From Agrobacterium vaccinii (GTDB taxonomy: Bacteria > Pseudomonadota > Alphaproteobacteria > Rhizobiales > Rhizobiaceae), in contig NZ_CP054151.1 in assembly GCF_021310995.1 (NCBI RefSeq), positions 1,185,001-1,249,000 on the forward strand: a DNA stretch of 64,000 bases, read 5' to 3'. Within the stretch, counting starts at the first letter, position 1, and each line of letters begins with the position of its first letter. The translations under genes and the position numbers were made by a program. This document shows positions 1 through 64,000 of this stretch, piece by piece. Under the pieces are notes generated by a model. The model was not told the origin of the DNA. It made no database searches and saw nothing but the letters and a program-made list of their open reading frames with translations.

Positions 1-2440
<2,440 letters not shown>

Positions 2441-2445
2441 TATGT

Positions 2446-2470
2446 TCATCTTCATCGAAGATGAAGATGA
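2446..2470 (+). other. Hairpin directly after 23S rRNA (probable processing stem)
   Basis: Perfect 11-bp arms (2446-2456 TCATCTTCATC, 2460-2470 GATGAAGATGA) enclose a GAA loop, immediately 3' of the 23S rRNA. The structure is seen directly. A role in rRNA precursor cleavage, such as an RNase III substrate, is inferred from its position. Confidence 0.6.
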
Positions 2471-2704
2471 TACTTCTGTCCTCACGCGCCAAAGGCGCTG
2501 CGGACGGACAAGTCACAGAAAGACGTGTAAATTAAATAGAGCCTTCAGCTCTCCAGCTTCTCGAAACAACAGTTTCCATGTGAAATCATGGATCTGTGAT
2601 TGTTTTGGCCCAACACATCCTCATCTCGAGGGTGCCGTATGGCCAATTGGTGTCCCCTGTGAGCGTCAAGCGAACAGGACAAGGTACACCAATCAACAAG
2701 CAAT

Positions 2705-2735
2705 CATATGATCCATGCAAAGCATGGATCATATG
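2705..2735 (+). other. Perfect 14-bp hairpin in the 23S-5S spacer
   Basis: Arms CATATGATCCATGC (2705-2718) and GCATGGATCATATG (2722-2735) enclose an AAA loop, ending 12 nt before the 5S gene. No T-run follows, so a processing role is likelier than termination. Confidence 0.65.
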
Positions 2736-2747
2736 TTGCGTTTTGCC

Positions 2748-2866
2748 GACCTGGTGGTTATTGCGGGGCGGCTGCACCCGTTCCCATTCCGAACACGGCC
2801 GTGAAACGCCCCAGCGCCAATGGTACTCCGTCTTAAGACGCGGGAGAGTAGGTCGCTGCCAGGTCT
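2748..2866 (+). rRNA. rrf: 5S ribosomal RNA
   Basis: The sequence begins GACCTGGTGG and ends CCAGGTCT, the complementary terminal helix of 5S rRNA. It contains the conserved loops CCCATTCCGAACACGG and GCGCCAATGGTACT. The gene is flanked by complementary arms GTTGCGTTTTGC (2735-2746) and GCAAAACGCAAC (2867-2878), which extend the helix into the precursor and probably guide maturation. About 119 nt, normal for the family. Confidence 0.96.
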
Positions 2867-2924
2867 GCAAAACGCAACACAAAACATCTTCTCAACGCAA
2901 AAACAAACGGCCAAAAGGCCAGTC

Positions 2925-2950
2925 AAAGGCCGCTCACTACGCGGCCTTTT
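2925..2950 (+). terminator. Hairpin with T-run after 5S rRNA
   Basis: Arms AAAGGCCGC (2925-2933) and GCGGCCTTT (2941-2949) with a 7-nt loop and a short T tract. It has the shape of an intrinsic terminator but lies before tRNA-fMet. Either it is partial, or the tRNA has its own promoter in the next 150 bp. Confidence 0.6.
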
Positions 2951-3098
2951 GTGTTATAAAACGCAAAGACAATATCGGCGTACCACACTATGGTGCGCCC
3001 CTTACAGGAGACAAATCCTAACGGATTTGCTCCGGCAGTATGCATCACAGCCAAGCTGTGACGCAGTCGCGATAAATCCAATAGGGATTTACGCTTGG

Positions 3099-4499
<1,401 letters not shown>

Positions 4500-5046
4500 C
4501 AGACTTGCGAGTTAGTGATGGAAATCACGCCGCATCGATGTTGTCTGCGATGGGGCCACTGTTCAGCATTGCTCCGACCATAACCGTAAGATGATCTTCC
4601 AAACGTTCGTCGCGATTGGTCGTTTGCGTTTCTTGCTCCAGATTGGGTGCTCAGAGGAGGTGGATTGCGGTGCCTCAAAAGAGAAGAGGACGTTACTTCA
4701 ATAAGGCTGACAGCTTCCGGACTATACGTAGGAGCGGCCTAAAATGCTCCGATGTTTGAATGTTTGAGGATTGTGCACCAAGTTTATATTGGATTTACAC
4801 AGGGAAAGATATATTAAAATCCTGAAAATAATTTTGAATTGTAGCAAGAAAATAATTATATTGAATTAAATTCAAATATATAAACAATTATTAATGCATT
4901 AATTCCGTTATAATCATTTATTAAATTCATTTAATACATTGATTCGGAAATACTTGCGTTTTGTTGTTTCCAATTTCTGCAGTAAAATATGTGTATCCGG
5001 TCATTTAGACTGATCGGATGCCCGTAGCAACAACTGGAGACATAAA
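4500..5046. other. Intergenic stretch with a short coding remnant and an AT-rich block
   Basis: A minus-strand open fragment ends at the stop 4525-4527 (peptide ending GAMLNSGPIADNIDAA). It has about 40 codons bounded by stops and looks like the tail of a lost gene of the integrated element; the family is not recognised. Positions 4780-4990 are much more A+T-rich than the surroundings, consistent with a promoter region for the gene at 5047 or with imported DNA. Confidence 0.4.
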
Positions 5047-6159
5047 ATGACCTCAACTCAGGAAATCAAGACTGCCGCCGCTTCTTCTGCCGCTTTTTAT
5101 GCGGATATGGACATCCCGGCCACGGTATATGCAAAGCTGGAGGACACGGCGTCCCGCATCCATGAGCTTGGCCGCCGCACGACGGAACAGACCTTCCAGC
5201 TTGGCGATCACCTGGCGCAGGTGGCCGCGATCCTGCCTGAGGGTACGTTCAACAGGTGGGTCGACATCCGCTGTAACCTGAAAGCACGCAGCGCCCGCAA
5301 TTACATGGCGGTGTTCCGCAACCTCGGGTTCTGCCGTGATGAACTGGTTGATCTTTCGGTTGGATCGACCGTGCTGTTCCACCTGTCATCAGCGACTGAG
5401 GATCAGATCGTCGAGGCGATCGCTTTCGCAAATGAGGCCGGCCGCCTAAAGGTTGCCGATGTGAAGACGATCATGGCCGGTACCCACGAGGACGAAGACG
5501 ACGGGAAACGGAATGATCTGTTCTCGGTTGGCGGCTTGACCGGGCTGAAGGCTCTGATCGCGCTCAAGAGCCGCGAGGGTCTGAAAGTGTTCATCGACGA
5601 TATCATGGCAATCTGCCGGGCAATCGAAGAGGCCCTGTCGCAAAAACGCGTCATCAAGGAGGCGCTTGCCAAGGAGGTTCAGGACCTTTCCCGTGTTGCC
5701 CGGCTCGAACTGACTAACCTGGCGCTGTTTGTCGAGACGGAAACTGAGTTGCGTTGCAACGCACGCGCCATGACGTTTCCGAAGTCGAGCGAATGGGCGC
5801 AGGTCCATGACATCCTCTATAAACTGGGAGGTGTTGAGCAGTGGCCGAAGTCGGGCGGTATGCGGGACTGGTTGCAGCTTGAAGTCGTGCCGGTCTTGCT
5901 CTGGGTGGTCTCCAAGGAACGCAAACCGAAGTGGCCGCTGGAAAGACCGACGGCTGCAGTTGCGACCGAACGTGCGGAGATCTCTGATCTTAGCGAGGGC
6001 GCTCCGGACGGGGTGGCCGAGGGTACCGAACCAACGGCGACCCGTGCGCAGGTCAATGTCGTGCCGCCACTCGCCGTCGAGATCGAGATCGATGCAAGCG
6101 AGGTCATTGATGTGAACGTATCAGAAGACGTGGATCCGCCAACTGCTGTGATGGCATGA
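5047..6159 (+). CDS. DUF3102-like protein of a mobile element, function unknown
   Basis: 370 residues. The N-terminal half resembles DUF3102-type proteins: LGDHLAQVAAILPEGTF followed by a W and an ARNYMAVFRNLG helix, a pattern of proteins with KorB/ParB-like or plasmid contexts. The centre is helical and charged. The C-terminal 70 residues are low-complexity and acidic (repeated E, V, D, T, P), probably disordered. The ATG follows GGAGAC at 8 nt spacing, after the AT-rich block. It lies downstream of the recombinase remnant on the opposite strand and reads toward 6512 in the same direction. A role in DNA or plasmid maintenance is only inferred. That it is a real gene is well supported by length and codon pattern. 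Confidence 0.7.
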   Translation: MTSTQEIKTAAASSAAFYADMDIPATVYAKLEDTASRIHELGRRTTEQTFQLGDHLAQVAAILPEGTFNRWVDIRCNLKARSARNYMAVFRNLGFCRDELVDLSVGSTVLFHLSSATEDQIVEAIAFANEAGRLKVADVKTIMAGTHEDEDDGKRNDLFSVGGLTGLKALIALKSREGLKVFIDDIMAICRAIEEALSQKRVIKEALAKEVQDLSRVARLELTNLALFVETETELRCNARAMTFPKSSEWAQVHDILYKLGGVEQWPKSGGMRDWLQLEVVPVLLWVVSKERKPKWPLERPTAAVATERAEISDLSEGAPDGVAEGTEPTATRAQVNVVPPLAVEIEIDASEVIDVNVSEDVDPPTAVMA

Positions 6160-6511
6160 ACTCCACCATTGATGGCGGCGGCTTCCGGCTTCCAGACGAC
6201 ATTCGAGAGGGCCGCTTGTCGGCCCTTTCTTTTTGCCCGCATCTAGCGGCTGAATTGATTTGGCGCGGCGACCGCGAAACTCCTCACAGGCGGATTTGCA
6301 GATCGACGTGGCGAAGGCGCGATTGTCAATCGTGAGCCCGCTGTTAACCTTGTACCGGCTTTGTTCTTTTTTGTTGTTTTGGGACCTTGAGCCCGAGCGC
6401 CGGTCCTGCCAGGTTAAGGGCGTTCCAGATGACTGGGACAAAACGACCCAAGCCGATGCGCTAACATCGACAAGGGCCTGACCGTCAACCTTGGTTAGAA
6501 GGAATCGGGCT
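6160..6511. other. Intergenic region, no gene recognised
   Basis: About 350 bp. Immediately after the upstream stop there is a pair GAGGGCCGC / CGGCCCTTT (near 6207-6229) followed by CTTTTTGC, which could terminate the 5047 gene. The rest shows no supported gene. Confidence 0.4.
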
Positions 6512-7360
6512 ATGAGCACGAATACCGTTTCTGTCCCCTTTGGGGAAGTTCTTCGTTCTATGATCAACAACAGCGAGACTGCCCCATCCACCGGATCGCG
6601 TCAGCGGCCCCACGGCTATGGCCGGGACTCTATTGCCACCATGCATGCCGCTCCCGAACCTGCCGTGCTGCGCCGCCATCCGCACCTGGTTCGCTTTGCC
6701 GATGTCGCTGATGACCTCGATCTGCTGATTGATCGCGCCATCGCGGCGATCGCTGATGGCGAACCTGTCGAGGACGAGATCCTCGGCCACTACGTTCACA
6801 TCGCCTCGCTCGTTCGCGCCGTATCGTTCCGGGAGGGCAAGCTTCTGGAACAGGCCGTCGAGCGCCTGGCCAAGACCAATCCCAACATCACCGTTCTGAC
6901 CCAGTCCCTGAAACTGCCGCTCGTCAAGGCCGCCATGGAAGCTGTGTCCGGCAATGACTTGTCTTCACTCGACGGCATCAAGCTTGATTGCGAGGCACCG
7001 GCCAAGGGAACATACATGCCGGACCTTATCATTGTGAACCGCATCCGGCACACCGCCTACATTCTCGACCTCAAGAGATCGCTCGCCTCTTACGGCGACA
7101 CTAGCCGTCTCGAAGAGTTGAAGATGAAGATGATGGCGTCGGCAATGGTTCTACCCGACTGGCTCTACAAGCATCACAAGCGTCTGATGGTCGACACCGT
7201 CGAAGTGGCGATCGTCGATGGTGCCAGCCGCCCAAGCAACCATGCCAATGGGGTATGGGCTTTGTCCGAGATCGACGACCTGCTGGAAATCGACGGTGTC
7301 GCCGCCTGCATGGCACAGTTGCATCTACGCTTCGGTCGCAAGGTCCAGCAACTTCTTTAG
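6512..7360 (+). CDS. Uncharacterised protein with a PD-(D/E)XK-like motif
   Basis: 282 residues from ATG 6512, chosen because AGAAGGA precedes it; an upstream TTG at 6491 is possible. After a disordered start, residues about 60-150 are helical. The C-terminal half has P170-D171 on a predicted strand (MPDLIIV) and D186-L-K188 on the next (YILDLKRS). This spacing and strand-turn-strand layout fit the catalytic core of PD-(D/E)XK nucleases, with an upstream Glu/Asp still to be assigned. A nuclease role is inferred from the motif alone; the fold could equally be inactive. It sits between the DUF3102-like gene and the FtsH-like remnant, all on the plus strand, and may be cargo of the tRNA-integrated element. 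Confidence 0.65.
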   Translation: MSTNTVSVPFGEVLRSMINNSETAPSTGSRQRPHGYGRDSIATMHAAPEPAVLRRHPHLVRFADVADDLDLLIDRAIAAIADGEPVEDEILGHYVHIASLVRAVSFREGKLLEQAVERLAKTNPNITVLTQSLKLPLVKAAMEAVSGNDLSSLDGIKLDCEAPAKGTYMPDLIIVNRIRHTAYILDLKRSLASYGDTSRLEELKMKMMASAMVLPDWLYKHHKRLMVDTVEVAIVDGASRPSNHANGVWALSEIDDLLEIDGVAACMAQLHLRFGRKVQQLL

Positions 7361-7836
7361 GCGGAGGCACGCAAGGCGATTGGTCTTCACGACCAGCCCG
7401 TATCTGTCATGCCAACCAGGGTGGCCTCTTCGTTTCCGGCCATCCGTTCTCGCATCGATCGCAGCGGTTCGACTGGGTCCCAAAGAGAAGATCAGGCTGT
7501 GCTCTTGCAGAATGAGGATCACGGTTCTGACGATGATGGCCACGATACCATCGACCCGCTCCATGGCGATCAGGATGATGATCACGAAGGCGGATCGAAA
7601 CCGACCTACATCCGGATTGGCTTTGCGCACCGTCCTGTGGCGCACTGATCCCCTGACATCGTCAGCCGCTCCCTGACGGTTGTCGTCGGGCAGCGGGCAA
7701 GGTCGTCACGGCCGGGAAGCCGTGAGTTCCTACCATTCCTTCACCTGTCACTGGCGCCGGACCGATTGCTGTCTGGCCAAGGAGCCGTCATGCCTACCGC
7801 ATCATCCTTAGTCATCCCGAACCCGCTCGTGCCGAG
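7361..7836. other. Region without a confident gene
   Basis: About 475 bp. One frame at 7409-7648 (79 codons) encodes a short acidic peptide with an SDDDGHDT-type stretch, but it lacks a convincing ribosome binding site. The frame of the 7837 gene is open back to about 7726 without an ATG, so its true start could lie here at a rare initiation codon. Confidence 0.3.
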
Positions 7837-8205
7837 ATGCTTGCAGATGATCCGGCTCTGCTCATCGGACTGGCACTGTGCCATCTGCGGCAGCAGGGCG
7901 GGATGGCTGGCACCCTGCCGGATACGATCATGAGCCGATTGCATGAACATGCCGCGCACGGTGATCCTACCTGCTGCCTGCTGGTGGACTGGCTCGTGCG
8001 ACGCAACGGCGATGTTGCAGACTCGCACGGGCGAAATGCCGACAACGCGAATTCTAGCGAGGTCTGGCCTGAGCGCCATCTGATGAGTGAGCGCCGCCAT
8101 GCAGGGCCAGGTAGGCCGAAACGCCGTAAGCCGTCGAGGGACGGGTCATTGGTTCCCCAAACGGCAATTATTGCCGCACTGAGGGAAGGTGGATCCGATG
8201 AATAA
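7837..8205 (+). CDS. Small hypothetical protein upstream of the FtsH-like gene
   Basis: 122 residues from ATG 7837. The same frame is open for about 37 codons upstream (peptide ending AYRIILSHPEPARAE), which reads like genuine protein, so the start may be earlier. The N-terminal half is helical (ALLIGLALCHLRQQ); the C-terminal part is rich in Arg/Lys with RPKRRKP. Its stop (8203-8205) overlaps the ATG of the next gene at 8198, indicating translational coupling with the FtsH-like gene. No family is recognised. Confidence 0.5.
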   Translation: MLADDPALLIGLALCHLRQQGGMAGTLPDTIMSRLHEHAAHGDPTCCLLVDWLVRRNGDVADSHGRNADNANSSEVWPERHLMSERRHAGPGRPKRRKPSRDGSLVPQTAIIAALREGGSDE

Positions 8206-9630
8206 GCTGTCACGTCTGTTCGTTCGTCGCCTTGAACGCATTGCCCGGCGTGAGGCTCGCCGCAATGCGCATATCAATGGACTGCTTAATGTGAAGATCA
8301 TTGAAATCGGCGGGCATGTGCTGCGTCGCTACGCACCGGCCTTTGATACCACGCGCCTTTCCGGTGATCCGGAAAGAGACCTTGCATGGCTGCGCCGGAA
8401 TTTTGGCGGCTATCTCATGCCGCCTCCGCCCGCGTCCGACATTGTCGTCACCGAAACCAAGCCGCTGGCATCGATCCTGCCGTTTCTGCTGCCACGAAAG
8501 CAGGCGGCCAGCTACCAGCCAGCGTTGGATATGCACGCCGTGCCTATGCGGTCGGTCTCGTCGGACGTGCGGGCAGGCCACCGCTGGTCAGTAATATCGT
8601 TGCAGCCCTCGTGCTGTCACGTGCGATCAAAAACAGTCGCGTGCCGTTTTCCAGGATTGCGCGTGCTGCCTTCATGACAGCCCCGGTCGTATGGCTGCAA
8701 GCGCCGATCGCAGGCTTTGAACAGGCGATGCGGCGCCTGATCGAGACACAGGGCTTTATTCAAGGTGGTGCGCTCAACGGCATCGACGGAGACTATGTTT
8801 TGGATGACAGCGTATTCGACGGGAACGCGCAACCGGGCCGGGCTTATATCCAGTTCATTGGTAAAAGCGTCCATCGCCTCACCGGAGCGATGTTGCAGCG
8901 ACGCCTGAATAACGCGTTGACACGGGATTATCCGGTTGTCGCAATTGCAGAACGTGCCGACCAGATCCCGACCGACATCAATATTGCCGCCGACATCGAT
9001 CTTGTCGCAGGCTGGCTCGACTACCCCTTCATCAGCGCCATGATCGAAACGGTACATGGTGCCAGTGGGCTTGAGGCACTGCAGCAGTGGGTGAAGGCAT
9101 CTGACGCGCATTATCTGACGATCGATGATGTCGTGCTTGCCTTCCGGCCGGGGCGCAGCGCAGGTGAGGCGATTGCTGTACTGGTTTCACTGACAGAACG
9201 CAATCGCATCGCTGCCCGGGACGGCGATGACGACGATGATGAGACGTCTTCAGAGGATGCAAAGAAGGCGTCGAAGTCGAAGGACTCCACCGGTTCGGAC
9301 AAGGCCAATGAAAACGGTGGCAAGTGGAAGCGTGACAAGCCGTCGGGTGCTAAGGTTATCCAGCCGCAGCCACGGGGGTCATGCGAAGGCGATCGACCGG
9401 CGCTCGCTGTCGAGACGCTGTCCGGATACGGCAAGGCCAGTACCTGGGCGCTGGATCTCAAGGCCGATCTTGCCGACTATCTGGCAAGCACGCTCGCCTG
9501 GTCTGATATGAGTGCCAAGCTGCTGCTGTCAGGACCGCCCGGCACCGGCAAAACGACCTTTGCAAAGGCTCTGTGTAATTCCCTGCAGGTCCCGTTGGTC
9601 GTCACGTCCGTTTCCACATGGCTGCAGGGC

Positions 9631-10909
9631 ACTGCTGTCCGGTTTAAATTTGTAGACACGGCGCACGGTGTTGATTCTATTCGTATTCAAGCGTTTGGCG
9701 ACGATTTGGACACGAAAGAGGGGCAACACCGTGCGGCATCACAATAGCGTTTTTCATGATCTTTTGAAGCGCATTTCCTGGTCGACCTTCGAGCGGCTTG
9801 TGGATGAGCATGGCACCGACAAGCATACCCGGCGATTGTCCACCAAGAGCCAGTTGATCGCCCTGCTGTATGGGCAACTCGCCGGTGCTGTCAGCTTGCG
9901 CGAGATCGAAGGTGGTCTGGAAAGCCATTCGACACGCCTTTATCATCTCGGCGCACGCCCGGCCTCACGTTCGACACTGGCTGATGCCAATGCCAAACGC
10001 TCAAGTGCGGTCTTTACCGGTCTGTTTGCCGAGCTGGTCGCACGAGCCGGGCGCGGGTTGCGACGGTCCGTCGGCGAGGCGACCTATCTGATTGATGCCA
10101 CGAGCCTTCGCCTTTCCGGTGCAGGATCGCAATGGGCGCGGTTCTCCCATCAGGCTTGCGGAGCCAAGGTCCACATCGTCTATGATGCGGGCGCAGAGCG
10201 ACCGATCTATGCCGCCGTCACACCCGCCAATGTCAATGACATCACCGCCGCCAAGGCCATGCCGATCGAACCGGGCGCGACCTACGTCTTTGATCTGGGC
10301 TATTATGATTTCTCATGGTGGGCCAGAATGGATCAGGCCGGATGCCGCATCGTCACCCGCTTCAAGTCCCATACACCCTGACGGTGTTGCATGAGCAGCC
10401 GCTGGGGGACGCGGATGCAAACGGTGGTCGCATCCTGTCGGATCGCATTGGTCTGCTGCCTGCCCGTCAGGCCGGCAACCGCAAGAACCCGTTCAGCGAC
10501 CCGGTTCGCGAGATCACGGTGCAAAGCGATACCGGCAAGGTCCTGCGGATCCTGTCGAACGATCTCGATGCCACTGCGCAAGAGATCGCCGATCTCTACA
10601 AGCGCCGCTGGGCTATCGAACTGTTCTTCAAATGGGTCAAGCAGACCTTGAAGATCAAGCATTTCCTGGGTGTCTCAGAAAACGCCGTGCGCATTCAGAT
10701 CACCGTGGCCCTCATCGCTTTCCTGCTTCTGCGCATGGCGCAGGCAGACCAGAAGACCATCAAAAGCCCCTGGATCTTCGCCCGCCTCGTGCGGGCCAAC
10801 CCCATGCATCGAAAAAGAACAGACAGTCTTCTCAAACCACCCAACAGCAGCAGATGCCACAATGACCAGTTGATGCTCCAATGGACGGAGGTTTAAACCG
10901 GACAGCAGT
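9631..10909 (+). mobile_element. IS4-family insertion sequence with perfect ends and 11-bp target duplication
   Basis: 1,279 bp. The terminal inverted repeats ACTGCTGTCCGGTTTAAA (9631-9648) and TTTAAACCGGACAGCAGT (10892-10909) match 18 of 18. The target duplication GGCTGCAGGGC is present at 9620-9630 and 10910-10920. Removing the IS and one duplicate restores the reading frame of the FtsH-like gene exactly. The perfect ends and duplicates indicate a recent insertion. Confidence 0.95.
9731..10896 (+). pseudogene. IS4-family DDE transposase, single frameshift
   Basis: The first part (GTG 9731 to stop 10381) has the DUF4372-type N-terminus (HHNSVFHDLLKRI), then the first catalytic Asp in YLIDATSLRLS and the second in VFDLGYYDFSWW. 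The second part, open from about 10315 to 10896, carries the Y-R-E-K signature (YKRRWAIELFFKWVKQ) with the catalytic Glu. The two frames join at CATACACCCTGACGG (about 10370-10384). One additional C there would give a continuous HTPLTVLHEQ. No slippery sequence is obvious, so a true inactivating deletion or a sequencing error is more likely than programmed frameshifting. Confidence 0.85.
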
Positions 10910-11938
10910 GGCTGCAGGGCGGGCATCTCAATGACGTCATCGACAAGATGGCAAAGACCTTTGCCGAGGCCCGTGCGTTAGCGCCGTCCATCCTGTTCAT
11001 TGATGAGATTGACGGCATCGGGAAACGTCAACCAGCCGAACGGGAGTATGCTGACTACTGGAATGCGGTCGTCAACAAGGCGTTGGAATTGCTGGATGGT
11101 GCTGTGAAAAGCGAGGGTCTGATCATCGTCGGTGCCACCAACCGGCCTGAACAGATCGACTATGCAGATCCAGACCAGCTAGCCGAGGGAGTTTGACCAA
11201 TATGGAAACGAACACCAACAGTGCCAGCAATCCCATACTGAAACGTCTGGCTACTCGGGCGATGGGGCTGACGGGCGCCGACATCGAGCGCATCGTTTGC
11301 CAGGCACGCCTCAAAGCCCGCCGTGAAAAGCGCCCGCTGCGGTTCGCGGATCTGGAGGCTTGGGATCCGGATGGATCGCCCTGCCGTCCCATACGATCTG
11401 CGCTGGCGTTTTGCTGTTCACGAGGCAGGCCATGCCATCATTCATCATATTCTGAAGCTTGGACCGATCCATGGCATTAACATCGATACGGCAAACGGGG
11501 GTTACAGCCAGCTTGGCTTCACTGCTTCCGGCAGCGATACGCTCGGTTATCTTGAAGATATGCTTACTATGTTGATGGCCGGGCTGCCGCCGAGCAGATC
11601 GTCGTCGGGGTCGGGTGGCAGTGATGACAGCGATCTCGCTGGGGCTACCAAACTCGCGCTTGCCTTGGAGCGGACGCCGGTTTTGCTACATTTCAACCGT
11701 CGTTGTATCATCATGACAGCGACCAGGCATCCGTTCTCGACGGGCATCCGGATCTTGCGGCGCGGGTCCATGCAAGGTTGGAGACGGCGCTCGCCAAAGC
11801 GCAAGAAATCCTGCAGCAGAACAAAGGCCGCCTTGATGCGCTGATTGAAAAACTGTTCCAAGCGCAATCGATCAGTGGAGAGGATTTTATCAAAATGATC
11901 AGAAATTATCCGATTATTAATATCATATTTTAGGCGGA

Positions 11939-12013
11939 TTATACCAACCTTCAGTGACCATGACTCTCCTGGGAAGCCCCCGGGAGAGTCATGGTCACTG
12001 AAGGTTGGTATAA
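11939..12013. repeat. Long perfect palindrome (31-bp arms), MITE-like
   Basis: The left arm 11939-11969 (starting TTATACCAACCTTCAG) is the exact reverse complement of the right arm 11983-12013 (ending GAAGGTTGGTATAA). Inner pairing through GGG/CCC extends the stem to about 35 bp with a loop of AAGCC. It begins just after the stop of the FtsH-like remnant. A terminator would not need such long perfect arms and no T-run follows. A miniature inverted-repeat element or fused IS ends are the likelier explanations. Confidence 0.75.
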
Positions 12014-12411
12014 CGGCCGCGTGCGCGATGAACGCTCAATGGAAGTTTGTTTTTTGGTCTCGATCATGCCCGAAGCGCCATTGCGGAATGAGCCGACGAC
12101 TACAACAATTTTCGGCCGCACTCATCGCTCGGATACTAGACGCTGGCGACTATGCCGGGATCTTCGCCGCAACTGGCTCCAACGCTGCGCAATGTGGAAG
12201 CTTCGCGTTTCCCCCGGTTGCTCCCATCGCGCCATTTGGCGTATCAAAGACCGCCGAGGCTCCAATCGCAACCGGATGAAACTTCAGTGGCAGGTCAGTT
12301 CTGCCCAATGGTCTCTATAATCATTGAAATAGCCTAACCGGGTATAATAGCCAAGATTTGATCTTGTGTTTCAATTTTTTGGGTTTTGGCTTGATTGCAG
12401 CCACACTGGAG
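12014..12411. other. No gene recognised between the palindrome and the IS3 element
   Basis: About 400 bp. Two overlapping plus-strand frames (11991-12320 and 12028-12279) show no recognisable family, no convincing start signal and conflicting reading. They look like decayed or non-coding DNA. Confidence 0.35.
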
Positions 12412-12438
12412 TGCACCCCATTTCACCGGACAAGTCGG

Positions 12439-13266
12439 CTAGATTGATTTAGCCCTGATGAACTGCCGAGGGGAAGCCCTCTTGAGCGCGGAATGGGGAT
12501 GGATTTCGTTGTAGTCCTCGATCCATCCGTCGATGAGCCGGAGCGCTGTTTGGGCGTCCGGTAGAGCTGATATCCGAATATAGTCCCGCTTCAACGTTTT
12601 GACGAAGGCTTCCGACATGCCGTTCGACTGCGGGCTGGCGACCGGCGTGAAGCAGGGCGTCAGATTGAGTGCTTGCGCAAACAGCCTCGTGTCCCGCGCG
12701 GTATAAGCCGAGCCATTGTCAGAGAGATGCTCGATAGCATGCGGGGCTCGGGTTGCATGGAAGCGTTTCTCGACCGCCTCCAACATCATGTCGCGTACGT
12801 CTGAGCCGGAGATGCCTGCATTGGCAACCGCCGTCCAGGCGATGATCTCGCGGTCGAAGGCGTCGATAATGAAGGCGAGACGAATAACCTCGCCATTCCA
12901 GCAGGCGAACTCCAGACCGTCTGAGCACCAGCGCAGATTGGAGCGCATGACCATGACCTTGCCGTCATGGATGCGGCCCTTGCGAACAGCCGTATGCTTC
13001 TCCCGCAGCATGGCGTGGTTGCCCATGATGCGATGAACCCGTTTGGCGTTGAAGACAGGCTTATCGGCGGCTCGCCTTTCGCGATTGAGGAGCGCAGCGA
13101 TCCGCCGATAGCCATAGGTTGGCCTTTGATCCACCAGCCTGCGAATGGCGGGCAGAAGGTCTGCATCCTCGACCTTGTGGTATGGCCCACGCGGCTTTGA
13201 TTTGCCTTTCAGCCGCTCGATGAGGTTGGAACGGGAGACGCCCAGCGTGTCTGCGACGGCCTTCAT
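12439..13266 (-). CDS. IS3-family transposase orfB (DDE integrase core)
   Basis: 275 residues. The HTH_21 segment GRPTYGYRRI-type (here QRPTYGYRRIAALLNRE) is followed by the rve integrase core. The first Asp is in NLRWCSDGLEFAC, the second in LSDNGSAYTA, and the catalytic Glu is in SPQSNGMSEAFVKTLKRDY. The C-terminal HPHSALKRASPRQF motif is typical. It starts at ATG 13266, overlapping the orfA stop by 4 bp. It looks intact. Confidence 0.92.
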   Translation of the reverse strand: MKAVADTLGVSRSNLIERLKGKSKPRGPYHKVEDADLLPAIRRLVDQRPTYGYRRIAALLNRERRAADKPVFNAKRVHRIMGNHAMLREKHTAVRKGRIHDGKVMVMRSNLRWCSDGLEFACWNGEVIRLAFIIDAFDREIIAWTAVANAGISGSDVRDMMLEAVEKRFHATRAPHAIEHLSDNGSAYTARDTRLFAQALNLTPCFTPVASPQSNGMSEAFVKTLKRDYIRISALPDAQTALRLIDGWIEDYNEIHPHSALKRASPRQFIRAKSI

Positions 13267-13652
13267 CGCGAACCGTCCTTCGGCAACAAAATCGGCCGCG
13301 ATATCCGTTTTTTTGAGTCCGCTTTGGAAAGGGCTTCGCGGAGGATTTCGACCTCCATTGTCTTACGGCCGAGCATGCGCTCCAGCTCCCGGACGCGATC
13401 CTCCAGTTTCTTCACTTCCGAATTCCCGACAACCGGCTCGTCAGAATCCACGGCTGCAGCACCCCCCTCGCTCAAAAGCCTGCGCCACCGATAAAGCAAA
13501 TTGGGCGCGACGCCATGATGGCGAGCGGTCGAAGATACCGTCTCGCCGGGTTCAAAACTCTGCTCAATGATTGTCAGCTTTTGCTCGGTTGTCCACCGCC
13601 TGCGGCGAACATCACCCGTCAGCAATTCAACGTGTCGATAGTCGTTAGACAT
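13263..13652 (-). CDS. IS3-family transposase orfA (HTH_Tnp_1)
   Basis: 129 residues. The helix-turn-helix RRRWTTEQKLTIIEQSF...VAPNLLYRWRR binds the IS ends; a leucine-zipper-like coiled coil (KKLEDRVRELERML) follows for multimerisation with OrfB. Length and layout match IS2-group OrfA. ATG overlap with orfB suggests translational coupling or a frameshifted OrfAB fusion. Confidence 0.9.
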   Translation of the reverse strand: MSNDYRHVELLTGDVRRRRWTTEQKLTIIEQSFEPGETVSSTARHHGVAPNLLYRWRRLLSEGGAAAVDSDEPVVGNSEVKKLEDRVRELERMLGRKTMEVEILREALSKADSKKRISRPILLPKDGSR

Positions 13653-13843
13653 AAGCCTATACCCAAGCCTGTGCTTGAGCCTTTCTGCTTATGCCGACTG
13701 TCCGGTCAAAATGGGGGGCAGTTCAGGAACCAATTAGAACCCACTGCACATCCAGCAGCATTATTCTGCTGAATATGGTTTTGTCAGGAAATATCCTGCC
13801 GAGCTTCTAGAACCTCCAAAATTAAAGCCTCAACGGATTCTCT

Positions 13844-14374
13844 TTACAGAAGTTCGAAGGTCCTATCCCGAACCGACATCTGAGTGACCGGTAACGGCCA
13901 CGAGACACTAATCGCGGGATCTAGTGGATGGATACCTGCCTCCGCGTTGGGCGCATGAGGTTTATCGTGCAGATAAATCAACTCGCAGTTTTCGGTCAAT
14001 GTCTGAAAGCCATGGGCAAAGCCTGACGGAATTAAAAGCGAGCGCGCATTTTCTTTCGAGAGAATTTCTCCGTGCCATTTGAGATAGGTGGGAGAGGCAG
14101 GCCGAAGATCAATGGCGACGTCAAATATTTTCCCTTGTAGGCACGAAACGAACTTCGCTTCATCATGCGGAGCGCGCTGAAAATGCATGCCTCGGATCGT
14201 CGCCTTTGCCTGCGTCATCGTGTGGTTTATTTGCGCGATACTGCCGACCCCGAAATCAGAGATTTCCTCCATACAGAAGAAACGCGAGAAAAATCCACGT
14301 TCGTCGCCAAGGTGCTGGCGCTCTATGACGACAAGCTCGGTGAGCGGCGTGGGGATGCGTGTGAAGCGGGACAT
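13844..14374 (-). CDS. rfbC: dTDP-4-dehydrorhamnose 3,5-epimerase-like protein (RmlC family)
   Basis: 176 residues from ATG 14374 (MSRFTRIPTPL); a longer frame to 14431 exists but the family begins near MSRFTR. The RmlC cupin signature is present: HLGDERGFFSRFF, then QINHTMTQAKATIRGMHFQ with the catalytic His in GMHFQ, and the Asp/His neighbourhood KIFDVAIDLR, ending with IPSGFAHGFQTL. RmlC epimerises C3 and C5 of dTDP-4-keto-6-deoxyglucose. Since the neighbours are the CDP-sugar genes rfbF and rfbG and a C-methyltransferase, the substrate here may be a CDP-4-keto-6-deoxyhexose; that is inference. It is divergent from the aminotransferase gene with a 114-bp gap. Confidence 0.85.
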   Translation of the reverse strand: MSRFTRIPTPLTELVVIERQHLGDERGFFSRFFCMEEISDFGVGSIAQINHTMTQAKATIRGMHFQRAPHDEAKFVSCLQGKIFDVAIDLRPASPTYLKWHGEILSKENARSLLIPSGFAHGFQTLTENCELIYLHDKPHAPNAEAGIHPLDPAISVSWPLPVTQMSVRDRTFELL

Positions 14375-14488
14375 GGGTTCTCGTGCTCCAGAATGGAGCT
14401 CGTTTCTGCCGTACGGTGTTGTCAAAGGCAAGACGTAATTCGACTTGACCTGATGGCGAAATTGAGTTCAGGACATATCGCAACTGTC

Positions 14489-15637
14489 ATGAGGCCGGTT
14501 ATGAAGCAGCGCATTCTTTACACCAAACCATCCATCACCGAACGCGAGGTTGCCTATGCAACGGACGCTGCGGCAAACGGCTGGGGCGAACGCTGCTATG
14601 ACTATATCGAAAAATTCGAGGCAGCCTTTGCTGCGCATGTCAACGTCAGACACGCCATATCGACATCTAGCTGCACGGGTGCACTCCACATGGGGCTGGC
14701 AGCTCTCGGTGTTGGTCCGGGCGATGACGTGATACTGGCAGATACAAACTGGATCGCATCAGCCGCCCCTATCATGCATCTAGGCGCAAAGCCTGTTTTT
14801 GTGGATGTTCTTTCGGAAAGCTGGTGTCTGGACCCGGCTAAAGTTGAAGCCGCCCTAACACCGAAGACAAAAGCCATTCTTGCCGTCCATATCTATGGCA
14901 ATCTTTGCGACATGGGCACACTCATGGACATTGGACGCCGCCACGGAATTCCCGTTGTGGAGGATTCCGCCGAGGCACTTGGATCTGTCTTTCATGGCAC
15001 GCCCGCAGGCTCCATCGGCGCATTCGGTGCGTTTTCGTTTCACGGCACAAAGACGATGACCACCGGCGAAGGCGGCATGTTCGTTACCAACGACACGGCA
15101 CTCTACGACAGGGTCCTCACCCTCTCCAATCACGGGCGTGCACGCGGACAGCAGAAACAGTTCTGGCCCGACGAAGTCGGCTTCAAATACAAGATGTCCA
15201 ATCTTCAGGCAGCGATCGGCTTAGCCCAAATAGAGCGGATTGATGAGCTGGTGGAGCGCAAGCGGGCAATCTTTTACGCTTACCGCGATGCCCTGTGCGG
15301 CCTGAACGCCATATCCATGAACCCTGAGCCTGAAGGCACCCGCAACGGCTTCTGGATGCCAACAGTCGTATTCGCAGAAGGCTCTGGCATTACCCGCGAA
15401 AGCCTGCAGGCCGCTTTCGCGGCCGAGAACATCGACGCCCGCGTGTTCTTCTGGCCCCTGAGTTCAACGCCATCTTTCTCGGAAGCGCCCTACAATACGA
15501 TGGCCTATGATTTGCCGGGAAGGGCGATCAATCTGCCCAGTTACCATGACATGACGGATGAGGATATCAGCCGCGTTGTAGGTGTCATTCGTGGCGTACA
15601 TGAAGGTGCTGCCGAGCAGAAGATGGTGGGAAGATGA
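14489..15637 (+). CDS. DegT/DnrJ/EryC1/StrS sugar aminotransferase
   Basis: PLP-dependent transferase of the family that aminates keto-sugar nucleotides, for example perosamine synthase. Seen: STSSCTGALHMGLAALGVGPGDDV near the PLP-phosphate site, VVEDSAEALGSVFHG with the Asp contacting the pyridine N, and FSFHGTKTMTTGEGG with the Schiff-base Lys. About 382 residues from ATG 14489; ATG 14501 (MKQRILYTKP) is an equally plausible start. It heads a tightly packed run of four genes to 17727: the next gene overlaps by 4 bp. Product likely a 4-amino sugar nucleotide, which the next gene could formylate. Confidence 0.9.
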   Translation: MRPVMKQRILYTKPSITEREVAYATDAAANGWGERCYDYIEKFEAAFAAHVNVRHAISTSSCTGALHMGLAALGVGPGDDVILADTNWIASAAPIMHLGAKPVFVDVLSESWCLDPAKVEAALTPKTKAILAVHIYGNLCDMGTLMDIGRRHGIPVVEDSAEALGSVFHGTPAGSIGAFGAFSFHGTKTMTTGEGGMFVTNDTALYDRVLTLSNHGRARGQQKQFWPDEVGFKYKMSNLQAAIGLAQIERIDELVERKRAIFYAYRDALCGLNAISMNPEPEGTRNGFWMPTVVFAEGSGITRESLQAAFAAENIDARVFFWPLSSTPSFSEAPYNTMAYDLPGRAINLPSYHDMTDEDISRVVGVIRGVHEGAAEQKMVGR

Positions 15638-16302
15638 AACTAGGGATTATCGGAAGCAGCGGCGGCGCGGCTCTCACTGTCGCAACCAAATGTGTTCAAG
15701 ATGCAGGCCTTCCATTGGAACTGTTTGTTTTGACGGATCGCGAATGCGGACTTGAGACATGGGCTCACTCCAACCGACACGTTTCCAAAAGGATCGACTA
15801 CCGCGATATAGACACCTTTTCTCAAGAGGCGAAATCGTTCTTTGAAGAACATGACTGCTCAAAGGTTCTGCTGTTTTACACGCGCAAAGTTGGATACCCC
15901 CTGATTTCTGATCTTGGCGTCTGGAATATACATCCAGCACTACTGCCATCATTTCGAGGACTGCATGGCGTAAAGGACGCCATATCCGGCGGTGTCACAA
16001 TCTTCGGCGGAACGCTCCATGAAGTTGATGACCAACTTGATACGGGCAAGATTATCGCGCAAATCGCCAGCGCACGCTCACCAGATTTATCGATCAAAAC
16101 GATAAACCGACTAAGCTACCTCCACAAAGTCCTGCTCTTTCTGATCTGGTATGAAATGTTGGCTGGCAAAGCAAATGCAACTGCCCAAACATGTATTTGG
16201 CAGGGCCAATTCATGTTGAGCAGCCCCGGACTAACAAATCCCGACCTGATTGCGGCCTACCAAGGGCTTTTGAACCTAACTCCATTGCCGGATGATCGCT
16301 GA
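15634..16302 (+). CDS. Formyltransferase-family protein (probable sugar N-formyltransferase)
   Basis: 222 residues. The N-terminal Rossmann-like start MKLGIIGSSGGAAL leads to the formyltransferase catalytic core: WNIHPALLPSFRG carries the Asn and His, and HEVDDQLDTGKII carries the Asp, matching the Asn-His-Asp triad of PurN/Fmt/ArnA-type enzymes that use N10-formyl-tetrahydrofolate. Its position overlapping the aminotransferase by 4 bp suggests it formylates the amino group made there. The exact substrate is inferred from context. The next gene begins at the stop codon. Confidence 0.82.
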   Translation: MKLGIIGSSGGAALTVATKCVQDAGLPLELFVLTDRECGLETWAHSNRHVSKRIDYRDIDTFSQEAKSFFEEHDCSKVLLFYTRKVGYPLISDLGVWNIHPALLPSFRGLHGVKDAISGGVTIFGGTLHEVDDQLDTGKIIAQIASARSPDLSIKTINRLSYLHKVLLFLIWYEMLAGKANATAQTCIWQGQFMLSSPGLTNPDLIAAYQGLLNLTPLPDDR

Positions 16303-17018
16303 TGCGCGTGGTGATTTCCCAATCAATGTACTTTCCCTGGGTGGGTCTGCTCGAGCAAATTCGGCTTGCCGACGTTTTCGTGCACTATGACGATGTACAA
16401 TATTCAAAGGGTTCATTCGTCAATAGAGTCCAAGTGAAGAGACCGAATGGTACGGCATGGATGTCTGTACCCACCGAAAATCTTCGCTTGGGACAGAAGA
16501 TTGAAGAGGTGAAAATACTCCCTGCTGCTGCTTGGGTACCAAAACACAAATATGTTGTTCAAGAAAGTTTCAAGGGCTGCCCGCATGCTGAGGATGCAAT
16601 CGAGTTGGCGTGCCGCGTCTGGGACCAATCTGCGGACAATATAAGCACGGTATCACGCCTCTCGATTATAGAGCTCGCGAGATATTTTGGCTTGGATAAG
16701 CAATGCGCCTTTTTGGATGCCCGTGATTTCGGCATAGGTGGTGAAAGCTCCAAGCGTGTCTTCGATATTGTCAAACACCTGAACGGGACAGAATATATTA
16801 CCGGCCATGGCGCCCGAAACTACCTAGACCATGATCTCTTTGAACGTAATGGCATTTCTGTGCGCTACATGGATTACAAGAAAACACCCTACCCTCAACA
16901 TCACGGAGAGTTCACTCCCTTCGTTACCGCTCTGGATCTGGTCGCCAATTGCGGAACGGATGGCAGTCACTTTATCTCTTCTCAGGCTATTCACTGGAGG
17001 GAGTTTCTAGGTGAGTGA
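16302..17018 (+). CDS. WbqC-like family protein
   Basis: 238 residues. It begins with the characteristic [32 protein letters not shown] pattern (first part [19 protein letters not shown]), and contains [10 protein letters not shown] and [11 protein letters not shown], all typical of WbqC-like proteins (PF08889) found in O-antigen loci. The biochemical role of the family is not firmly settled; a function in acyl or amino modification of surface sugars is suspected from neighbourhood. It starts on the last base of the upstream stop and overlaps the next gene by 8 bp, within one transcription unit. Confidence 0.85.
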
Positions 17019-17727
17019 CAATGATCCGGGCGAACTAGAATATGCGCCTGACGACGTTAATGTTGTCTCGAAATTCGATGACTGGCTTGCCTCGAAGAAA
17101 CGTAAAGGTCGGACATTAAAATGGCTTCGTAGAAGATCGATCAAGAAACATGGCTTTCGCGATGACCTCTATCGACTTTATCTTTATCGCCAATTTGGAA
17201 TAACAGTGGGGAAATATACATATGGCTATGAACCATTGTGCAACGGCAAATCAACGGTCGCACAAATAGGGTCCTTCTGTTCAATCGCTCCGAATGTCGG
17301 CATTTCGGCTGGCAATCATCCTATCGGTTTGCCTTCTACCAGCCCCGCCTTTTACCAGCCGCGGTTTGGCATTGTTGAGACTGAGTGGCTCGATTCAAGC
17401 CAGTACCAGCAAAGGATCATTATCGAGCACGACGTCTGGATTGGACGTGACGTCACAATTCTGACTGGCGTGACTATCGGCATCGGAGCGGTCGTTGCCG
17501 CAGGTGCTGTCGTCACCAAAAATGTTCCGGCATTTGCAATCGTCGCAGGCGTTCCTGCCAAGATTATTCGCTATCGCCTGGATGAAACGGCTCAAGAGAA
17601 AATCTTGGCCAGTCAGTGGTGGCTGTGGCCCGATTCCGAGTTATCGAAGCGAGCGTACCTTTTCAAAGACCCAGATGCGTTCACATACAGCGAGTCGCTG
17701 TTGAAAACCATCGGTGGCGAAGTCTAG
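17011..17727 (+). CDS. Left-handed beta-helix O-acetyltransferase (CatB/LbH family)
   Basis: 238 residues; start ATG/GTG at 17011 overlaps WbqC. Hexapeptide-repeat transferase features: [31 protein letters not shown] with the catalytic-type His, [18 protein letters not shown] and [16 protein letters not shown], ending [12 protein letters not shown]. Such enzymes use acetyl-CoA as trimers to acetylate sugars. It is the last gene of the plus-strand quartet; it overlaps the convergent glycosyltransferase stop by 4 bp (17724-17727). Confidence 0.87.
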
Positions 17728-18953
17728 CCAGCGTCTTTTTTCAATACCTCGATCATCGTTCTCGCACTGTGACGACGTGAATACTGGAAACAAGCGAGAA
17801 ATTTCTCGTAAAGAAGCCGTGTGTTACCTATGGTGGAAGCGACCCACGCTCCACCCAACTCACCGCGAATGAATCTCCTCCATAAAAGAAACAGAGTTGA
17901 CCTTTTGGCTGGTAAGATTATCCGTTCAAAACCATGCGCAATCCTATATTGCTCCAGCGCAGCCATTGCTCTCTCGCTGACAAGGCCGTCTTTGGAGAGA
18001 CCCGAGTAATATTTCATGGCATTGATATAAAATTCTCTTTTATCGATAGGCGGAAGTTTGCCGGTGTCTGACTGAGAGAGGACAAAAGCATATTCTCTCA
18101 ATATGACGTTGGGCATAACGAACATATCACCCGATATCGGCCCAAATTTAAAAAACTCTCGTTGAGTATCATCTATATTTTTTAGAAAATTGGTGCTCTC
18201 GGAATTCATTTTTCCAAGTTTAAAAGCGCGGCCGTTGCTGCGGGATTCCCCTTGAACGATTAGCAGCGGATAATCCAACACGAAGTAGCTATCCAGCTCA
18301 TCCATAAGGCGAAAGCTGAAAACATAGTCCGGCGATATGCTGGAAAACACCGTTCCGAACCGCTGTCGTATTTTTTCGATAACCAGTAAAGAAACGAAAG
18401 AATTCAACATTCTCGGAGAGTCTTTTTGCAGCATTCCCTTGGAAAATTGGGTCGCCTTATCAAGCGACATCACTTTCCTTACTGTCGGTTTCCGGCGTTG
18501 TTTCCGAATACTTCTATAGTTTGGAAACTCCATCGCTCCTTCATTCAAGAAGCAGACCGCATCAGCATTTTTCTCTGTTATAGCGTTGAACGTCAGCTCA
18601 AGAGCGTAAAGCCGCAAGGCCATGCGATCTGTGACAAATCCGATGAATTTTCCTTGGGCCTGAGCCAGCGCCCACTCCCAGTGATCCACCATAGGAAGTT
18701 CTTTGTTCGGCCTGACATAACGGCAGCGCGGATCCTTGAGATAGTTTTCAAGAACACTTTGATTGATTGCGGCATTAGCATCATCCGAGTTGTCCGAAAT
18801 GATTAGCTCAAAATTCTCGAATGTTTGAGCAAGAATGCTTTCAACCGTGTCAACAACGTAATCAGGACGATTTCGCGTCGGGATGATTACCGAAAAGAAC
18901 GGCTGTGCTTCCGGCGTGGCAATAGCCTTTGAAACTGCCTCGAGGTTAACCAT
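17724..18953 (-). CDS. Glycosyltransferase family 2 protein
   Basis: About 409 residues from ATG 18953, chosen because GGAAGGAG lies 7 nt upstream; the open frame reaches 19016. GT-A fold signatures: [23 protein letters not shown] binding the nucleotide (first part [14 protein letters not shown]), [12 protein letters not shown], and a modified DXD region [13 protein letters not shown]. The second half is variable acceptor domain. It is convergent with the acetyltransferase and divergent from rfbF, and probably transfers one residue of the surface polysaccharide made by this locus. The donor cannot be told from sequence. Confidence 0.85.
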
Positions 18954-19186
18954 TTGGGTACTCCTTCCCAAGTTTAAGCCTTCACCTGAATTCGTTTCCA
19001 CGCGGAGAGACCGCAAGCGTCATCACCGAAAATGCGATGACGTGTCAACTGTTTTACCCCTGGAACCATAAGCCGAAATCGAGTGCCAATTCTGACTCAT
19101 CTTGCATTCTCGGACGAAATGCTTGAAGAACCTGACATCGATAACACGCCTGATGGATTAGGCTTCTACGGTAGAACCGCACGATT

Positions 19187-19954
19187 ATGAAAATTGTTAT
19201 CCTCGCCGGAGGCTATGGAACTCGTATTTCTGAAGAAAGCCATCTGCGGCCAAAGCCGATGATCGAGATCGGCGGACGACCCATCCTGTGGCATATTATG
19301 AAGGTATATAGCCATTTCGGCTTTAATGACTTTGTTATATGCCTCGGATATCGCGGATACATGATTAAGGAATATTTCGCCAACTACATTCTCCACTCGG
19401 CGGATGTAACATTTGATATGCAAAAGGGTGAGACGACATATCATGCTCGCAAAGCTGAGCCCTGGCGCGTAACACTTGTAGAAACCGGGGAAGGGTCAAT
19501 GACAGGCGGGCGTCTCAAGCGTGTGGCTGACCACCTTGGAAACACGTTTTGTCTTACTTATGGCGATGGTGTTGCTGACATTGATATTCAAGCGCTCACA
19601 GACTTTCATGCCAAGCATGGGCGCGATGCTACGGTGACTAGTGTTGTGCCGCCTGGCAGGTATGGGGCATTGCTAACCAACAACGGTCAGGTCGAAAGCT
19701 TTACTGAAAAACCAGCAGGTGATAATGCGCGGATCAACGGTGGCTTCTTTGTCTTGAATCGATCTGTTTTGGATAGAATCGTTGATGATTACACATCATT
19801 TGAGGGCGCACCACTCGAAGGGCTGGCAAGAGATGGTCAACTTATGGCTTTCAACCATGATGGCTTCTGGCGGCCAATGGATACTCTCCGTGATAAAAAT
19901 CAACTCGAAGAGTTATGGCAAAGTGGTAAAGCCCCGTGGAAAGTTTGGTCATGA
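19187..19954 (+). CDS. rfbF: Glucose-1-phosphate cytidylyltransferase
   Basis: 255 residues, the usual length. It makes CDP-glucose from CTP and glucose-1-phosphate. Signature MKIVILAGGYGTRISEES (nucleotide loop), HLRPKPMIEIGGRPILWHIM with the catalytic Lys, LTYGDGVADID with the metal-binding Asp, and GGFFVLNRSV. The C-terminal DGFWRPMDTLRDKN is characteristic of RfbF rather than RmlA. It overlaps rfbG by 4 bp (ATGA), so the two are translated together. Confidence 0.95.
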   Translation: MKIVILAGGYGTRISEESHLRPKPMIEIGGRPILWHIMKVYSHFGFNDFVICLGYRGYMIKEYFANYILHSADVTFDMQKGETTYHARKAEPWRVTLVETGEGSMTGGRLKRVADHLGNTFCLTYGDGVADIDIQALTDFHAKHGRDATVTSVVPPGRYGALLTNNGQVESFTEKPAGDNARINGGFFVLNRSVLDRIVDDYTSFEGAPLEGLARDGQLMAFNHDGFWRPMDTLRDKNQLEELWQSGKAPWKVWS

Positions 19955-21021
19955 ATCGACTGCCAGACACACACTTTTGGCAGGGAAAACGCGTTTTCTT
20001 GACGGGACATTCTGGGTTTAAGGGAAGCTGGGCTAGGATTTGGCTTACCCAACTTGGGGCTCAGGTTTTTGGATATGCATTAGCGCCCTCCACCTCTCCG
20101 TCTCTCCACGCGCTTCTTGGGGGGGCAGGGCTTGCCCACGAAACAATCGCAGACTTGCGTGATACGGATCGCATGAGTGCAGCGCTTCAAAATAGTAAGC
20201 CGGATATTATTTTGCATATGGCGGCTCAGCCGCTCGTTCGCATTAGCTATGTCGAGCCAATTGAGACATTTGACGTCAATTTCATGGGCACCGCTCGTTT
20301 ATTAGAAGCCGCGCGTGCTCTTGAGGAACTTAAAGCAATCCTCGTTGTCACGACAGACAAAGTCTATAGTAACGACGAAAGCGGCCGTCACTTCGTTGAA
20401 ACTGATCGTTTAGGTGGGCATGATCCTTATTCGGGATCTAAAGCTGCAGCCGAAATCCTCACCGCCACTTACCGCGATTCATTCTATCTATCGAAAGGTG
20501 TAGCCGTTGCAACTGCAAGGGGCGGAAACGTCTTGGGAGGTGGTGATTTTTCTGACGACAGGCTGGTGCCGGATATCGTTCGAGCGATTCTGACTGGCAA
20601 GCCTATGGACATCCGCAGTCCCCTTGCTACTCGTCCCTGGCAGCACGTTCTTGATTGTCTAAACGGCTACTTTCTATTCTGCGAAGATCTTTTTGACGCC
20701 AAACAGCTTCCAAATTCTTTGAATTTTGGTCCTTCACCTCAAGAAGCACAAATCTCAGTAGGACGAGTCGCCTCTGCTGTTCAGAAGGCGATGGGAGCGG
20801 AGCAAAACTGGCGTGACGCGTCTGCTAGTGGTAAGCCACGAGAGATGCAAACTCTCGGACTGGATCCAGGAGAGGCGCTGAAACACCTTTCGTGGCAATC
20901 AAGGCTCAGCCAGACTGCGGCAATCGAATGGACTTCGTTTTGGTATGATCAATGGCGTAAAGGCGGCGATGCACCTGCTCTGATCAAAGGCCAAATTTAT
21001 GATTTTACGAAAGACGAATGA
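19951..21021 (+). CDS. rfbG: CDP-glucose 4,6-dehydratase
   Basis: 356 residues from ATG 19951, which overlaps the rfbF stop. Extended SDR: GKRVFLTGHSGFKGSW (NAD-binding glycine motif), HMAAQPLVRISY, VTTDKVYSNDES and the YSGSKAAAE catalytic Tyr/Lys pair (YxxxK). Converts CDP-D-glucose to CDP-4-keto-6-deoxy-D-glucose, the branch point for CDP-linked dideoxy and branched sugars. Followed 4 bp later by the methyltransferase gene in the same operon. Confidence 0.95.
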   Translation: MNRLPDTHFWQGKRVFLTGHSGFKGSWARIWLTQLGAQVFGYALAPSTSPSLHALLGGAGLAHETIADLRDTDRMSAALQNSKPDIILHMAAQPLVRISYVEPIETFDVNFMGTARLLEAARALEELKAILVVTTDKVYSNDESGRHFVETDRLGGHDPYSGSKAAAEILTATYRDSFYLSKGVAVATARGGNVLGGGDFSDDRLVPDIVRAILTGKPMDIRSPLATRPWQHVLDCLNGYFLFCEDLFDAKQLPNSLNFGPSPQEAQISVGRVASAVQKAMGAEQNWRDASASGKPREMQTLGLDPGEALKHLSWQSRLSQTAAIEWTSFWYDQWRKGGDAPALIKGQIYDFTKDE

Positions 21022-21025
21022 TATC

Positions 21026-22291
21026 ATGATTAATACCTGCCGCTTTTGCTCGACACCATTGACAACAATTGTTGCCGATCTAGGCGCAACGCCTTGGTCA
21101 AATTCTTTTTTATGCGATGAAATTGATATTTCGTCCGAACGCTCGTTTCCGCTCAAAGTTATGGTGTGCTCCGAATGTTTCCTTGTGCAGACAACCGAGA
21201 CCGTTTCGCCGAGTAATATTTTTAACGCTGACTATGCCTATCTCTCTTCGTTTTCGACCAGTTGGCTTGAGCACGCGAAACGTTTTGCCCAAATGATGAC
21301 GGACCGTTTTAATTTAGATAGTCAATCGACGGTTATTGAGGTGGCTTCCAACGATGGATATCTGCTGCAGTATTTTCGTGACCTCGGCATCAAGGTACTC
21401 GGCGTGGAACCAGCCGCAAATGCAGCCCGGATCGCTGAGAGCCGGGGGATCCGAACAAAAGTCGCTTTTTTTGGTAAAGAGACGGCCGACGCACTTCTTG
21501 AAAGCGGTATAGCTGCGGACGTCACTGCGGCCAACAACGTCCTCGCGCATGTTCCTGATATTGCCGACTTCGTGCATGGTTTCCAAACCATCCTCAAGCC
21601 AGAAGGTGTCGCAACCTTTGAATTTCCACATCTTTTGCGGATGATAGAAGGTGTGCAGTTTGATACCATTTATCACGAGCACTACTCGTATATCTCGCTA
21701 CTCGCTGCAGAGCAGATTTTTAAGGCTTGCGGCATAAAGGTTTTCGATGTCGAGGAGCTTCCAACACATGGTGGCTCGTTACGTGTGTTTGCTGAACGAG
21801 AAGATGGTAAGCGCGATCCGACCGCCCGCCTATTTGAGATGCGTGACAAGGAAAAGCATTTCGGTTTGATGGAAATGAAAACCTACAGTGAATTCGGGAA
21901 GAAAGTGGCGTCAGTTTGCGATCAATTCCGGGATTTCCTTCATAAAGCTCGGAAAGACGGGAAAGTCGTCGCTGCCTATGGCGCAGCAGCGAAAGGTAAT
22001 ACTTTTTTGAACGTGTGTGACGTGACTCGCGATGACATCGCGTTTGTAGTGGACCGAAGTGACTTGAAGCAAGGCAAGTTTTTGCCGGGTACTCACATAC
22101 CTGTCTATCCGGTCAGTGAACTGCGGATTGCCAGACCTGATTTCGTTGTGATACTGCCGTGGAACCTGACAACGGAGATCGTTGAATCCTGTAAATATAT
22201 AAGTGACTGGGGTGGGCGCTTCGTTACTGCGATTCCTTACTTAAAAATACTAGAAAGTGGCGACAGGGTCTCCGACCGGTCAACCCTTTAG
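21026..22291 (+). CDS. Sugar-nucleotide C-methyltransferase (TylCIII-like, zinc-binding)
   Basis: 421 residues from ATG 21026. The N-terminal zinc-binding region is CRFC...MVCSECFLVQ (Methyltransf_13 type). The SAM-binding Rossmann segment is VIEVASNDGYLLQYF with GVEPAANAARIA and NNVLAHVPDIADF. The middle has the IYHEHYSYIS catalytic Tyr/His stretch, and the C-terminal domain VVAAYGAAAKGNTFLN belongs to the Methyltransf_14 group. The architecture equals NDP-hexose 3-C-methyltransferases of mycarose-type sugars. Placed 4 bp after rfbG, it probably methylates C3 of the CDP-4-keto-6-deoxy sugar. The stop TAG lies in a sequence resembling an IS630 end, but the C-terminus looks complete. Confidence 0.88.
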   Translation: MINTCRFCSTPLTTIVADLGATPWSNSFLCDEIDISSERSFPLKVMVCSECFLVQTTETVSPSNIFNADYAYLSSFSTSWLEHAKRFAQMMTDRFNLDSQSTVIEVASNDGYLLQYFRDLGIKVLGVEPAANAARIAESRGIRTKVAFFGKETADALLESGIAADVTAANNVLAHVPDIADFVHGFQTILKPEGVATFEFPHLLRMIEGVQFDTIYHEHYSYISLLAAEQIFKACGIKVFDVEELPTHGGSLRVFAEREDGKRDPTARLFEMRDKEKHFGLMEMKTYSEFGKKVASVCDQFRDFLHKARKDGKVVAAYGAAAKGNTFLNVCDVTRDDIAFVVDRSDLKQGKFLPGTHIPVYPVSELRIARPDFVVILPWNLTTEIVESCKYISDWGGRFVTAIPYLKILESGDRVSDRSTL

Positions 22292-22304
22292 AGCGTTTCC
22301 CACG
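22289..22304. repeat. Solitary IS630-end-like sequence
   Basis: TAGAGCGTTTCC (22289-22300) is identical to the terminal bases of the IS630 element's right end (reverse complement of 23951-23962), then CACG resembles ACG there. It marks the border between the methyltransferase and the IS66 remnant, perhaps a leftover from an earlier insertion. Confidence 0.5.
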
Positions 22305-22318
22305 CACGTGATGATAGG

Positions 22319-22848
22319 CCATTTGGGCCGCCCATGGTCGCCTATAAATTTGAGGACGGTCGCGGGACACGCAGTGTTGCCTGCTACCTGAGCGGCTTTA
22401 ACCGCATTCTTCAGGTCGACGGACAGGCGGCCTACACAAGCCTGATGAAGGAGCAGGTCAAGGCTGGCAGCCACGAGACCATCACACCAGCTGGATACTG
22501 GGCGCATGTCCAACGCAAATTTTACGAATTGCATGACGGTGGTATCAATCAGACCGCGACCGCGTCAGTAAAAGCAATGGCCAAGCTATGGCAAGTCGAG
22601 GACGAGATCCGCGGGGAAAATGCTGAAACCCGTGCGCTGGTGCGACAGCAAAAATCGATAGCCGTTGTCGCCGACCTTTTTAACTCTGCGAGAGGGGACT
22701 GGCGAAGGTGTCCGGCAAGTCCAAGACCGCAGAAGCAATCCGCTACGCAATAAACCGCCGCCAATCTCTTGAGCGCTTTTTGGACGAAGGTTGCATCGAG
22801 ATCGGCTCCAACATCGTTGAGCGCGCAATCCGCCCCAAGACAACGTAA
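22319..22848 (+). pseudogene. IS66-family transposase (TnpC) fragment
   Basis: An internal-to-C-terminal piece of an IS66 TnpC. Seen are MVAYKFEDGRGTRS, GFNRILQVDGQAAY (a catalytic Asp), YWAHVQRKFYELHDGG, VEDEIRGENAETR and, in a different frame after about 22700, KSKTAEAIRYAINRR and EIGSNIVERAIRPK (catalytic Glu region). The N-terminal zinc and leucine-zipper parts and the first Asp are missing, and there is at least one frameshift. A relic, not mobile by itself. Confidence 0.88.
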
Positions 22849-22919
22849 GCGGCAAGCTGAGGCCGTTCAAGCCCTGTAGCTCCACGGCATAAGGGTATGG
22901 ATTTCGCTGCTATAGCGTT

Positions 22920-23603
22920 TCACCTTTTGACGGAACCATATCCTGCATTTCTGATGTAGTTTGCGCATTCGTCGGGTAGGATCGTTTCGACCAGCCCGCC
23001 AATATGCCGCCAGGTATTTTCGATGCTGCGCTTCTGTGCGTGGCGCATCCAGTGCTTTATCTTCGAGAAGGCCTGTTCGATTGGATTGAGGTCCGGCGAG
23101 TAGGGTGGCAGGAACCATAGCCGAGCACCGGCAGCCGTGATCGCCTGACGGACTGCCGCGGATTTGTGGCTGCCAAGATTGTCCATGACGACGATGTCGC
23201 CTGGCTTGAGAACCGGAACCAACTGCTGTTCGACATAGGCACGAAAGCACTGACCGTTGATCGGTCCGTCGAAGACACAAGGTGCTGCCAACCGATCCTT
23301 TCTCAATGCACCGAGGAATGTCAGCGTACGCCAGTGCCCATGCGGCGCAAACGCACGCAGTCGCTTGCCTTTGGGTCCCCAGCCCCTGATGGGTGTCATG
23401 TTGGTCTTGATCCAGGTCTCATCAATGAAGACCAGCCGTTCAGGATCGAGGTGATGCTGTAAGGTCTTCCATCGCTCTCTTCTACGGGCGACATCGGCAC
23501 GCGCCTGTTCAAGGGCGAACAGCGTTTTTTTTAAAGCGCAGCCCCTCGCTGCGGATGAATTTCCAAATCGTATTGTGGGAGACGGCGATGCCTCGCAAGG
23601 CAA
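22920..23603 (-). CDS. IS630-family transposase, orfB part (DDE domain)
   Basis: The functional stretch begins after the A8 slippery run (about 23530) with [21 protein letters not shown] core: [15 protein letters not shown] (first Asp), [12 protein letters not shown] (second Asp) and [20 protein letters not shown] (Glu). The residues upstream of the shift in this frame are unlikely to be translated. OrfA and OrfB would join as one polypeptide by a +1 shift at the A8 run. Looks intact. Confidence 0.9.
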
Positions 23604-23868
23604 GTTCGGCCTTCAGTCCATGCAGTGTCAGGTGTGGATTCTGAGCGAGCCGTTCGGCAATGAAGCTGCGATGTGGCTCCAGGATGCGCTTGCGGTAACC
23701 ACCCATCTTGCCTGGACGAACCGATCCGGTCGCACGATGGCGCTGAGACCATTTCACCACCGAAGACGCGGCCACATCAAAGCGCGCTGCAACGGCACGG
23801 ACGCTTTCGCCGCTCGACACGGCTGCGACAACACGTTCACGAAGATCATTTGATATCGGTGCGGTCAT
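23509..23868 (-). CDS. IS630-family transposase, orfA part (HTH domain)
   Basis: 119 residues. Two winged/homeodomain-like HTH units: [22 protein letters not shown]...[14 protein letters not shown], then [20 protein letters not shown] with [14 protein letters not shown]. These bind the IS ends. The frame passes into orfB through eight consecutive A on the coding strand (plus-strand T at 23525-23532). Confidence 0.9.
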
Positions 23869-23994
23869 CAGATGCTGGCCTCCATCCAGCCAACATCAGT
23901 GAATCACATCAGAACTGATTTGGGAATCAAACCCGATTTAGAAAGACGTGGAAACGCTCTAGATGCACCAACCCAATCGCGAAACAACGGAATC

Positions 23995-24028
23995 AAAAAA
24001 GGCCCCGAACTGAGTTCGGAGCCCTTTT
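23995..24028 (-). terminator. Bidirectional intrinsic terminator after csbD
   Basis: The stem GGCCCCGAAC-TGA-GTTCGGAGCC (24001-24023, one mismatch) is flanked by A6 on the left (T6 for the minus strand) and T5 on the right, so it can stop csbD transcripts and any plus-strand transcript. Confidence 0.8.
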
Positions 24029-24042
24029 TATGATCGAGGCCA

Positions 24043-24234
24043 TTATGCCCGATCAATCACGTCTTTGACTTTTTCCTTCGCGTCGCCCTTGGCCTGCTGT
24101 GCATGACCCTTGGCTTCTTGGGCTGCGCCCTTAGCTTCCATCTCGTGGTTGTCGGTTGCGTCGCCTACTGCCTGGCGAGCTTCGCCGGCGATTTCGTTGG
24201 CCTTGCCTTTAACCTTGTCCATGGTGCTACCCAT
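24043..24234 (-). CDS. CsbD-family stress-response protein
   Basis: 63 residues from ATG 24234, with AAGGAG 7 nt upstream. The pattern MDKVKGKANEIAGEARQAVG and repeated AKGxAQQAKGDAKEKVKD is the small helical CsbD fold of cytoplasmic general-stress proteins; molecular function unknown. A perfect EcfG-type promoter (24278-24303) lies upstream and a strong terminator downstream, so it is monocistronic and probably part of the general stress response. Confidence 0.9.
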   Translation of the reverse strand: MGSTMDKVKGKANEIAGEARQAVGDATDNHEMEAKGAAQEAKGHAQQAKGDAKEKVKDVIDRA

Positions 24235-24277
24235 CGTCGTTCTCCTTATATGAGCTGTATTGCCCGATTGGTAAAAC

Positions 24278-24303
24278 AACGGGTTAGGGCATGTTATGGT
24301 TCC
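24278..24303 (-). promoter_or_regulatory. EcfG-type general stress promoter of csbD
   Basis: On the minus strand: GGAAC (plus 24299-24303), a 17-nt spacer, then CGTT (plus 24278-24281). This matches the alphaproteobacterial EcfG consensus GGAAC-N16/17-CGTT exactly. It leaves a 5' leader of about 35 nt before the csbD ATG. Confidence 0.82.
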
Positions 24304-24404
24304 TTGGAAAATTTGTTGGCCGCTTCCATTTTGCCAATCCCGATCTGGTTGAAGGTGGCACAGTCGAACGCCATCGCCCCATTGGCAAGCGCTTGATCGA
24401 AGCT

Positions 24405-25181
24405 TCAGGACGTTCTTGGTTTGGCCTTTCGTTTACCTGCAGATAATGGCGCGGCTTCCTCAAACGGCATATCGCGCTGCATTGCCTCGACCCGCCGTAT
24501 TTTGGCGCTGCCGATGTGGCGGCGCATCATGATTTCGGCGAGGTCGGCGTCGCGGTCGGTGATGGCGTCGTAGATGCGCTTGTGTTCGACCACGGCACGT
24601 TGACGCAGAACGAGACTGTCGTTGCGGCTGCGGTAGAGGCGCAGCAGCGGGTAAAGCTCTTCGCAGAGCAGCTTTATCAGCAGATCATTCTGGCTGGATT
24701 GCGCTATCTGAAAATGAAAGTCCCTATCGACCGTGCCCAGCGCGTTGTGCTGGCCGGGCTCCAATCCAGCAAGGCCTGCTTCGTGATGCTCGATGGTTTC
24801 GCGCAGCTTGAGGAAATCCTCTGATGTCATCTTGAAGGCTGCTTCCCGCGCGGCAAGGCCTTCCAGCATTTCTCGAACGGAAAACAGCGAAGATAATCTT
24901 TCCGGTGTCGCTTCCGTGACGCGCGCGCCCTGGTTGGCGGTGCGTGTAATTAGGCGGCGCTCCTGCAGGCGGTGCATTGCTTCGCGAAGAGGGCCACGGC
25001 TGACGCCGAAACGTTGGGCCAGTGCGGGCTCGCTGATTTTCGAACCGAGTGGAATTTCGCCCATAAGAATGGCCTCGGTCAATTGATGGAAAAGCCGTTC
25101 CGCCAGTGTTCCTTCCACTTCCATAGCGCGGTCCTGAATGCCTGCGCCCAGCGTGTTGATGCGATCCATGCTCAATGCCAA
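24405..25181 (-). CDS. GntR-family regulator (FadR/FCD subfamily)
   Basis: 258 residues. N-terminal winged HTH: ERLFHQLTEAILMGEIPLGS, EPALAQRFGVSRGPLREAMHRLQ and LITRTANQGARV. The C-terminal FCD all-helical ligand domain contains LFSVREMLEGLAAREAA, DRDFHFQIAQSS and MMRRHIGSAKIRR with conserved Asp/His metal ligands. FCD regulators generally bind organic acids. It is the last gene of the tct operon, 90 bp after the AbrB gene, so it is probably its own operon's sensor. Likely operators are the TGTCAACA/TGTTGACA pair at 30317-30386. Confidence 0.9.
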   Translation of the reverse strand: MALSMDRINTLGAGIQDRAMEVEGTLAERLFHQLTEAILMGEIPLGSKISEPALAQRFGVSRGPLREAMHRLQERRLITRTANQGARVTEATPERLSSLFSVREMLEGLAAREAAFKMTSEDFLKLRETIEHHEAGLAGLEPGQHNALGTVDRDFHFQIAQSSQNDLLIKLLCEELYPLLRLYRSRNDSLVLRQRAVVEHKRIYDAITDRDADLAEIMMRRHIGSAKIRRVEAMQRDMPFEEAAPLSAGKRKAKPRTS

Positions 25182-25271
25182 CCTCGTTTATCTCGCGCGA
25201 TACTAGCGCATCGGCCCGAAGACCGGAATGGATTTTCGAAGGCGGATGCGTCGATTCAATGACTTAGAGTG

Positions 25272-26324
25272 TCATGACCGATCATTTTTCCCTGCAAGAA
25301 GTCGATGAATGGAAGGCCCCGCGAGAACGACGTAAATGGTGCGGAAGACGTGGCAGGTCACGACGAAGGCCACCTCGATGTTGGCTGCAAAGGCGATGAT
25401 GCTCATCTCGGCAAAGCCACCGGGCGCAAACGCCAGGAACAGCGCGGCAAAGGGTTGGTCGATGAGGATGCTGGTGATCTCTGCTGCCCCAAGCGCCAGA
25501 GCGATGAGGATCGAGGTCCAGAAAACGCCCTGCATCAGTGCAAGTCGTGCCTCGTGGAACTTGATGCCGGCAAACCGCGCGCCGGTGATGCAGCCGATGA
25601 CGACCTGCATGCCCGCCACCAGCCACGCGGGCGGTGCAATGGCGGTGAGGCCGGTGCCGTGGGCGATGGCGCTGAATAGAAGCGGCATGATCATGATGCC
25701 GCCGAATGATCGCAGCGGTCTTCCGGCCAGATATCCGAGGCACGCGCATAACAGCAAAATCAGCCAGTCGATCGCGCCGGCAATGGCGTGATCACCGATA
25801 GGTGCAGCACCTTTTACCAGATTGACATCGGTCATCAGCGTCAAAAGAAACGGCACGGCTGAGACGACGATGATGATGCGCACGGAATGCACAAGCACCA
25901 GCTTGCGGATGTCGGCGCCGAACTGCGCGCCCAGCAATGTCATTTCTCCCAGCCCACCGGGCATCGAAGCGAATATGGCTGTCGAGCGGTCGTAGCCGAG
26001 CAAGCGAAAGAAGTAGAAGCCGCAGGTCGTAACCAGCAGAAAAAACAGGATCAGTATCGGCACCAGCATCCACCAGCCGGTGATGGTCTGGACGACCAGC
26101 GGCGTAAAGGCGCTTCCGGCCATAACGCCGATCACCGGGCGCGCGCCATCGCGAAAGATGGAGGGCAGAACCCGGCTGCGGTCGTAAAAAGACAGAAGGG
26201 CCGCACCGAACATCGCCCCCAGCGTCCACGGCAGGGGAAGATGGAGCAGGCGGAACAGAATTCCGCCTGCTACCCCAGCTGCCAGCACCAGCCCGACAGT
26301 GAGGATTTTTACCCTGGGAGGCAT
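25272..26324 (-). CDS. AbrB-family membrane protein (PF05145, former 'ammonia monooxygenase')
   Basis: 350 residues with about ten hydrophobic segments and a duplicated AbrB arrangement: GGILFRLLHLPLPWTLGAMFG and the second-half repeat AWLVAGMQVVIGCITGARF. Motifs MPGGLGEMTLLGAQFGADI and APGGFAEMSIIAFAANIEVAFV are the paired signature. The family is believed to be a membrane transporter or regulator; the ammonia monooxygenase name is historical. Its start overlaps the tctC stop (26324), so it belongs to the uptake operon, where it might export or import the same acid. Confidence 0.85.
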   Translation of the reverse strand: MPPRVKILTVGLVLAAGVAGGILFRLLHLPLPWTLGAMFGAALLSFYDRSRVLPSIFRDGARPVIGVMAGSAFTPLVVQTITGWWMLVPILILFFLLVTTCGFYFFRLLGYDRSTAIFASMPGGLGEMTLLGAQFGADIRKLVLVHSVRIIIVVSAVPFLLTLMTDVNLVKGAAPIGDHAIAGAIDWLILLLCACLGYLAGRPLRSFGGIMIMPLLFSAIAHGTGLTAIAPPAWLVAGMQVVIGCITGARFAGIKFHEARLALMQGVFWTSILIALALGAAEITSILIDQPFAALFLAFAPGGFAEMSIIAFAANIEVAFVVTCHVFRTIYVVLAGPSIHRLLAGKNDRS

Positions 26325-27292
26325 CAGTTCGCAGCAAGCCCCAGTTCGCCGAGGATTTCCTTGGCGCTGTCGGTCTCTTTCTTTATGAAGGCCTGATAAT
26401 CGGCCTCATTCATATACATATCCAGCCAGCCGCGATCTTTTAGGATTTGCTTCCAGCGTGGTGTATCCTTCATTTTTTCTACGAAAGCGGCAAGCGTCTT
26501 GGCCTGGGTATCATCAAGGCTCTTGTGCACAGAAATGCCGCGCCAGTTGGCGAACACGACGTCAACGCCCAGTTCCCGCAGGGTCGGCGCATCGACGCCC
26601 GGCAGGCGCTCCGGCGCGGCAACGGCCAGAATTTTCATCTTCCCGGCCTGCACCTGTGTGAGGAAGTCCTGCAAGCCGCCGCCGACAACGGTCGCCTGAC
26701 CGTTCAGCGCCGAAACGACGACCTCACCGGTGTTTGGGTGCGGAATGAAGTTCACCTGTTTCGGCTGAAGACCGGCCTGCTTCGCCAAGCGTGCGAAGAA
26801 GATGTTTTCGGTCGATCCCGGCGATCCGCCGCCCCAGGCAACGCTGCCCGGATTGGCCGTGAACTTGTCCATCAGGTCCTTGAAGGAGGTGAGCTCGGAA
26901 TCGGCGCGGGTTGCGATGACCTCGTATTCACCCGCCAAACGCGCCAGCGGACGCACATCCGCCAATGTCACCGGGGTCTTGTTGGTCAGCGGGAAGAACA
27001 CCGTGCCTGCCCCCTGCACGACAACGGCGTTGCCATTGCCTTCCTTGCTGGTCACGAATTGCGAGATGGCGACAAAGCCGCCGCCGCCGGGAATGTTGGT
27101 GACCTTGACGGATGGCGCCAGCTTTTCATGGCGCACCGTATCTTCGATGGCGCGTGCCACCTGGTCCAGCCCGCTGCCCGGTCCGCCCGGCACGGTGACG
27201 TCCAGGGTTCGGATGTTTTGTGCCGCGACGGGTAGTGCCGGTAGGGCAAGCGTGGTGGCAAAAGCTGCCAGTAACAGTCTGCGTGATATCAT
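26324..27292 (-). CDS. tctC: TctC/Bug-family periplasmic substrate-binding protein
   Basis: 322 residues. The signal peptide MISRRLLLAAFATTLALPALPVAAQ is Sec- or Tat-like (SRR). Then RTLDVTVPGGPGSGLDQVARAIEDT, the Bug-family ligand-binding start, KVTNIPGGGGFVAISQF, and NFIPHPNTGEVVVSALNGQAT. These proteins bind carboxylates for tripartite tricarboxylate transporters. It follows the lyase gene with a 4-bp overlap and serves the TctA/TctB channel upstream. The exact ligand is unknown; the two lyases suggest a C4-C6 hydroxy-di- or tricarboxylate. Confidence 0.9.
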   Translation of the reverse strand: MISRRLLLAAFATTLALPALPVAAQNIRTLDVTVPGGPGSGLDQVARAIEDTVRHEKLAPSVKVTNIPGGGGFVAISQFVTSKEGNGNAVVVQGAGTVFFPLTNKTPVTLADVRPLARLAGEYEVIATRADSELTSFKDLMDKFTANPGSVAWGGGSPGSTENIFFARLAKQAGLQPKQVNFIPHPNTGEVVVSALNGQATVVGGGLQDFLTQVQAGKMKILAVAAPERLPGVDAPTLRELGVDVVFANWRGISVHKSLDDTQAKTLAAFVEKMKDTPRWKQILKDRGWLDMYMNEADYQAFIKKETDSAKEILGELGLAAN

Positions 27293-28242
27293 CGAACGTT
27301 TCCTCCCATGTCGATGGTTTCTGAAGATTGTGTGGTGGAGCGCGCATTTTGGCGCTGGACGAGGCGTGTTGCCTCCTCCCGAAACTCGATTTCATTGGCC
27401 ATCATGCCATTGAGATTGACGAGTTCATTGTAGTCATCAAGCCGCATCAGCCCCGTTTCGACTGAAGACAGCGAGCCTGCCGTGGCAAGCGATCGCAAGG
27501 TTGCATCGACCGCGTGGGCGGCGGCAAACAGAGAAATGGATGGCATGCTGATGGTGGCCACGCCCTGTGCCTTCAACTCCGTGATATCGGTAAAACGCTG
27601 CTTGGCGGCCTGAGACAGGGTCGCCGCAAATTCGCAGGGGATTTCTTCCATGCAGCGGGCAATTTCCTCCGGCCTGTCGACACCTTGCGGCTTAGCGAGG
27701 TCTGCACCCGCTTCAAGATAGAGCTTACAGCGCATGATCGCTTCATCCAGCCCGAAATCGCTGCGGCTGTCAGTGCGCGCAATGATGACCAGATCGGGAT
27801 CGCGGCGGGCGGCGACGGCGGCGCGTATCTTGGCGATCATTTCCTCCACGGAGATCACGTCCTTGCCCGGCAGATATCCACAGCGGTTGGGAAAGCTCTG
27901 GTCGCCGATCATGATACCGGACACGCCCGCCGTTTCGAAACTGCGAACCATCTGTGTCACATTGTGCACATCGCCGAACCCTGTGTCGGCATCCACTGAT
28001 ACGGGCACATTGACCGCCGCGCAGATGCGACCGTAGTGGTCGGCATAATCGCGCATGTTGGATTGCCCCATATCGGCGCCGCCCAGCATGGTGCCGATGG
28101 CGGCAAAGCCACCGCCACCGATCAGCTTGAAGCCTGCACGTTCTGCAATTCTGGCAGACAGGGCATCGTAAACGCCGGGCATGACGTGGCCTGCGCGCTC
28201 AAGGATGAGTTTTCGATATTCGGCTCTCAGCGACATGGTCAT
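27289..28242 (-). CDS. Isocitrate lyase/PEP mutase-superfamily lyase, operon copy
   Basis: 317 residues from ATG 28242; an in-frame ATG at 28269 would overlap tctA by 17 bp. TIM-barrel features: GVYDALSARIAERAGF, VSVDADTGFGDVHNV (Mg-binding Asp residues), SFPNRCGYLPGK with the loop Cys expected in lyases of the family, and VIIARTDSRSDFGLDEAI. The usual KKCGH is NRCGY here, so it is not ordinary isocitrate or methylisocitrate lyase. Oxaloacetate decarboxylase and 2,3-dimethylmalate lyase are possible alternatives. It lies between tctA and tctC, tying it to the imported acid. Confidence 0.85.
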   Translation of the reverse strand: MTMSLRAEYRKLILERAGHVMPGVYDALSARIAERAGFKLIGGGGFAAIGTMLGGADMGQSNMRDYADHYGRICAAVNVPVSVDADTGFGDVHNVTQMVRSFETAGVSGIMIGDQSFPNRCGYLPGKDVISVEEMIAKIRAAVAARRDPDLVIIARTDSRSDFGLDEAIMRCKLYLEAGADLAKPQGVDRPEEIARCMEEIPCEFAATLSQAAKQRFTDITELKAQGVATISMPSISLFAAAHAVDATLRSLATAGSLSSVETGLMRLDDYNELVNLNGMMANEIEFREEATRLVQRQNARSTTQSSETIDMGGNVR

Positions 28243-28252
28243 TTCCGTTCTT

Positions 28253-29767
28253 TCAGGGCGCTTCGGCATTGCCGGGAGCCGGGTCGTTGGACCGGCGAAG
28301 ACGCATAAGGGCTGGAATAAAGATGATGGAGGCCGCCAGTGCCAGCATGAGTGCCGAGGCCGGGTGGGTCAGAAACACCGTCCAGTCACCCTGGCTGATG
28401 GCCAGCGAACGGCGCATCTGCTGTTCGATCATCGGGCCCAGAATGAGACCGAGAATGCAGGGCACGATGGGCACATCCAGAACCCGGCAGAAGAAGCCGA
28501 TGATGCCGATGATCCAAAGCAGGAAGATATCGATTGCATTGCCGTTGATGCTATAGGTGCCGAGTGATGCCAGCACCAGAATGCCGCCATAGAGCCAGGG
28601 CTTGGGGATCGACAGCAGCTTCACCCAGATGCCGACCATGGGCAGGTTGAGGATGAGCAGCAGCACATTGCCGATGTAAAGGCTGGCAATTAGACCCCAG
28701 ACCAGATCGCTGTTGCTTTCAAACAGCAACGGGCCGGGACGCAGGCCATATTGCTGGAAGGCGGCGAGCAGAACTGCGGCTGTCGTGGAGGTCGGAAGCC
28801 CGAGCGCCAGCAACGGAGACAAGGCACCAGCCGCCGAGGCATTGTTGGCAGCTTCCGGCCCGGCAACACCTTCGATGGCACCCTTACCGAATTCTTCGGG
28901 GTTGCGGGACAGCTTCTTTTCCAGCGTGTAAGAGAGAATTGTCGGCAATTCGCTTCCGCCTGCGGGAATGGCACCGATCGGGAAACCGATGAGCGTGCCG
29001 CGCAGCCATGGTTTCCAGGACCGAGACCAGTCCTCGCGGCTCATCCAGATAGAGCCTTTCAGCGCATGGATCTTGTCGGCCACGCCGCCTTCACGCGCCG
29101 CCACGAACAGCGTTTCGCCGACAGCGAACAGACCGACTGCCACCACCACGGTGTCGATGCCATCGAGGAGTTCGATGATGCCGAAGGTAAAGCGTTCCTG
29201 TCCGGTCTGCGGATCGAGGCCGATACAGCCGAGGAACAGGCCGAAGCAGAGTGCCGCGATACCTTTGCCGATGGACCGCCCGATGACGGTCGTCACCGTC
29301 GCCAGCGACAGGATCATCAGTGCGAAATAATCGGGCGCCGTCAAAAGCAGGGCGACATTGACCAGCAGTGGCGCTGCGAATGTCAGGCCGATGGTCGCAA
29401 TCGTTCCGGCAATGAACGAGCCGATGGCAGCGGTGGCCAGCGCTTGCGCACCGCGCCCCTTTCGGGCCATGGCGTTACCATCGAGCGCCGTCATCATCGC
29501 GCCTGCTTCACCGGGCGTGTTGAGCAGAATGGAGGCTGTCGAGCCGCCGTACTGAGCGCCGTAATAGATGCCCGCAAACATGATGAAGGCCGAGATGGGA
29601 TCAAGCCCAAGTGTCAGCGGCATCAGAAGCGCCACTGTGGTCGCAGGGCCGATGCCGGGCAGCACGCCGATGGCGGTTCCCAGTGTGACGCCCAGAAGCG
29701 ACCAACCGATATTGGCGGGTGTGAGAGCAACGGCAAAGCCGTTCATGAGATCAAAAAAAGTATCCAT
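28253..29767 (-). CDS. tctA: Tripartite tricarboxylate transporter, large permease TctA
   Basis: 504 residues, normal for TctA, with about 12 membrane helices. The signatures [20 protein letters not shown] and, in the second repeat, [25 protein letters not shown] (first part [15 protein letters not shown]) plus [19 protein letters not shown] and [15 protein letters not shown] are the paired TctA motifs. It imports substrate delivered by TctC using the ion gradient. It is the second gene of the operon, 11 bp after tctB. Confidence 0.95.
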
Positions 29768-29778
29768 TTGAGCCGGAC

Positions 29779-30258
29779 CTACTGGTTGGCAGGAAGGATC
29801 GGCGCGAGAATGCCGAGCGGAAGATCGAGGCCGAGCCCCCAGTTGAAGGCGAAGAGAATGATGCCGGACAGCACGAGGCCGAAAACAGCATTCAGAAGCA
29901 GCCTGCGATCACCGAAAGCCCAGGCGCCAGCCATGAAGACAAGCGTTGCCATGGGCACCCAACCGGCCTTTTTGATCAGCAGCGCCTCGATCAGCACGGC
30001 TGCCGAAATGACGATGACCGGCCAGACGTTTGTTTTCTCTTCGCTATTAGTCGCGTCGGCATCGACGCTGAGGCTTTCGAGGCACATCAAAATGGCAGAG
30101 ACCATGAAGCCTCCACCGATGATCATCGGGAAGACAGCGGGGCCGACGGCGTCATAGCCAAACCCGCCCTGAATGCCGCGGGCATTAAGAAACACCGCAA
30201 TCCCTATTGCGAATATGGTGATGCCGAATGTGGCCAGTGGCCAGTTTCTGACAGTCAT
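29779..30258 (-). CDS. tctB: Tripartite tricarboxylate transporter, small membrane subunit TctB
   Basis: 159 residues from ATG 30258, preceded by GGGAGGAG; a second ATG at 30270 is poorer. Four predicted transmembrane helices ([68 protein letters not shown]). Lacks strong motifs, as is usual in TctB, but size, topology and position before tctA identify it. First gene of the operon. Confidence 0.88.
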
Positions 30259-30316
30259 AGCTCCTCCCATGCCGTCATATTAATGTCATCTCACTTAAGC
30301 CCAAGACTTATAAATC

Positions 30317-30386
30317 TGTCAACACTATTTGCAATAAAATCCGATTAACGATGAATAAATGCGCTAATACCGATAGAATGTTGACA
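30317..30386. promoter_or_regulatory. Divergent control region with outward TTGACA boxes / inverted TGTCAACA repeat
   Basis: TGTCAACA (30317-30324) and TGTTGACA (30379-30386) are inverted copies 62 bp centre to centre, about six helical turns. Each contains TTGACA reading outward, toward tctB on the minus strand and toward the lyase at 30437 on the plus strand. They may be the two -35 boxes, GntR operators, or both. The -10 boxes are not clear. Confidence 0.5.
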
Positions 30387-30436
30387 TAAAATCCATGCTG
30401 TGGAAAACATGCGGCAGTGTTTCAGGGAGGTTTCAC

Positions 30437-31405
30437 ATGCATCTTCGCCCAACCGTCATATCCGGTCGTATGAGTTCGGAGCTGCGACGTCAGCTGCGGG
30501 AAGACCGCAAGCCGCTGGTCGGCATCTCAGGCGCAACGCCGCATCATGCACAACTGACGGAAGCGGCAGGCTTTCGCCTGTTCTTCCAGTCCGGCTCACA
30601 GGCAGCGGCCCACATCATGGGCATGCCGGATGCGGGCCTGATGACGTTGACAGAAGCGGTCGATAATATCCGCCGTATCTGCCAGTCCATTACCATTCCT
30701 GTCATAACCGATTGCGAAACGGGCTTTGGTAATGCGGTCAACACAACACGCGCCGTGCACGAATTCATCACTGCTGGTGTGGCGGGTTTTTTCCTTGAGG
30801 ATCAGACTTTTCCCAAGCGTTGCGGCTTCACCAAGGGTGTCGAGGTTGTGTCGATCTCGGAGGCCAGCGCCAAATATCGCGCCGCTTGTGCCAAGCGCGA
30901 TGAACTGGACCCTGACGTTGTCGTCATCGCCAGAACCGATTCGCGCGCAGCCGTTGGCGGCAGCGTCGATGAGGTCCTGCGTCGCTGCGAGGCCTATCTG
31001 ACTTGTGGCGTCGATATGCTGATGGTGATGGCGCTTCAGAGCCGCGAAGAAATGCAGCGCGTGCTGGAAGCCTTCCCAGAGGCGGACCTTTACATCAATG
31101 CAAGCTCCATCAAGCCTGCGCTGTCGGCAGCCGAGTATGAGGCAAGCGGTGCCGCTGTCTACAATATTTCCATCTCGAAAGTTTCCCAATTGATGATGGA
31201 AGCATTTTTGCGCGATTGCAAAGAGAGAAGCGCCGACGCTTTCAACGACTTCATGGAAACCCAAAAATCTTCGAAACTCGGCACCTTCTCCTATCTCGAC
31301 CTCACCGGCTTCCCGGCGGTTCTGGACATCGAAAAGCGATTTTTGCCTGAAGAAAGTCTAGCCAAATATGCGGGGTCACTGGGGGAGTATGACCCGAGGG
31401 GATAA
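30437..31405 (+). CDS. Isocitrate lyase/PEP mutase-superfamily lyase, divergent copy
   Basis: 322 residues from ATG 30437, preceded by AGGGAGG. Family motifs: GISGATPHHAQLTEAAGFR, PVITDCETGFGNAVNTT (metal-binding acidic residues), TFPKRCGFTKGVEVVS (loop Cys retained, His replaced by Phe), VVIARTDSRAAVGGSVDEV. Only distantly similar to the operon copy at 27289, so it is probably a separate enzyme step rather than a recent duplicate. It is divergent from the tct operon across a 178-bp control region and is probably co-regulated. Exact substrate unknown; candidates are substituted malates or oxaloacetate. Confidence 0.85.
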   Translation: MHLRPTVISGRMSSELRRQLREDRKPLVGISGATPHHAQLTEAAGFRLFFQSGSQAAAHIMGMPDAGLMTLTEAVDNIRRICQSITIPVITDCETGFGNAVNTTRAVHEFITAGVAGFFLEDQTFPKRCGFTKGVEVVSISEASAKYRAACAKRDELDPDVVVIARTDSRAAVGGSVDEVLRRCEAYLTCGVDMLMVMALQSREEMQRVLEAFPEADLYINASSIKPALSAAEYEASGAAVYNISISKVSQLMMEAFLRDCKERSADAFNDFMETQKSSKLGTFSYLDLTGFPAVLDIEKRFLPEESLAKYAGSLGEYDPRG

Positions 31406-31441
31406 GCTGGTCGCTCTTGTGCCGCGCCGGTGGCCGTTCGT

Positions 31442-32155
31442 CTAGAACGGGCCGACCAGGCGTCGGTATTCTGCTTCGGCAGGGCCATAGGTGCCGCTCG
31501 CAAAGCTCTCCAGACCCTGTCGCTCCAGTATCTTGATCTGATTTCGTTCCGCCGAAATCAGATGTTGACCCTCCAGAACATGGAGTGCGGTGGTGACGCT
31601 TTGGCGCCGCACGGCCAGCACTTCTGAAATGAACGCGTGTGTGAGGCCGATGGCCTCGCCATTCGATCTGTCATGGCACATCAGCAGCCAGCGAGCGAGG
31701 CGCTGCTCGATGTTGTCAGTGGCGTTGGAAAGCGCTGTAAACGCCGTCTGAACGGACATCACCTGAGCAAATCTTAACAGCAGGGATCGAAGATTGAAGC
31801 TCTGCTCCATGGCATGGGACACATGGATGCTCTGGATTCTGTAGCCGTATCCGGCAACCTGCATGAATGTCGAATAGGGCGCGGTCGGATCGTGCATGAT
31901 GAGCGAGGTCGGAAACATGCCTTCCGAACCAAAAATGCCGATCTCTGCCTTCCGACCTCCGCTGACTTGCGCAACGACGGACGCTATTCCTCGGTCGAGA
32001 AAATAACAGTAGTTGGCAATCTTGCCGGATGACGAGAGCTCATACAGCCTCGGCAGTTCCAGCGCTTCCAGATGGGGGGCAAGACGGGAGAAATCGACCG
32101 GGTCCAACGCCGAGAGGAGTTTATTATGAACCGTCGATTGTTGAAGATTGCTCAT
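31442..32155 (-). CDS. Crp/Fnr-family transcription regulator
   Basis: 237 residues from ATG 32155 (MSNLQQST). The N-terminal beta-roll (YCYFLDRGIASVVAQVSGGRK...GIFGSEGMFP) is cNMP-binding-like but lacks the cAMP-binding Arg/Ser pattern, and no FNR-type cysteine cluster is seen. The long dimer helix is followed by an HTH_Crp domain: LARWLLMCHDRS, TRAFISEVL-type (LTHAFISEVLAVRRQSVTTA). Where CRP has SRETVGR in the recognition helix, this protein has RRQSVTT, so its operator should differ from TGTGA. The 16-bp TGTCC-N6-GGACA palindromes found here have CRP-box geometry, so they are good candidates for its sites. A tail of about 20 residues follows. Confidence 0.9.
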   Translation of the reverse strand: MSNLQQSTVHNKLLSALDPVDFSRLAPHLEALELPRLYELSSSGKIANYCYFLDRGIASVVAQVSGGRKAEIGIFGSEGMFPTSLIMHDPTAPYSTFMQVAGYGYRIQSIHVSHAMEQSFNLRSLLLRFAQVMSVQTAFTALSNATDNIEQRLARWLLMCHDRSNGEAIGLTHAFISEVLAVRRQSVTTALHVLEGQHLISAERNQIKILERQGLESFASGTYGPAEAEYRRLVGPF

Positions 32156-32300
32156 ATTCTTAACCTCAGTGAGGGCAAGAGCAATGATCATCTCCTAGCC
32201 GTTCGCGCCATGAAGTTGCGAACGATGAGTCGCTTTAAGCCATTGGCGTGGCGGATGTATGGCGGCCTTGGAGATCACTATGCAAGGCCTCCAGACTCCA

Positions 32301-32316
32301 TGTCCGAAATGGGACA
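32301..32316. promoter_or_regulatory. Palindrome TGTCCGAAATGGGACA (box 1)
   Basis: 16 bp with arms TGTCC/GGACA and a 6-bp centre, 146 bp upstream of the Crp-like gene start. One of four related copies. Confidence 0.65.
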
Positions 32317-32563
32317 ATTCGGCATGACTTTTAATAGAAATCGCTTGATATCACAGATTACAACTTCGATCTGTGAAGTTATAGCCACGGCAATTTTTAG
32401 TAACCTTAAGTCTCAAAAACTGTGTTGTGGATATACTGTTTCCGGCTCGTTCCCGTTGTATTCTCTTATCGGCCGCAAAACATTAGAAATAACTAATTAA
32501 ATACTTGCGCCTGCTACGTTGCAATGAAAACCGCACCTTACGCAACGGCAGACGCTGATACTC

Positions 32564-32579
32564 AGTCCGAAATCGGACG
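32564..32579. promoter_or_regulatory. Palindrome AGTCCGAAATCGGACG (box 2)
   Basis: Same 16-bp motif with altered outer bases, between the ArsR-like stop and the Crp-like gene. The inner GTCCGA-AATCGGAC is conserved. Confidence 0.55.
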
Positions 32580-32648
32580 AACACAAAAGGCTGGGTGTTT
32601 GAAACCCATGCGAGCATTGCTCAACTGTGGTACGTGAACACCGTTACG

Positions 32649-32978
32649 TCAGGCAGACGACTCAGTTGCCAACGGATGCTGCGGTATCCCGAAAATATCG
32701 TAGAGCGTCGCGAGGAGATGAATAGCTGCCGAGGAATTGCAGGAGTAATAAATCGTCTGCGCATCTCGCCGTGTACTGACGAGATTGGCATCACGAAGTT
32801 TTCCCAGATGCTGTGACAAGGCAGACTGGCTGAGGTTCACCATCTCGGCCAGCTGACCGACGGGCACCTCCCGCTGGCTTATAATATCGAGAATATGCAG
32901 GCGCTTTGCATTGGCCATCGCTGCCAAAATGCCCGCAGAATCCAGTACCGCACGGTCATCGGAGAACGTAGTTTTCAT
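32649..32978 (-). CDS. ArsR-family regulator, NolR-like
   Basis: 109 residues from ATG 32978; a TTG two codons upstream is possible. Winged HTH: GILAAMANAKRLHILDIIS, VPVGQLAEMVNLSQSALSQHLGKLRDANLV (recognition part NLSQSALSQHLGKLRDANLV), then the wing STRRDAQTIYYSC. This LSQSALSQHL...LVSTRRDAQTIYYS pattern closely resembles NolR, a global rhizobial regulator of nodulation, conjugation and growth genes. No metal-binding CXC motif of the arsenic-type sensors is present. Preceded by box 3 at 33142. Whether it is NolR itself or a paralogue is undecided. Confidence 0.85.
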   Translation of the reverse strand: MKTTFSDDRAVLDSAGILAAMANAKRLHILDIISQREVPVGQLAEMVNLSQSALSQHLGKLRDANLVSTRRDAQTIYYSCNSSAAIHLLATLYDIFGIPQHPLATESSA

Positions 32979-33141
32979 AGGCAATTCCCGTCACGGGAGG
33001 ACGTCGTTCAAATTGAAAAGAAGCGATACGAGAACCAGTGCGCATGCGAATCACTTCGCTTTCGCATGTGACCGCTTATCCAGCGGTGAAACGAAGAGTG
33101 TCACCTTCCGAGCTCGTATGCAATACAAGTAATCACATATA

Positions 33142-33157
33142 TGTCCGATATCGGACA
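33142..33157. promoter_or_regulatory. Perfect palindrome TGTCCGATATCGGACA (box 3)
   Basis: 16 bp, every base paired, 164 bp upstream of the NolR-like start and just after the stop of the receiver gene. Best copy of the motif. Confidence 0.72.
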
Positions 33158-33195
33158 TTGTGCGAGCCATAAGCGACATGCCCTTGGCGCGGTCG

Positions 33196-33567
33196 TCAGT
33201 CTAGCGACACAAGCTTACGCAGCGAAGCAATGACATGGTCTGGCTGATACGGTTTAGGGATGAAATGTTCTCCGATACCGAGCGTCTGGTCGCGCAAATG
33301 GTGATGACGGGATGTCATGATGATCTTGATCGGTGGCCATCGATCCCTCACAAACGCTGCAAGTTTCAGGCCGTCTACATCACCGGGAATATCGATGTCG
33401 GTAAACAGGACGCTAATGGCAGGGTTGATTGCCAACACGACGATCGCTTCCGTTGCGTTTGCAGCCTCAAAGACCTCGAAGCCCTCTGCTTCCAAATCCG
33501 CAACGATAGCAGATCGAATGAGTGCCTCGTTCTCAACGACGAGTACGGCAATCCGGTCCTGGGGCAC
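33196..33567 (-). CDS. Single-domain response regulator (CheY-like receiver)
   Basis: 123 residues, probably GTG start at 33567. It is a receiver domain only: IAVLVVENEALIRSAIVADLE with the acidic pocket reduced to Glu-Asn-Glu (usually Asp-Asp), SVLFTDIDIPGDVDGLKL with the phosphorylatable Asp, IIMTSRHHH with the conserved Thr/Ser, and EHFIPKPYQPDHV with the conserved Lys-Pro. No output domain, so it acts by protein contact or as a phosphate shuttle. Box 4 lies 56 bp upstream. No histidine kinase gene is nearby. Confidence 0.9.
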   Translation of the reverse strand: MPQDRIAVLVVENEALIRSAIVADLEAEGFEVFEAANATEAIVVLAINPAISVLFTDIDIPGDVDGLKLAAFVRDRWPPIKIIMTSRHHHLRDQTLGIGEHFIPKPYQPDHVIASLRKLVSLD

Positions 33568-33622
33568 GAAGGTCTCGCTTCGGTAGGAGGCAATTCACGA
33601 ATGGTGGTGTACACCACTTTAA

Positions 33623-33638
33623 TGTCCTTTATCGGACA
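33623..33638. promoter_or_regulatory. Palindrome TGTCCTTTATCGGACA (box 4)
   Basis: Arms AATGTCC and GGACATT extend the symmetry beyond the 16-bp core; 56 bp upstream of the receiver gene's start, a position compatible with direct promoter control. Confidence 0.7.
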
Positions 33639-34196
33639 TTAAAGATCCGACCTCGAATAGGTTCCACCTTATCTTTCCGCCAGGCCTATGGTTTTCGCCA
33701 ATGAGACGCAATCCGTGCCACGACGGCACAACGCCGGTATGGTGCTGAATGGCGCGCGATGCAGTTATTTGGAGGGGCATTTGTGAGAAGGTGTGTGCAC
33801 AGACGACCAACGTCTGCCGCGCTAGGGCACTTGAGCACAATAGCGCAATCGATCACCAGCCCTATATGGCGATCATTCAGAACCCCGTGACTCGCCTCTG
33901 GCAGACGCGATTCTGCAATGAGACCGGAGCTGGCCCGTTCACCTAGTCTGTCACCGTAGGATGAGTCGCGCTGACGTTGATGAAACAACACGCGGCGCGG
34001 GTTCTGACGGAGTTGGTATCTCCAACACCACAACGCAAACGCCATCGGCTCGGCACTCATTGCGAGGCCAAGGCCGACGGAATTAATGACGCACAATTAC
34101 AAGCAGGATTCAAATCTGAATCCCACTTGTGATTCGACGGTCTTCTCGCACTTGCCAAGGGGCGCGTGCGGTCATGACGAAGTGCTGATCGAGTGC
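33639..34196. other. No gene recognised between the receiver gene and rpsU
   Basis: About 560 bp. A minus-strand open frame (33686-34096) has no family features and atypical composition. The rpsU terminator must lie in the lower part but no clean hairpin with T-run was identified. Confidence 0.35.
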
Positions 34197-34457
34197 TTAG
34201 GTCGTAGAAGCAGGCTTGGCCTGTGGAGCAGGCCGCTGCTTCTTCGGTGCTACGATGCCCAGCTCGCGGTTCAGCTTCTTCTGAGCGAGTTTACGGACTC
34301 TGCGGATGCCTTCAGCCTTTTCGCGGGCGCGCTTGACTGATGGCTTCTCATAGCTTTCACGGAGACGCATTTCACGGAACACGCCTTCCTGTTGAAGGCG
34401 CTTCTTCAGTACGCGTAGCGCCTGATCGACATTGTTATCACGGACGAGGACTTGCAA
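34197..34457 (-). CDS. rpsU: 30S ribosomal protein S21
   Basis: 86 residues. [20 protein letters not shown] and the basic stretch [20 protein letters not shown] are the S21 signature. The C-terminal tail ([15 protein letters not shown]) is the Ala/Pro/Lys-rich extension typical of alphaproteobacteria. S21 binds near the 3' end of 16S rRNA and assists initiation. It stands alone here, 149 bp downstream of the TonB-like gene, and probably has its own promoter. Confidence 0.96.
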
Positions 34458-34606
34458 GCTTTAGCTCCTGGGTAACATTCTGGCAATTATGCACAGTCCA
34501 TACCCTGCGATTGGGGCTTTTGGCAAGTGTATCGTCACATACTGAGCATAACATTGCGTAATGAACGTGCGATTGGAGGGTAAATAGGGTGAGAGCGGAG
34601 GCCACA

Positions 34607-35038
34607 CTAGGGTGCTGGTGGCTTCGGGGGCTCCGGAACCAGCTTGAAAACCAGGGGCGCACTGATACGCCTCGGCGTTTGCGGCATGTCCTTGGTGAAG
34701 GGAAGAAAGGGTACGGCCTTGGCGGGAATCTCCAATGCAGCCGCGTCAAGGGCGTCATCCCCGGACCCCTCCATAAGACGCACATCGGAGACCGACCCGT
34801 TGGACTTGATGGTAAAGTCAATTTTTAAGGCGTAGTCCCCCACAATTCCGCGCTTGCGAGCTGCATTCGCGATTGGAATCGAAGCGCGTCTCAGTCGCGT
34901 ACTCACATATCTGTTCCACTCAGTCGCGTTTTGCGGCAGCGGTGCGGACGGCGCTTCCGCGGAAGTCGCTGAAATATCTGCAGTAAATGGTAAGGCGAGC
35001 GCCAGCATCATAACTAAACCGACTCTAGACAGCTTCAT
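34607..35038 (-). CDS. Secreted TonB C-terminal-like protein
   Basis: 143 residues from ATG 35038. Signal peptide MKLSRVGLVMMLALALPFTADISA, then a domain resembling TonB_C: RKRGIVGDYALKIDFTIKSNGSVSDVRL, GSGDDALDAAALEI, then Pro-rich end (VPEPPKPPAP). Classical TonB has an N-terminal anchor and a long Pro-rich periplasmic linker; here the domain follows a cleavable signal directly, so it is probably a soluble periplasmic TonB-C-like protein rather than an energy transducer. The open frame extends upstream to 35296 without support. Confidence 0.8.
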   Translation of the reverse strand: MKLSRVGLVMMLALALPFTADISATSAEAPSAPLPQNATEWNRYVSTRLRRASIPIANAARKRGIVGDYALKIDFTIKSNGSVSDVRLMEGSGDDALDAAALEIPAKAVPFLPFTKDMPQTPRRISAPLVFKLVPEPPKPPAP

Positions 35039-35133
35039 CTCGATCCTATCAGCAGTTGTATACGATCCCACCACACTACATCGCATAGCCCGCTCGGCAC
35101 AACATTTGTCGAGCCCTGATTGCGGTTCAAAGA

Positions 35134-35817
35134 TCAGCCGGCTGCCATCGTCTTTGCCTCCACACCAATCGTAATTGCCAGCATCAGCGCGACGACACTT
35201 GCGGTGATGAACGCCAGAATGAAAGCGCCCGTCGCCCTGACCGCGCCCATGTGCATATCCCTGATAAACCATCGTATCTGCGCCTGCGCGTACCACGCTA
35301 TGGCAATCGTCAGCGTCATCGCACCAATCATCATCCCCTGTGCGTGGGGCATGAACATGAAGTCAAATCCCAGGCCCACGACAAATGCAAAGGGTGCCGC
35401 GACATAACACTGACTGAAAAAGGGTGGCCGCAGTGAATTCCGGGTGATTCTCGCCGACCGCTGTCGCAGCGCGGTAACAGACATGCAAAGCGGAAAAATC
35501 CCGAACACCACGCCGCGGGCGATGAGCAGGTTGGAACCAGACCCCAGTTCCTTGGCGGCAGCGGCTGTATCATAGGCAGAGGGAAAAGCGGATGAGATGC
35601 CCTGTGACAGGAGCAGTGTGATCAGCAGAAACAGGGGAGGGCTCAAGGTATCGTCGTACTGATCTTCAAGCCGGTCGGCGAGCTCCGTATCAGCATAGCG
35701 CATCATGCTCAGCGGCCTGACGACAGATCGCCACATGGTGAGCGGGTAAAACAGCAGCCATGTGACCAGCTCGTAAAGCAGCTCTTCAAGCGACTTCAGA
35801 AGTTTCATAAAATCCAA
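35134..35817 (-). CDS. Multi-pass inner-membrane protein, function unknown
   Basis: 227 residues. AGGAGG stands 5 nt before a TTG at 35817 and 14 nt before ATG 35808, so TTG may be the real start. Five to six hydrophobic segments: LLYELVTWLLFYPLTMW, LFLLITLLLSQGIS, LLIARGVVFGIFPLC, VAAPFAFVVGLGFDFMF, GMMIGAMTLTIAIAWY and AFILAFITASVVALML. Resembles uncharacterised permease-like proteins (Yip1-type organisation) of rhizobia. It lies 95 bp upstream of the TonB-C-like gene on the same strand. Confidence 0.75.
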   Translation of the reverse strand: MDFMKLLKSLEELLYELVTWLLFYPLTMWRSVVRPLSMMRYADTELADRLEDQYDDTLSPPLFLLITLLLSQGISSAFPSAYDTAAAAKELGSGSNLLIARGVVFGIFPLCMSVTALRQRSARITRNSLRPPFFSQCYVAAPFAFVVGLGFDFMFMPHAQGMMIGAMTLTIAIAWYAQAQIRWFIRDMHMGAVRATGAFILAFITASVVALMLAITIGVEAKTMAAG

Positions 35818-36152
35818 ATCCGCCTCCTGTCACCGCTGCCGGTCTTTTAAGTAGCTCGTCTGTTAGAGATTGCGAATACGGAAATGCGGTCCATGATTCA
35901 AATATCCATCGGAGCGTGCGGTAATGCATCTACTCGATGCTCGGCATCGTAATGGACTGCATACGCTACCTGTGCCGTCCGCCGATTTCTCCAACACAGT
36001 TTGAATATCGTCTTAATATCCGGAGTTGACGGGATATCGATGAAGCATGCAAGGCTGTAATATTCTTTGCTACTAATTTTCTGATGTGTCACTTGACGCG
36101 AGCACCCTCAATGGTTACAGAAAATAAAACAACAACCTTTGAGGGTATTGAT
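35818..36152. other. Intergenic region upstream of the tail-collar gene
   Basis: About 335 bp between divergent genes. A minus-strand frame (35898-36092, 64 codons) has no recognisable features. Promoters for both flanking genes must lie here; none was defined. Confidence 0.4.
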
Positions 36153-36842
36153 ATGGATCCCATGCTCGGAATGATTTACTTGCTCCCGTTTTCATGGGCC
36201 CCGAACGGTTATAGCGTCTGCCAGGGGCAGACTGTCCAGGTCATGCAGTATCAGGGGCTCTATTCGCTTATTGGGGAAACTTATGGTGGTAGTCTTGTCA
36301 ACAGTAATTTCATGCTGCCGGATTTGCGCGGCAGAGTGCCGCTGGGGGCGGGCGTGAGCCCTACTCTTGGAACTTTCCCCTTCGCAAGTTCCCAGGGCGA
36401 AACCGCGCATACGCTTACTCAGGCCCAAATGCCTGTTCACAGCCATCAAGCCAGCTTCGCTCCTGTCTTAACAGAGCAGAATGTAACAATTCCAGACGTT
36501 CCAAGTACTCTCAATGTTGCCGTTGATGTGGATGTTTACGGTGCTGTCGGCGATGCAAATTTACCAAGCAGCACGAACAATATGTTGTCCGGCGTTGCCA
36601 GTACAAACAACAGAATGTACGCCTCCCCCAAGACTGCCGATCTCGTGAAGTTGAGCAACGTCAACACGAAGGTCACCGGCGATGCAGGTTCACCCGGCGC
36701 TACGGTAAAAATCAACGCTCTCACAGGCGGTGCCGTGACCATAGCTGCGGCGGGCCAGAGCGAGTCGGTTTCCCTGATGCAACCGTATCTCGCCATGAAC
36801 TTCGTCATCGCTATGGTCGGCATTTATCCGGATCGACCATGA
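36153..36842 (+). CDS. Phage tail-collar-domain protein (MdpB/microcystin-dependent-protein type)
   Basis: 229 residues from ATG 36153, with GAGGG upstream. The N-terminus MLGMIYLLPFSWAPNGYSVCQGQ, then QYQGLYSLIGETYGG and NFMLPDLRGRVPLGAG, is the tail-collar (PF07484) signature. A His-rich turn MPVHSHQASF follows, and the C-terminus has QPYLAMNFVIAMVGIYP. Such stand-alone proteins occur in bacteria outside prophages; their function is unsettled. No phage structural genes are nearby. It overlaps the next gene by 4 bp, so it is part of the four-gene cassette ending with the giant adhesin. Confidence 0.88.
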   Translation: MDPMLGMIYLLPFSWAPNGYSVCQGQTVQVMQYQGLYSLIGETYGGSLVNSNFMLPDLRGRVPLGAGVSPTLGTFPFASSQGETAHTLTQAQMPVHSHQASFAPVLTEQNVTIPDVPSTLNVAVDVDVYGAVGDANLPSSTNNMLSGVASTNNRMYASPKTADLVKLSNVNTKVTGDAGSPGATVKINALTGGAVTIAAAGQSESVSLMQPYLAMNFVIAMVGIYPDRP

Positions 36843-37162
36843 CGCTGGACATTGCAACGATAAGGGCTTCATTGCTTCAACCCTATGTCGGGGAACTGTT
36901 CCAGATGGTGCATTCCACCGATCTCGCCATCCCCGTGCAGTTGAAACGATGCAGTGAATTTCCCGAAGGAAAGATGCAGGGTACACCTCGAACGCCATTT
37001 TCACTGGAGTTCGAGGCTAAAGATGAAACTGTGCCGCCATTTCAATGGGGGGACTTCTCGTTTTTTCATCCCGATGTTCCCGCCATTGGACCGGTTTACG
37101 TTTCGCGTATCCTGAACCCTACAGCCCCGACCAGGGCTCTGTTTCAAGTTGTATTTGGCTAA
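36839..37162 (+). CDS. DUF6916-like small protein
   Basis: 107 residues; ATG overlaps the tail-collar stop (ATGA). Pattern LLQPYVGELFQM, a central FSLEFEA segment, FSFFHPD and the end VYVSRILNPTAPTR...FQVVF resemble short DUF6916 proteins that travel with tail-collar genes. A beta-rich fold is likely. No catalytic residues evident. Translational coupling argues that it works with the tail-collar protein. Confidence 0.7.
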   Translation: MTLDIATIRASLLQPYVGELFQMVHSTDLAIPVQLKRCSEFPEGKMQGTPRTPFSLEFEAKDETVPPFQWGDFSFFHPDVPAIGPVYVSRILNPTAPTRALFQVVFG

Positions 37163-37180
37163 AACAATGGAGCAGCCAAC

Positions 37181-37708
37181 ATGGCAGCACTGAACGGCTC
37201 ATTTCCGTTGCCCGGCAATCTGGCTTTGCGGTTTGTCCAGGCTCAGGATCAGCCATTTCTGTTGCAATTGCTTATCGAGGCCAGGCCGTGGCTGTCCTGG
37301 GTTGATGGCAAGCCGGATTTTTTACGCATGTTGCACAAGCAACAATTCGATACTCTGCGCGAAGGGCTGGGCAACGCCTACCCTGAGCATATGGACATGG
37401 TTATTGAAGATAATTGCAACCGCGTTGGAAGACTTGTCGTTTCGCTGGGCTACAGCAACTGGCGCCTGTCGGAGTTGCAAGTCATGACCGCAGCCCGAGG
37501 TAAAGGCATTGGGACCAAAGTGGTGCGAGGGCTTCAGGCCGCCGCTGAAAATATGGACATTCCGATCACTCTTTCCACGCCCATGTTTGGCACAAGCGCC
37601 AGACACATCTACGAACGCCTTGGCTTTCAGCTAACAGGCACTGAACCTCCACACTACCACATGCGATGGTTACCCCGCCCACAGGTTGTATCGAAGATGC
37701 AACAGTAG
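37181..37708 (+). CDS. GNAT-family N-acetyltransferase
   Basis: 175 residues. GNAT core: RFVQAQDQPFLLQLLIEARPW (alpha1), VIEDNCNRVGRLVVSLG (beta3-4), SELQVMTAARGKGIGTKVVR with the acetyl-CoA loop (ARGKGIG) and TSARHIYERLGFQLTG (alpha4-beta7 signature). Located 18 bp after the DUF6916-like gene in the same direction. It may modify one of the neighbouring proteins or a small molecule; substrate unknown. Confidence 0.88.
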   Translation: MAALNGSFPLPGNLALRFVQAQDQPFLLQLLIEARPWLSWVDGKPDFLRMLHKQQFDTLREGLGNAYPEHMDMVIEDNCNRVGRLVVSLGYSNWRLSELQVMTAARGKGIGTKVVRGLQAAAENMDIPITLSTPMFGTSARHIYERLGFQLTGTEPPHYHMRWLPRPQVVSKMQQ

Positions 37709-37813
37709 AAAAAACTAATGCAATTTTTTCGAAACCAAAATACCACCTGTACTAGAAATCAGCAAATTACGTGATAGTAATTTTTGAGATATGGGGCAGT
37801 GGGATAACGACTC

Positions 37814-40800
37814 GTGGTTGCGGTTCCGCGTGTATTTTGGGGAAGTTTCTTGCAGAAGAAAACGTCTAACGATGCGTTTCATAAGGTCGCGTCTGCTCTT
37901 TCGTTTCCGACGCGAAAATCGGCTAAATTTCTTCTGTCTTTGGCCATTGTCTTTGGTGTCGCGGGCCAGGCGAAAGCTCTGAGTTGTCAGGATGTGAACT
38001 CGGACTGGAGCAGTGGCGTAACAGTAGCGAATGGCTCTACTAGTATATATACAGAATATGAATTTAACGCTGGTGACAAATTAAGCTGGACGGTCACGTT
38101 TACAGGGACTGGTTCGGAAAATAACTATGCAGCCGCTGCAATTGATGTGTATGATTACGGCATCGTTCTAAATGCTAGTAATGCATCTGGAAATGATACT
38201 GTCTCTTCAAGCTTCGTATTACCATCTGATTCGGGGGCCGAAGTCAGTCTGACTGGACCGGTCAATACTGGCGCTACCCTCATACTGACGTGTGCAACGG
38301 CTTCATCCGACGCAACACTGTCAGCACTTGCGCTCGACAACGGCAGCTTAGATCCTGGCTTTTCGTCTGCGACAACCAGCTACACGGTCTCAGTCGCCAA
38401 TTCAGTAAGCTCTATCGCCATCACCCCAACGGCCAATGATGGGAACTCAACCATAACAGTAAAGGGCGTAGCGGTCACATCCGGTGCCGCATCATCCTCC
38501 ATCCCCCTCAACGTGGGTACCAACGCAATCCCTGTTGTGGTGACGCCGGAATATGGCAGTTCAAAAACCTACACAGTCACGGTTACGCGCGAAGCGGGCC
38601 CCGTTATGTCATCCATATCTCCCGACAGCGGTTCCACCAATGGTGCAACATCCGTCTCGATCACTGGCACCAATCTCGCCACCATCAATAGCGTCAAATT
38701 CGGAACGGAAGCTGCCACAAATTTCACCGTCAACAGCGCAACATCCATCAGCGCAACCACGCCAGCTCATGTGTCTGGTGCTGTCGATGTCGTTCTGTCG
38801 GATGGAATGAACACGGCGACGCTCTCAAGCGGATTCACGTATAATGCCGCAACTTTCACCTTCTCGCCACCCGCAGGAGCCCTGACAGCAGGTACTGTGG
38901 GAACAGCCTATAACGCGACCATCGCGGCCTCGGGCGGTACGGCGTCCTACACATACGAGGTCACATCAGGTGAACTTCCCGTAGGCCTCGACCTCAACTC
39001 CTCGACCGGCGTCATTTCCGGCACCCCGACAGCAGCTGAAAGCGCGACCTTCACCATTACCGCAAAGGATGCAAACGCCGCGACAAGCCCGGCGGTCTAC
39101 ACGCTGGTGATTGGGGTTCAAGCTCCTGTGGCTAACGCCGTTTCAGAGACGGTGGCTGCCAACTCGTCGGCCAATGCCATCACCCTCAACATAACAGGTG
39201 GCGCAGCCGCTTTGGTCGCCGTCGATACGCAAGCCAGCCACGGCACGGCAACGGCATCCGGCACTACCATCACCTACACGCCGACGGCAGGCTATTCCGG
39301 CACTGACAGCTTCACCTACACGGCGACGAATGCGACGGGCACGTCGTCACCGGCGACCGTCTCCATCACCGTGTCCGCCCCGACCTCGTTCACCTTCTCG
39401 CCACCGGCAGGAGCTCTGACCGGAGGCACGGTAGGCACAGCCTATAACGTGACCATCGCGGCATCGGGCGGTACAGCGTCTTACACATACGAGGTCACAT
39501 CAGGTGAACTTCCCGCAGGCCTCGACCTCAACTCCTCAACTGGCGTCATTTCCGGCACCCCGACCACAGCTGAAAACGCGAGCTTCACCATCACCGCAAA
39601 GGATGCAAACACTGCACAAGACTTGGCGGCCTATACGCTGGTGATTGGGGTTCAAGCTCCTGTGGCGAACGCCGTCTCGAAAACAGTGGCTGCCAACTCG
39701 TCGGCCAATGCCATCACTCTCAACATAACAGGTGGCGCAGCCGCTTCGGTCGCCGTTGATACGCAAGCCAGCCATGGCACGGCAACGGCATCCGGCACCG
39801 CCATCACCTACACGCCGACGGCAGGCTATTCCGGCACTGACAGCTTTACCTACACGGCGACGAATGCGACGGGCACGTCGTCACCGGCGACCGTCTCCAT
39901 CACCGTGTCGGCCCCGACCTCGTTCACCTTCTCTCCACCCCGGGGCGCCCTGACAGCAGGCACTGTGGGCACAGCCTATAACGTGACCATCGCGGCATCT
40001 GGCGGTACAGCGTCCTACACATACGAGGTCACATTAGGTGAGCTACCAGCAGGCCTCGACCTCAACTCCTCGACCGGCGTCATTTCCGGCACCCCGATAG
40101 CGGCTGAAAACGCGAGCTTCACCATCACCGCAAAGGATGCAAACACTGCACAAGACTCGGCGGCCTATACGCTGGTGATTGGGGTTCAAGCTCCTGTGGC
40201 TAACGCCGTTTCAGAGACGGTGGCTGCCAACTCATCGGCCAACGCCATCACCCTCAACATAACAGGTGGCGCAGCCGCATCGGTTACCGTCGATACGCAA
40301 GCCAGCCACGGCACGGCAACGGCATCCGGCACCGCCATCACCTACACGCCGACGGCAGGCTATTCCGGCACTGACAGCTTTGCCTACACGGCGACGAATG
40401 CGACGGGCACGTCGTCACCGGCGACCGTCTCGATCACAGTATCTCCTCCGACCTCCTTTACCTTCTCTCCACCCCGGGGCGCCCTGACAGCAGGCACTGT
40501 GGGCACGGCCTATAACGTGACCATCGCGGCCTCGGGCGGTACGGCGTCCTACACATACGAGGTCACATTAGGTGAGCTACCAGCAGGCCTCGATCTCAAC
40601 TCCTCGACCGGCGTCATTTCCGGCACCCCGACAGCAGCTGAAAACGCGAGCTTCACCATCACCGCAAAGGATGCAAACGCCGCGACAAGCCCGGCGGTCT
40701 ACACGCTGGTGATTGGGGTTCAAGCTCCTATGGCAAACGCCGTTTCAGAGACGGTGGCGGCCAACTCGTCCGCCAATACCATCACCCTCGACATAACAGG

Positions 40801-42853
40801 TGGTGCTGCCGCTTTGGTCGCCGTTGATACGCAAGCCAGCCACGGCACGGCAACGGCATCCGGCACTACCATCACCTACACGCCGACGGCAGGCTATTCC
40901 GGTACTGACAGCTTCACCTACACAGCGACGAATGCGACGGGCACGTCGTCACCGGCGACCGTCTCCATCACCGTGTCGGCCCCGACCTCGTTCACCTTCT
41001 CTCCACCCCGGGGCGCCCTGACAGCAGGCACTGTGGGCACGGCCTATAACGAGACAATCGCGGCATCTGGCGGTACAGCGTCCTACACATACGAGGTCAC
41101 ATCAGGTGAACTTCCCGCAGGCCTCGACCTCAACTCCTCAACCGGCGTCATATCCGGCACCCCGACAGTGGCTGAAAGCGCGACCTTCACCATTACCGCA
41201 AAGGATGCAAACACTGCACAAGACTCTGCGGCCTATACGCTGAGCGTCGTCATCGCTACGGCAGAAGATCTCGTTCTGTCTCCCTCTGAAGGTAATCTGA
41301 CGGATGCGATGGCTGGAGAAACATACAATCAACAGATCACGGTCTCAGGCGGAACCGCCCCTTTCGCCTTCAATGTCATTTCGGGCACCTTGCCGGATGG
41401 GCTCACATTGAGCACATCCGGCTTATTGTCCGGTACATTGGCTGACAACACGCAGAACGACTATGTTTTCGAGGTCCAGGTCAGGGACGCGCAAAACATG
41501 ATCGGAAAAGCTCGATACAATCTGACGGTAAAGGAGCAATCCGTTCAGGTTGTAAGCCAGACGATCACTGTCGAGGCGGGTTCCTCTCCCCCAGATACGC
41601 GTCTCGACAAGAATGCGACCGGCGGTCCCTTCGATAGTGGAGAGCTTGTTTCCGTCGTGCCGTCGAATGCGGGCAGGGCTGTTCTCACCATGGGTGACTA
41701 TGCACAATCCGGTCCGGTTTCTCCGGTTGGCTGGTATCTGAAGTTTACTCCGACGCCGGGCTTTTCCGGGCCTGTCGTGATCACCTTCAGCCTCACGAGC
41801 GGCCTTGGCAGCAGCACGGGAACCGTGACCTATAACCTTGGTTACAATCCAGCCGAGGTCGCAACCGAGATCGATGGCCTCGTCAGGGATTTTGTGAGAT
41901 CGCGACAAAGCATGATCTCATCAGCCATCAACGTGCCGGGTCTTCTGGAAAGACGGAACGCAGAGAACGCGAACGAGCCGGTGACGACGAGGATATCTCC
42001 CTCTTCCAATGGTATGACAATCGGCTTTTCAACCAGCTTTGCCCAAATTGAGGCCTATCGAAACGGTGCTGGCGATGCTTCCGGGCAATCCCTCGGCGGA
42101 ATATCGTCGTCGCCATTCAATGTCTGGCTGAGCGGTGCATTTCTGATGCACAATCGCGATGATGACGACGATCGCAGGTGGGGTAGTTTTGGCATGCTCT
42201 CGGCGGGCGCTGATTACCTGATCACCGACAAGGCACTCGTCGGTCTATCGTTCCACCTGGATAGAATGACCGATCCGACCGATGCGGATGCAAAACTTAC
42301 GGGCAATGGCTGGCTGGTAGGGCCCTATAGCTCACTGGAGATTGGCAAGGGCGTGTATTGGGATACCAGTATTCTCTACGGCGGTTCGGCCAACGACATC
42401 GACACCGCCTTCTGGGACGGGACCTTCGACACCAAGCGCTGGATGGCTGATACGGCGATCAAGGGGCAATGGCGTTTGGATGAGGTAACTGTGCTGACGC
42501 CCAAGTTACGCGCTGTCTATCTCTCCGAACAAGTCGACGATTACACTGTGTCCAATGCCGCAGGCGATGAGTTGACCCTCGATGGCTTCACTTCCGAGCA
42601 ACTGCGAGTGAGCCTTGGCGCCGAAGTGGCGCGAAAGTTCACGCTGAGCAATGATACCACGCTGACCCCGAAGATTGGCCTCACAGGCGGGTTCGCTGGC
42701 CTTGACGGGTCCGGTGCTTTTGGCACGGTGTCGACGGGAATATCATTGGCAACTCCCGACGATTGGAACCTCGATTTTAGCCTGCTTTTCAATGTGGAAG
42801 GCGATGGCGACAGATATGGAGGGGCACGCGCAAGGATGAGTAAGCGATTCTGA
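37814..42853 (+). CDS. Giant Ig-repeat autotransporter adhesin
   Basis: 1,679 residues, GTG start at 37814. An extended signal peptide ends KFLLSLAIVFGVAGQAKA. Order: unique region to about 150; cadherin-like beta-sandwich (LDNGSLDPGFSSATTSYTVS, residues about 160-255); IPT/TIG domain (SSISPDSGSTNGATSVSITG, about 260-345); then a tandem array of He_PIG-type plus cadherin-like modules (about 348-1145); another putative Ig module (about 1150-1240); a linker; and a C-terminal autotransporter beta-barrel (from about 1430) ending in Phe (RMSKRF). The barrel inserts in the outer membrane and displays the passenger outside. An acidic DDDDD stretch sits at the barrel start. Its role in adhesion or biofilm formation is inferred from architecture. 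Confidence 0.9.
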   Translation: MVAVPRVFWGSFLQKKTSNDAFHKVASALSFPTRKSAKFLLSLAIVFGVAGQAKALSCQDVNSDWSSGVTVANGSTSIYTEYEFNAGDKLSWTVTFTGTGSENNYAAAAIDVYDYGIVLNASNASGNDTVSSSFVLPSDSGAEVSLTGPVNTGATLILTCATASSDATLSALALDNGSLDPGFSSATTSYTVSVANSVSSIAITPTANDGNSTITVKGVAVTSGAASSSIPLNVGTNAIPVVVTPEYGSSKTYTVTVTREAGPVMSSISPDSGSTNGATSVSITGTNLATINSVKFGTEAATNFTVNSATSISATTPAHVSGAVDVVLSDGMNTATLSSGFTYNAATFTFSPPAGALTAGTVGTAYNATIAASGGTASYTYEVTSGELPVGLDLNSSTGVISGTPTAAESATFTITAKDANAATSPAVYTLVIGVQAPVANAVSETVAANSSANAITLNITGGAAALVAVDTQASHGTATASGTTITYTPTAGYSGTDSFTYTATNATGTSSPATVSITVSAPTSFTFSPPAGALTGGTVGTAYNVTIAASGGTASYTYEVTSGELPAGLDLNSSTGVISGTPTTAENASFTITAKDANTAQDLAAYTLVIGVQAPVANAVSKTVAANSSANAITLNITGGAAASVAVDTQASHGTATASGTAITYTPTAGYSGTDSFTYTATNATGTSSPATVSITVSAPTSFTFSPPRGALTAGTVGTAYNVTIAASGGTASYTYEVTLGELPAGLDLNSSTGVISGTPIAAENASFTITAKDANTAQDSAAYTLVIGVQAPVANAVSETVAANSSANAITLNITGGAAASVTVDTQASHGTATASGTAITYTPTAGYSGTDSFAYTATNATGTSSPATVSITVSPPTSFTFSPPRGALTAGTVGTAYNVTIAASGGTASYTYEVTLGELPAGLDLNSSTGVISGTPTAAENASFTITAKDANAATSPAVYTLVIGVQAPMANAVSETVAANSSANTITLDITGGAAALVAVDTQASHGTATASGTTITYTPTAGYSGTDSFTYTATNATGTSSPATVSITVSAPTSFTFSPPRGALTAGTVGTAYNETIAASGGTASYTYEVTSGELPAGLDLNSSTGVISGTPTVAESATFTITAKDANTAQDSAAYTLSVVIATAEDLVLSPSEGNLTDAMAGETYNQQITVSGGTAPFAFNVISGTLPDGLTLSTSGLLSGTLADNTQNDYVFEVQVRDAQNMIGKARYNLTVKEQSVQVVSQTITVEAGSSPPDTRLDKNATGGPFDSGELVSVVPSNAGRAVLTMGDYAQSGPVSPVGWYLKFTPTPGFSGPVVITFSLTSGLGSSTGTVTYNLGYNPAEVATEIDGLVRDFVRSRQSMISSAINVPGLLERRNAENANEPVTTRISPSSNGMTIGFSTSFAQIEAYRNGAGDASGQSLGGISSSPFNVWLSGAFLMHNRDDDDDRRWGSFGMLSAGADYLITDKALVGLSFHLDRMTDPTDADAKLTGNGWLVGPYSSLEIGKGVYWDTSILYGGSANDIDTAFWDGTFDTKRWMADTAIKGQWRLDEVTVLTPKLRAVYLSEQVDDYTVSNAAGDELTLDGFTSEQLRVSLGAEVARKFTLSNDTTLTPKIGLTGGFAGLDGSGAFGTVSTGISLATPDDWNLDFSLLFNVEGDGDRYGGARARMSKRF
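38857..41250 (+). repeat. 534-bp tandem repeats inside the adhesin gene (4 full + 1 partial)
   Basis: The sequence starting CACCTTCTC recurs at 38857, 39391, 39925, 40459 and 40993, exactly 534 bp apart. Each unit encodes 178 residues: a putative Ig module (FSPPAGALTAGTVGTAYN ... GVISGTP) and a cadherin-like module (YTPTAGYSGTDSFTYTATNA). Copies are nearly identical at DNA level, so unit number is prone to change by recombination and to assembly collapse. The last copy is truncated. Confidence 0.95.
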
Positions 42854-43610
42854 TCTGAGGTTCTCACCGGGAAAAAGGGTTTCGGCGGTTGCCGGTGCCT
42901 GTCCTGCTTTCCAAGCGTTGAGCACACCGAAGCATTCACGCGGCGCGTAGCGTCCGTGATGTGCAGTCGTTCAGACCCGGAGGACACACGCAAATGCGGT
43001 GATGTCTCTGGTATGGTGGTCTTCGTGTCCGCATTTGCGTGGCCACTGGTTGTTCCGTTCGTCCGTTTCCTCAGCATAAGCCGAGGGGAGGGTTTGCTGA
43101 GGCGTTATGGCTCCCATACAAACCCTCCATCCGTCTCGCCACGCAACCAGACATCTTGGCTTGCCGGAGCTCTCGATGGGTCCGGGGCCGTCGGCTGGGG
43201 TCGTGGCACCGATGTCTCGGTTTCGACCGCACGTTCCGGCCAAACCCCAAACACCACTTCCAGCCGCCACGATGTCTCGCGATACACCCTGACGATGGAA
43301 GCGAGGCAATTGTAGGCACAGCTTCGGGGACCATTGAGAAAGCTTTTGTCGATTTTTTGCGTTTTTTTGATAAATCTTTGATTTTGAATGGATTTTTTTC
43401 AAGTAACAGTCAGAGACGGCATCGCCTGATCTATCGGCTTCTAACGCGGGAAGGCTCGAAGATTCTTCAATGCGTTGATTTTATTTATTTTTTTGATTTT
43501 CGAGTGAAACTCATGGATGACGTGGAGAAGGAGCCGCGGTTTACCAAAAGCTCACGCAGGTTCTGCAAGCCGACGACCGGGGCGCACCGCACCCCGGTCG
43601 TATCAAAGAA
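42854..43610. other. Long intergenic region with inverted repeats, no confident gene
   Basis: 757 bp. A 13-bp inverted repeat CACGCAAATGCGG (42987-42999) / CCGCATTTGCGTG (43029-43041) is present. Both strands carry overlapping open frames between 42956 and 43402, a mirror arrangement that suggests a structured or repeated non-coding element. From 43340 to 43510 the DNA is T-rich with several T runs. Confidence 0.45.
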
Positions 43611-44798
43611 TTACAGCTTCACCCAGCCGCCATTCTGCTTTGACGAGGCGATGCAGGCCTCTACGAAGGCGACGCCTTTGACGCCGTCGTCGATGGTGGG
43701 GTAGGTGACCGCCTTGTCCAGCGCCGTGCCGTTACGCCGTGCATCGATGGCGTTTGCGGCTTCGGTGTAGATTGTCGCAAAGGCTTCGAGGTAGCCTTCC
43801 GGGTGGCCGGAGGGGATGCGGCTGACGCGGGCGGCAGATGCACCGGCACCTGCTCCACCGCGGGTGATCAGCTGCTTGGGCTCGCCAAGTTTGGTGAACC
43901 ACAGGTAGTTCGGATCGGCCTGCGTCCATTCGATGCCAGCCTTGCTGCCATAGATGCGGACCTTTAGACCGTTTTCATTGCCTACGGCAACCTGGCTGCA
44001 CCACAACAAGCCCTTGGCAGGCGCTTTGCCATCGCTGGCCTTGAAGCGCAGCATGACGTGGGCGTTATCATCAAGACGACGCCCTTCCACGAAGGTGTGG
44101 ACGTCTGCGGCGAGTTCTTCGGTTTCGAGGCCGGAGATGAAGCAGCCGAGATTGTAAGCGTGGGTGCCGATATCGCCGGTGGAGCCGCCTGCGCCGGATT
44201 GCGCCGGGTCGGTGCGCCACACCGCCTGCTTGGCACCCGTCTGTTCAACGGGTTCCGCCAGCCAGTCCTGCGGATATTCCATCTGCACCAGCCTGATGTC
44301 ACCCAGCGCGCCGCTTTCCACCAGTTCCCGCGCATGGCGCACCATCGGATAGCCTGTGTAATTATGCGTCAGCACGAACAGCGCATCGGACGTGTCCGCC
44401 ACCGCTTTCAGCTTTTTCGCATCGTCCAGATTGGAGGTCAGCGGCTTGTCGCAGATGACATGGATGCCGCGTTCCAGAAACGCCTTTGCTGCCGGGTAGT
44501 GCACATGGTTTGGCGTGACGATGGCGACGGCCTCGATGCCATCTTCGCGGCCTGCTTCCTTTTCGGCCATCTCCTCGAAGGAGCCGTAGCAGCGGTCCTC
44601 GTCCAGTCCCAGTTCCAGACCGGATGCCTTGGATTTTTCAGGGGTGGATGACAAAGCGCCTGCCACCAACTCAAAGCGGTTGTCCAGCCGTGCCGCCATG
44701 CGGTGCACGCCGCCGATGAAGGCGCCTGCGCCGCCACCCACCATGCCAAGGCGAATGCGTTTGCTCGCCTTGTCGGTCGTCTTTCCTTCAATAGCCAT
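43611..44798 (-). CDS. Gfo/Idh/MocA-family oxidoreductase
   Basis: 395 residues from ATG 44798 (MAIEGKTTDKASKR). NAD(P)-binding Rossmann start IRLGMVGGGAGAFIGGVHR, then AIVTPNHVHYPAAKAFLERG and HVICDKPLTSNLDDAKKL with the EKP-type motif (here DKP) and catalytic Lys; GDIGTHAYNLGCFISG contains the second signature with the conserved Asp and His. Oxidises or reduces a sugar, cyclitol or derivative. It follows the TIM-barrel isomerase gene by 19 bp and belongs to a three-gene carbohydrate operon with it and the polyol dehydrogenase. Exact substrate unknown. Confidence 0.9.
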   Translation of the reverse strand: MAIEGKTTDKASKRIRLGMVGGGAGAFIGGVHRMAARLDNRFELVAGALSSTPEKSKASGLELGLDEDRCYGSFEEMAEKEAGREDGIEAVAIVTPNHVHYPAAKAFLERGIHVICDKPLTSNLDDAKKLKAVADTSDALFVLTHNYTGYPMVRHARELVESGALGDIRLVQMEYPQDWLAEPVEQTGAKQAVWRTDPAQSGAGGSTGDIGTHAYNLGCFISGLETEELAADVHTFVEGRRLDDNAHVMLRFKASDGKAPAKGLLWCSQVAVGNENGLKVRIYGSKAGIEWTQADPNYLWFTKLGEPKQLITRGGAGAGASAARVSRIPSGHPEGYLEAFATIYTEAANAIDARRNGTALDKAVTYPTIDDGVKGVAFVEACIASSKQNGGWVKL

Positions 44799-44817
44799 GA
44801 AATGTCCTCGAAATGAT

Positions 44818-45870
44818 TTATAGGCCCAGCATGCGGCGGTTGGCGGCATCGTCCGTGCCGCTTGAAGCGAAGTCGTCGAAGGCCTTTTCGGTCACGCGAA
44901 TGATATGCGCCTTGACGAATTCAGAGCCCTCAGCCGCGCCGTCCTCCGGGTGCTTCAGCGCGCATTCCCACTCCACCACGGCCCAGCCATCAAAATCATT
45001 GGCGGCCATTTTCGAGAACACGGCGCCGAAATCCACCTGCCCGTCGCCCAGAGACCGGAAGCGACCAGCGCGGTTGACCCAGCCCTGATAGCCGCCATAA
45101 ACACCCTGACGACCGGTGGGGTTGAACTCCGCATCCTTGACGTGGAACATCTTGATACGGTCTTTGTAGATGTCGATATTGTCGAGATAATCAAGGCATT
45201 GCAGCACGTAATGCGAGGGATCGTAGAGCATATTGGCGCGTTTGTGGTTCTTCACCCGCTCCAGGAACATCTCGAAGGTCACGCCGTCATGCAGGTCTTC
45301 GCCGGGGTGAATTTCGTAGCAGACGTCGACACCCTGCTCATCGGCATAATCGAGGATCGGCGTCCAGCGCTTGGCCAGTTCATCGAAAGCGGCTTCCACC
45401 AGACCGGCAGGGCGCTGCGGCCATGGGTAGATAAAGGGCCATGCCAGCGCACCTGAGAAGGTGGCATGGGCATCGATGCCGAGATTGCGCGATGCCTTCA
45501 GCGCCAGCTTGACCTGCTCGACGGCCCATTCCTGACGCGCCTTGGGGTTGCCGCGCACTTCGGGTGCTGCAAAACCATCAAAGGCTTCATCGTAAGCAGG
45601 ATGCACGGCCACTAGCTGGCCTTGCAAGTGAGTGGAAAGCTCCGTCACCTCGACGCCGTTACTCCGGGCCACACCGGCGAACTCGTCGCAGTAGTCCTTG
45701 GATTCGGCTGCTTTTTTCAGGTCGATCAACTGTCCGGCCCATGTGGGCACCTGCACACCGAGATACCCTTTATCAGCCGCCCATTTGGTGATGCCGTCCC
45801 ACGTGTTGAACGGCGCAGCATCGCCCGCAAACTGACCGAGGAAAAGCCCCGGCCCCTTGATCGTCTTCAT
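44818..45870 (-). CDS. Sugar phosphate isomerase/epimerase family (xylose isomerase-like TIM barrel)
   Basis: 350 residues from ATG 45870, preceded by AGGAGGA. AP-endonuclease-2 fold: KGYLGVQVPTWAGQLIDL, GVEVTELSTHLQGQ, VDVCYEIHPGEDLHDG with a metal-binding Glu/His, NMLYDPSHYVLQ with Asp/His, IKMFHVKDAEF, and VVEWECALKHPEDGA with Glu, the usual metal-site order. The family interconverts keto-sugars or dehydrates cyclitol derivatives. Between the polyol dehydrogenase (98 bp upstream) and the oxidoreductase (downstream). Confidence 0.9.
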   Translation of the reverse strand: MKTIKGPGLFLGQFAGDAAPFNTWDGITKWAADKGYLGVQVPTWAGQLIDLKKAAESKDYCDEFAGVARSNGVEVTELSTHLQGQLVAVHPAYDEAFDGFAAPEVRGNPKARQEWAVEQVKLALKASRNLGIDAHATFSGALAWPFIYPWPQRPAGLVEAAFDELAKRWTPILDYADEQGVDVCYEIHPGEDLHDGVTFEMFLERVKNHKRANMLYDPSHYVLQCLDYLDNIDIYKDRIKMFHVKDAEFNPTGRQGVYGGYQGWVNRAGRFRSLGDGQVDFGAVFSKMAANDFDGWAVVEWECALKHPEDGAAEGSEFVKAHIIRVTEKAFDDFASSGTDDAANRRMLGL

Positions 45871-45967
45871 GAATTGATCCTCCTGCATCGATACAGATAA
45901 GTGGTTTGAGCCTCCACTCACCACCGCCGCTCAAGCTAACCGCTGAATATTTTCGTGCAACCCTCAA

Positions 45968-47035
45968 TCAACCGCCAGGCATGATAATTTGCATCTTCAC
46001 TTCGCCCGCGGGAGCAGATGCGGCGAGATCGAAGGCCTTGATGCTGTCTTCGAAATCGAAGGTGCGGGTGATGAGTGCGGAGACGTCGATGGCACCGGAT
46101 GCGAGCATATCGACGCAGCGGCCAAAGACGTTGGCGTAACGGAAAACATGCTCGACCCGCGCTTCACGAATTTGCGCTGCCACCACGTCATAGGCCACAA
46201 GCTTGGTCGGCATGCCGACGAACACCACCATCCCGGCAGGTCGCAGCGGCTCGAACACGCGGGTAATGGCCGCTTCCGCACCGGAGCATTCGAAAATGAC
46301 ATCCGCACCCCAGCCGCCGGTGGATTTCAGCACCTGTTCGGCAAGATCATGCTCGCGGACATTGACGGTTTCGACCGGGCCTAGACCACGGGCCATATCC
46401 AGCTTCACCGGATCGACATCCGACACGATCACGCGTGCACAACCGGCAGCAAGGGCGGCCAACACGGTAACGAGACCGATGGGACCGGTACCGATGACGA
46501 CGGCGATATCACCCGGCTTGACCTTGGCCTGAGTAGCCGCCTGTACGCCGACTGCCAGCGGCTCCACCATCGCGCCCGCTGCAAAGGAGACATTGTCGGG
46601 CAGTTTGAACGTATAGGCAGCCGGGTGAACGACCGATGCGCGCAACACGCCGTGGATGGGCGGCGTTGCCCAGAAGCGCACCGCAGGATCGAGATTGTAA
46701 TGGCCGATGCGGCTTGCGCGGCTGATCGGGTCGGGAATGCCCGGCTCCATGCACACGCGGTCCCCCACCGACAGGTTGGTTACGGCGGAGCCAATCTCGG
46801 TTACGGTACCAGAGGCCTCATGTCCCAGAATCATCGGCTCGCGCACCACGAAATTGCCGATGGCACCGTGGGTATAATAGTGCACGTCGCTGCCGCAGAT
46901 ACCGACGGTATGGATGGCAATGCGCACATCATGCGGCCCAACCTGCTCTTCCAGCGGAAACGGACGCAGCGAAAGCTTGCCGATTTCCTCCAGAACGAGT
47001 GCGCGTTCTTCGCCGGGTTTCACCTGTGATTGCAT
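45968..47035 (-). CDS. Zinc-dependent polyol (xylitol/sorbitol-type) dehydrogenase
   Basis: 355 residues from ATG 47035, GAGGAG upstream. MDR family: [13 protein letters not shown] with the zinc-ligand Cys, [16 protein letters not shown] with His-Glu, [12 protein letters not shown], and [15 protein letters not shown], the substrate-side stretch of sorbitol/xylitol dehydrogenases. The structural-zinc cysteine lobe is absent, as in sorbitol dehydrogenase. Rossmann loop [20 protein letters not shown]. Converts a polyol to a ketose with NAD. First gene of the three-gene carbohydrate unit, divergent from sodM-like gene. Confidence 0.9.
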
Positions 47036-47170
47036 TGCATTCTCCTCGACTCTCAACAGCATCTGCTTAGATAACAAAATCGCGAAGACGGCGAAGAAGC
47101 AAGGTTTAAAAGCAACTTTTAGAGAGTGAGCATGTTTGCGTTCCAGACACCCACCGGAGGAGACCGACAC

Positions 47171-47863
47171 ATGTTACTGACCAGACGCGCCATCATGGCG
47201 GCCACAGCAGCCACTGCCGCAGCATCCGCCCTTTCCGCGCCGTCCATCGCACGCGCCGCCCTGCCATTGAAACAACCGGCCTTGCCATTTGCGGAAGATG
47301 CCCTTGCTCCGCACATTTCGGCCAAAACCGTTGGTCTGCACTACGGCAAGCACCACAAGGCCTATTTCGACAAGCTCAACACGCTGGCCAAGGGCACACC
47401 ATACGCCGATATGGAGCTGGAAGAGATCGTCAAGGCTTCCGCTGGCAAGACTGCCGACAAGAAGATTTTCAACAACGCCGCCCAAGCGTGGAACCATGTG
47501 GTCTATTGGGATCAATTCGTGCCCGGGGGCCCGAAAAGACCGGATGGCAAGGCCGCAGAGGAGCTCAGCGCGGCATTCGGTGATTACGACGCCTTCATCG
47601 CCAAGGCCGTCGCCACGTCAGACGAAGTCTTCGGCACAGGCTGGGTGTGGCTGACGCGCGATGATCAGGGCAAGCTGGCACTTGTGGGCTATGAGGATGC
47701 CAACAACCCGGTTGCCGTCGGTCGCGCGGCTTATCTCGGCATCGATATCTGGGAACACGCCTATTACGTGGATTATGAAAACCGCAAGCCAGAACACATC
47801 AAGGTCGTGCTGGAAAACCTCGTAAACTGGCGGGTCGTGGGCGACAAGATCGCTAAGGCGTAA
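47171..47863 (+). CDS. Exported Fe/Mn superoxide dismutase
   Basis: 230 residues from ATG 47171, preceded by CGGAGGAG. The leader [20 protein letters not shown] ending SIARAAL has a twin-Arg start, so Tat or Sec export to the periplasm is likely. SodA/B core: [17 protein letters not shown] (metal His), [16 protein letters not shown] (second His), then GTGWVWL, and [21 protein letters not shown] with the Asp and His ligands. Converts superoxide to H2O2 and O2. Fe or Mn preference cannot be decided here. A hairpin (47891-47915) follows. Confidence 0.93.
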
Positions 47864-47890
47864 CACCCTCGAAAAACGTCTATAGCGCAC

Positions 47891-47915
47891 AGCGCCCCGG
47901 TTTCGCTGGGGCGCT
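47891..47915 (+). terminator. GC-rich hairpin after superoxide dismutase gene
   Basis: AGCGCCCC (47891-47898) and GGGGCGCT (47908-47915) with a 9-nt loop. No T-run follows, so termination strength is uncertain. Confidence 0.5.
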
Positions 47916-48212
47916 GACGTAAACTTGAGGCGTCAGCCGCTTTTTCCTTTCTGCCGATTTCGCGCCCGCGCCGACCGGGAAAACACAGTGTTTTCGACCA
48001 AAAAGCAGTGGTTAAATACTGTTGCAGGAAACATATGATTCTAATCCCTGCGCCTAAATTAGTATCAAAATCGCCTGAAGTTGAACATTTGGTCAAAAAA
48101 CCACCTGAATCGTTTCGGTTGGCCGCTTGAGTATGTGCAAAGTTTCTTATAACCAAGTTGCATCGGTAGTCGCAGAATAAGCGAGCCGGATACAAAAATT
48201 GGGAGCTCTTTG
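47916..48212. other. Upstream region of the dpp-like operon
   Basis: About 300 bp with no gene. It must contain the promoter of the five-gene operon; no clear -35/-10 pair was identified. GGGAG lies upstream of the ATG at 48213. Confidence 0.4.
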
Positions 48213-49814
48213 ATGAGATACAAACTTGGCCTAATCGCTGCAGCCTTGCTTTCGGCGACGTGCTTTGCACCTGCCGCTGCAAGCGCAAAAACCTTCGTAT
48301 ATTGCTCTGAAGGTTCGCCGGAAGGTTTCGACCCCGGTCTCTACACCGCCGGCACCACATTCGATGCCTCGGCCCACACCGTTTACAGCCGCCTTCTGGA
48401 ATTCGAACCCGGCACCACCAAGCCTGTTGCTGGCCTTGCTGAAAGCTGGGAAGTTTCGGAAAACGGCACCGTCTACACCTTCAAGCTCCGCAAGGGCGTG
48501 AAGTTCCAGACCACAGAATTCTTCACGCCAACGCGTGACCTCAACGCTGACGACGTCGTGTTCTCCATCGAGCGCCAGATCAAGACCGACAACCCATGGC
48601 ACCAGTATGTTCCAGGCACGTCCTGGGAATATGCCGAAGGCATGGGCTTCCCCAAGCTGATCAAGTCGGTTGAAAAAGTCGACGACATGACGGTCAAGTT
48701 CACCCTGAACCGCCCGGAAGCACCGTTCCTCGCCAACATCGCGATGCCGTTCGCTTCGATCATGTCGAAGGAATACACCGACAAGCTGGCCGCTGAAGGC
48801 AAGCAGGCGCAGTTGAACCAGATGCCAGTCGGCACCGGTCCCTTCGCTTTCGTCGGTTACCAGCAGGATGCCGTCATCCGCTTCAAGGCCAACAAGGACT
48901 ATTGGGGCGGCGCGCCAAAGATCGACGATCTGGTTTTCGCCATCACCACAGATGCCGCCGTTCGTTTCCAGAAGCTGAAGGCTGGCGAATGCCACCTGAT
49001 GCCTTACCCGAACGCTGCCGACGTGAAGTCCATGAAGGAAGACAAGACCCTGACGGTTATGGAGCAGGAAGGCCTCAACGTTGCCTATCTCGCCTACAAC
49101 ACCACGCAGGCTCCTTTCGATAAGCCGGAAGTCCGCAAGGCGCTGAACAAGGCCATCAACAAGAAGGCCATCGTTGACGCCGTGTTCCAGGGCATGGCCA
49201 CGCCTGCCAAGAACCCGCTGCCGCCAACCATGTGGTCCTACAACGACAAGGTTGAAGACGACACCTACGATCTGGAAGCAGCCAAGAAGATGCTGACAGA
49301 CGCAGGCGTCAAGGACCTGTCCATGAAGGTCTGGGCGATGCCGGTTTCGCGTCCGTACATGCTCAACGCCCGCCGCGCTGCCGAAGTCATCCAGGATGAT
49401 TTCGCCAAGATCGGCGTCAAGGTCGAGATCGTTTCCTACGAATGGGCCGAATATCTCGACCGTTCGAAGGCAAAGGACCGTGACGGTGCCGTGTTCCTCG
49501 GCTGGACCGGCGACAATGGCGATCCGGACAACTTCCTCGACACGCTGCTCGGCTGTGATGCCGTTGGCGGCAACAACCGTGCTCAGTGGTGCGACAAGGA
49601 CTTCGACGCTCTCGTGAAGAAGGCCAAGATCACTACCGATCAGGCAGAACGCACCAAGCTCTACGAAGAAGCTCAGGTCGTGTTCAAGAAGCAGGCACCT
49701 TGGGCCACCATCGACCACTCCCTGTCCGTCGTTCCGATGCGCAAGGAAGTCACTGGTTTCGTCCAGAGCCCGCTGGGTGACTTCACGTTCGAAAACGTGG
49801 ATATTGCCGAGTAA
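48213..49814 (+). CDS. dppA: Dipeptide-type ABC transporter substrate-binding protein
   Basis: 533 residues from ATG 48213. Sec signal MRYKLGLIAAALLSATCFAPAAASA, mature start KTFVYCSEGSPEGFDPGLYT. SBP_bac_5 features: VYSRLLEFEPGTTKPVAGLAESWEVSENG, FKLRKGVKFQ, MPVGTGPFAFVGYQ, FDKPEVRKALNKAINKKAIV, and the typical Cys pair region LDTLLGCDAVGGNNRAQWC. This GYxQDAVIRFKAN and FFLGW-type (VFLGWTGDNGDPDNF) pattern is DppA-like. Binds dipeptides (possibly haem precursors) in the periplasm. First gene of dppABCDF. Confidence 0.93.
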   Translation: MRYKLGLIAAALLSATCFAPAAASAKTFVYCSEGSPEGFDPGLYTAGTTFDASAHTVYSRLLEFEPGTTKPVAGLAESWEVSENGTVYTFKLRKGVKFQTTEFFTPTRDLNADDVVFSIERQIKTDNPWHQYVPGTSWEYAEGMGFPKLIKSVEKVDDMTVKFTLNRPEAPFLANIAMPFASIMSKEYTDKLAAEGKQAQLNQMPVGTGPFAFVGYQQDAVIRFKANKDYWGGAPKIDDLVFAITTDAAVRFQKLKAGECHLMPYPNAADVKSMKEDKTLTVMEQEGLNVAYLAYNTTQAPFDKPEVRKALNKAINKKAIVDAVFQGMATPAKNPLPPTMWSYNDKVEDDTYDLEAAKKMLTDAGVKDLSMKVWAMPVSRPYMLNARRAAEVIQDDFAKIGVKVEIVSYEWAEYLDRSKAKDRDGAVFLGWTGDNGDPDNFLDTLLGCDAVGGNNRAQWCDKDFDALVKKAKITTDQAERTKLYEEAQVVFKKQAPWATIDHSLSVVPMRKEVTGFVQSPLGDFTFENVDIAE

Positions 49815-49954
49815 CAACCCGACGCATAGAAAAATGCCGCGTGTCTTGTCTCAAGGCGCGCGGCACTTGCGTTTTGAACAACAAAAGTAAGAAGCAGGCC
49901 GCAAAGGTCGCTACCCGCGCATAGGTTCCGGCCGGAACAGATCGAAGGTTTCTC

Positions 49955-50959
49955 ATGATTGGCTTTCTCGTGCGGCGCATTGCCGTGCTCATCCCGACAT
50001 TCATCGGGGTTTCCATTATCGCGTTTCTGTTCATTCGGCTTTTGCCGGGCGATCCGGTCGCACTTCTGTCGGGCGAACGTGTCATGTCGCCCGAGCGTCA
50101 TGCGCAGATCAGCGCGGCACTCGGCATGGACCGTCCCATGATCATCCAGTATCTGGATTACCTCAAAGGTATCCTGATGGGTGATTTCGGCACGTCCATC
50201 GTGTCCAAGACGCCTATTCTCACGCAGTTCAAGGCACTGTTCCCGGCCACCGTGGAACTGTCCTTCTGCGCCATGATCATCGCCATCGCCATCGGCATTC
50301 CGGCAGGCGTCATCGCGGCCATCAAGCGCGGATCGATCTTCGATCAGGGCGTCATGGGCGTGGCACTTGTTGGCTACTCCATGCCGATCTTCTGGTGGGG
50401 TCTGCTGCTGATCATCCTGTTTTCCGGTATCCTGCAATGGACACCGGTCTCGGGACGCATCTCGCTGATGTTCTATTTCCCGCCTGTCACCGGCTTTATG
50501 CTGATCGACTCGCTGCTGTCTGGACAGAAGGGCGCATTTGCGTCGGCGCTCAGCCATCTGGCGCTGCCATCCATCGTGCTGGCCACGATTCCGCTGGCGG
50601 TCATCGCCCGTCAGACGCGCTCTGCCATGCTGGAAGTGCTGTCGGAAGACTATGTGCGCACCGCCCGCGCCAAGGGTCTTTCACCGTTCAGAGTGATTGG
50701 CATCCACGCGCTGCGCAATGCCATGATCCCCGTCATCACCACCATCGGCCTTCAGGTCGGCGTCATGCTGGCCGGTGCGATTCTTACCGAAACGATCTTC
50801 TCCTGGCCCGGCATCGGCAAATGGATGGTCGATAGCGTCTTCCGCCGTGACTACCCTGTCATTCAGGGCGGTCTCCTGCTGATTGCGGGCATCATCATGG
50901 TCGTCAACCTCATCGTTGACCTCATGTATGGCCTCATCAATCCGCGCATCCGGCATTAA
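49955..50959 (+). CDS. dppB: Dipeptide ABC transporter permease DppB-like
   Basis: 334 residues. MIGFLVRRIAVLIPTFIGVS is the standard N-terminal helix. RLLPGDPVALLSGE is the family loop, followed by six helices. The EAA loop near VLSEDYVRTARAKGLSPFRVIGIHALRNAMIP (central part YVRTARAKGLSPFRVIGIHA) contacts the ATPases. Ends FSWPGIGKWMVDSVFRRDYP. 140 bp after dppA, which may allow higher dppA expression. Confidence 0.94.
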   Translation: MIGFLVRRIAVLIPTFIGVSIIAFLFIRLLPGDPVALLSGERVMSPERHAQISAALGMDRPMIIQYLDYLKGILMGDFGTSIVSKTPILTQFKALFPATVELSFCAMIIAIAIGIPAGVIAAIKRGSIFDQGVMGVALVGYSMPIFWWGLLLIILFSGILQWTPVSGRISLMFYFPPVTGFMLIDSLLSGQKGAFASALSHLALPSIVLATIPLAVIARQTRSAMLEVLSEDYVRTARAKGLSPFRVIGIHALRNAMIPVITTIGLQVGVMLAGAILTETIFSWPGIGKWMVDSVFRRDYPVIQGGLLLIAGIIMVVNLIVDLMYGLINPRIRH

Positions 50960-50975
50960 AGAAGAGGATCGTTTC

Positions 50976-51893
50976 ATGGCCGATACCGCCATCATCAAAA
51001 AAGCCGAGCCGGTTTCCTCTTCCGCCATGCGCAAGCAGATGCTGAAGGAATTCTGGTTCTATTTCTCCGAAAACAAGGGCGCCGTGATCGGCCTCTATGT
51101 TTTCGTCGCCCTTGTGATCGTCGCAATTCTGGCGCCCGTCATCGCACCGCATTCGCCGTTCCAGCAGTACCGCGATTTCGTTCTGCTGCCGCCCGCGTGG
51201 ATGGAAGGCGGTAATCTTTCCTACCTTCTGGGCACCGATCCCGTCGGTCGCGATATTCTGTCGCGTCTGATCTACGGTGCGCAATATTCGCTGTTCATCG
51301 GCGTTTTCGTCACCACACTGTCGCTCTCCACCGGCGTTATCATCGGCGTTCTCGCCGGTTATTATCGCGGCTGGCTCGATACGGTCATCATGCGCCTGAT
51401 GGATATCATTCTGGCCTTCCCGTCGCTGCTGCTCGCGCTCGTTCTGGTCGCGATCCTCGGCCCGGGACTGACCAACGGCATGATCGCGATTGCGCTCGTT
51501 CTTCAGCCGCATTTCGTGCGCCTGACCCGTGCTGCCGTGATGGCGGAAAAGTCCAAGGACTACGTGACCGCTTCGCGTCTGGCCGGTGCCGGACCGCTGC
51601 GTCTAATGTTCCGCACCATTCTGCCCAACTGCACGGCACCGCTCATCGTGCAGGCAACGCTGTCGTTTTCGAATGCCATTCTCGATGCCGCAGCACTCGG
51701 CTTCCTCGGCATGGGCGCACAGCCGCCTGCACCGGAATGGGGCACCATGCTTGCCGAAGCGCGTGAGTTCATTTTGCGCGCATGGTGGGTCGTTACTTTC
51801 CCCGGCATTGCCATCCTCGTGACCGTTCTCGCCATCAATCTGGTGGGTGATGGTCTGCGCGATGCGCTTGACCCGAAACTGAAGAGGTCCTGA
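50976..51893 (+). CDS. dppC: Dipeptide ABC transporter permease DppC-like
   Basis: 305 residues from ATG 50976, 16 bp after dppB with GAAGAGG upstream. An N-terminal OppC_N segment (LKEFWFYFSENKGAVIGLYVF) precedes LLGTDPVGRDILSRLIYGAQ, the DppC signature. The EAA loop is KSKDYVTASRLAGAGPLRLMF; ends LGFLGMGAQPPAPEWGTMLAEA. Heterodimer partner of DppB. Confidence 0.94.
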   Translation: MADTAIIKKAEPVSSSAMRKQMLKEFWFYFSENKGAVIGLYVFVALVIVAILAPVIAPHSPFQQYRDFVLLPPAWMEGGNLSYLLGTDPVGRDILSRLIYGAQYSLFIGVFVTTLSLSTGVIIGVLAGYYRGWLDTVIMRLMDIILAFPSLLLALVLVAILGPGLTNGMIAIALVLQPHFVRLTRAAVMAEKSKDYVTASRLAGAGPLRLMFRTILPNCTAPLIVQATLSFSNAILDAAALGFLGMGAQPPAPEWGTMLAEAREFILRAWWVVTFPGIAILVTVLAINLVGDGLRDALDPKLKRS

Positions 51894-51894
51894 C

Positions 51895-52757
<863 letters not shown>

Positions 52758-52761
<4 letters not shown>

Positions 52762-53603
52762 CCGGCAACAACACCATGCTCGAAATCCGCAATATGAAGC
52801 GGGATTACCATATGGCAGGCGGCTTCATGAAGCCTTCCAAGACCATTCACGCCGTCAAGGGCGTGTCCTTTGCGCTGGAAACCGGCAAGACGCTGGCCAT
52901 CGTCGGCGAAAGCGGCTGCGGTAAGTCCACGCTGGCGCGCATGTTGACCTTCATCGATGAGCCGACTTCCGGCGAGTTGCTGATCGACGGCCAGAAGGTC
53001 GATACCCGTCCCGGCCATCTGACGGCTGAAATGCGCCAGAAGGTGCAGATCGTGTTCCAGAACCCCTACGGCTCTCTCAACCCGCGCCAGAAGATCGGCG
53101 ACGTGCTGGGCGAGCCGCTGCTCATCAACACCAAGATGTCGGCTGCGGAGCGTCGCGAGAAGGCAAACGAGATGCTGGTGCGCGTGGGTCTGGGGCCTGA
53201 ACACTATAATCGCTACCCGCACATGTTCTCTGGCGGCCAGCGCCAGCGTATCGCCATTGCGCGTGCGTTGATGCTGAACCCGAAGCTCCTAGTGCTGGAC
53301 GAGCCTGTCTCGGCGCTCGACCTTTCGGTTCAGGCGCAGGTGCTCAACCTGCTGTCCGACCTTCAGGACGAGTTCGGCCTGACCTACGTCTTCATCTCCC
53401 ACGATCTGTCGGTGGTGAAGTATCTCGCCGATGAGGTGATGGTGATGTATTTCGGCGAAGCCGTGGAATACGGCACGCGTGAAGAGGTGTTCAACAACCC
53501 CCAGCACGCCTACACCCGCACCCTGTTCGCCGCCACCCCTAAAGCCGACGTGGATTCGATCCGCGCCCGCATGGCAGCGAAGAACATGGCCAAGGCTGGT
53601 TGA
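52758..53603 (+). CDS. dppF: Dipeptide ABC transporter ATP-binding protein DppF-like
   Basis: 281 residues, ATG overlapping the dppD stop. Walker A IVGESGCGKSTLARM, Q-loop IVFQNPYGSLNPRQKIGD, signature FSGGQRQRIAIARAL, Walker B LLVLDEPVSALDLS, H-loop FISHDLSVVKYLA. C-terminal oligo_HPY region HAYTRTLFAATP. With DppD it powers the transporter. Last gene of the operon; a hairpin follows at 53614. Confidence 0.94.
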
Positions 53604-53613
53604 GGGATAGGAG

Positions 53614-53635
53614 GAGCCCGGTTATGGCCGGGCTC
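53614..53635 (+). terminator. Hairpin after dppF
   Basis: GAGCCCGG (53614-53621) and CCGGGCTC (53628-53635) with a 6-nt loop, 10 bp after the stop. Short T content downstream; probable terminator. Confidence 0.6.
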
Positions 53636-53752
53636 TGATGTTGGGGTGGTTGTGGGTTATGCCTGCTGTCCGCCGACTAGCAACATTAGCTGCCGTCAGC
53701 CTCTGGCTCGTCCCTGATATCTGCCACGTCGTATCCGCAGAAGCGTGATTAG

Positions 53753-53775
53753 ATCCTCGGGACAAGCCCGAGGAT
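53753..53775. repeat. Rhizobial-type short palindromic intergenic repeat
   Basis: ATCCTCGGG-ACAAG-CCCGAGGAT, 9-bp perfect arms. This ATCCTCGGG(N)AAGCCCGAGGAT palindrome is of a kind I recall as dispersed in Rhizobiaceae intergenic DNA. Only one copy was noticed in this window. Confidence 0.6.
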
Positions 53776-53847
53776 GGCGGAGGTAGTGGATGTTTTGGAC
53801 CTTAGTCAGGCGATGCACCATCACCCTCCCGAAATCTCACGCAAGCC

Positions 53848-54030
53848 CTAGATCACCGGATAAAGCGACCAGAAGAACAACTCGTGTTCCTGATCCTTGT
53901 CGTGCTGTTCCGACTCGTCCCTGGTTTTCGTTTCCGTGGTGAAGCCGCGCTCGCGGTTGAGCTTGTCTTCCTGGGCCTTGCGACCAAGTCCGAACAGGTC
54001 GAAGGATAGCATATTGAAGCCAGCAACCAT
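53848..54030 (-). CDS. Small hypothetical protein
   Basis: 60 residues, ATG 54030, with GAGGGACAAAA upstream. Hydrophobic start (MVAGFNMLSFDLFGLGRKAQ), a charged centre (ETKTRDESEQHDKDQEHE) and hydrophobic end (LFFWSLYPVI). The amphipathic plan and good start signal suggest a real short gene. No family is recognised. Confidence 0.5.
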   Translation of the reverse strand: MVAGFNMLSFDLFGLGRKAQEDKLNRERGFTTETKTRDESEQHDKDQEHELFFWSLYPVI

Positions 54031-54214
54031 TTTTGTCCCTCTTCGTCACAGTGTTTAACGAGAGGTAAAGTTTTGCGCGTTGCCACGTTTTCGTCAAGAT
54101 TGCCGATGGAATTAGTCTGTTACTCCTGTGGATGAGTTGAAGGATTTCATTCTTGAAAAGCGCTAATATGCGAAGATTCATTCCGACTTCGCGAAATGCC
54201 GCTCAAAAGCTCCA

Positions 54215-55312
54215 TTACGAGCGGTAGGATTGAACGGCGGCGCGCAGGGCCTGATCGAGATCGGCGGCTTGGCCTGCGGCTTCAAGCGCGCGGGAAAAAG
54301 CGGTCAGATTGGCGAGCACAGATTCCTCATTGGCGCGCTGTCCGGTGTGGTTGAGGCGAACCAGCCGCTCCGTGCCGGGACCGACGCCCGCGGTGATATC
54401 CGCACCGGCTATCGTGCGGCGTGAGAGGAAAGTTTCGCGGTCGATATCCGGCGGCAGAACGGCTGTTGTGACAAGGGCGGATGCGGATGGCTCCTGTGCC
54501 CAGAGTTCTGCCCCCAATGCTACGAGCCCGGCGCGTGTGGCACGCTTTGCCAGATCATGTCTCCGCAGCACGTTGTCCATGCCCTCAGCCTCGATCCGGT
54601 CGAGGGCGGATTGGAGCGCGAAGAATTCGAGCGGGGCGGGGGTGCCGGGAATGGTGCCACGGCCAGTGTCGAGCCATTGCTCCCTCTGATCCATCAGCGA
54701 CAGGATGGAGGTTCGGGGGGCTGTCGAGTGGTCCAACAGGGTCCATGCCTTGGAGCTAACCGAGATTGCCGAAAGCCCTGCCGGTCCCGAGAGTGATTTC
54801 TGCGGGCCGATCACGGCGATGTCGATCCCCAGACCGTCGACATCGAGCGGATGTCCGCCGATGGAGGCCACAGCATCGACGATGGTGAGGATGCCACGGT
54901 CCTTTGCGAGGGCAACGATCTCTTCCAGCGGGTTGAGAATGCCGCTCGCGGATTCGGCGTGCACGAGGGCAAGTGCTGCTATGTCGGGGTTGGCGTCCAG
55001 TTGCGCTTGCACTGCCTTCGCGTTGATCTGGTGACCTGGCTCTGCAGACAGATTGGTGACATCGGCACCGCCGCGTTGCAGCCAGTGGCCGAACCACGTG
55101 CCGTATGGGCTCGTGACGATGTTGAGGGCGGAAAGGCCGGGACGTGCAAGGCTGGTTGCCACCGCTTCCAGCGCGACCACCGCCTCTGCCTGTATCAGCA
55201 GGACATCGTTTTTCGTGCCCATCGCATGCGCCAATCGGTCTGCCAGCATCGCGTAGCGTTCTGCGGGAAAGGGCGGAATGTCGAGCAGATGGCTCCAGTC
55301 ACGGTTGGGCAT
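54215..55312 (-). CDS. Class V PLP-dependent aminotransferase (alanine-glyoxylate type)
   Basis: 365 residues. Fold type I, class V: HAESASGILNPLEEIVALAKD, ILTIVDAVASIGGHPLDVDG with the PLP-binding Asp, VIGPQKSLSGPAGLSAIS with the Schiff-base Lys, and TAGVGPGTERLVRLNHTGQ at the C-terminus. Resembles serine/alanine-glyoxylate aminotransferases or (S)-ureidoglycine-glyoxylate aminotransferase-like enzymes. Start overlaps the end of the ABC ATPase gene by 14 bp, so it is the last gene of the minus-strand ABC operon and probably deaminates the imported compound. Confidence 0.88.
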   Translation of the reverse strand: MPNRDWSHLLDIPPFPAERYAMLADRLAHAMGTKNDVLLIQAEAVVALEAVATSLARPGLSALNIVTSPYGTWFGHWLQRGGADVTNLSAEPGHQINAKAVQAQLDANPDIAALALVHAESASGILNPLEEIVALAKDRGILTIVDAVASIGGHPLDVDGLGIDIAVIGPQKSLSGPAGLSAISVSSKAWTLLDHSTAPRTSILSLMDQREQWLDTGRGTIPGTPAPLEFFALQSALDRIEAEGMDNVLRRHDLAKRATRAGLVALGAELWAQEPSASALVTTAVLPPDIDRETFLSRRTIAGADITAGVGPGTERLVRLNHTGQRANEESVLANLTAFSRALEAAGQAADLDQALRAAVQSYRS

Positions 55313-56096
55313 GGTTTAGGTCCTTATCAAGCAGCAAGGCAGGAACAGCGCCGACGAGGCGGCGGGCAGTCTGCGATTGCGGGTTGGAAACGATGCGTTG
55401 CGTCTCTCCATATTCCACGATCTGCCCTGCCTCCATGATGAAGACGCGGTGGCAGACGGCGCGGATAACGGCAATGTCGTGGGAGACGAAAAGGCAGGCA
55501 AGGCCGGTTTCGCGCTGAAGGGAAACGAGGAGCGAGAGGATTTGGGCCCGGACCGAGACATCGAGCGCCGACACCGCCTCATCCATAACGATCAGCGACG
55601 GGCGGGTGGCGAGAGCACGGGCGATGGCGACACGCTGCCGCTGCCCGCCGGAAAGCTCCAGCACGGGCCGGGCCGCGACATCGGCTGGCAGACCGACACG
55701 TTCCAGCAGCCGTGCAACCTCTGCCGCCCGCGCCTTTGCCGCAACGATCTCGTGGATGCGCAGTGGTTCTCCGATAACGGTGGCAACCGTGGACCGAGGG
55801 TTGAAGGCGGCGTTGGTGTCCTGAAACACCATCTGCATATGCCGCCTTGCATGGCGCAAACTGCTGCCGGATAGGGCGAGCCAGTTCTCGCCGCGAAACG
55901 TTACGCTGCCCGCATCCGGTTCGATCAGGCGCATGATAAGGCGTGCGAGCGTGGATTTGCCACAGCCCGAGGGCCCGGCAAGCCCCAGCGTTTCGCCCTG
56001 CTCCAGCGTGAAGGACACATCGCGCACGGCATGGGTTTCGCGTTTGCGATCGCGGTAGGTTTTGCATATGCCGTCAACCGACAGGAGAGTAGCCAT
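55299..56096 (-). CDS. Opp/Dpp-type ABC transporter ATP-binding protein (F-type)
   Basis: 265 residues from ATG 56096, overlapping the upstream stop (TGATG). Walker A LAGPSGCGKSTLARL, Q-loop MVFQDTNAAFNPRSTV, signature LSGGQRQRVAIARAL, Walker B SLIVMDEAVSALDVS, H-loop LFVSHDIAVIRAV. The Walker B glutamate is followed by Ala instead of Pro. Partner of the ATPase at 56096-56891. Confidence 0.93.
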   Translation of the reverse strand: MATLLSVDGICKTYRDRKRETHAVRDVSFTLEQGETLGLAGPSGCGKSTLARLIMRLIEPDAGSVTFRGENWLALSGSSLRHARRHMQMVFQDTNAAFNPRSTVATVIGEPLRIHEIVAAKARAAEVARLLERVGLPADVAARPVLELSGGQRQRVAIARALATRPSLIVMDEAVSALDVSVRAQILSLLVSLQRETGLACLFVSHDIAVIRAVCHRVFIMEAGQIVEYGETQRIVSNPQSQTARRLVGAVPALLLDKDLNHAQP

Positions 56097-56891
56097 CAGC
56101 ACATACTCTCGATCAGCGGTGGCGTGGTGATGTCGATATGCGCGGCGAGCAGGCTTTTCGTGTAGGCATGCTGCGGGGTGGAGAGCATACTTGCTGCTCT
56201 ACCCGTCTCGACCAGACGACCGGATTTCAGCACGGCAATGTCATCCGCAAGCGACGAGGCCAGCGCGATGTCATGGGTGATGAAGAGCAGCGTCATGCCG
56301 TTTTGCTGCACCAACCTGTCCAGCAACCGGGCGATGGCAGCCTGCGTGATGGTATCGAGCGCACTGGTGGCTTCGTCCGCAATCAGAATTTTAGGCCTGG
56401 CGGCGATGGCGGCGGCAATGGCCACGCGCTGGCGCTGCCCGCCGGACATCTGATGCGGATAGGCGTCCAGTAGGGATGAGGGATGGGGAAGCTGCACCTC
56501 GTTCAACAGATCGCGGGCGTGGGCAAGGCCCTGTTTCCACGACAGGCCCAGATGCCGAACGGCCCCTTCGGCCACCTGTTCGCCGATGGTCAGTACGGGG
56601 TTGAGACTGGCGCCGGGGTCCTGAAACACATAGCCGATATCGCGTCCGGCTAATGGCACCGGAGTGCCGGTTGCAAGATGCCAGACGACGTCGCCCGAGG
56701 ATTGAGCGCCCGGCGGCAGGAGATGCGCCAGTGTTCTGGCCAGCGTGCTTTTGCCCGATCCGCTCTCGCCGATGATGGCCAGACGGCGGTTGACGGCTAT
56801 CGATAGCGAGACATTCTGTAGGGCAGGACTGGTTGCGCCCGCATAGGTGACGCTGAGATCATGGATATCGCAGACCGGGTTCTGGTTCATG
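56096..56891 (-). CDS. Opp/Dpp-type ABC transporter ATP-binding protein (D-type)
   Basis: 264 residues from ATG 56891 (MNQNPVCDIHDL), overlapping the permease stop by 5 bp. Walker A IIGESGSGKSTLARTL, Q-loop YVFQDPGASLNPVLTI, signature MSGGQRQRVAIAAAI, Walker B ILIADEATSALD, H-loop LFITHDIALASSL. The open frame continues to 57274 but that part is the permease in another frame. Forms the ATPase pair with the next gene. Confidence 0.93.
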
Positions 56892-57717
56892 GCGTCTGCA
56901 CCTGTCTGGCGAGCGCCTTGTTGATGCCTTCCGCAAAGAGATAGACGCCGAGCACCGTGACCAGCAGGCCAAGGCCGGGAATGATGGAGAGATAGGCGGC
57001 GGAGCGGAGCACATTGCGGCCTTGCGCAATCATCGAGCCCCAGGTGACGACGTTGGGATCGCCAAGGCCGAGAAAGGACAGCGCGGCCTCGGTTAAAATG
57101 GCAGCGGCGACGATGATGGCAGCGAGCGCCAGTACCGGGGCCAGCGCATTGGGCAGGATTTGCCGCAGGGCGATTTCCAGCGGATGCATGCCGATGGCGC
57201 GTGCCGATGCCACGTAATCGCGCTCGCGGATGGAAAGCACCTGCGCCCGTGTCAGCCGGGCTGGGTCCGCCCATGCGCTGAGTGCGATGGCCAGCACGAC
57301 GATGGGTGTGGACGCGCCGATGGTGCTGACGAAGGCCAGTGCCAGCAGAAAGCTGGGCACGATCTGAAATGCATCCGTGACCCGCATCAGCGCCTCATCC
57401 ACAAGCCCACCGGCAAAGCCCGCAAGCGTGCCGACGACAGCACCGATGATGAGGGCTGCGGCAGCGGCGCTGATGCCGACGGTGAGCGAAATGCGCGCGC
57501 CGTGAAACAGCCCGGCCAGCACGTCGCGCCCCAGACTATCGGTGCCGAGCGGCAGCGCCGGATCGACAAAGGGTACAATCAGCGGCGCGCCGACGATGGA
57601 CAGTGGGTCCCTGGGAAACAGAAAGGGCGCGGCGATGGCGGCGCTGGCGATGAGGAGCAGGATGAAGAGGCCAATCAGGCCTTCCGCGCTGCGTGGTATC
57701 TGTCGCAGAAGGCTCAT
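56887..57717 (-). CDS. Opp/Dpp-type ABC transporter permease (C-type)
   Basis: 276 residues from ATG 57717, which overlaps the previous permease stop by 4 bp. Hydrophobic start GLIGLFILLLIASAAIAAPF, LGTDSLGRDVLAGLFHGARI signature, EAA loop RERDYVASARAIGMHPLEIA, and ALSFLGLGDPNVVTWGSMIA. The longer open frame to 58494 is not coding beyond 57717. Confidence 0.93.
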   Translation of the reverse strand: MSLLRQIPRSAEGLIGLFILLLIASAAIAAPFLFPRDPLSIVGAPLIVPFVDPALPLGTDSLGRDVLAGLFHGARISLTVGISAAAAALIIGAVVGTLAGFAGGLVDEALMRVTDAFQIVPSFLLALAFVSTIGASTPIVVLAIALSAWADPARLTRAQVLSIRERDYVASARAIGMHPLEIALRQILPNALAPVLALAAIIVAAAILTEAALSFLGLGDPNVVTWGSMIAQGRNVLRSAAYLSIIPGLGLLVTVLGVYLFAEGINKALARQVQTP

Positions 57718-58703
57718 GCCGTGCCCTCCTGCGCGCCGATGCGCGGATCGAGCACGGCGTAGAGGAGGTCGACCACCAGATTGATCAGAATGACGAAGAC
57801 GGCGCTGGTCAGGATAATGCCCATCAACAGCGGCGTATCGCGCCCGCTGACGGCTTCCTGCGCCAGCCTGCCGAAGCCCGGAACGGCAAAGACGCTTTCG
57901 ATGACGACGCTGCCGCCCAGCATGGCTGCGGATTGAAGGCCAAGCACCGTAACCAGCGACAGCGCTGCGTTTCGGGCGACGTGGCGCAGGACGATGCGGC
58001 GGTACGACAGGCCTTTGGAGCGTGCGAAATCGACGAATTCCAGCCGCCAAATCTCGGCCATGGCGCTTCGCATAACCCGCAGAAACAGCGCCAGATAAAT
58101 GAAGCCGAGGCTGGCCACGGGCAAGACGAGATGCCGGGCGATATCCAGCGCTCTTTCCAGCCCCTGTTCGCCGGACGCGATGGTTTCGATGCCCGATGTT
58201 GGCAGCCAGCGCAGCTTGACGGAAAAGGCGATGACCAACACCAGCCCCAGCCAGAAACCCGGCATGGCGTAAAGCGCCAGCGACAGCGTGGACAGCGCCC
58301 GATCCTGCACGCTGCCGGGCTTTGCACCCGCAATGATGCCGAGCGTGGAGCCGAGCGCAAAGGACAGTGCCGTGGCGCTTCCCATCAGCAGCAAAGTGTT
58401 GGGTAGGCGCTCGAGGATCAGCGACAGGACCGGGCGGTCGAAGGCGACGGACCAGCCCAGATCGAGCCGCGCCACTGACGAGACGTAAAGCCACAGGCGG
58501 GCCAGCATGGATTGGTCGAGGCTGTATTGGCTGCGCAATGTCTCACGCAGAGCGGCATCGCCGCCGCCAATGGAGACGAGATAGGCATCGACAGCATCGC
58601 CCGAGGCGTTTTCGAGCAGCAGGAAGGTCAGCAGCAGAATGATTGTCAGCACCGGAATGGCGCTGAGCAACCGACGGCCTATGATCCTGCCCGCACCCTT
58701 CAC
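57714..58703 (-). CDS. Opp/Dpp-type ABC transporter permease (B-type)
   Basis: 329 residues from GTG 58703 (VKGAGRIIGRRLLSAIPVL), 2 bp past the binding-protein stop; the open frame above it overlaps that gene. Standard features: ENASGDAVDAYLVSIGG in place of the PGDP loop, FALGSTLGIIAGAKPGS, EAA loop FVDFARSKGLSYRRIVLRHV, and FAVPGFGRLAQEAVSGRDTP. Confidence 0.92.
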   Translation of the reverse strand: MKGAGRIIGRRLLSAIPVLTIILLLTFLLLENASGDAVDAYLVSIGGGDAALRETLRSQYSLDQSMLARLWLYVSSVARLDLGWSVAFDRPVLSLILERLPNTLLLMGSATALSFALGSTLGIIAGAKPGSVQDRALSTLSLALYAMPGFWLGLVLVIAFSVKLRWLPTSGIETIASGEQGLERALDIARHLVLPVASLGFIYLALFLRVMRSAMAEIWRLEFVDFARSKGLSYRRIVLRHVARNAALSLVTVLGLQSAAMLGGSVVIESVFAVPGFGRLAQEAVSGRDTPLLMGIILTSAVFVILINLVVDLLYAVLDPRIGAQEGTA

Positions 58704-58705
58704 CG

Positions 58706-60316
58706 CTATGCCTGCAACGCCGTGTCCGCCCAGTTGGAAACGGCCCAGCGCGGATTGCTGGCAACGTTGTTGACGGTATCGCGGGCAACGGTGATGAAGC
58801 CCCATTCCGCAACATTGATGAGCGGCAGGTCCTGCGTCACCTGTTTCTGGAACTGCTTGTAAAGCTCCGTGCGGGCTTTTTCATCGATGGTTTCGGCGGC
58901 CTTGTCGATCAGTGCATCCAGCTCTTTGTTTTCATAACCACCCTGGTTAGAGAAGCCGACACCCGCAGGCGTGCCAGACTTGACAAGAATGGTGGTGGAA
59001 ATCGCCGGGTCGCCTCTGAAGACCGGCGGTGCGACGGCCAGATCGAAGGCGTGGTCGGTATAGACGGCCTTCTGGTGAGCGGCGGCGTCGTTATTGACCA
59101 GTTCCGCGTCGATGCCGATCTCTGCCAGAGCCTGACGCAGATAGGCGCCGAACTGCTTGGTCTCGTTGAAATAGGGTGCGGGCAAAAGCTTCAGAGAGAA
59201 GCGGGTGCCGTTGGCGGCGCGCTTGTAACCCGCCTCATCCAGCAGCGCATTGGCCTTGGCGATATCGAAATCATAGGTCTCGACATCCGGTGTGTAGAAT
59301 TGCGGCGCGTTTTTCGGCACGGGGCCGGTGGAAGCAGTGGCATAGCCTAAAAAGACGGTGTCAACGACGAGCTTCTTGTCGATAGCATGGGCGATGGCCT
59401 GACGGACCTTCAGGTCTGCCAGTTCCTTTCGGCGATGGTTGATCTCGACCACCAGCTGATAGGTCAGCGCCTCGTAACCATCAGCGATGACTTTGATACC
59501 CGGCTCCTTGGCAATGCGCGCGAGGTCCGACAGGGGCACAGCGGAAAAGGCTGCGAGCTGGATTTCTTCGGCTTCCAGCGCAGACGCTGCACCCGCCCGG
59601 TCCGGCAGGACGCGGTAGATGATTTCTTCGAGCTTCGGTGCGCCTTTGACCCAATAGGTCTCGTTGCGCGTCAGCCGGTAATATTCGCCCGGCTTGTATT
59701 CCGCAAAGACGAATGGACCCGTGCCAACGGGCTTTGTATTGGCCGGGTTGGTGGCGATATCGGTGCCTTCGTACAGGTGCTTGGGAATGACGCTGGTGAC
59801 GACCGGCAGGGCGTTGCGCAGAAGCTGGAACGGTGTCGGCTTGGAAAAACGGAAGATGGCGGTATGTTCGTCCGGCGTATCGACCGCTTCGAGATTGGCG
59901 AAGACGAGACGTCCAAGGTTTTGCAGCGGCTTCCACACAGAAAGTGCCGAAAACGCGACATCTGCCGAGGTGAATGGCTTGCCATCATGCCACGTCACGC
60001 CTTCACGCAGTTTGAACGTGGCGCTGAGGCCATCGGCAGAGCCTTCCCATTCCGTCGCCAGACGTGGCTCCAGCCCATCCTTGCCTTTGAAAGATGCTTC
60101 GGCCAGGGGCTCCACGATCTTGCTGGAAATGTAGAAGACGCCGTTGGAGGCAACGATGGCCGGATTGAGATTTTTCGGTTCCGAATCCGCCGCTACGACG
60201 AGGCGACCGCTGCCGCCCGCTGCCCACGCAAAGCCGGGGCGAACAAGCGTTGTCGAGGCTGCCAGAAGGGCTGCGGTCTTGATGAGGGAGCGTCGGGAAA
60301 GCGACAGGGTCGGCAT
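58706..60316 (-). CDS. ABC transporter substrate-binding protein (family 5)
   Basis: 536 residues from ATG 60316. Twin-arginine leader SRRSLIKTAALLAAS with Ala-rich cleavage region. SBP_bac_5 features: KIVEPLAEASFKGKDGLEPR, FKLREGVTWHDGKPFTSADV, KPVGTGPFVFAEYKPGEYYR, LADLKVRQAIAHAIDKKLVV. The pattern resembles binding proteins for peptides or opine-like amino compounds. First gene of the minus-strand operon SBP-permease-permease-ATPase-ATPase-aminotransferase. Ligand unknown; the aminotransferase suggests an amino compound. Confidence 0.92.
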   Translation of the reverse strand: MPTLSLSRRSLIKTAALLAASTTLVRPGFAWAAGGSGRLVVAADSEPKNLNPAIVASNGVFYISSKIVEPLAEASFKGKDGLEPRLATEWEGSADGLSATFKLREGVTWHDGKPFTSADVAFSALSVWKPLQNLGRLVFANLEAVDTPDEHTAIFRFSKPTPFQLLRNALPVVTSVIPKHLYEGTDIATNPANTKPVGTGPFVFAEYKPGEYYRLTRNETYWVKGAPKLEEIIYRVLPDRAGAASALEAEEIQLAAFSAVPLSDLARIAKEPGIKVIADGYEALTYQLVVEINHRRKELADLKVRQAIAHAIDKKLVVDTVFLGYATASTGPVPKNAPQFYTPDVETYDFDIAKANALLDEAGYKRAANGTRFSLKLLPAPYFNETKQFGAYLRQALAEIGIDAELVNNDAAAHQKAVYTDHAFDLAVAPPVFRGDPAISTTILVKSGTPAGVGFSNQGGYENKELDALIDKAAETIDEKARTELYKQFQKQVTQDLPLINVAEWGFITVARDTVNNVASNPRWAVSNWADTALQA

Positions 60317-60693
60317 GGATAACTCCAGAAATGGAACAGGCGCAGGCAACACCACAGGATGCAGTGTAAAGCCTCGGCAAGCCCAGTGTCCACGACAATT
60401 AAGGCCGGTGACAGCAATGATTTTACCTCCGCAGAGCAGTGGCGGGATCATTGTTGCGAAGCATCTGATGCATTTGGAATTGTGTACCCACAACCAGATA
60501 GTGCCCTTGAGAAGCTGCTCCTCGGGAGTGCTTCTGTTTATCGTTTCAGGACACCTGCGGATTTAGCGAAAAGCAAATATTAGTGAACTCTAACGTTTAG
60601 ACTTCTAAATTAAAGGTGATGCTTATATACTATTCGTCCCAGTGGGTTAGGAGAGCTTATGTCCAGCAAGCCCACAAGGAGGAGGAGAAACCA
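60317..60693. other. Divergent intergenic region between the ABC operon and the secreted protein gene
   Basis: About 375 bp. No gene supported. It should hold both promoters. AAGGAGGAGGAG precedes the start at 60694 and is the strongest ribosome binding site in this part. Confidence 0.45.
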
Positions 60694-61281
60694 ATGAGAA
60701 AAATAACATCTTCTTTGTTCGTCACAGCTTGTCTTGCCCTGCCGTTTCAGGCGCATTCACTCGATGTGAGCGTGGGCGGGGTCAGCGCCAGTGTTGGCGG
60801 TAATGATCGCGGCGGTGTGAGTGCCAGCGCCTCTGTAGGAGGGAGCGGTGGTATCAATGCCGGTGCGGATGTCGGCGGACGAAGCGGTGGCGGGCTTGGT
60901 GCCGATGTCAACGCCTCCGTGGGCGGAAGAAGTGGCGTCAACGCCAATACCAGCGCCAGTGTCGGCGGCAAAAGCGGCATCAATGCCAATGTCAACGCAT
61001 CCGCTGGTAAGGTCAACGCCAATGCCAAGGTGGGTGTGGGTACGACCACCGGTGTCGGCGTGAATGTCGGTGTCGGTATCGGCAACCCCGGGGTTCCCGG
61101 TGGACCGATCAGCCCCGGCACGACACCTCCCGGTGCTGTCAGGGATGCCATCATCTCCTACAACAACATGTCGCGCACTCAGCAGGTCAGACTGGCCAAA
61201 CGCTGCGTGGACATTTTGGGCGGTGGCTATGATGCGGCCCTGACGCAGCTGTGCCGGATGATCCACACGGCATCGCGTTGA
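60694..61281 (+). CDS. Secreted Gly/Val/Asn/Ser-rich repeat protein
   Basis: 195 residues from ATG 60694. Signal peptide MRKITSSLFVTACLALPFQAHS. The mature part is short imperfect repeats of the type ASVGGxSGxNANxxA (for example VGGSGGINAGADVGG, VGGRSGVNANTSASVGG, VGVNVGVGIGNPGVPGG). A compact C-terminal segment contains two cysteines (LAKRCVDILGGGYDAALTQLCRMI) that may form a disulphide. The repeats suggest an extended beta structure or disordered surface coat. Similar genes are known as hypothetical proteins in rhizobia; function unknown. Strong AAGGAGGAGGAG ribosome binding site suggests high expression. Confidence 0.75.
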   Translation: MRKITSSLFVTACLALPFQAHSLDVSVGGVSASVGGNDRGGVSASASVGGSGGINAGADVGGRSGGGLGADVNASVGGRSGVNANTSASVGGKSGINANVNASAGKVNANAKVGVGTTTGVGVNVGVGIGNPGVPGGPISPGTTPPGAVRDAIISYNNMSRTQQVRLAKRCVDILGGGYDAALTQLCRMIHTASR

Positions 61282-61299
61282 TAGGAAGCAGCAACGGAA

Positions 61300-61323
61300 A
61301 GGGGTGGGTTCAGGCCCACCCCT
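61300..61323. terminator. Hairpin between convergent genes
   Basis: AGGGGTGGG (61300-61308) / CCCACCCCT (61315-61323), 9-bp perfect stem, 6-nt loop, between the secreted protein gene and the LON-domain gene. No long T-run; probable bidirectional terminator. Confidence 0.55.
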
Positions 61324-61420
61324 AACTGAAATGTAGAATACTCGCTGCCGCAAAACGTCGACTTTTGCGACAATAGTTTTTGAAAAAGTGGCGATCCCGA
61401 TTTTTTGCAAAAATTTTTAT

Positions 61421-62242
61421 TTATGCGAAAGCTTCTGAGCGACCAGCGCACATTAACTCGATGATTTTTTCGAGGCGGGTAACCACGTCGTGGGTTTCCA
61501 AGAGTTGTTGCTTCTCTTCGAGACTGGTCGACAGCAAAGGTGCGACTGTATCAGCCAGCAGGCCTGCATCGCCGATCGAGGGCAGGCCAAAACGGGCTTT
61601 TGATCCTGGCGGAAGTGCAGAAAAATCGACATTGGCGTAAGTCTTATAGGCATTGAGAACTGCGTTCGAAAGAGCGGCGGCCTCCTTCGACTGGCCGCTC
61701 AATTCTTTAATCGGATTAACCTCTGCCGCCAAGAACTCGCCATCGATAAGGCGGGCGATGCCCGTTCGCTCAAGCCCACAGACGGTGACCTTGAGAGTTC
61801 CGTCTACCTGTGTCTGGCGATCGACCACGTTTGCTATGACGCCCACCGGATGGAGTGCATCAAGAGTGGTGGGAAGATCGTCGGAGCTGTGCCTCTGGGA
61901 GACAACGACAACGCGTCGATCACCGACAAGAGCGTATTCCACCGCTTGACGAGTTTTGTCGCGCGCCACGAAAATCCGCGAGATCATGTGTGGAAACAGG
62001 ACCATGTCCCGCATAGGAACAACGGGAATCACCGCCTTGGCTGGATAAGGCGTGTTGGCCTGGGCCGAGGTCGTGGACGACTGAGTCGCTTGGATCCTTG
62101 CGGCCAATACATTCCAGTCTCGATAGCCAAGAATTTTAGCAACGAGCTCCTGGCTCTCACTGTTGGTGAAGGTAACTGATTTGGCGTGAAGCGCTTCACG
62201 TAGCGTTTTCGCCATAGTTTTGGCATCGCGGAAATCGCGCAT
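61421..62242 (-). CDS. LON substrate-binding-domain protein with N-terminal glyoxalase-related domain
   Basis: 273 residues. Residues about 1-45 resemble the small N-terminal 'glyoxalase superfamily' domain (AKTLREALHAKSVTFTNSESQELVAKILGYRDWNVLAARI). Residues about 68-265 are a Lon N-terminal domain: AVIPVVPMRDMVLFPHMISRIFVARDKTRQAVEYAL (start AVIPVVPMRDMVLFPHM), HPVGVIANVV, LKVTVCGLERTGIARL. The AAA+ and Ser-Lys protease domains of Lon are absent. It could be an adaptor or substrate-recognition factor, but that is inference. It looks complete, not truncated: the stop is followed by a hairpin. Confidence 0.8.
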   Translation of the reverse strand: MRDFRDAKTMAKTLREALHAKSVTFTNSESQELVAKILGYRDWNVLAARIQATQSSTTSAQANTPYPAKAVIPVVPMRDMVLFPHMISRIFVARDKTRQAVEYALVGDRRVVVVSQRHSSDDLPTTLDALHPVGVIANVVDRQTQVDGTLKVTVCGLERTGIARLIDGEFLAAEVNPIKELSGQSKEAAALSNAVLNAYKTYANVDFSALPPGSKARFGLPSIGDAGLLADTVAPLLSTSLEEKQQLLETHDVVTRLEKIIELMCAGRSEAFA

Positions 62243-62481
62243 AAGATGATCCTTTGCATAAACGAACGGAGAGCATCAGGGGCTTGCGTTGCTGAGCCGT
62301 TCGTTCGGGCAAAGAGAGCCATAAGTGGCTCGATACATTCACCGTACCCTGCGGGGCGCAAGCAGCAGGTTGTATCTACCTAGCACCGATTGTGCGCGGA
62401 AGCTCTTTCATTGTCAATATTAGGTTGTGTGAGCGATATACGATACCGTTACGCTAAGAATCTCTGCTCTACGCCTTACGT

Positions 62482-63756
62482 CTAGCCGCCGTTCTTGCGG
62501 CCCAGCGACATGATGCGCTCGCGCAGCACTTTGGCAAGATTGCGGGTGTTGCGATACATGTGGACTTGTGCTGCGACCTGACGCACATCGCGGTCGTTGT
62601 TCTGGGCAAGGCCGATGACGAGTGTGCCCATCTCCGATTTTTCACCCCAGAACCCGTCCAAAGCGCCATCTTCATCAGCGCCGCAACTGTCCGTGCGCAG
62701 AATATTGGCGTCATCCAGATGCCATTCGGTCAGGCGCTGCAACAGCAGACGGTCAATGGCGTGGCGCTGGTGATTTTCATTGAAGGCGAGCTTCCAGACG
62801 TACGCCTCGCCCATGGTCATGAAAACAACGGCCGAGGCGACGGCGGCACCATCGAGATTGAGCGTGTGAATACGGACGGCATCGATCTCGGCCAGATTGG
62901 TGATGGCTTCGCGCGCAAAGGCGGCGCGGTATCTGTCGCTGACGAGGGCCGAACGGCGGCGGCCTTTCGAGCCACTCGCTTCCAGCGCCAGAAATTCTTC
63001 CGTGCGCAACCTGATGTCCTGCGGTTGTCTGGCGATGTCATGCGAAAAGTTGCCCATCGCCTCCAGCTGTTGCCAATGACCATGCAGGGTCTGCAACTGC
63101 TGTGCAGACATGGTGCTTTGCAGATATAGGCTCGCATCCACGTCGCTTTCCAGCATCATGCGGCTGTGTGGTTCTGCGGTGGCAAGCGGCAGGTTTCGGC
63201 TGAGCGCTATGGCTTTGACCATGCGCACGAACGCGCCATCCAGCCGCAATTGCGGCAGCACCAGAATCTCGGGCAGGCGAAGTTCGGGCTGGGATAGGGC
63301 GTCCAGCAGATTATCGATGGTTTCGGCAGCGCCTTCCGAATCCACCAGCGGCGTGCCGAGCGGTCCGAAAGGATTGGCCCAGGCCCGCAGAATGGAAGGC
63401 CCCACGGAAAAACCGGGCTTTTCAACTGTAAACGGCATGAGGAAACGCATGCGACTGCGCGCGCCGTTTTCATCGCGCATCAGTGCAAACCGAACGGATT
63501 TCTCATCCACGCGCGGCATGGCCGGGGCCAGAAGTTTTCCCGTGAAGAAGATGTTCGGCTCCATGACCCGGTTTGACAGGAAATCCAATTCTTCCTGAAG
63601 GTCATAGCCTAACTGTGCCGGATAGATACAGAACTCGCGACCGGCACGACCGACGCGGATGCTGCTGTCTGCGGCGGGACGTTCCGACACGGCCTTGGCG
63701 AGCAGCATCGCGAAACGGCTGTCTCGCATATCTGGATCATTCGGATCGCTTGCCAT
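62482..63756 (-). CDS. GNAT-like acetyltransferase of the CelD/BioF2 family (Acetyltransf_6)
   Basis: 424 residues. C-terminal GNAT-type core: RAAFAREAITNLAEIDAVRIHTLNLDGAAVASAVVFMTMGEAYVWKLAFNENHQRHAIDRLLLQRL (central pieces AVRIHTLNLDGAAVASAV and AYVWKLAFNENHQRHAID), matching the PF13480 pattern 'GxLxA...Y.........P...L'. The N-terminal half (LGYDLQEELDFLSNRV, PEILVLPQLRLDGAFVRM) is the second GNAT-like lobe. The family occurs with exopolysaccharide or cellulose synthesis genes. No such genes are adjacent here; substrate unknown. Confidence 0.78.
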   Translation of the reverse strand: MASDPNDPDMRDSRFAMLLAKAVSERPAADSSIRVGRAGREFCIYPAQLGYDLQEELDFLSNRVMEPNIFFTGKLLAPAMPRVDEKSVRFALMRDENGARSRMRFLMPFTVEKPGFSVGPSILRAWANPFGPLGTPLVDSEGAAETIDNLLDALSQPELRLPEILVLPQLRLDGAFVRMVKAIALSRNLPLATAEPHSRMMLESDVDASLYLQSTMSAQQLQTLHGHWQQLEAMGNFSHDIARQPQDIRLRTEEFLALEASGSKGRRRSALVSDRYRAAFAREAITNLAEIDAVRIHTLNLDGAAVASAVVFMTMGEAYVWKLAFNENHQRHAIDRLLLQRLTEWHLDDANILRTDSCGADEDGALDGFWGEKSEMGTLVIGLAQNNDRDVRQVAAQVHMYRNTRNLAKVLRERIMSLGRKNGG

Positions 63757-64000
63757 GCCTGCCTATACCGTCTCTGTCACCCATGTCGTGACAATGTAGT
63801 TGTCAAAAGCAGCCCGTTGAAGAGGCACGGCGATTTATACGACAACCGATGAACACCAGACTTTTTCTTCGGTGAAATTTCAAACCGTTTCAATAATACA
63901 TCGAAACATTAACAATGTTGAGAGCATCGATGCAGTAAATTAACCGTGTACGATAAACCGTTTAAGCGTCACTTTGGTTCAAGGCAATATTAGCGTATTT

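Follow-up and report, generated by a model that had tools for sequence, protein, structure and literature searches.

Rhizobial and agrobacterial genomes each encode several Crp/Fnr paralogs, and FixK2/FNR operators are of the TTGAT type. A published operator for these rhizobial and agrobacterial paralogs was not found among the literature matches listed (titles and abstract openings). For better described systems, the respective papers report that Escherichia coli CRP reads G2 of its TGTGA half-site with Arg180 and the G4:C4 pair with Arg185 and Glu181 (PMC11253593), that the CooA operator is TGTCGGCNNGCCGACA, a 16-bp TGTC...GACA sequence (PMC545781), and that NolR has the consensus (A/T)TTAG-N9-A(T/A) (PMC12445080).

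Here, we analyzed a 64,000-nt stretch of the Agrobacterium vaccinii genome (NZ_CP054151.1, positions 1,185,001 to 1,249,000), which we call the window. A sequence-only reading had reported four copies of a 16-bp palindrome around three regulator genes, and we found all four at the reported places. Box 1 (TGTCCGAAATGGGACA, 32301-32316) is the crp-proximal candidate operator, and its far edge lies 161 nt from the ATG of a crp-like gene. Box 2 (AGTCCGAAATCGGACG, 32564-32579), the distal and weakest copy, lies 70 bp beyond the stop codon of an arsR-family gene, in the arsR-crp gap. Box 3 (TGTCCGATATCGGACA, 33142-33157) is a perfect palindrome upstream of arsR, and box 4 (TGTCCTTTATCGGACA, 33623-33638) lies upstream of a receiver-only gene; none of the boxes is assigned a strand. 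Thus, one box stands upstream of each of the three minus-strand genes and the fourth between arsR and crp. The pattern TGTCCGANATCGGACA is matched exactly by the box at 33142 only; the other three deviate by 1, 2 and 2 mismatches on the better strand. The 5-6-5 geometry that the boxes were said to share with the CRP site holds. We propose, with a probability of about 0.72, that the boxes are operators of the Crp-like protein, which would form a conserved, mainly local autoregulatory circuit of shifted specificity.

The proposed box binder is encoded at 31442-32155 on the minus strand (237 aa from a leader-supported ATG; the ORF is open to 32191). It belongs to the Crp/Fnr superfamily. PF13545, the C-terminal Crp-type winged helix, matched with E 2.4e-13 and 50.3 bits (cut-off 27), and the AlphaFold2 model shows strands within residues 30-108 and a helix at 120-146, that is, an N-terminal beta-roll and a long dimer helix. 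Performing fold comparison, we find that the model matches FNR, NtcA and CRP over nearly the whole length. The protein has no Pfam match to the cNMP-binding domain (PF00027), though some relatives carry it. Its alignment with CRP has a gap at the RSA segment, which belongs to the cAMP pocket of CRP.

The CRP alignment places R184, Q185 and T189 at Arg180, Glu181 and Arg185 of CRP, and the recognition helix begins at residue 184 in the AlphaFold2 model. The altered recognition helix suggested earlier is borne out residue by residue (VRRQSVTT versus CSRETVGR), and the RETVGR recognition motif of E. coli CRP is replaced by RQSVTT. The box differs from the CRP site in parallel, being TGTCC and not TGTGA: G2 and its arginine are kept, whereas base pair 4 has changed together with the two residues reading it, with Gln and Thr in place of Glu181 and Arg185. 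A contact code of R184 with G2 and of Gln185/Thr189 with C4 would be consistent with these changes, which fall short of proof. CooA of Rhodospirillum rubrum has Arg-Gln at the same helix positions (SSRQTTSTAL, PDB 1ft9; matched by eye). Its half-site, TGTCG, shares the TGTC start with TGTCC but not the fifth base. CooA was absent from the PDB sequence matches of the Crp-like protein at E 0.1 and from the 50 fold matches listed, the latter absence telling nothing either way, and a literature search found no direct statement on the residues of CooA. The TTGAT-type operator of FixK2/FNR differs from the box.

We checked whether the boxes exceed chance. Allowing up to three mismatches to TGTCCGANATCGGACA, the window holds 12 matches with both strands counted, compared with 1.78 expected and a highest value of 7 in 100 shuffles; eight of the 12 are the four boxes. 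The looser TGTCC-N6-GGACA core with two mismatches occurred 28 times in the window against 27.3 by chance, which is no excess, so that weight can be put on the near-exact form alone. Genome-wide (4.87 Mb, three contigs), the exact TGTCC-N6-GGACA, hereafter the strict site, occurs at 7 places and a reversed control at 2. Three of the seven strict sites lie within 1.34 kb at this locus (the box at 32564 is not among the seven). Uniform placement of seven sites brought three of them into a 1338-bp stretch in 18 of 2,000,000 simulations.

Next to the chance estimates stands conservation. An ortholog of the Crp-like protein is present in 3 of 39 genomes of the genus, the own one included; the others are G031 (77% identity) and G019 (72%), the two spanning 72-78% over all comparisons. 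Other genus matches found at E 1e-40 have 36-47% identity and count as paralogs, one of them (42%) in the own genome. Among 394 genomes of the family, we found two further orthologs, G424 and G211, in another genus (60 and 59% identity, 58-60% over all comparisons). The G031 and G019 loci retain arsR, the perfect TGTCCGATATCGGACA ahead of it as the same 16-mer, a distal box (counterparts of box 2 at L055 6094 in G031 and L056 6020 in G019) and the crp-proximal box. Counterparts of box 1 lie 160-161 nt before crp in G031, G019 and G424. The spacing from distal to crp-proximal box is 250, 256 and 263 bp in the three arsR+crp genomes, and the inter-box DNA has diverged between orthologous loci with the boxes kept. 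No counterpart of box 4 and the receiver gene was found in the orthologous loci compared.

G424 and G211 also have boxes upstream of crp; a second strict box in G424, TGTCCGGTACCGGACA (L148 1443-1458, G424:C16), stands about 1.1 kb ahead of the crp-proximal one. Around crp in these two genomes, no arsR/NolR-like match was detected within 12 and 17 kb at E 1e-3, a search limited in G424 by a contig end 2.7 kb from crp. The boxes thus persist beside all four other Crp orthologs, two of which lack an arsR match, and appear to travel with the Crp-like gene; this favors the Crp-like over the NolR-like protein as the binder. By comparison, no strict TGTCC box occurs at any of the 27 paralog loci examined in the genus (L028-L054, including the own paralog at L052); 4 of the 27 have 9/10 box matches.

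We then compared upstream regions across the subfamily. The 90 tblastn rows gave 84 sequences after short and identical ones were dropped; 19 were added to make 103, and a redundancy cut left 99. The pattern TGTNCG-N4-CGNACA was present at 9/10 or better in 26 of the 99 (dinucleotide shuffles, mean 0.9 and maximum 4) and at 8/10 or better in 54 (mean 10.45, maximum 19), an excess that is flattered because the pattern was generalized from the same 99 sequences. That the subfamily at large has such palindromes upstream also speaks for the Crp-like protein as the binder. The variants include TGTACG-N4-CGTACA and the mixed TGTCCG-N4-CGTACM, several Pro-type relatives combining the TGTCCG left half with the CGTACM right half. 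The TGTCC form occurs in 5 of 7 upstreams of Gln-type genes and in 1 of 96 others (Fisher p 1.4e-6, shared descent not corrected for). The distance from box start to ATG is 160-161 nt for four of the five Gln-type genes with TGTCC and 237 nt for the fifth (G211); six relatives at 50-53% identity have 136-159 nt, and the others range over 59-212. Among the 120 homologs listed out of 786 matches, all 28 with 55% identity or more (own entry included) have Gln, compared with 13 of the 92 less similar ones.

Gln alone as the code was rejected: the Gln-type L179 has TGTGCGATATCGTGCA instead of a TGTCC box, at nearly equal distance, and the Gln-type L187 has no box in its upstream DNA. A strict TGTAC as the counterpart in all other members was also rejected, being found in only 10 of 96 non-Gln upstreams. 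Judged by identity (58-78% to the query), the five Gln-type proteins with TGTCC boxes seem to form one clade, so the link between helix and box may be a single event.

To consider the direction of control, we looked at promoter geometry. A sigma-70 consensus scan found no promoter, and the elements below are candidates named by position. A possible -35 of crp, the weak hexamer TTGCAT (32280-32285, minus strand), starts 16 nt past box 1, followed by a putative -10, CATACA (32256-32261, minus strand). At equal offset, G031 has TTGCTT and G019 TTGCAT, and CATACAT at the candidate -10 is kept in all three orthologs. For arsR, the candidate -35 is TTGCAT (33118-33123, minus strand), starting 19 nt past box 3, with TTGCAT in G031 and TTGCAC in G019 at the same offset. 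Accordingly counted, TTGC lies at +16 in 3/3 crp-proximal boxes, at +19 in 3/3 arsR boxes and at 19 or 16 nt past 2/3 distal boxes of the three genomes. With box 4 added this makes 8 of 10, and with the G424 and G211 boxes 8 of 13 over five genomes. Box 4 has TTGC at +30 and G424 TTGT at +17; the distal G424 box, the G211 box and one G019 box have no TTGC at the fixed offsets. From the TTGC frequency of the window, the chance of TTGC at two fixed positions is about 0.01 per box, a figure to be read with the offsets picked post hoc and the crp leader region homologous between the genomes. If CATACA is the -10, the box center falls near -59, not far from -61.5, where CRP sits at class I promoters. 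The recurrence of TTGC at +16/+19 suggests class-I-like activation, and activation is most likely the direction of control, in preference to repression.

Just 5′ of crp lies a predicted two-hairpin leader RNA of 75 nt (32153-32227, minus strand) with its second hairpin at the ribosome-binding site. The window leader scores 79 bits with the R1 model, in whose training set the same sequence is included. Across 14 leaders, 87.5% of the pair cells are standard pairs compared with 33-54% for slid pairings and 83.4% for column shuffles (0/500 as high). Five pairs changed on both sides (5/500 shuffles as high). The second hairpin is altered in the own genome, and the RNAalifold consensus pairs a conserved CTCTTG with an upstream GAG stretch rather than the ribosome-binding site; with this different second helix, two folds are possible. 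Searching the window and 62 of 189 loci with the leader model gave 32 sites at E 0.1, with 14 of the 63 sources having supplied training sequences. Further copies precede other Crp-like genes and also unrelated frames of some 70-100 aa, one of which has DUF6894, in rhizobia and relatives (L189 2235-2312, L105 3494-3568, L193, L195, L196 and L201). The leader resembles ROSE-type thermometers. That identity was unsupported by searches of Rfam (4227 models), which gave no match at E 1 in window positions 31900-34700 and, at E 10, none for L193 and three for L125 far below the gathering scores.

The arsR-family gene (32649-32978, minus strand) encodes 109 aa if read from the ATG at 32978 (in the ORF list it begins with TTG 32984). 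Its product matches PF01022 and HTH_metalloreg, with NolR (4omy) as the best PDB match (E 5.9e-26). Its winged helix is of the ArsR type and carries the recognition helix of NolR, the recognition region being nearly identical to that of Sinorhizobium NolR (SQSALSQHLxKLR). A sequence at 32482-32497 in the arsR-crp gap, ATTAGAAATAACTAAT (no strand), fits the NolR consensus; a near copy exists in G019 and none in G031. The NolR-like protein more probably uses this site than the TGTCC boxes, and through it may act on crp. At E 1e-15, NolR-like matches number at least one in each of the 39 genus genomes and three in the own genome, where another copy (G000:C1:2197431) is 59% identical to the window copy; by E-value, the closest counterparts are in G031 and G019, followed by G021 at 58%. 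Given these numbers, the window gene is probably an additional paralog.

The receiver-only response regulator (33196-33567, minus strand; 123 aa, PF00072) is the weakest member of the circuit, since the gene was not found in the orthologous neighborhoods compared. A perfect palindrome, GTGGTGTACACCAC, at 33603-33616 between box 4 and this gene is a possible second operator. Receiver-only or receiver-like genes adjoin several Crp-like paralogs (L187, L188, L129 and L154). Overall, 10 of 84 Crp-like loci, own included, have a receiver-like match no farther than about 1.7 kb away, in a search of low sensitivity because of its threshold (E 1e-6) and three seeds. This count does not support the receiver as a fixed partner; it suggests a partnership that is recurrent and not general.

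Does the circuit extend beyond this locus? The remaining four strict sites of the own genome all lie inside frames of 246-536 aa, one of which we take by eye to be NtrX. The circuit therefore looks mainly local. Seven next-best sites inspected in the own genome were also all overlapped by frames, L012 by an 86-aa frame only. The reading-frame test is a weak one because boxes 1 and 4, two of the four here, are themselves overlapped by spurious frames. At L012 1501-1516 (G000:C2:6478), the start of the 86-aa frame holds TGTACGATATCGTACA, an ideal TGTACG-type palindrome that this genome's second Crp-like protein may target. The genome-wide targets that the sequence-only reading had envisaged are thus unsupported as worded, the scan placing both the four other strict sites and the seven next-best ones within frames.

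Some observations point further. The 3-mismatch pattern occurs genome-wide 121 times forward and 114 times reverse versus 57 and 55 for the reversed control, a twofold excess. The four other box-bearing genomes have 27 strict places listed, of which we inspected the 15 loci L133-L147 and also L150-L153, besides the crp loci. L133 is the arsR box; at L134, L138, L144 and L146 the strict site is free of frames or lies under frames shorter than 100 aa only. The intergenic strict box TGTCCATTCTCGGACA is identical at L151 2057-2072 (G424:C2) and L152 1972-1987 (G211:C76). In both genomes it sits under short frames, 31 bp upstream of a frame of more than 660 aa that we take by eye to be GlnD-like. 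Its conservation is not independent, since the flanking DNA of L151 and L152 is 87-88% identical. Taken together, the twofold excess and the TGTCCATTCTCGGACA box before another gene make targets beyond the crp locus possible, and the gene behind TGTCCATTCTCGGACA is a possible second target in G424 and G211. A genome-wide regulon may exist; as the main claim it is unsupported, with the four outside strict sites in frames.

The comparative data support the small interlinked regulatory circuit that was first suggested, and several other explanations have to be weighed against our assignment of its binder. The closest one keeps the Crp-like protein on the boxes as a repressor or dual regulator, with the distal box serving DNA looping. 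It overlaps our main reading, as the binder is the same in both. Negative autoregulation is common, and the distal box is retained in all three arsR+crp genomes; however, the boxes lie upstream of the candidate -35 elements and not over them, and the distal-to-proximal spacings differ by non-helical steps. We regard this possibility as real but doubtful. The alternative binder named at the outset, the NolR-like ArsR protein, would repress arsR itself as well as crp and the receiver gene from the TGTCC boxes. ArsR-family repressors commonly autoregulate, and a perfect box precedes arsR in three genomes. Nonetheless, comparison favors the Crp-like protein: boxes stay with crp in G424 and G211, where the 12 and 17 kb searched hold no arsR-like match, and the NolR-like recognition region is nearly identical to that of NolR, whose consensus (PMC12445080) is matched at 32482. 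We therefore consider the NolR-like binder improbable.

It is likewise quite improbable that the boxes serve a regulator encoded elsewhere, for example a second Crp-like paralog. The 42%-identity paralog in the own genome and the related palindromes across the subfamily would make room for such a regulator, but the absence of a strict box from all 27 same-genus paralog loci, and the way strict boxes track this ortholog group and its helix, argue against it. Still further down, we place the idea that the repeats are not operators but what is left of a mobile or repetitive element. The unit is patchy, as the 3 of 39 genus genomes show, yet the boxes persist where inter-box DNA diverges, and only seven strict copies exist genome-wide.

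Returning to the Crp-like protein as the binder, we envisage the following mechanism. A dimer would contact one TGTCC half-site per subunit, R184 reading the G at position 2, and Gln185 with Thr189 replacing the Glu181/Arg185 pair so as to permit C4. From a position some 60 bp ahead of the transcription starts, it would activate its own gene and the NolR-like repressor gene and, in the own genome, also the receiver-only gene. The NolR-like protein would close a second loop via the NolR-type site at 32482, between arsR and crp. Combining these elements, we tentatively sketch a two-layer switch, to which we give rather less than even odds: an autoregulated activator from a TGTNCG subfamily with a drifting fourth base, together with a NolR paralog and a leader that masks the ribosome-binding site.

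No description of the box, the circuit or the leader was found among the literature matches listed (titles and abstract openings). For the subfamily, TGTNCG-N4-CGNACA emerges as a candidate operator, along with a relation between residue and base at position 4 that can be tested. The leader shows covariation and matches no Rfam family, and it could put the same genes under translational control as well. If the two-layer switch is true, it would offer a natural series for the CRP recognition code, and the leader masking the ribosome-binding site would be common to many rhizobial Crp-like genes and to unrelated small genes.
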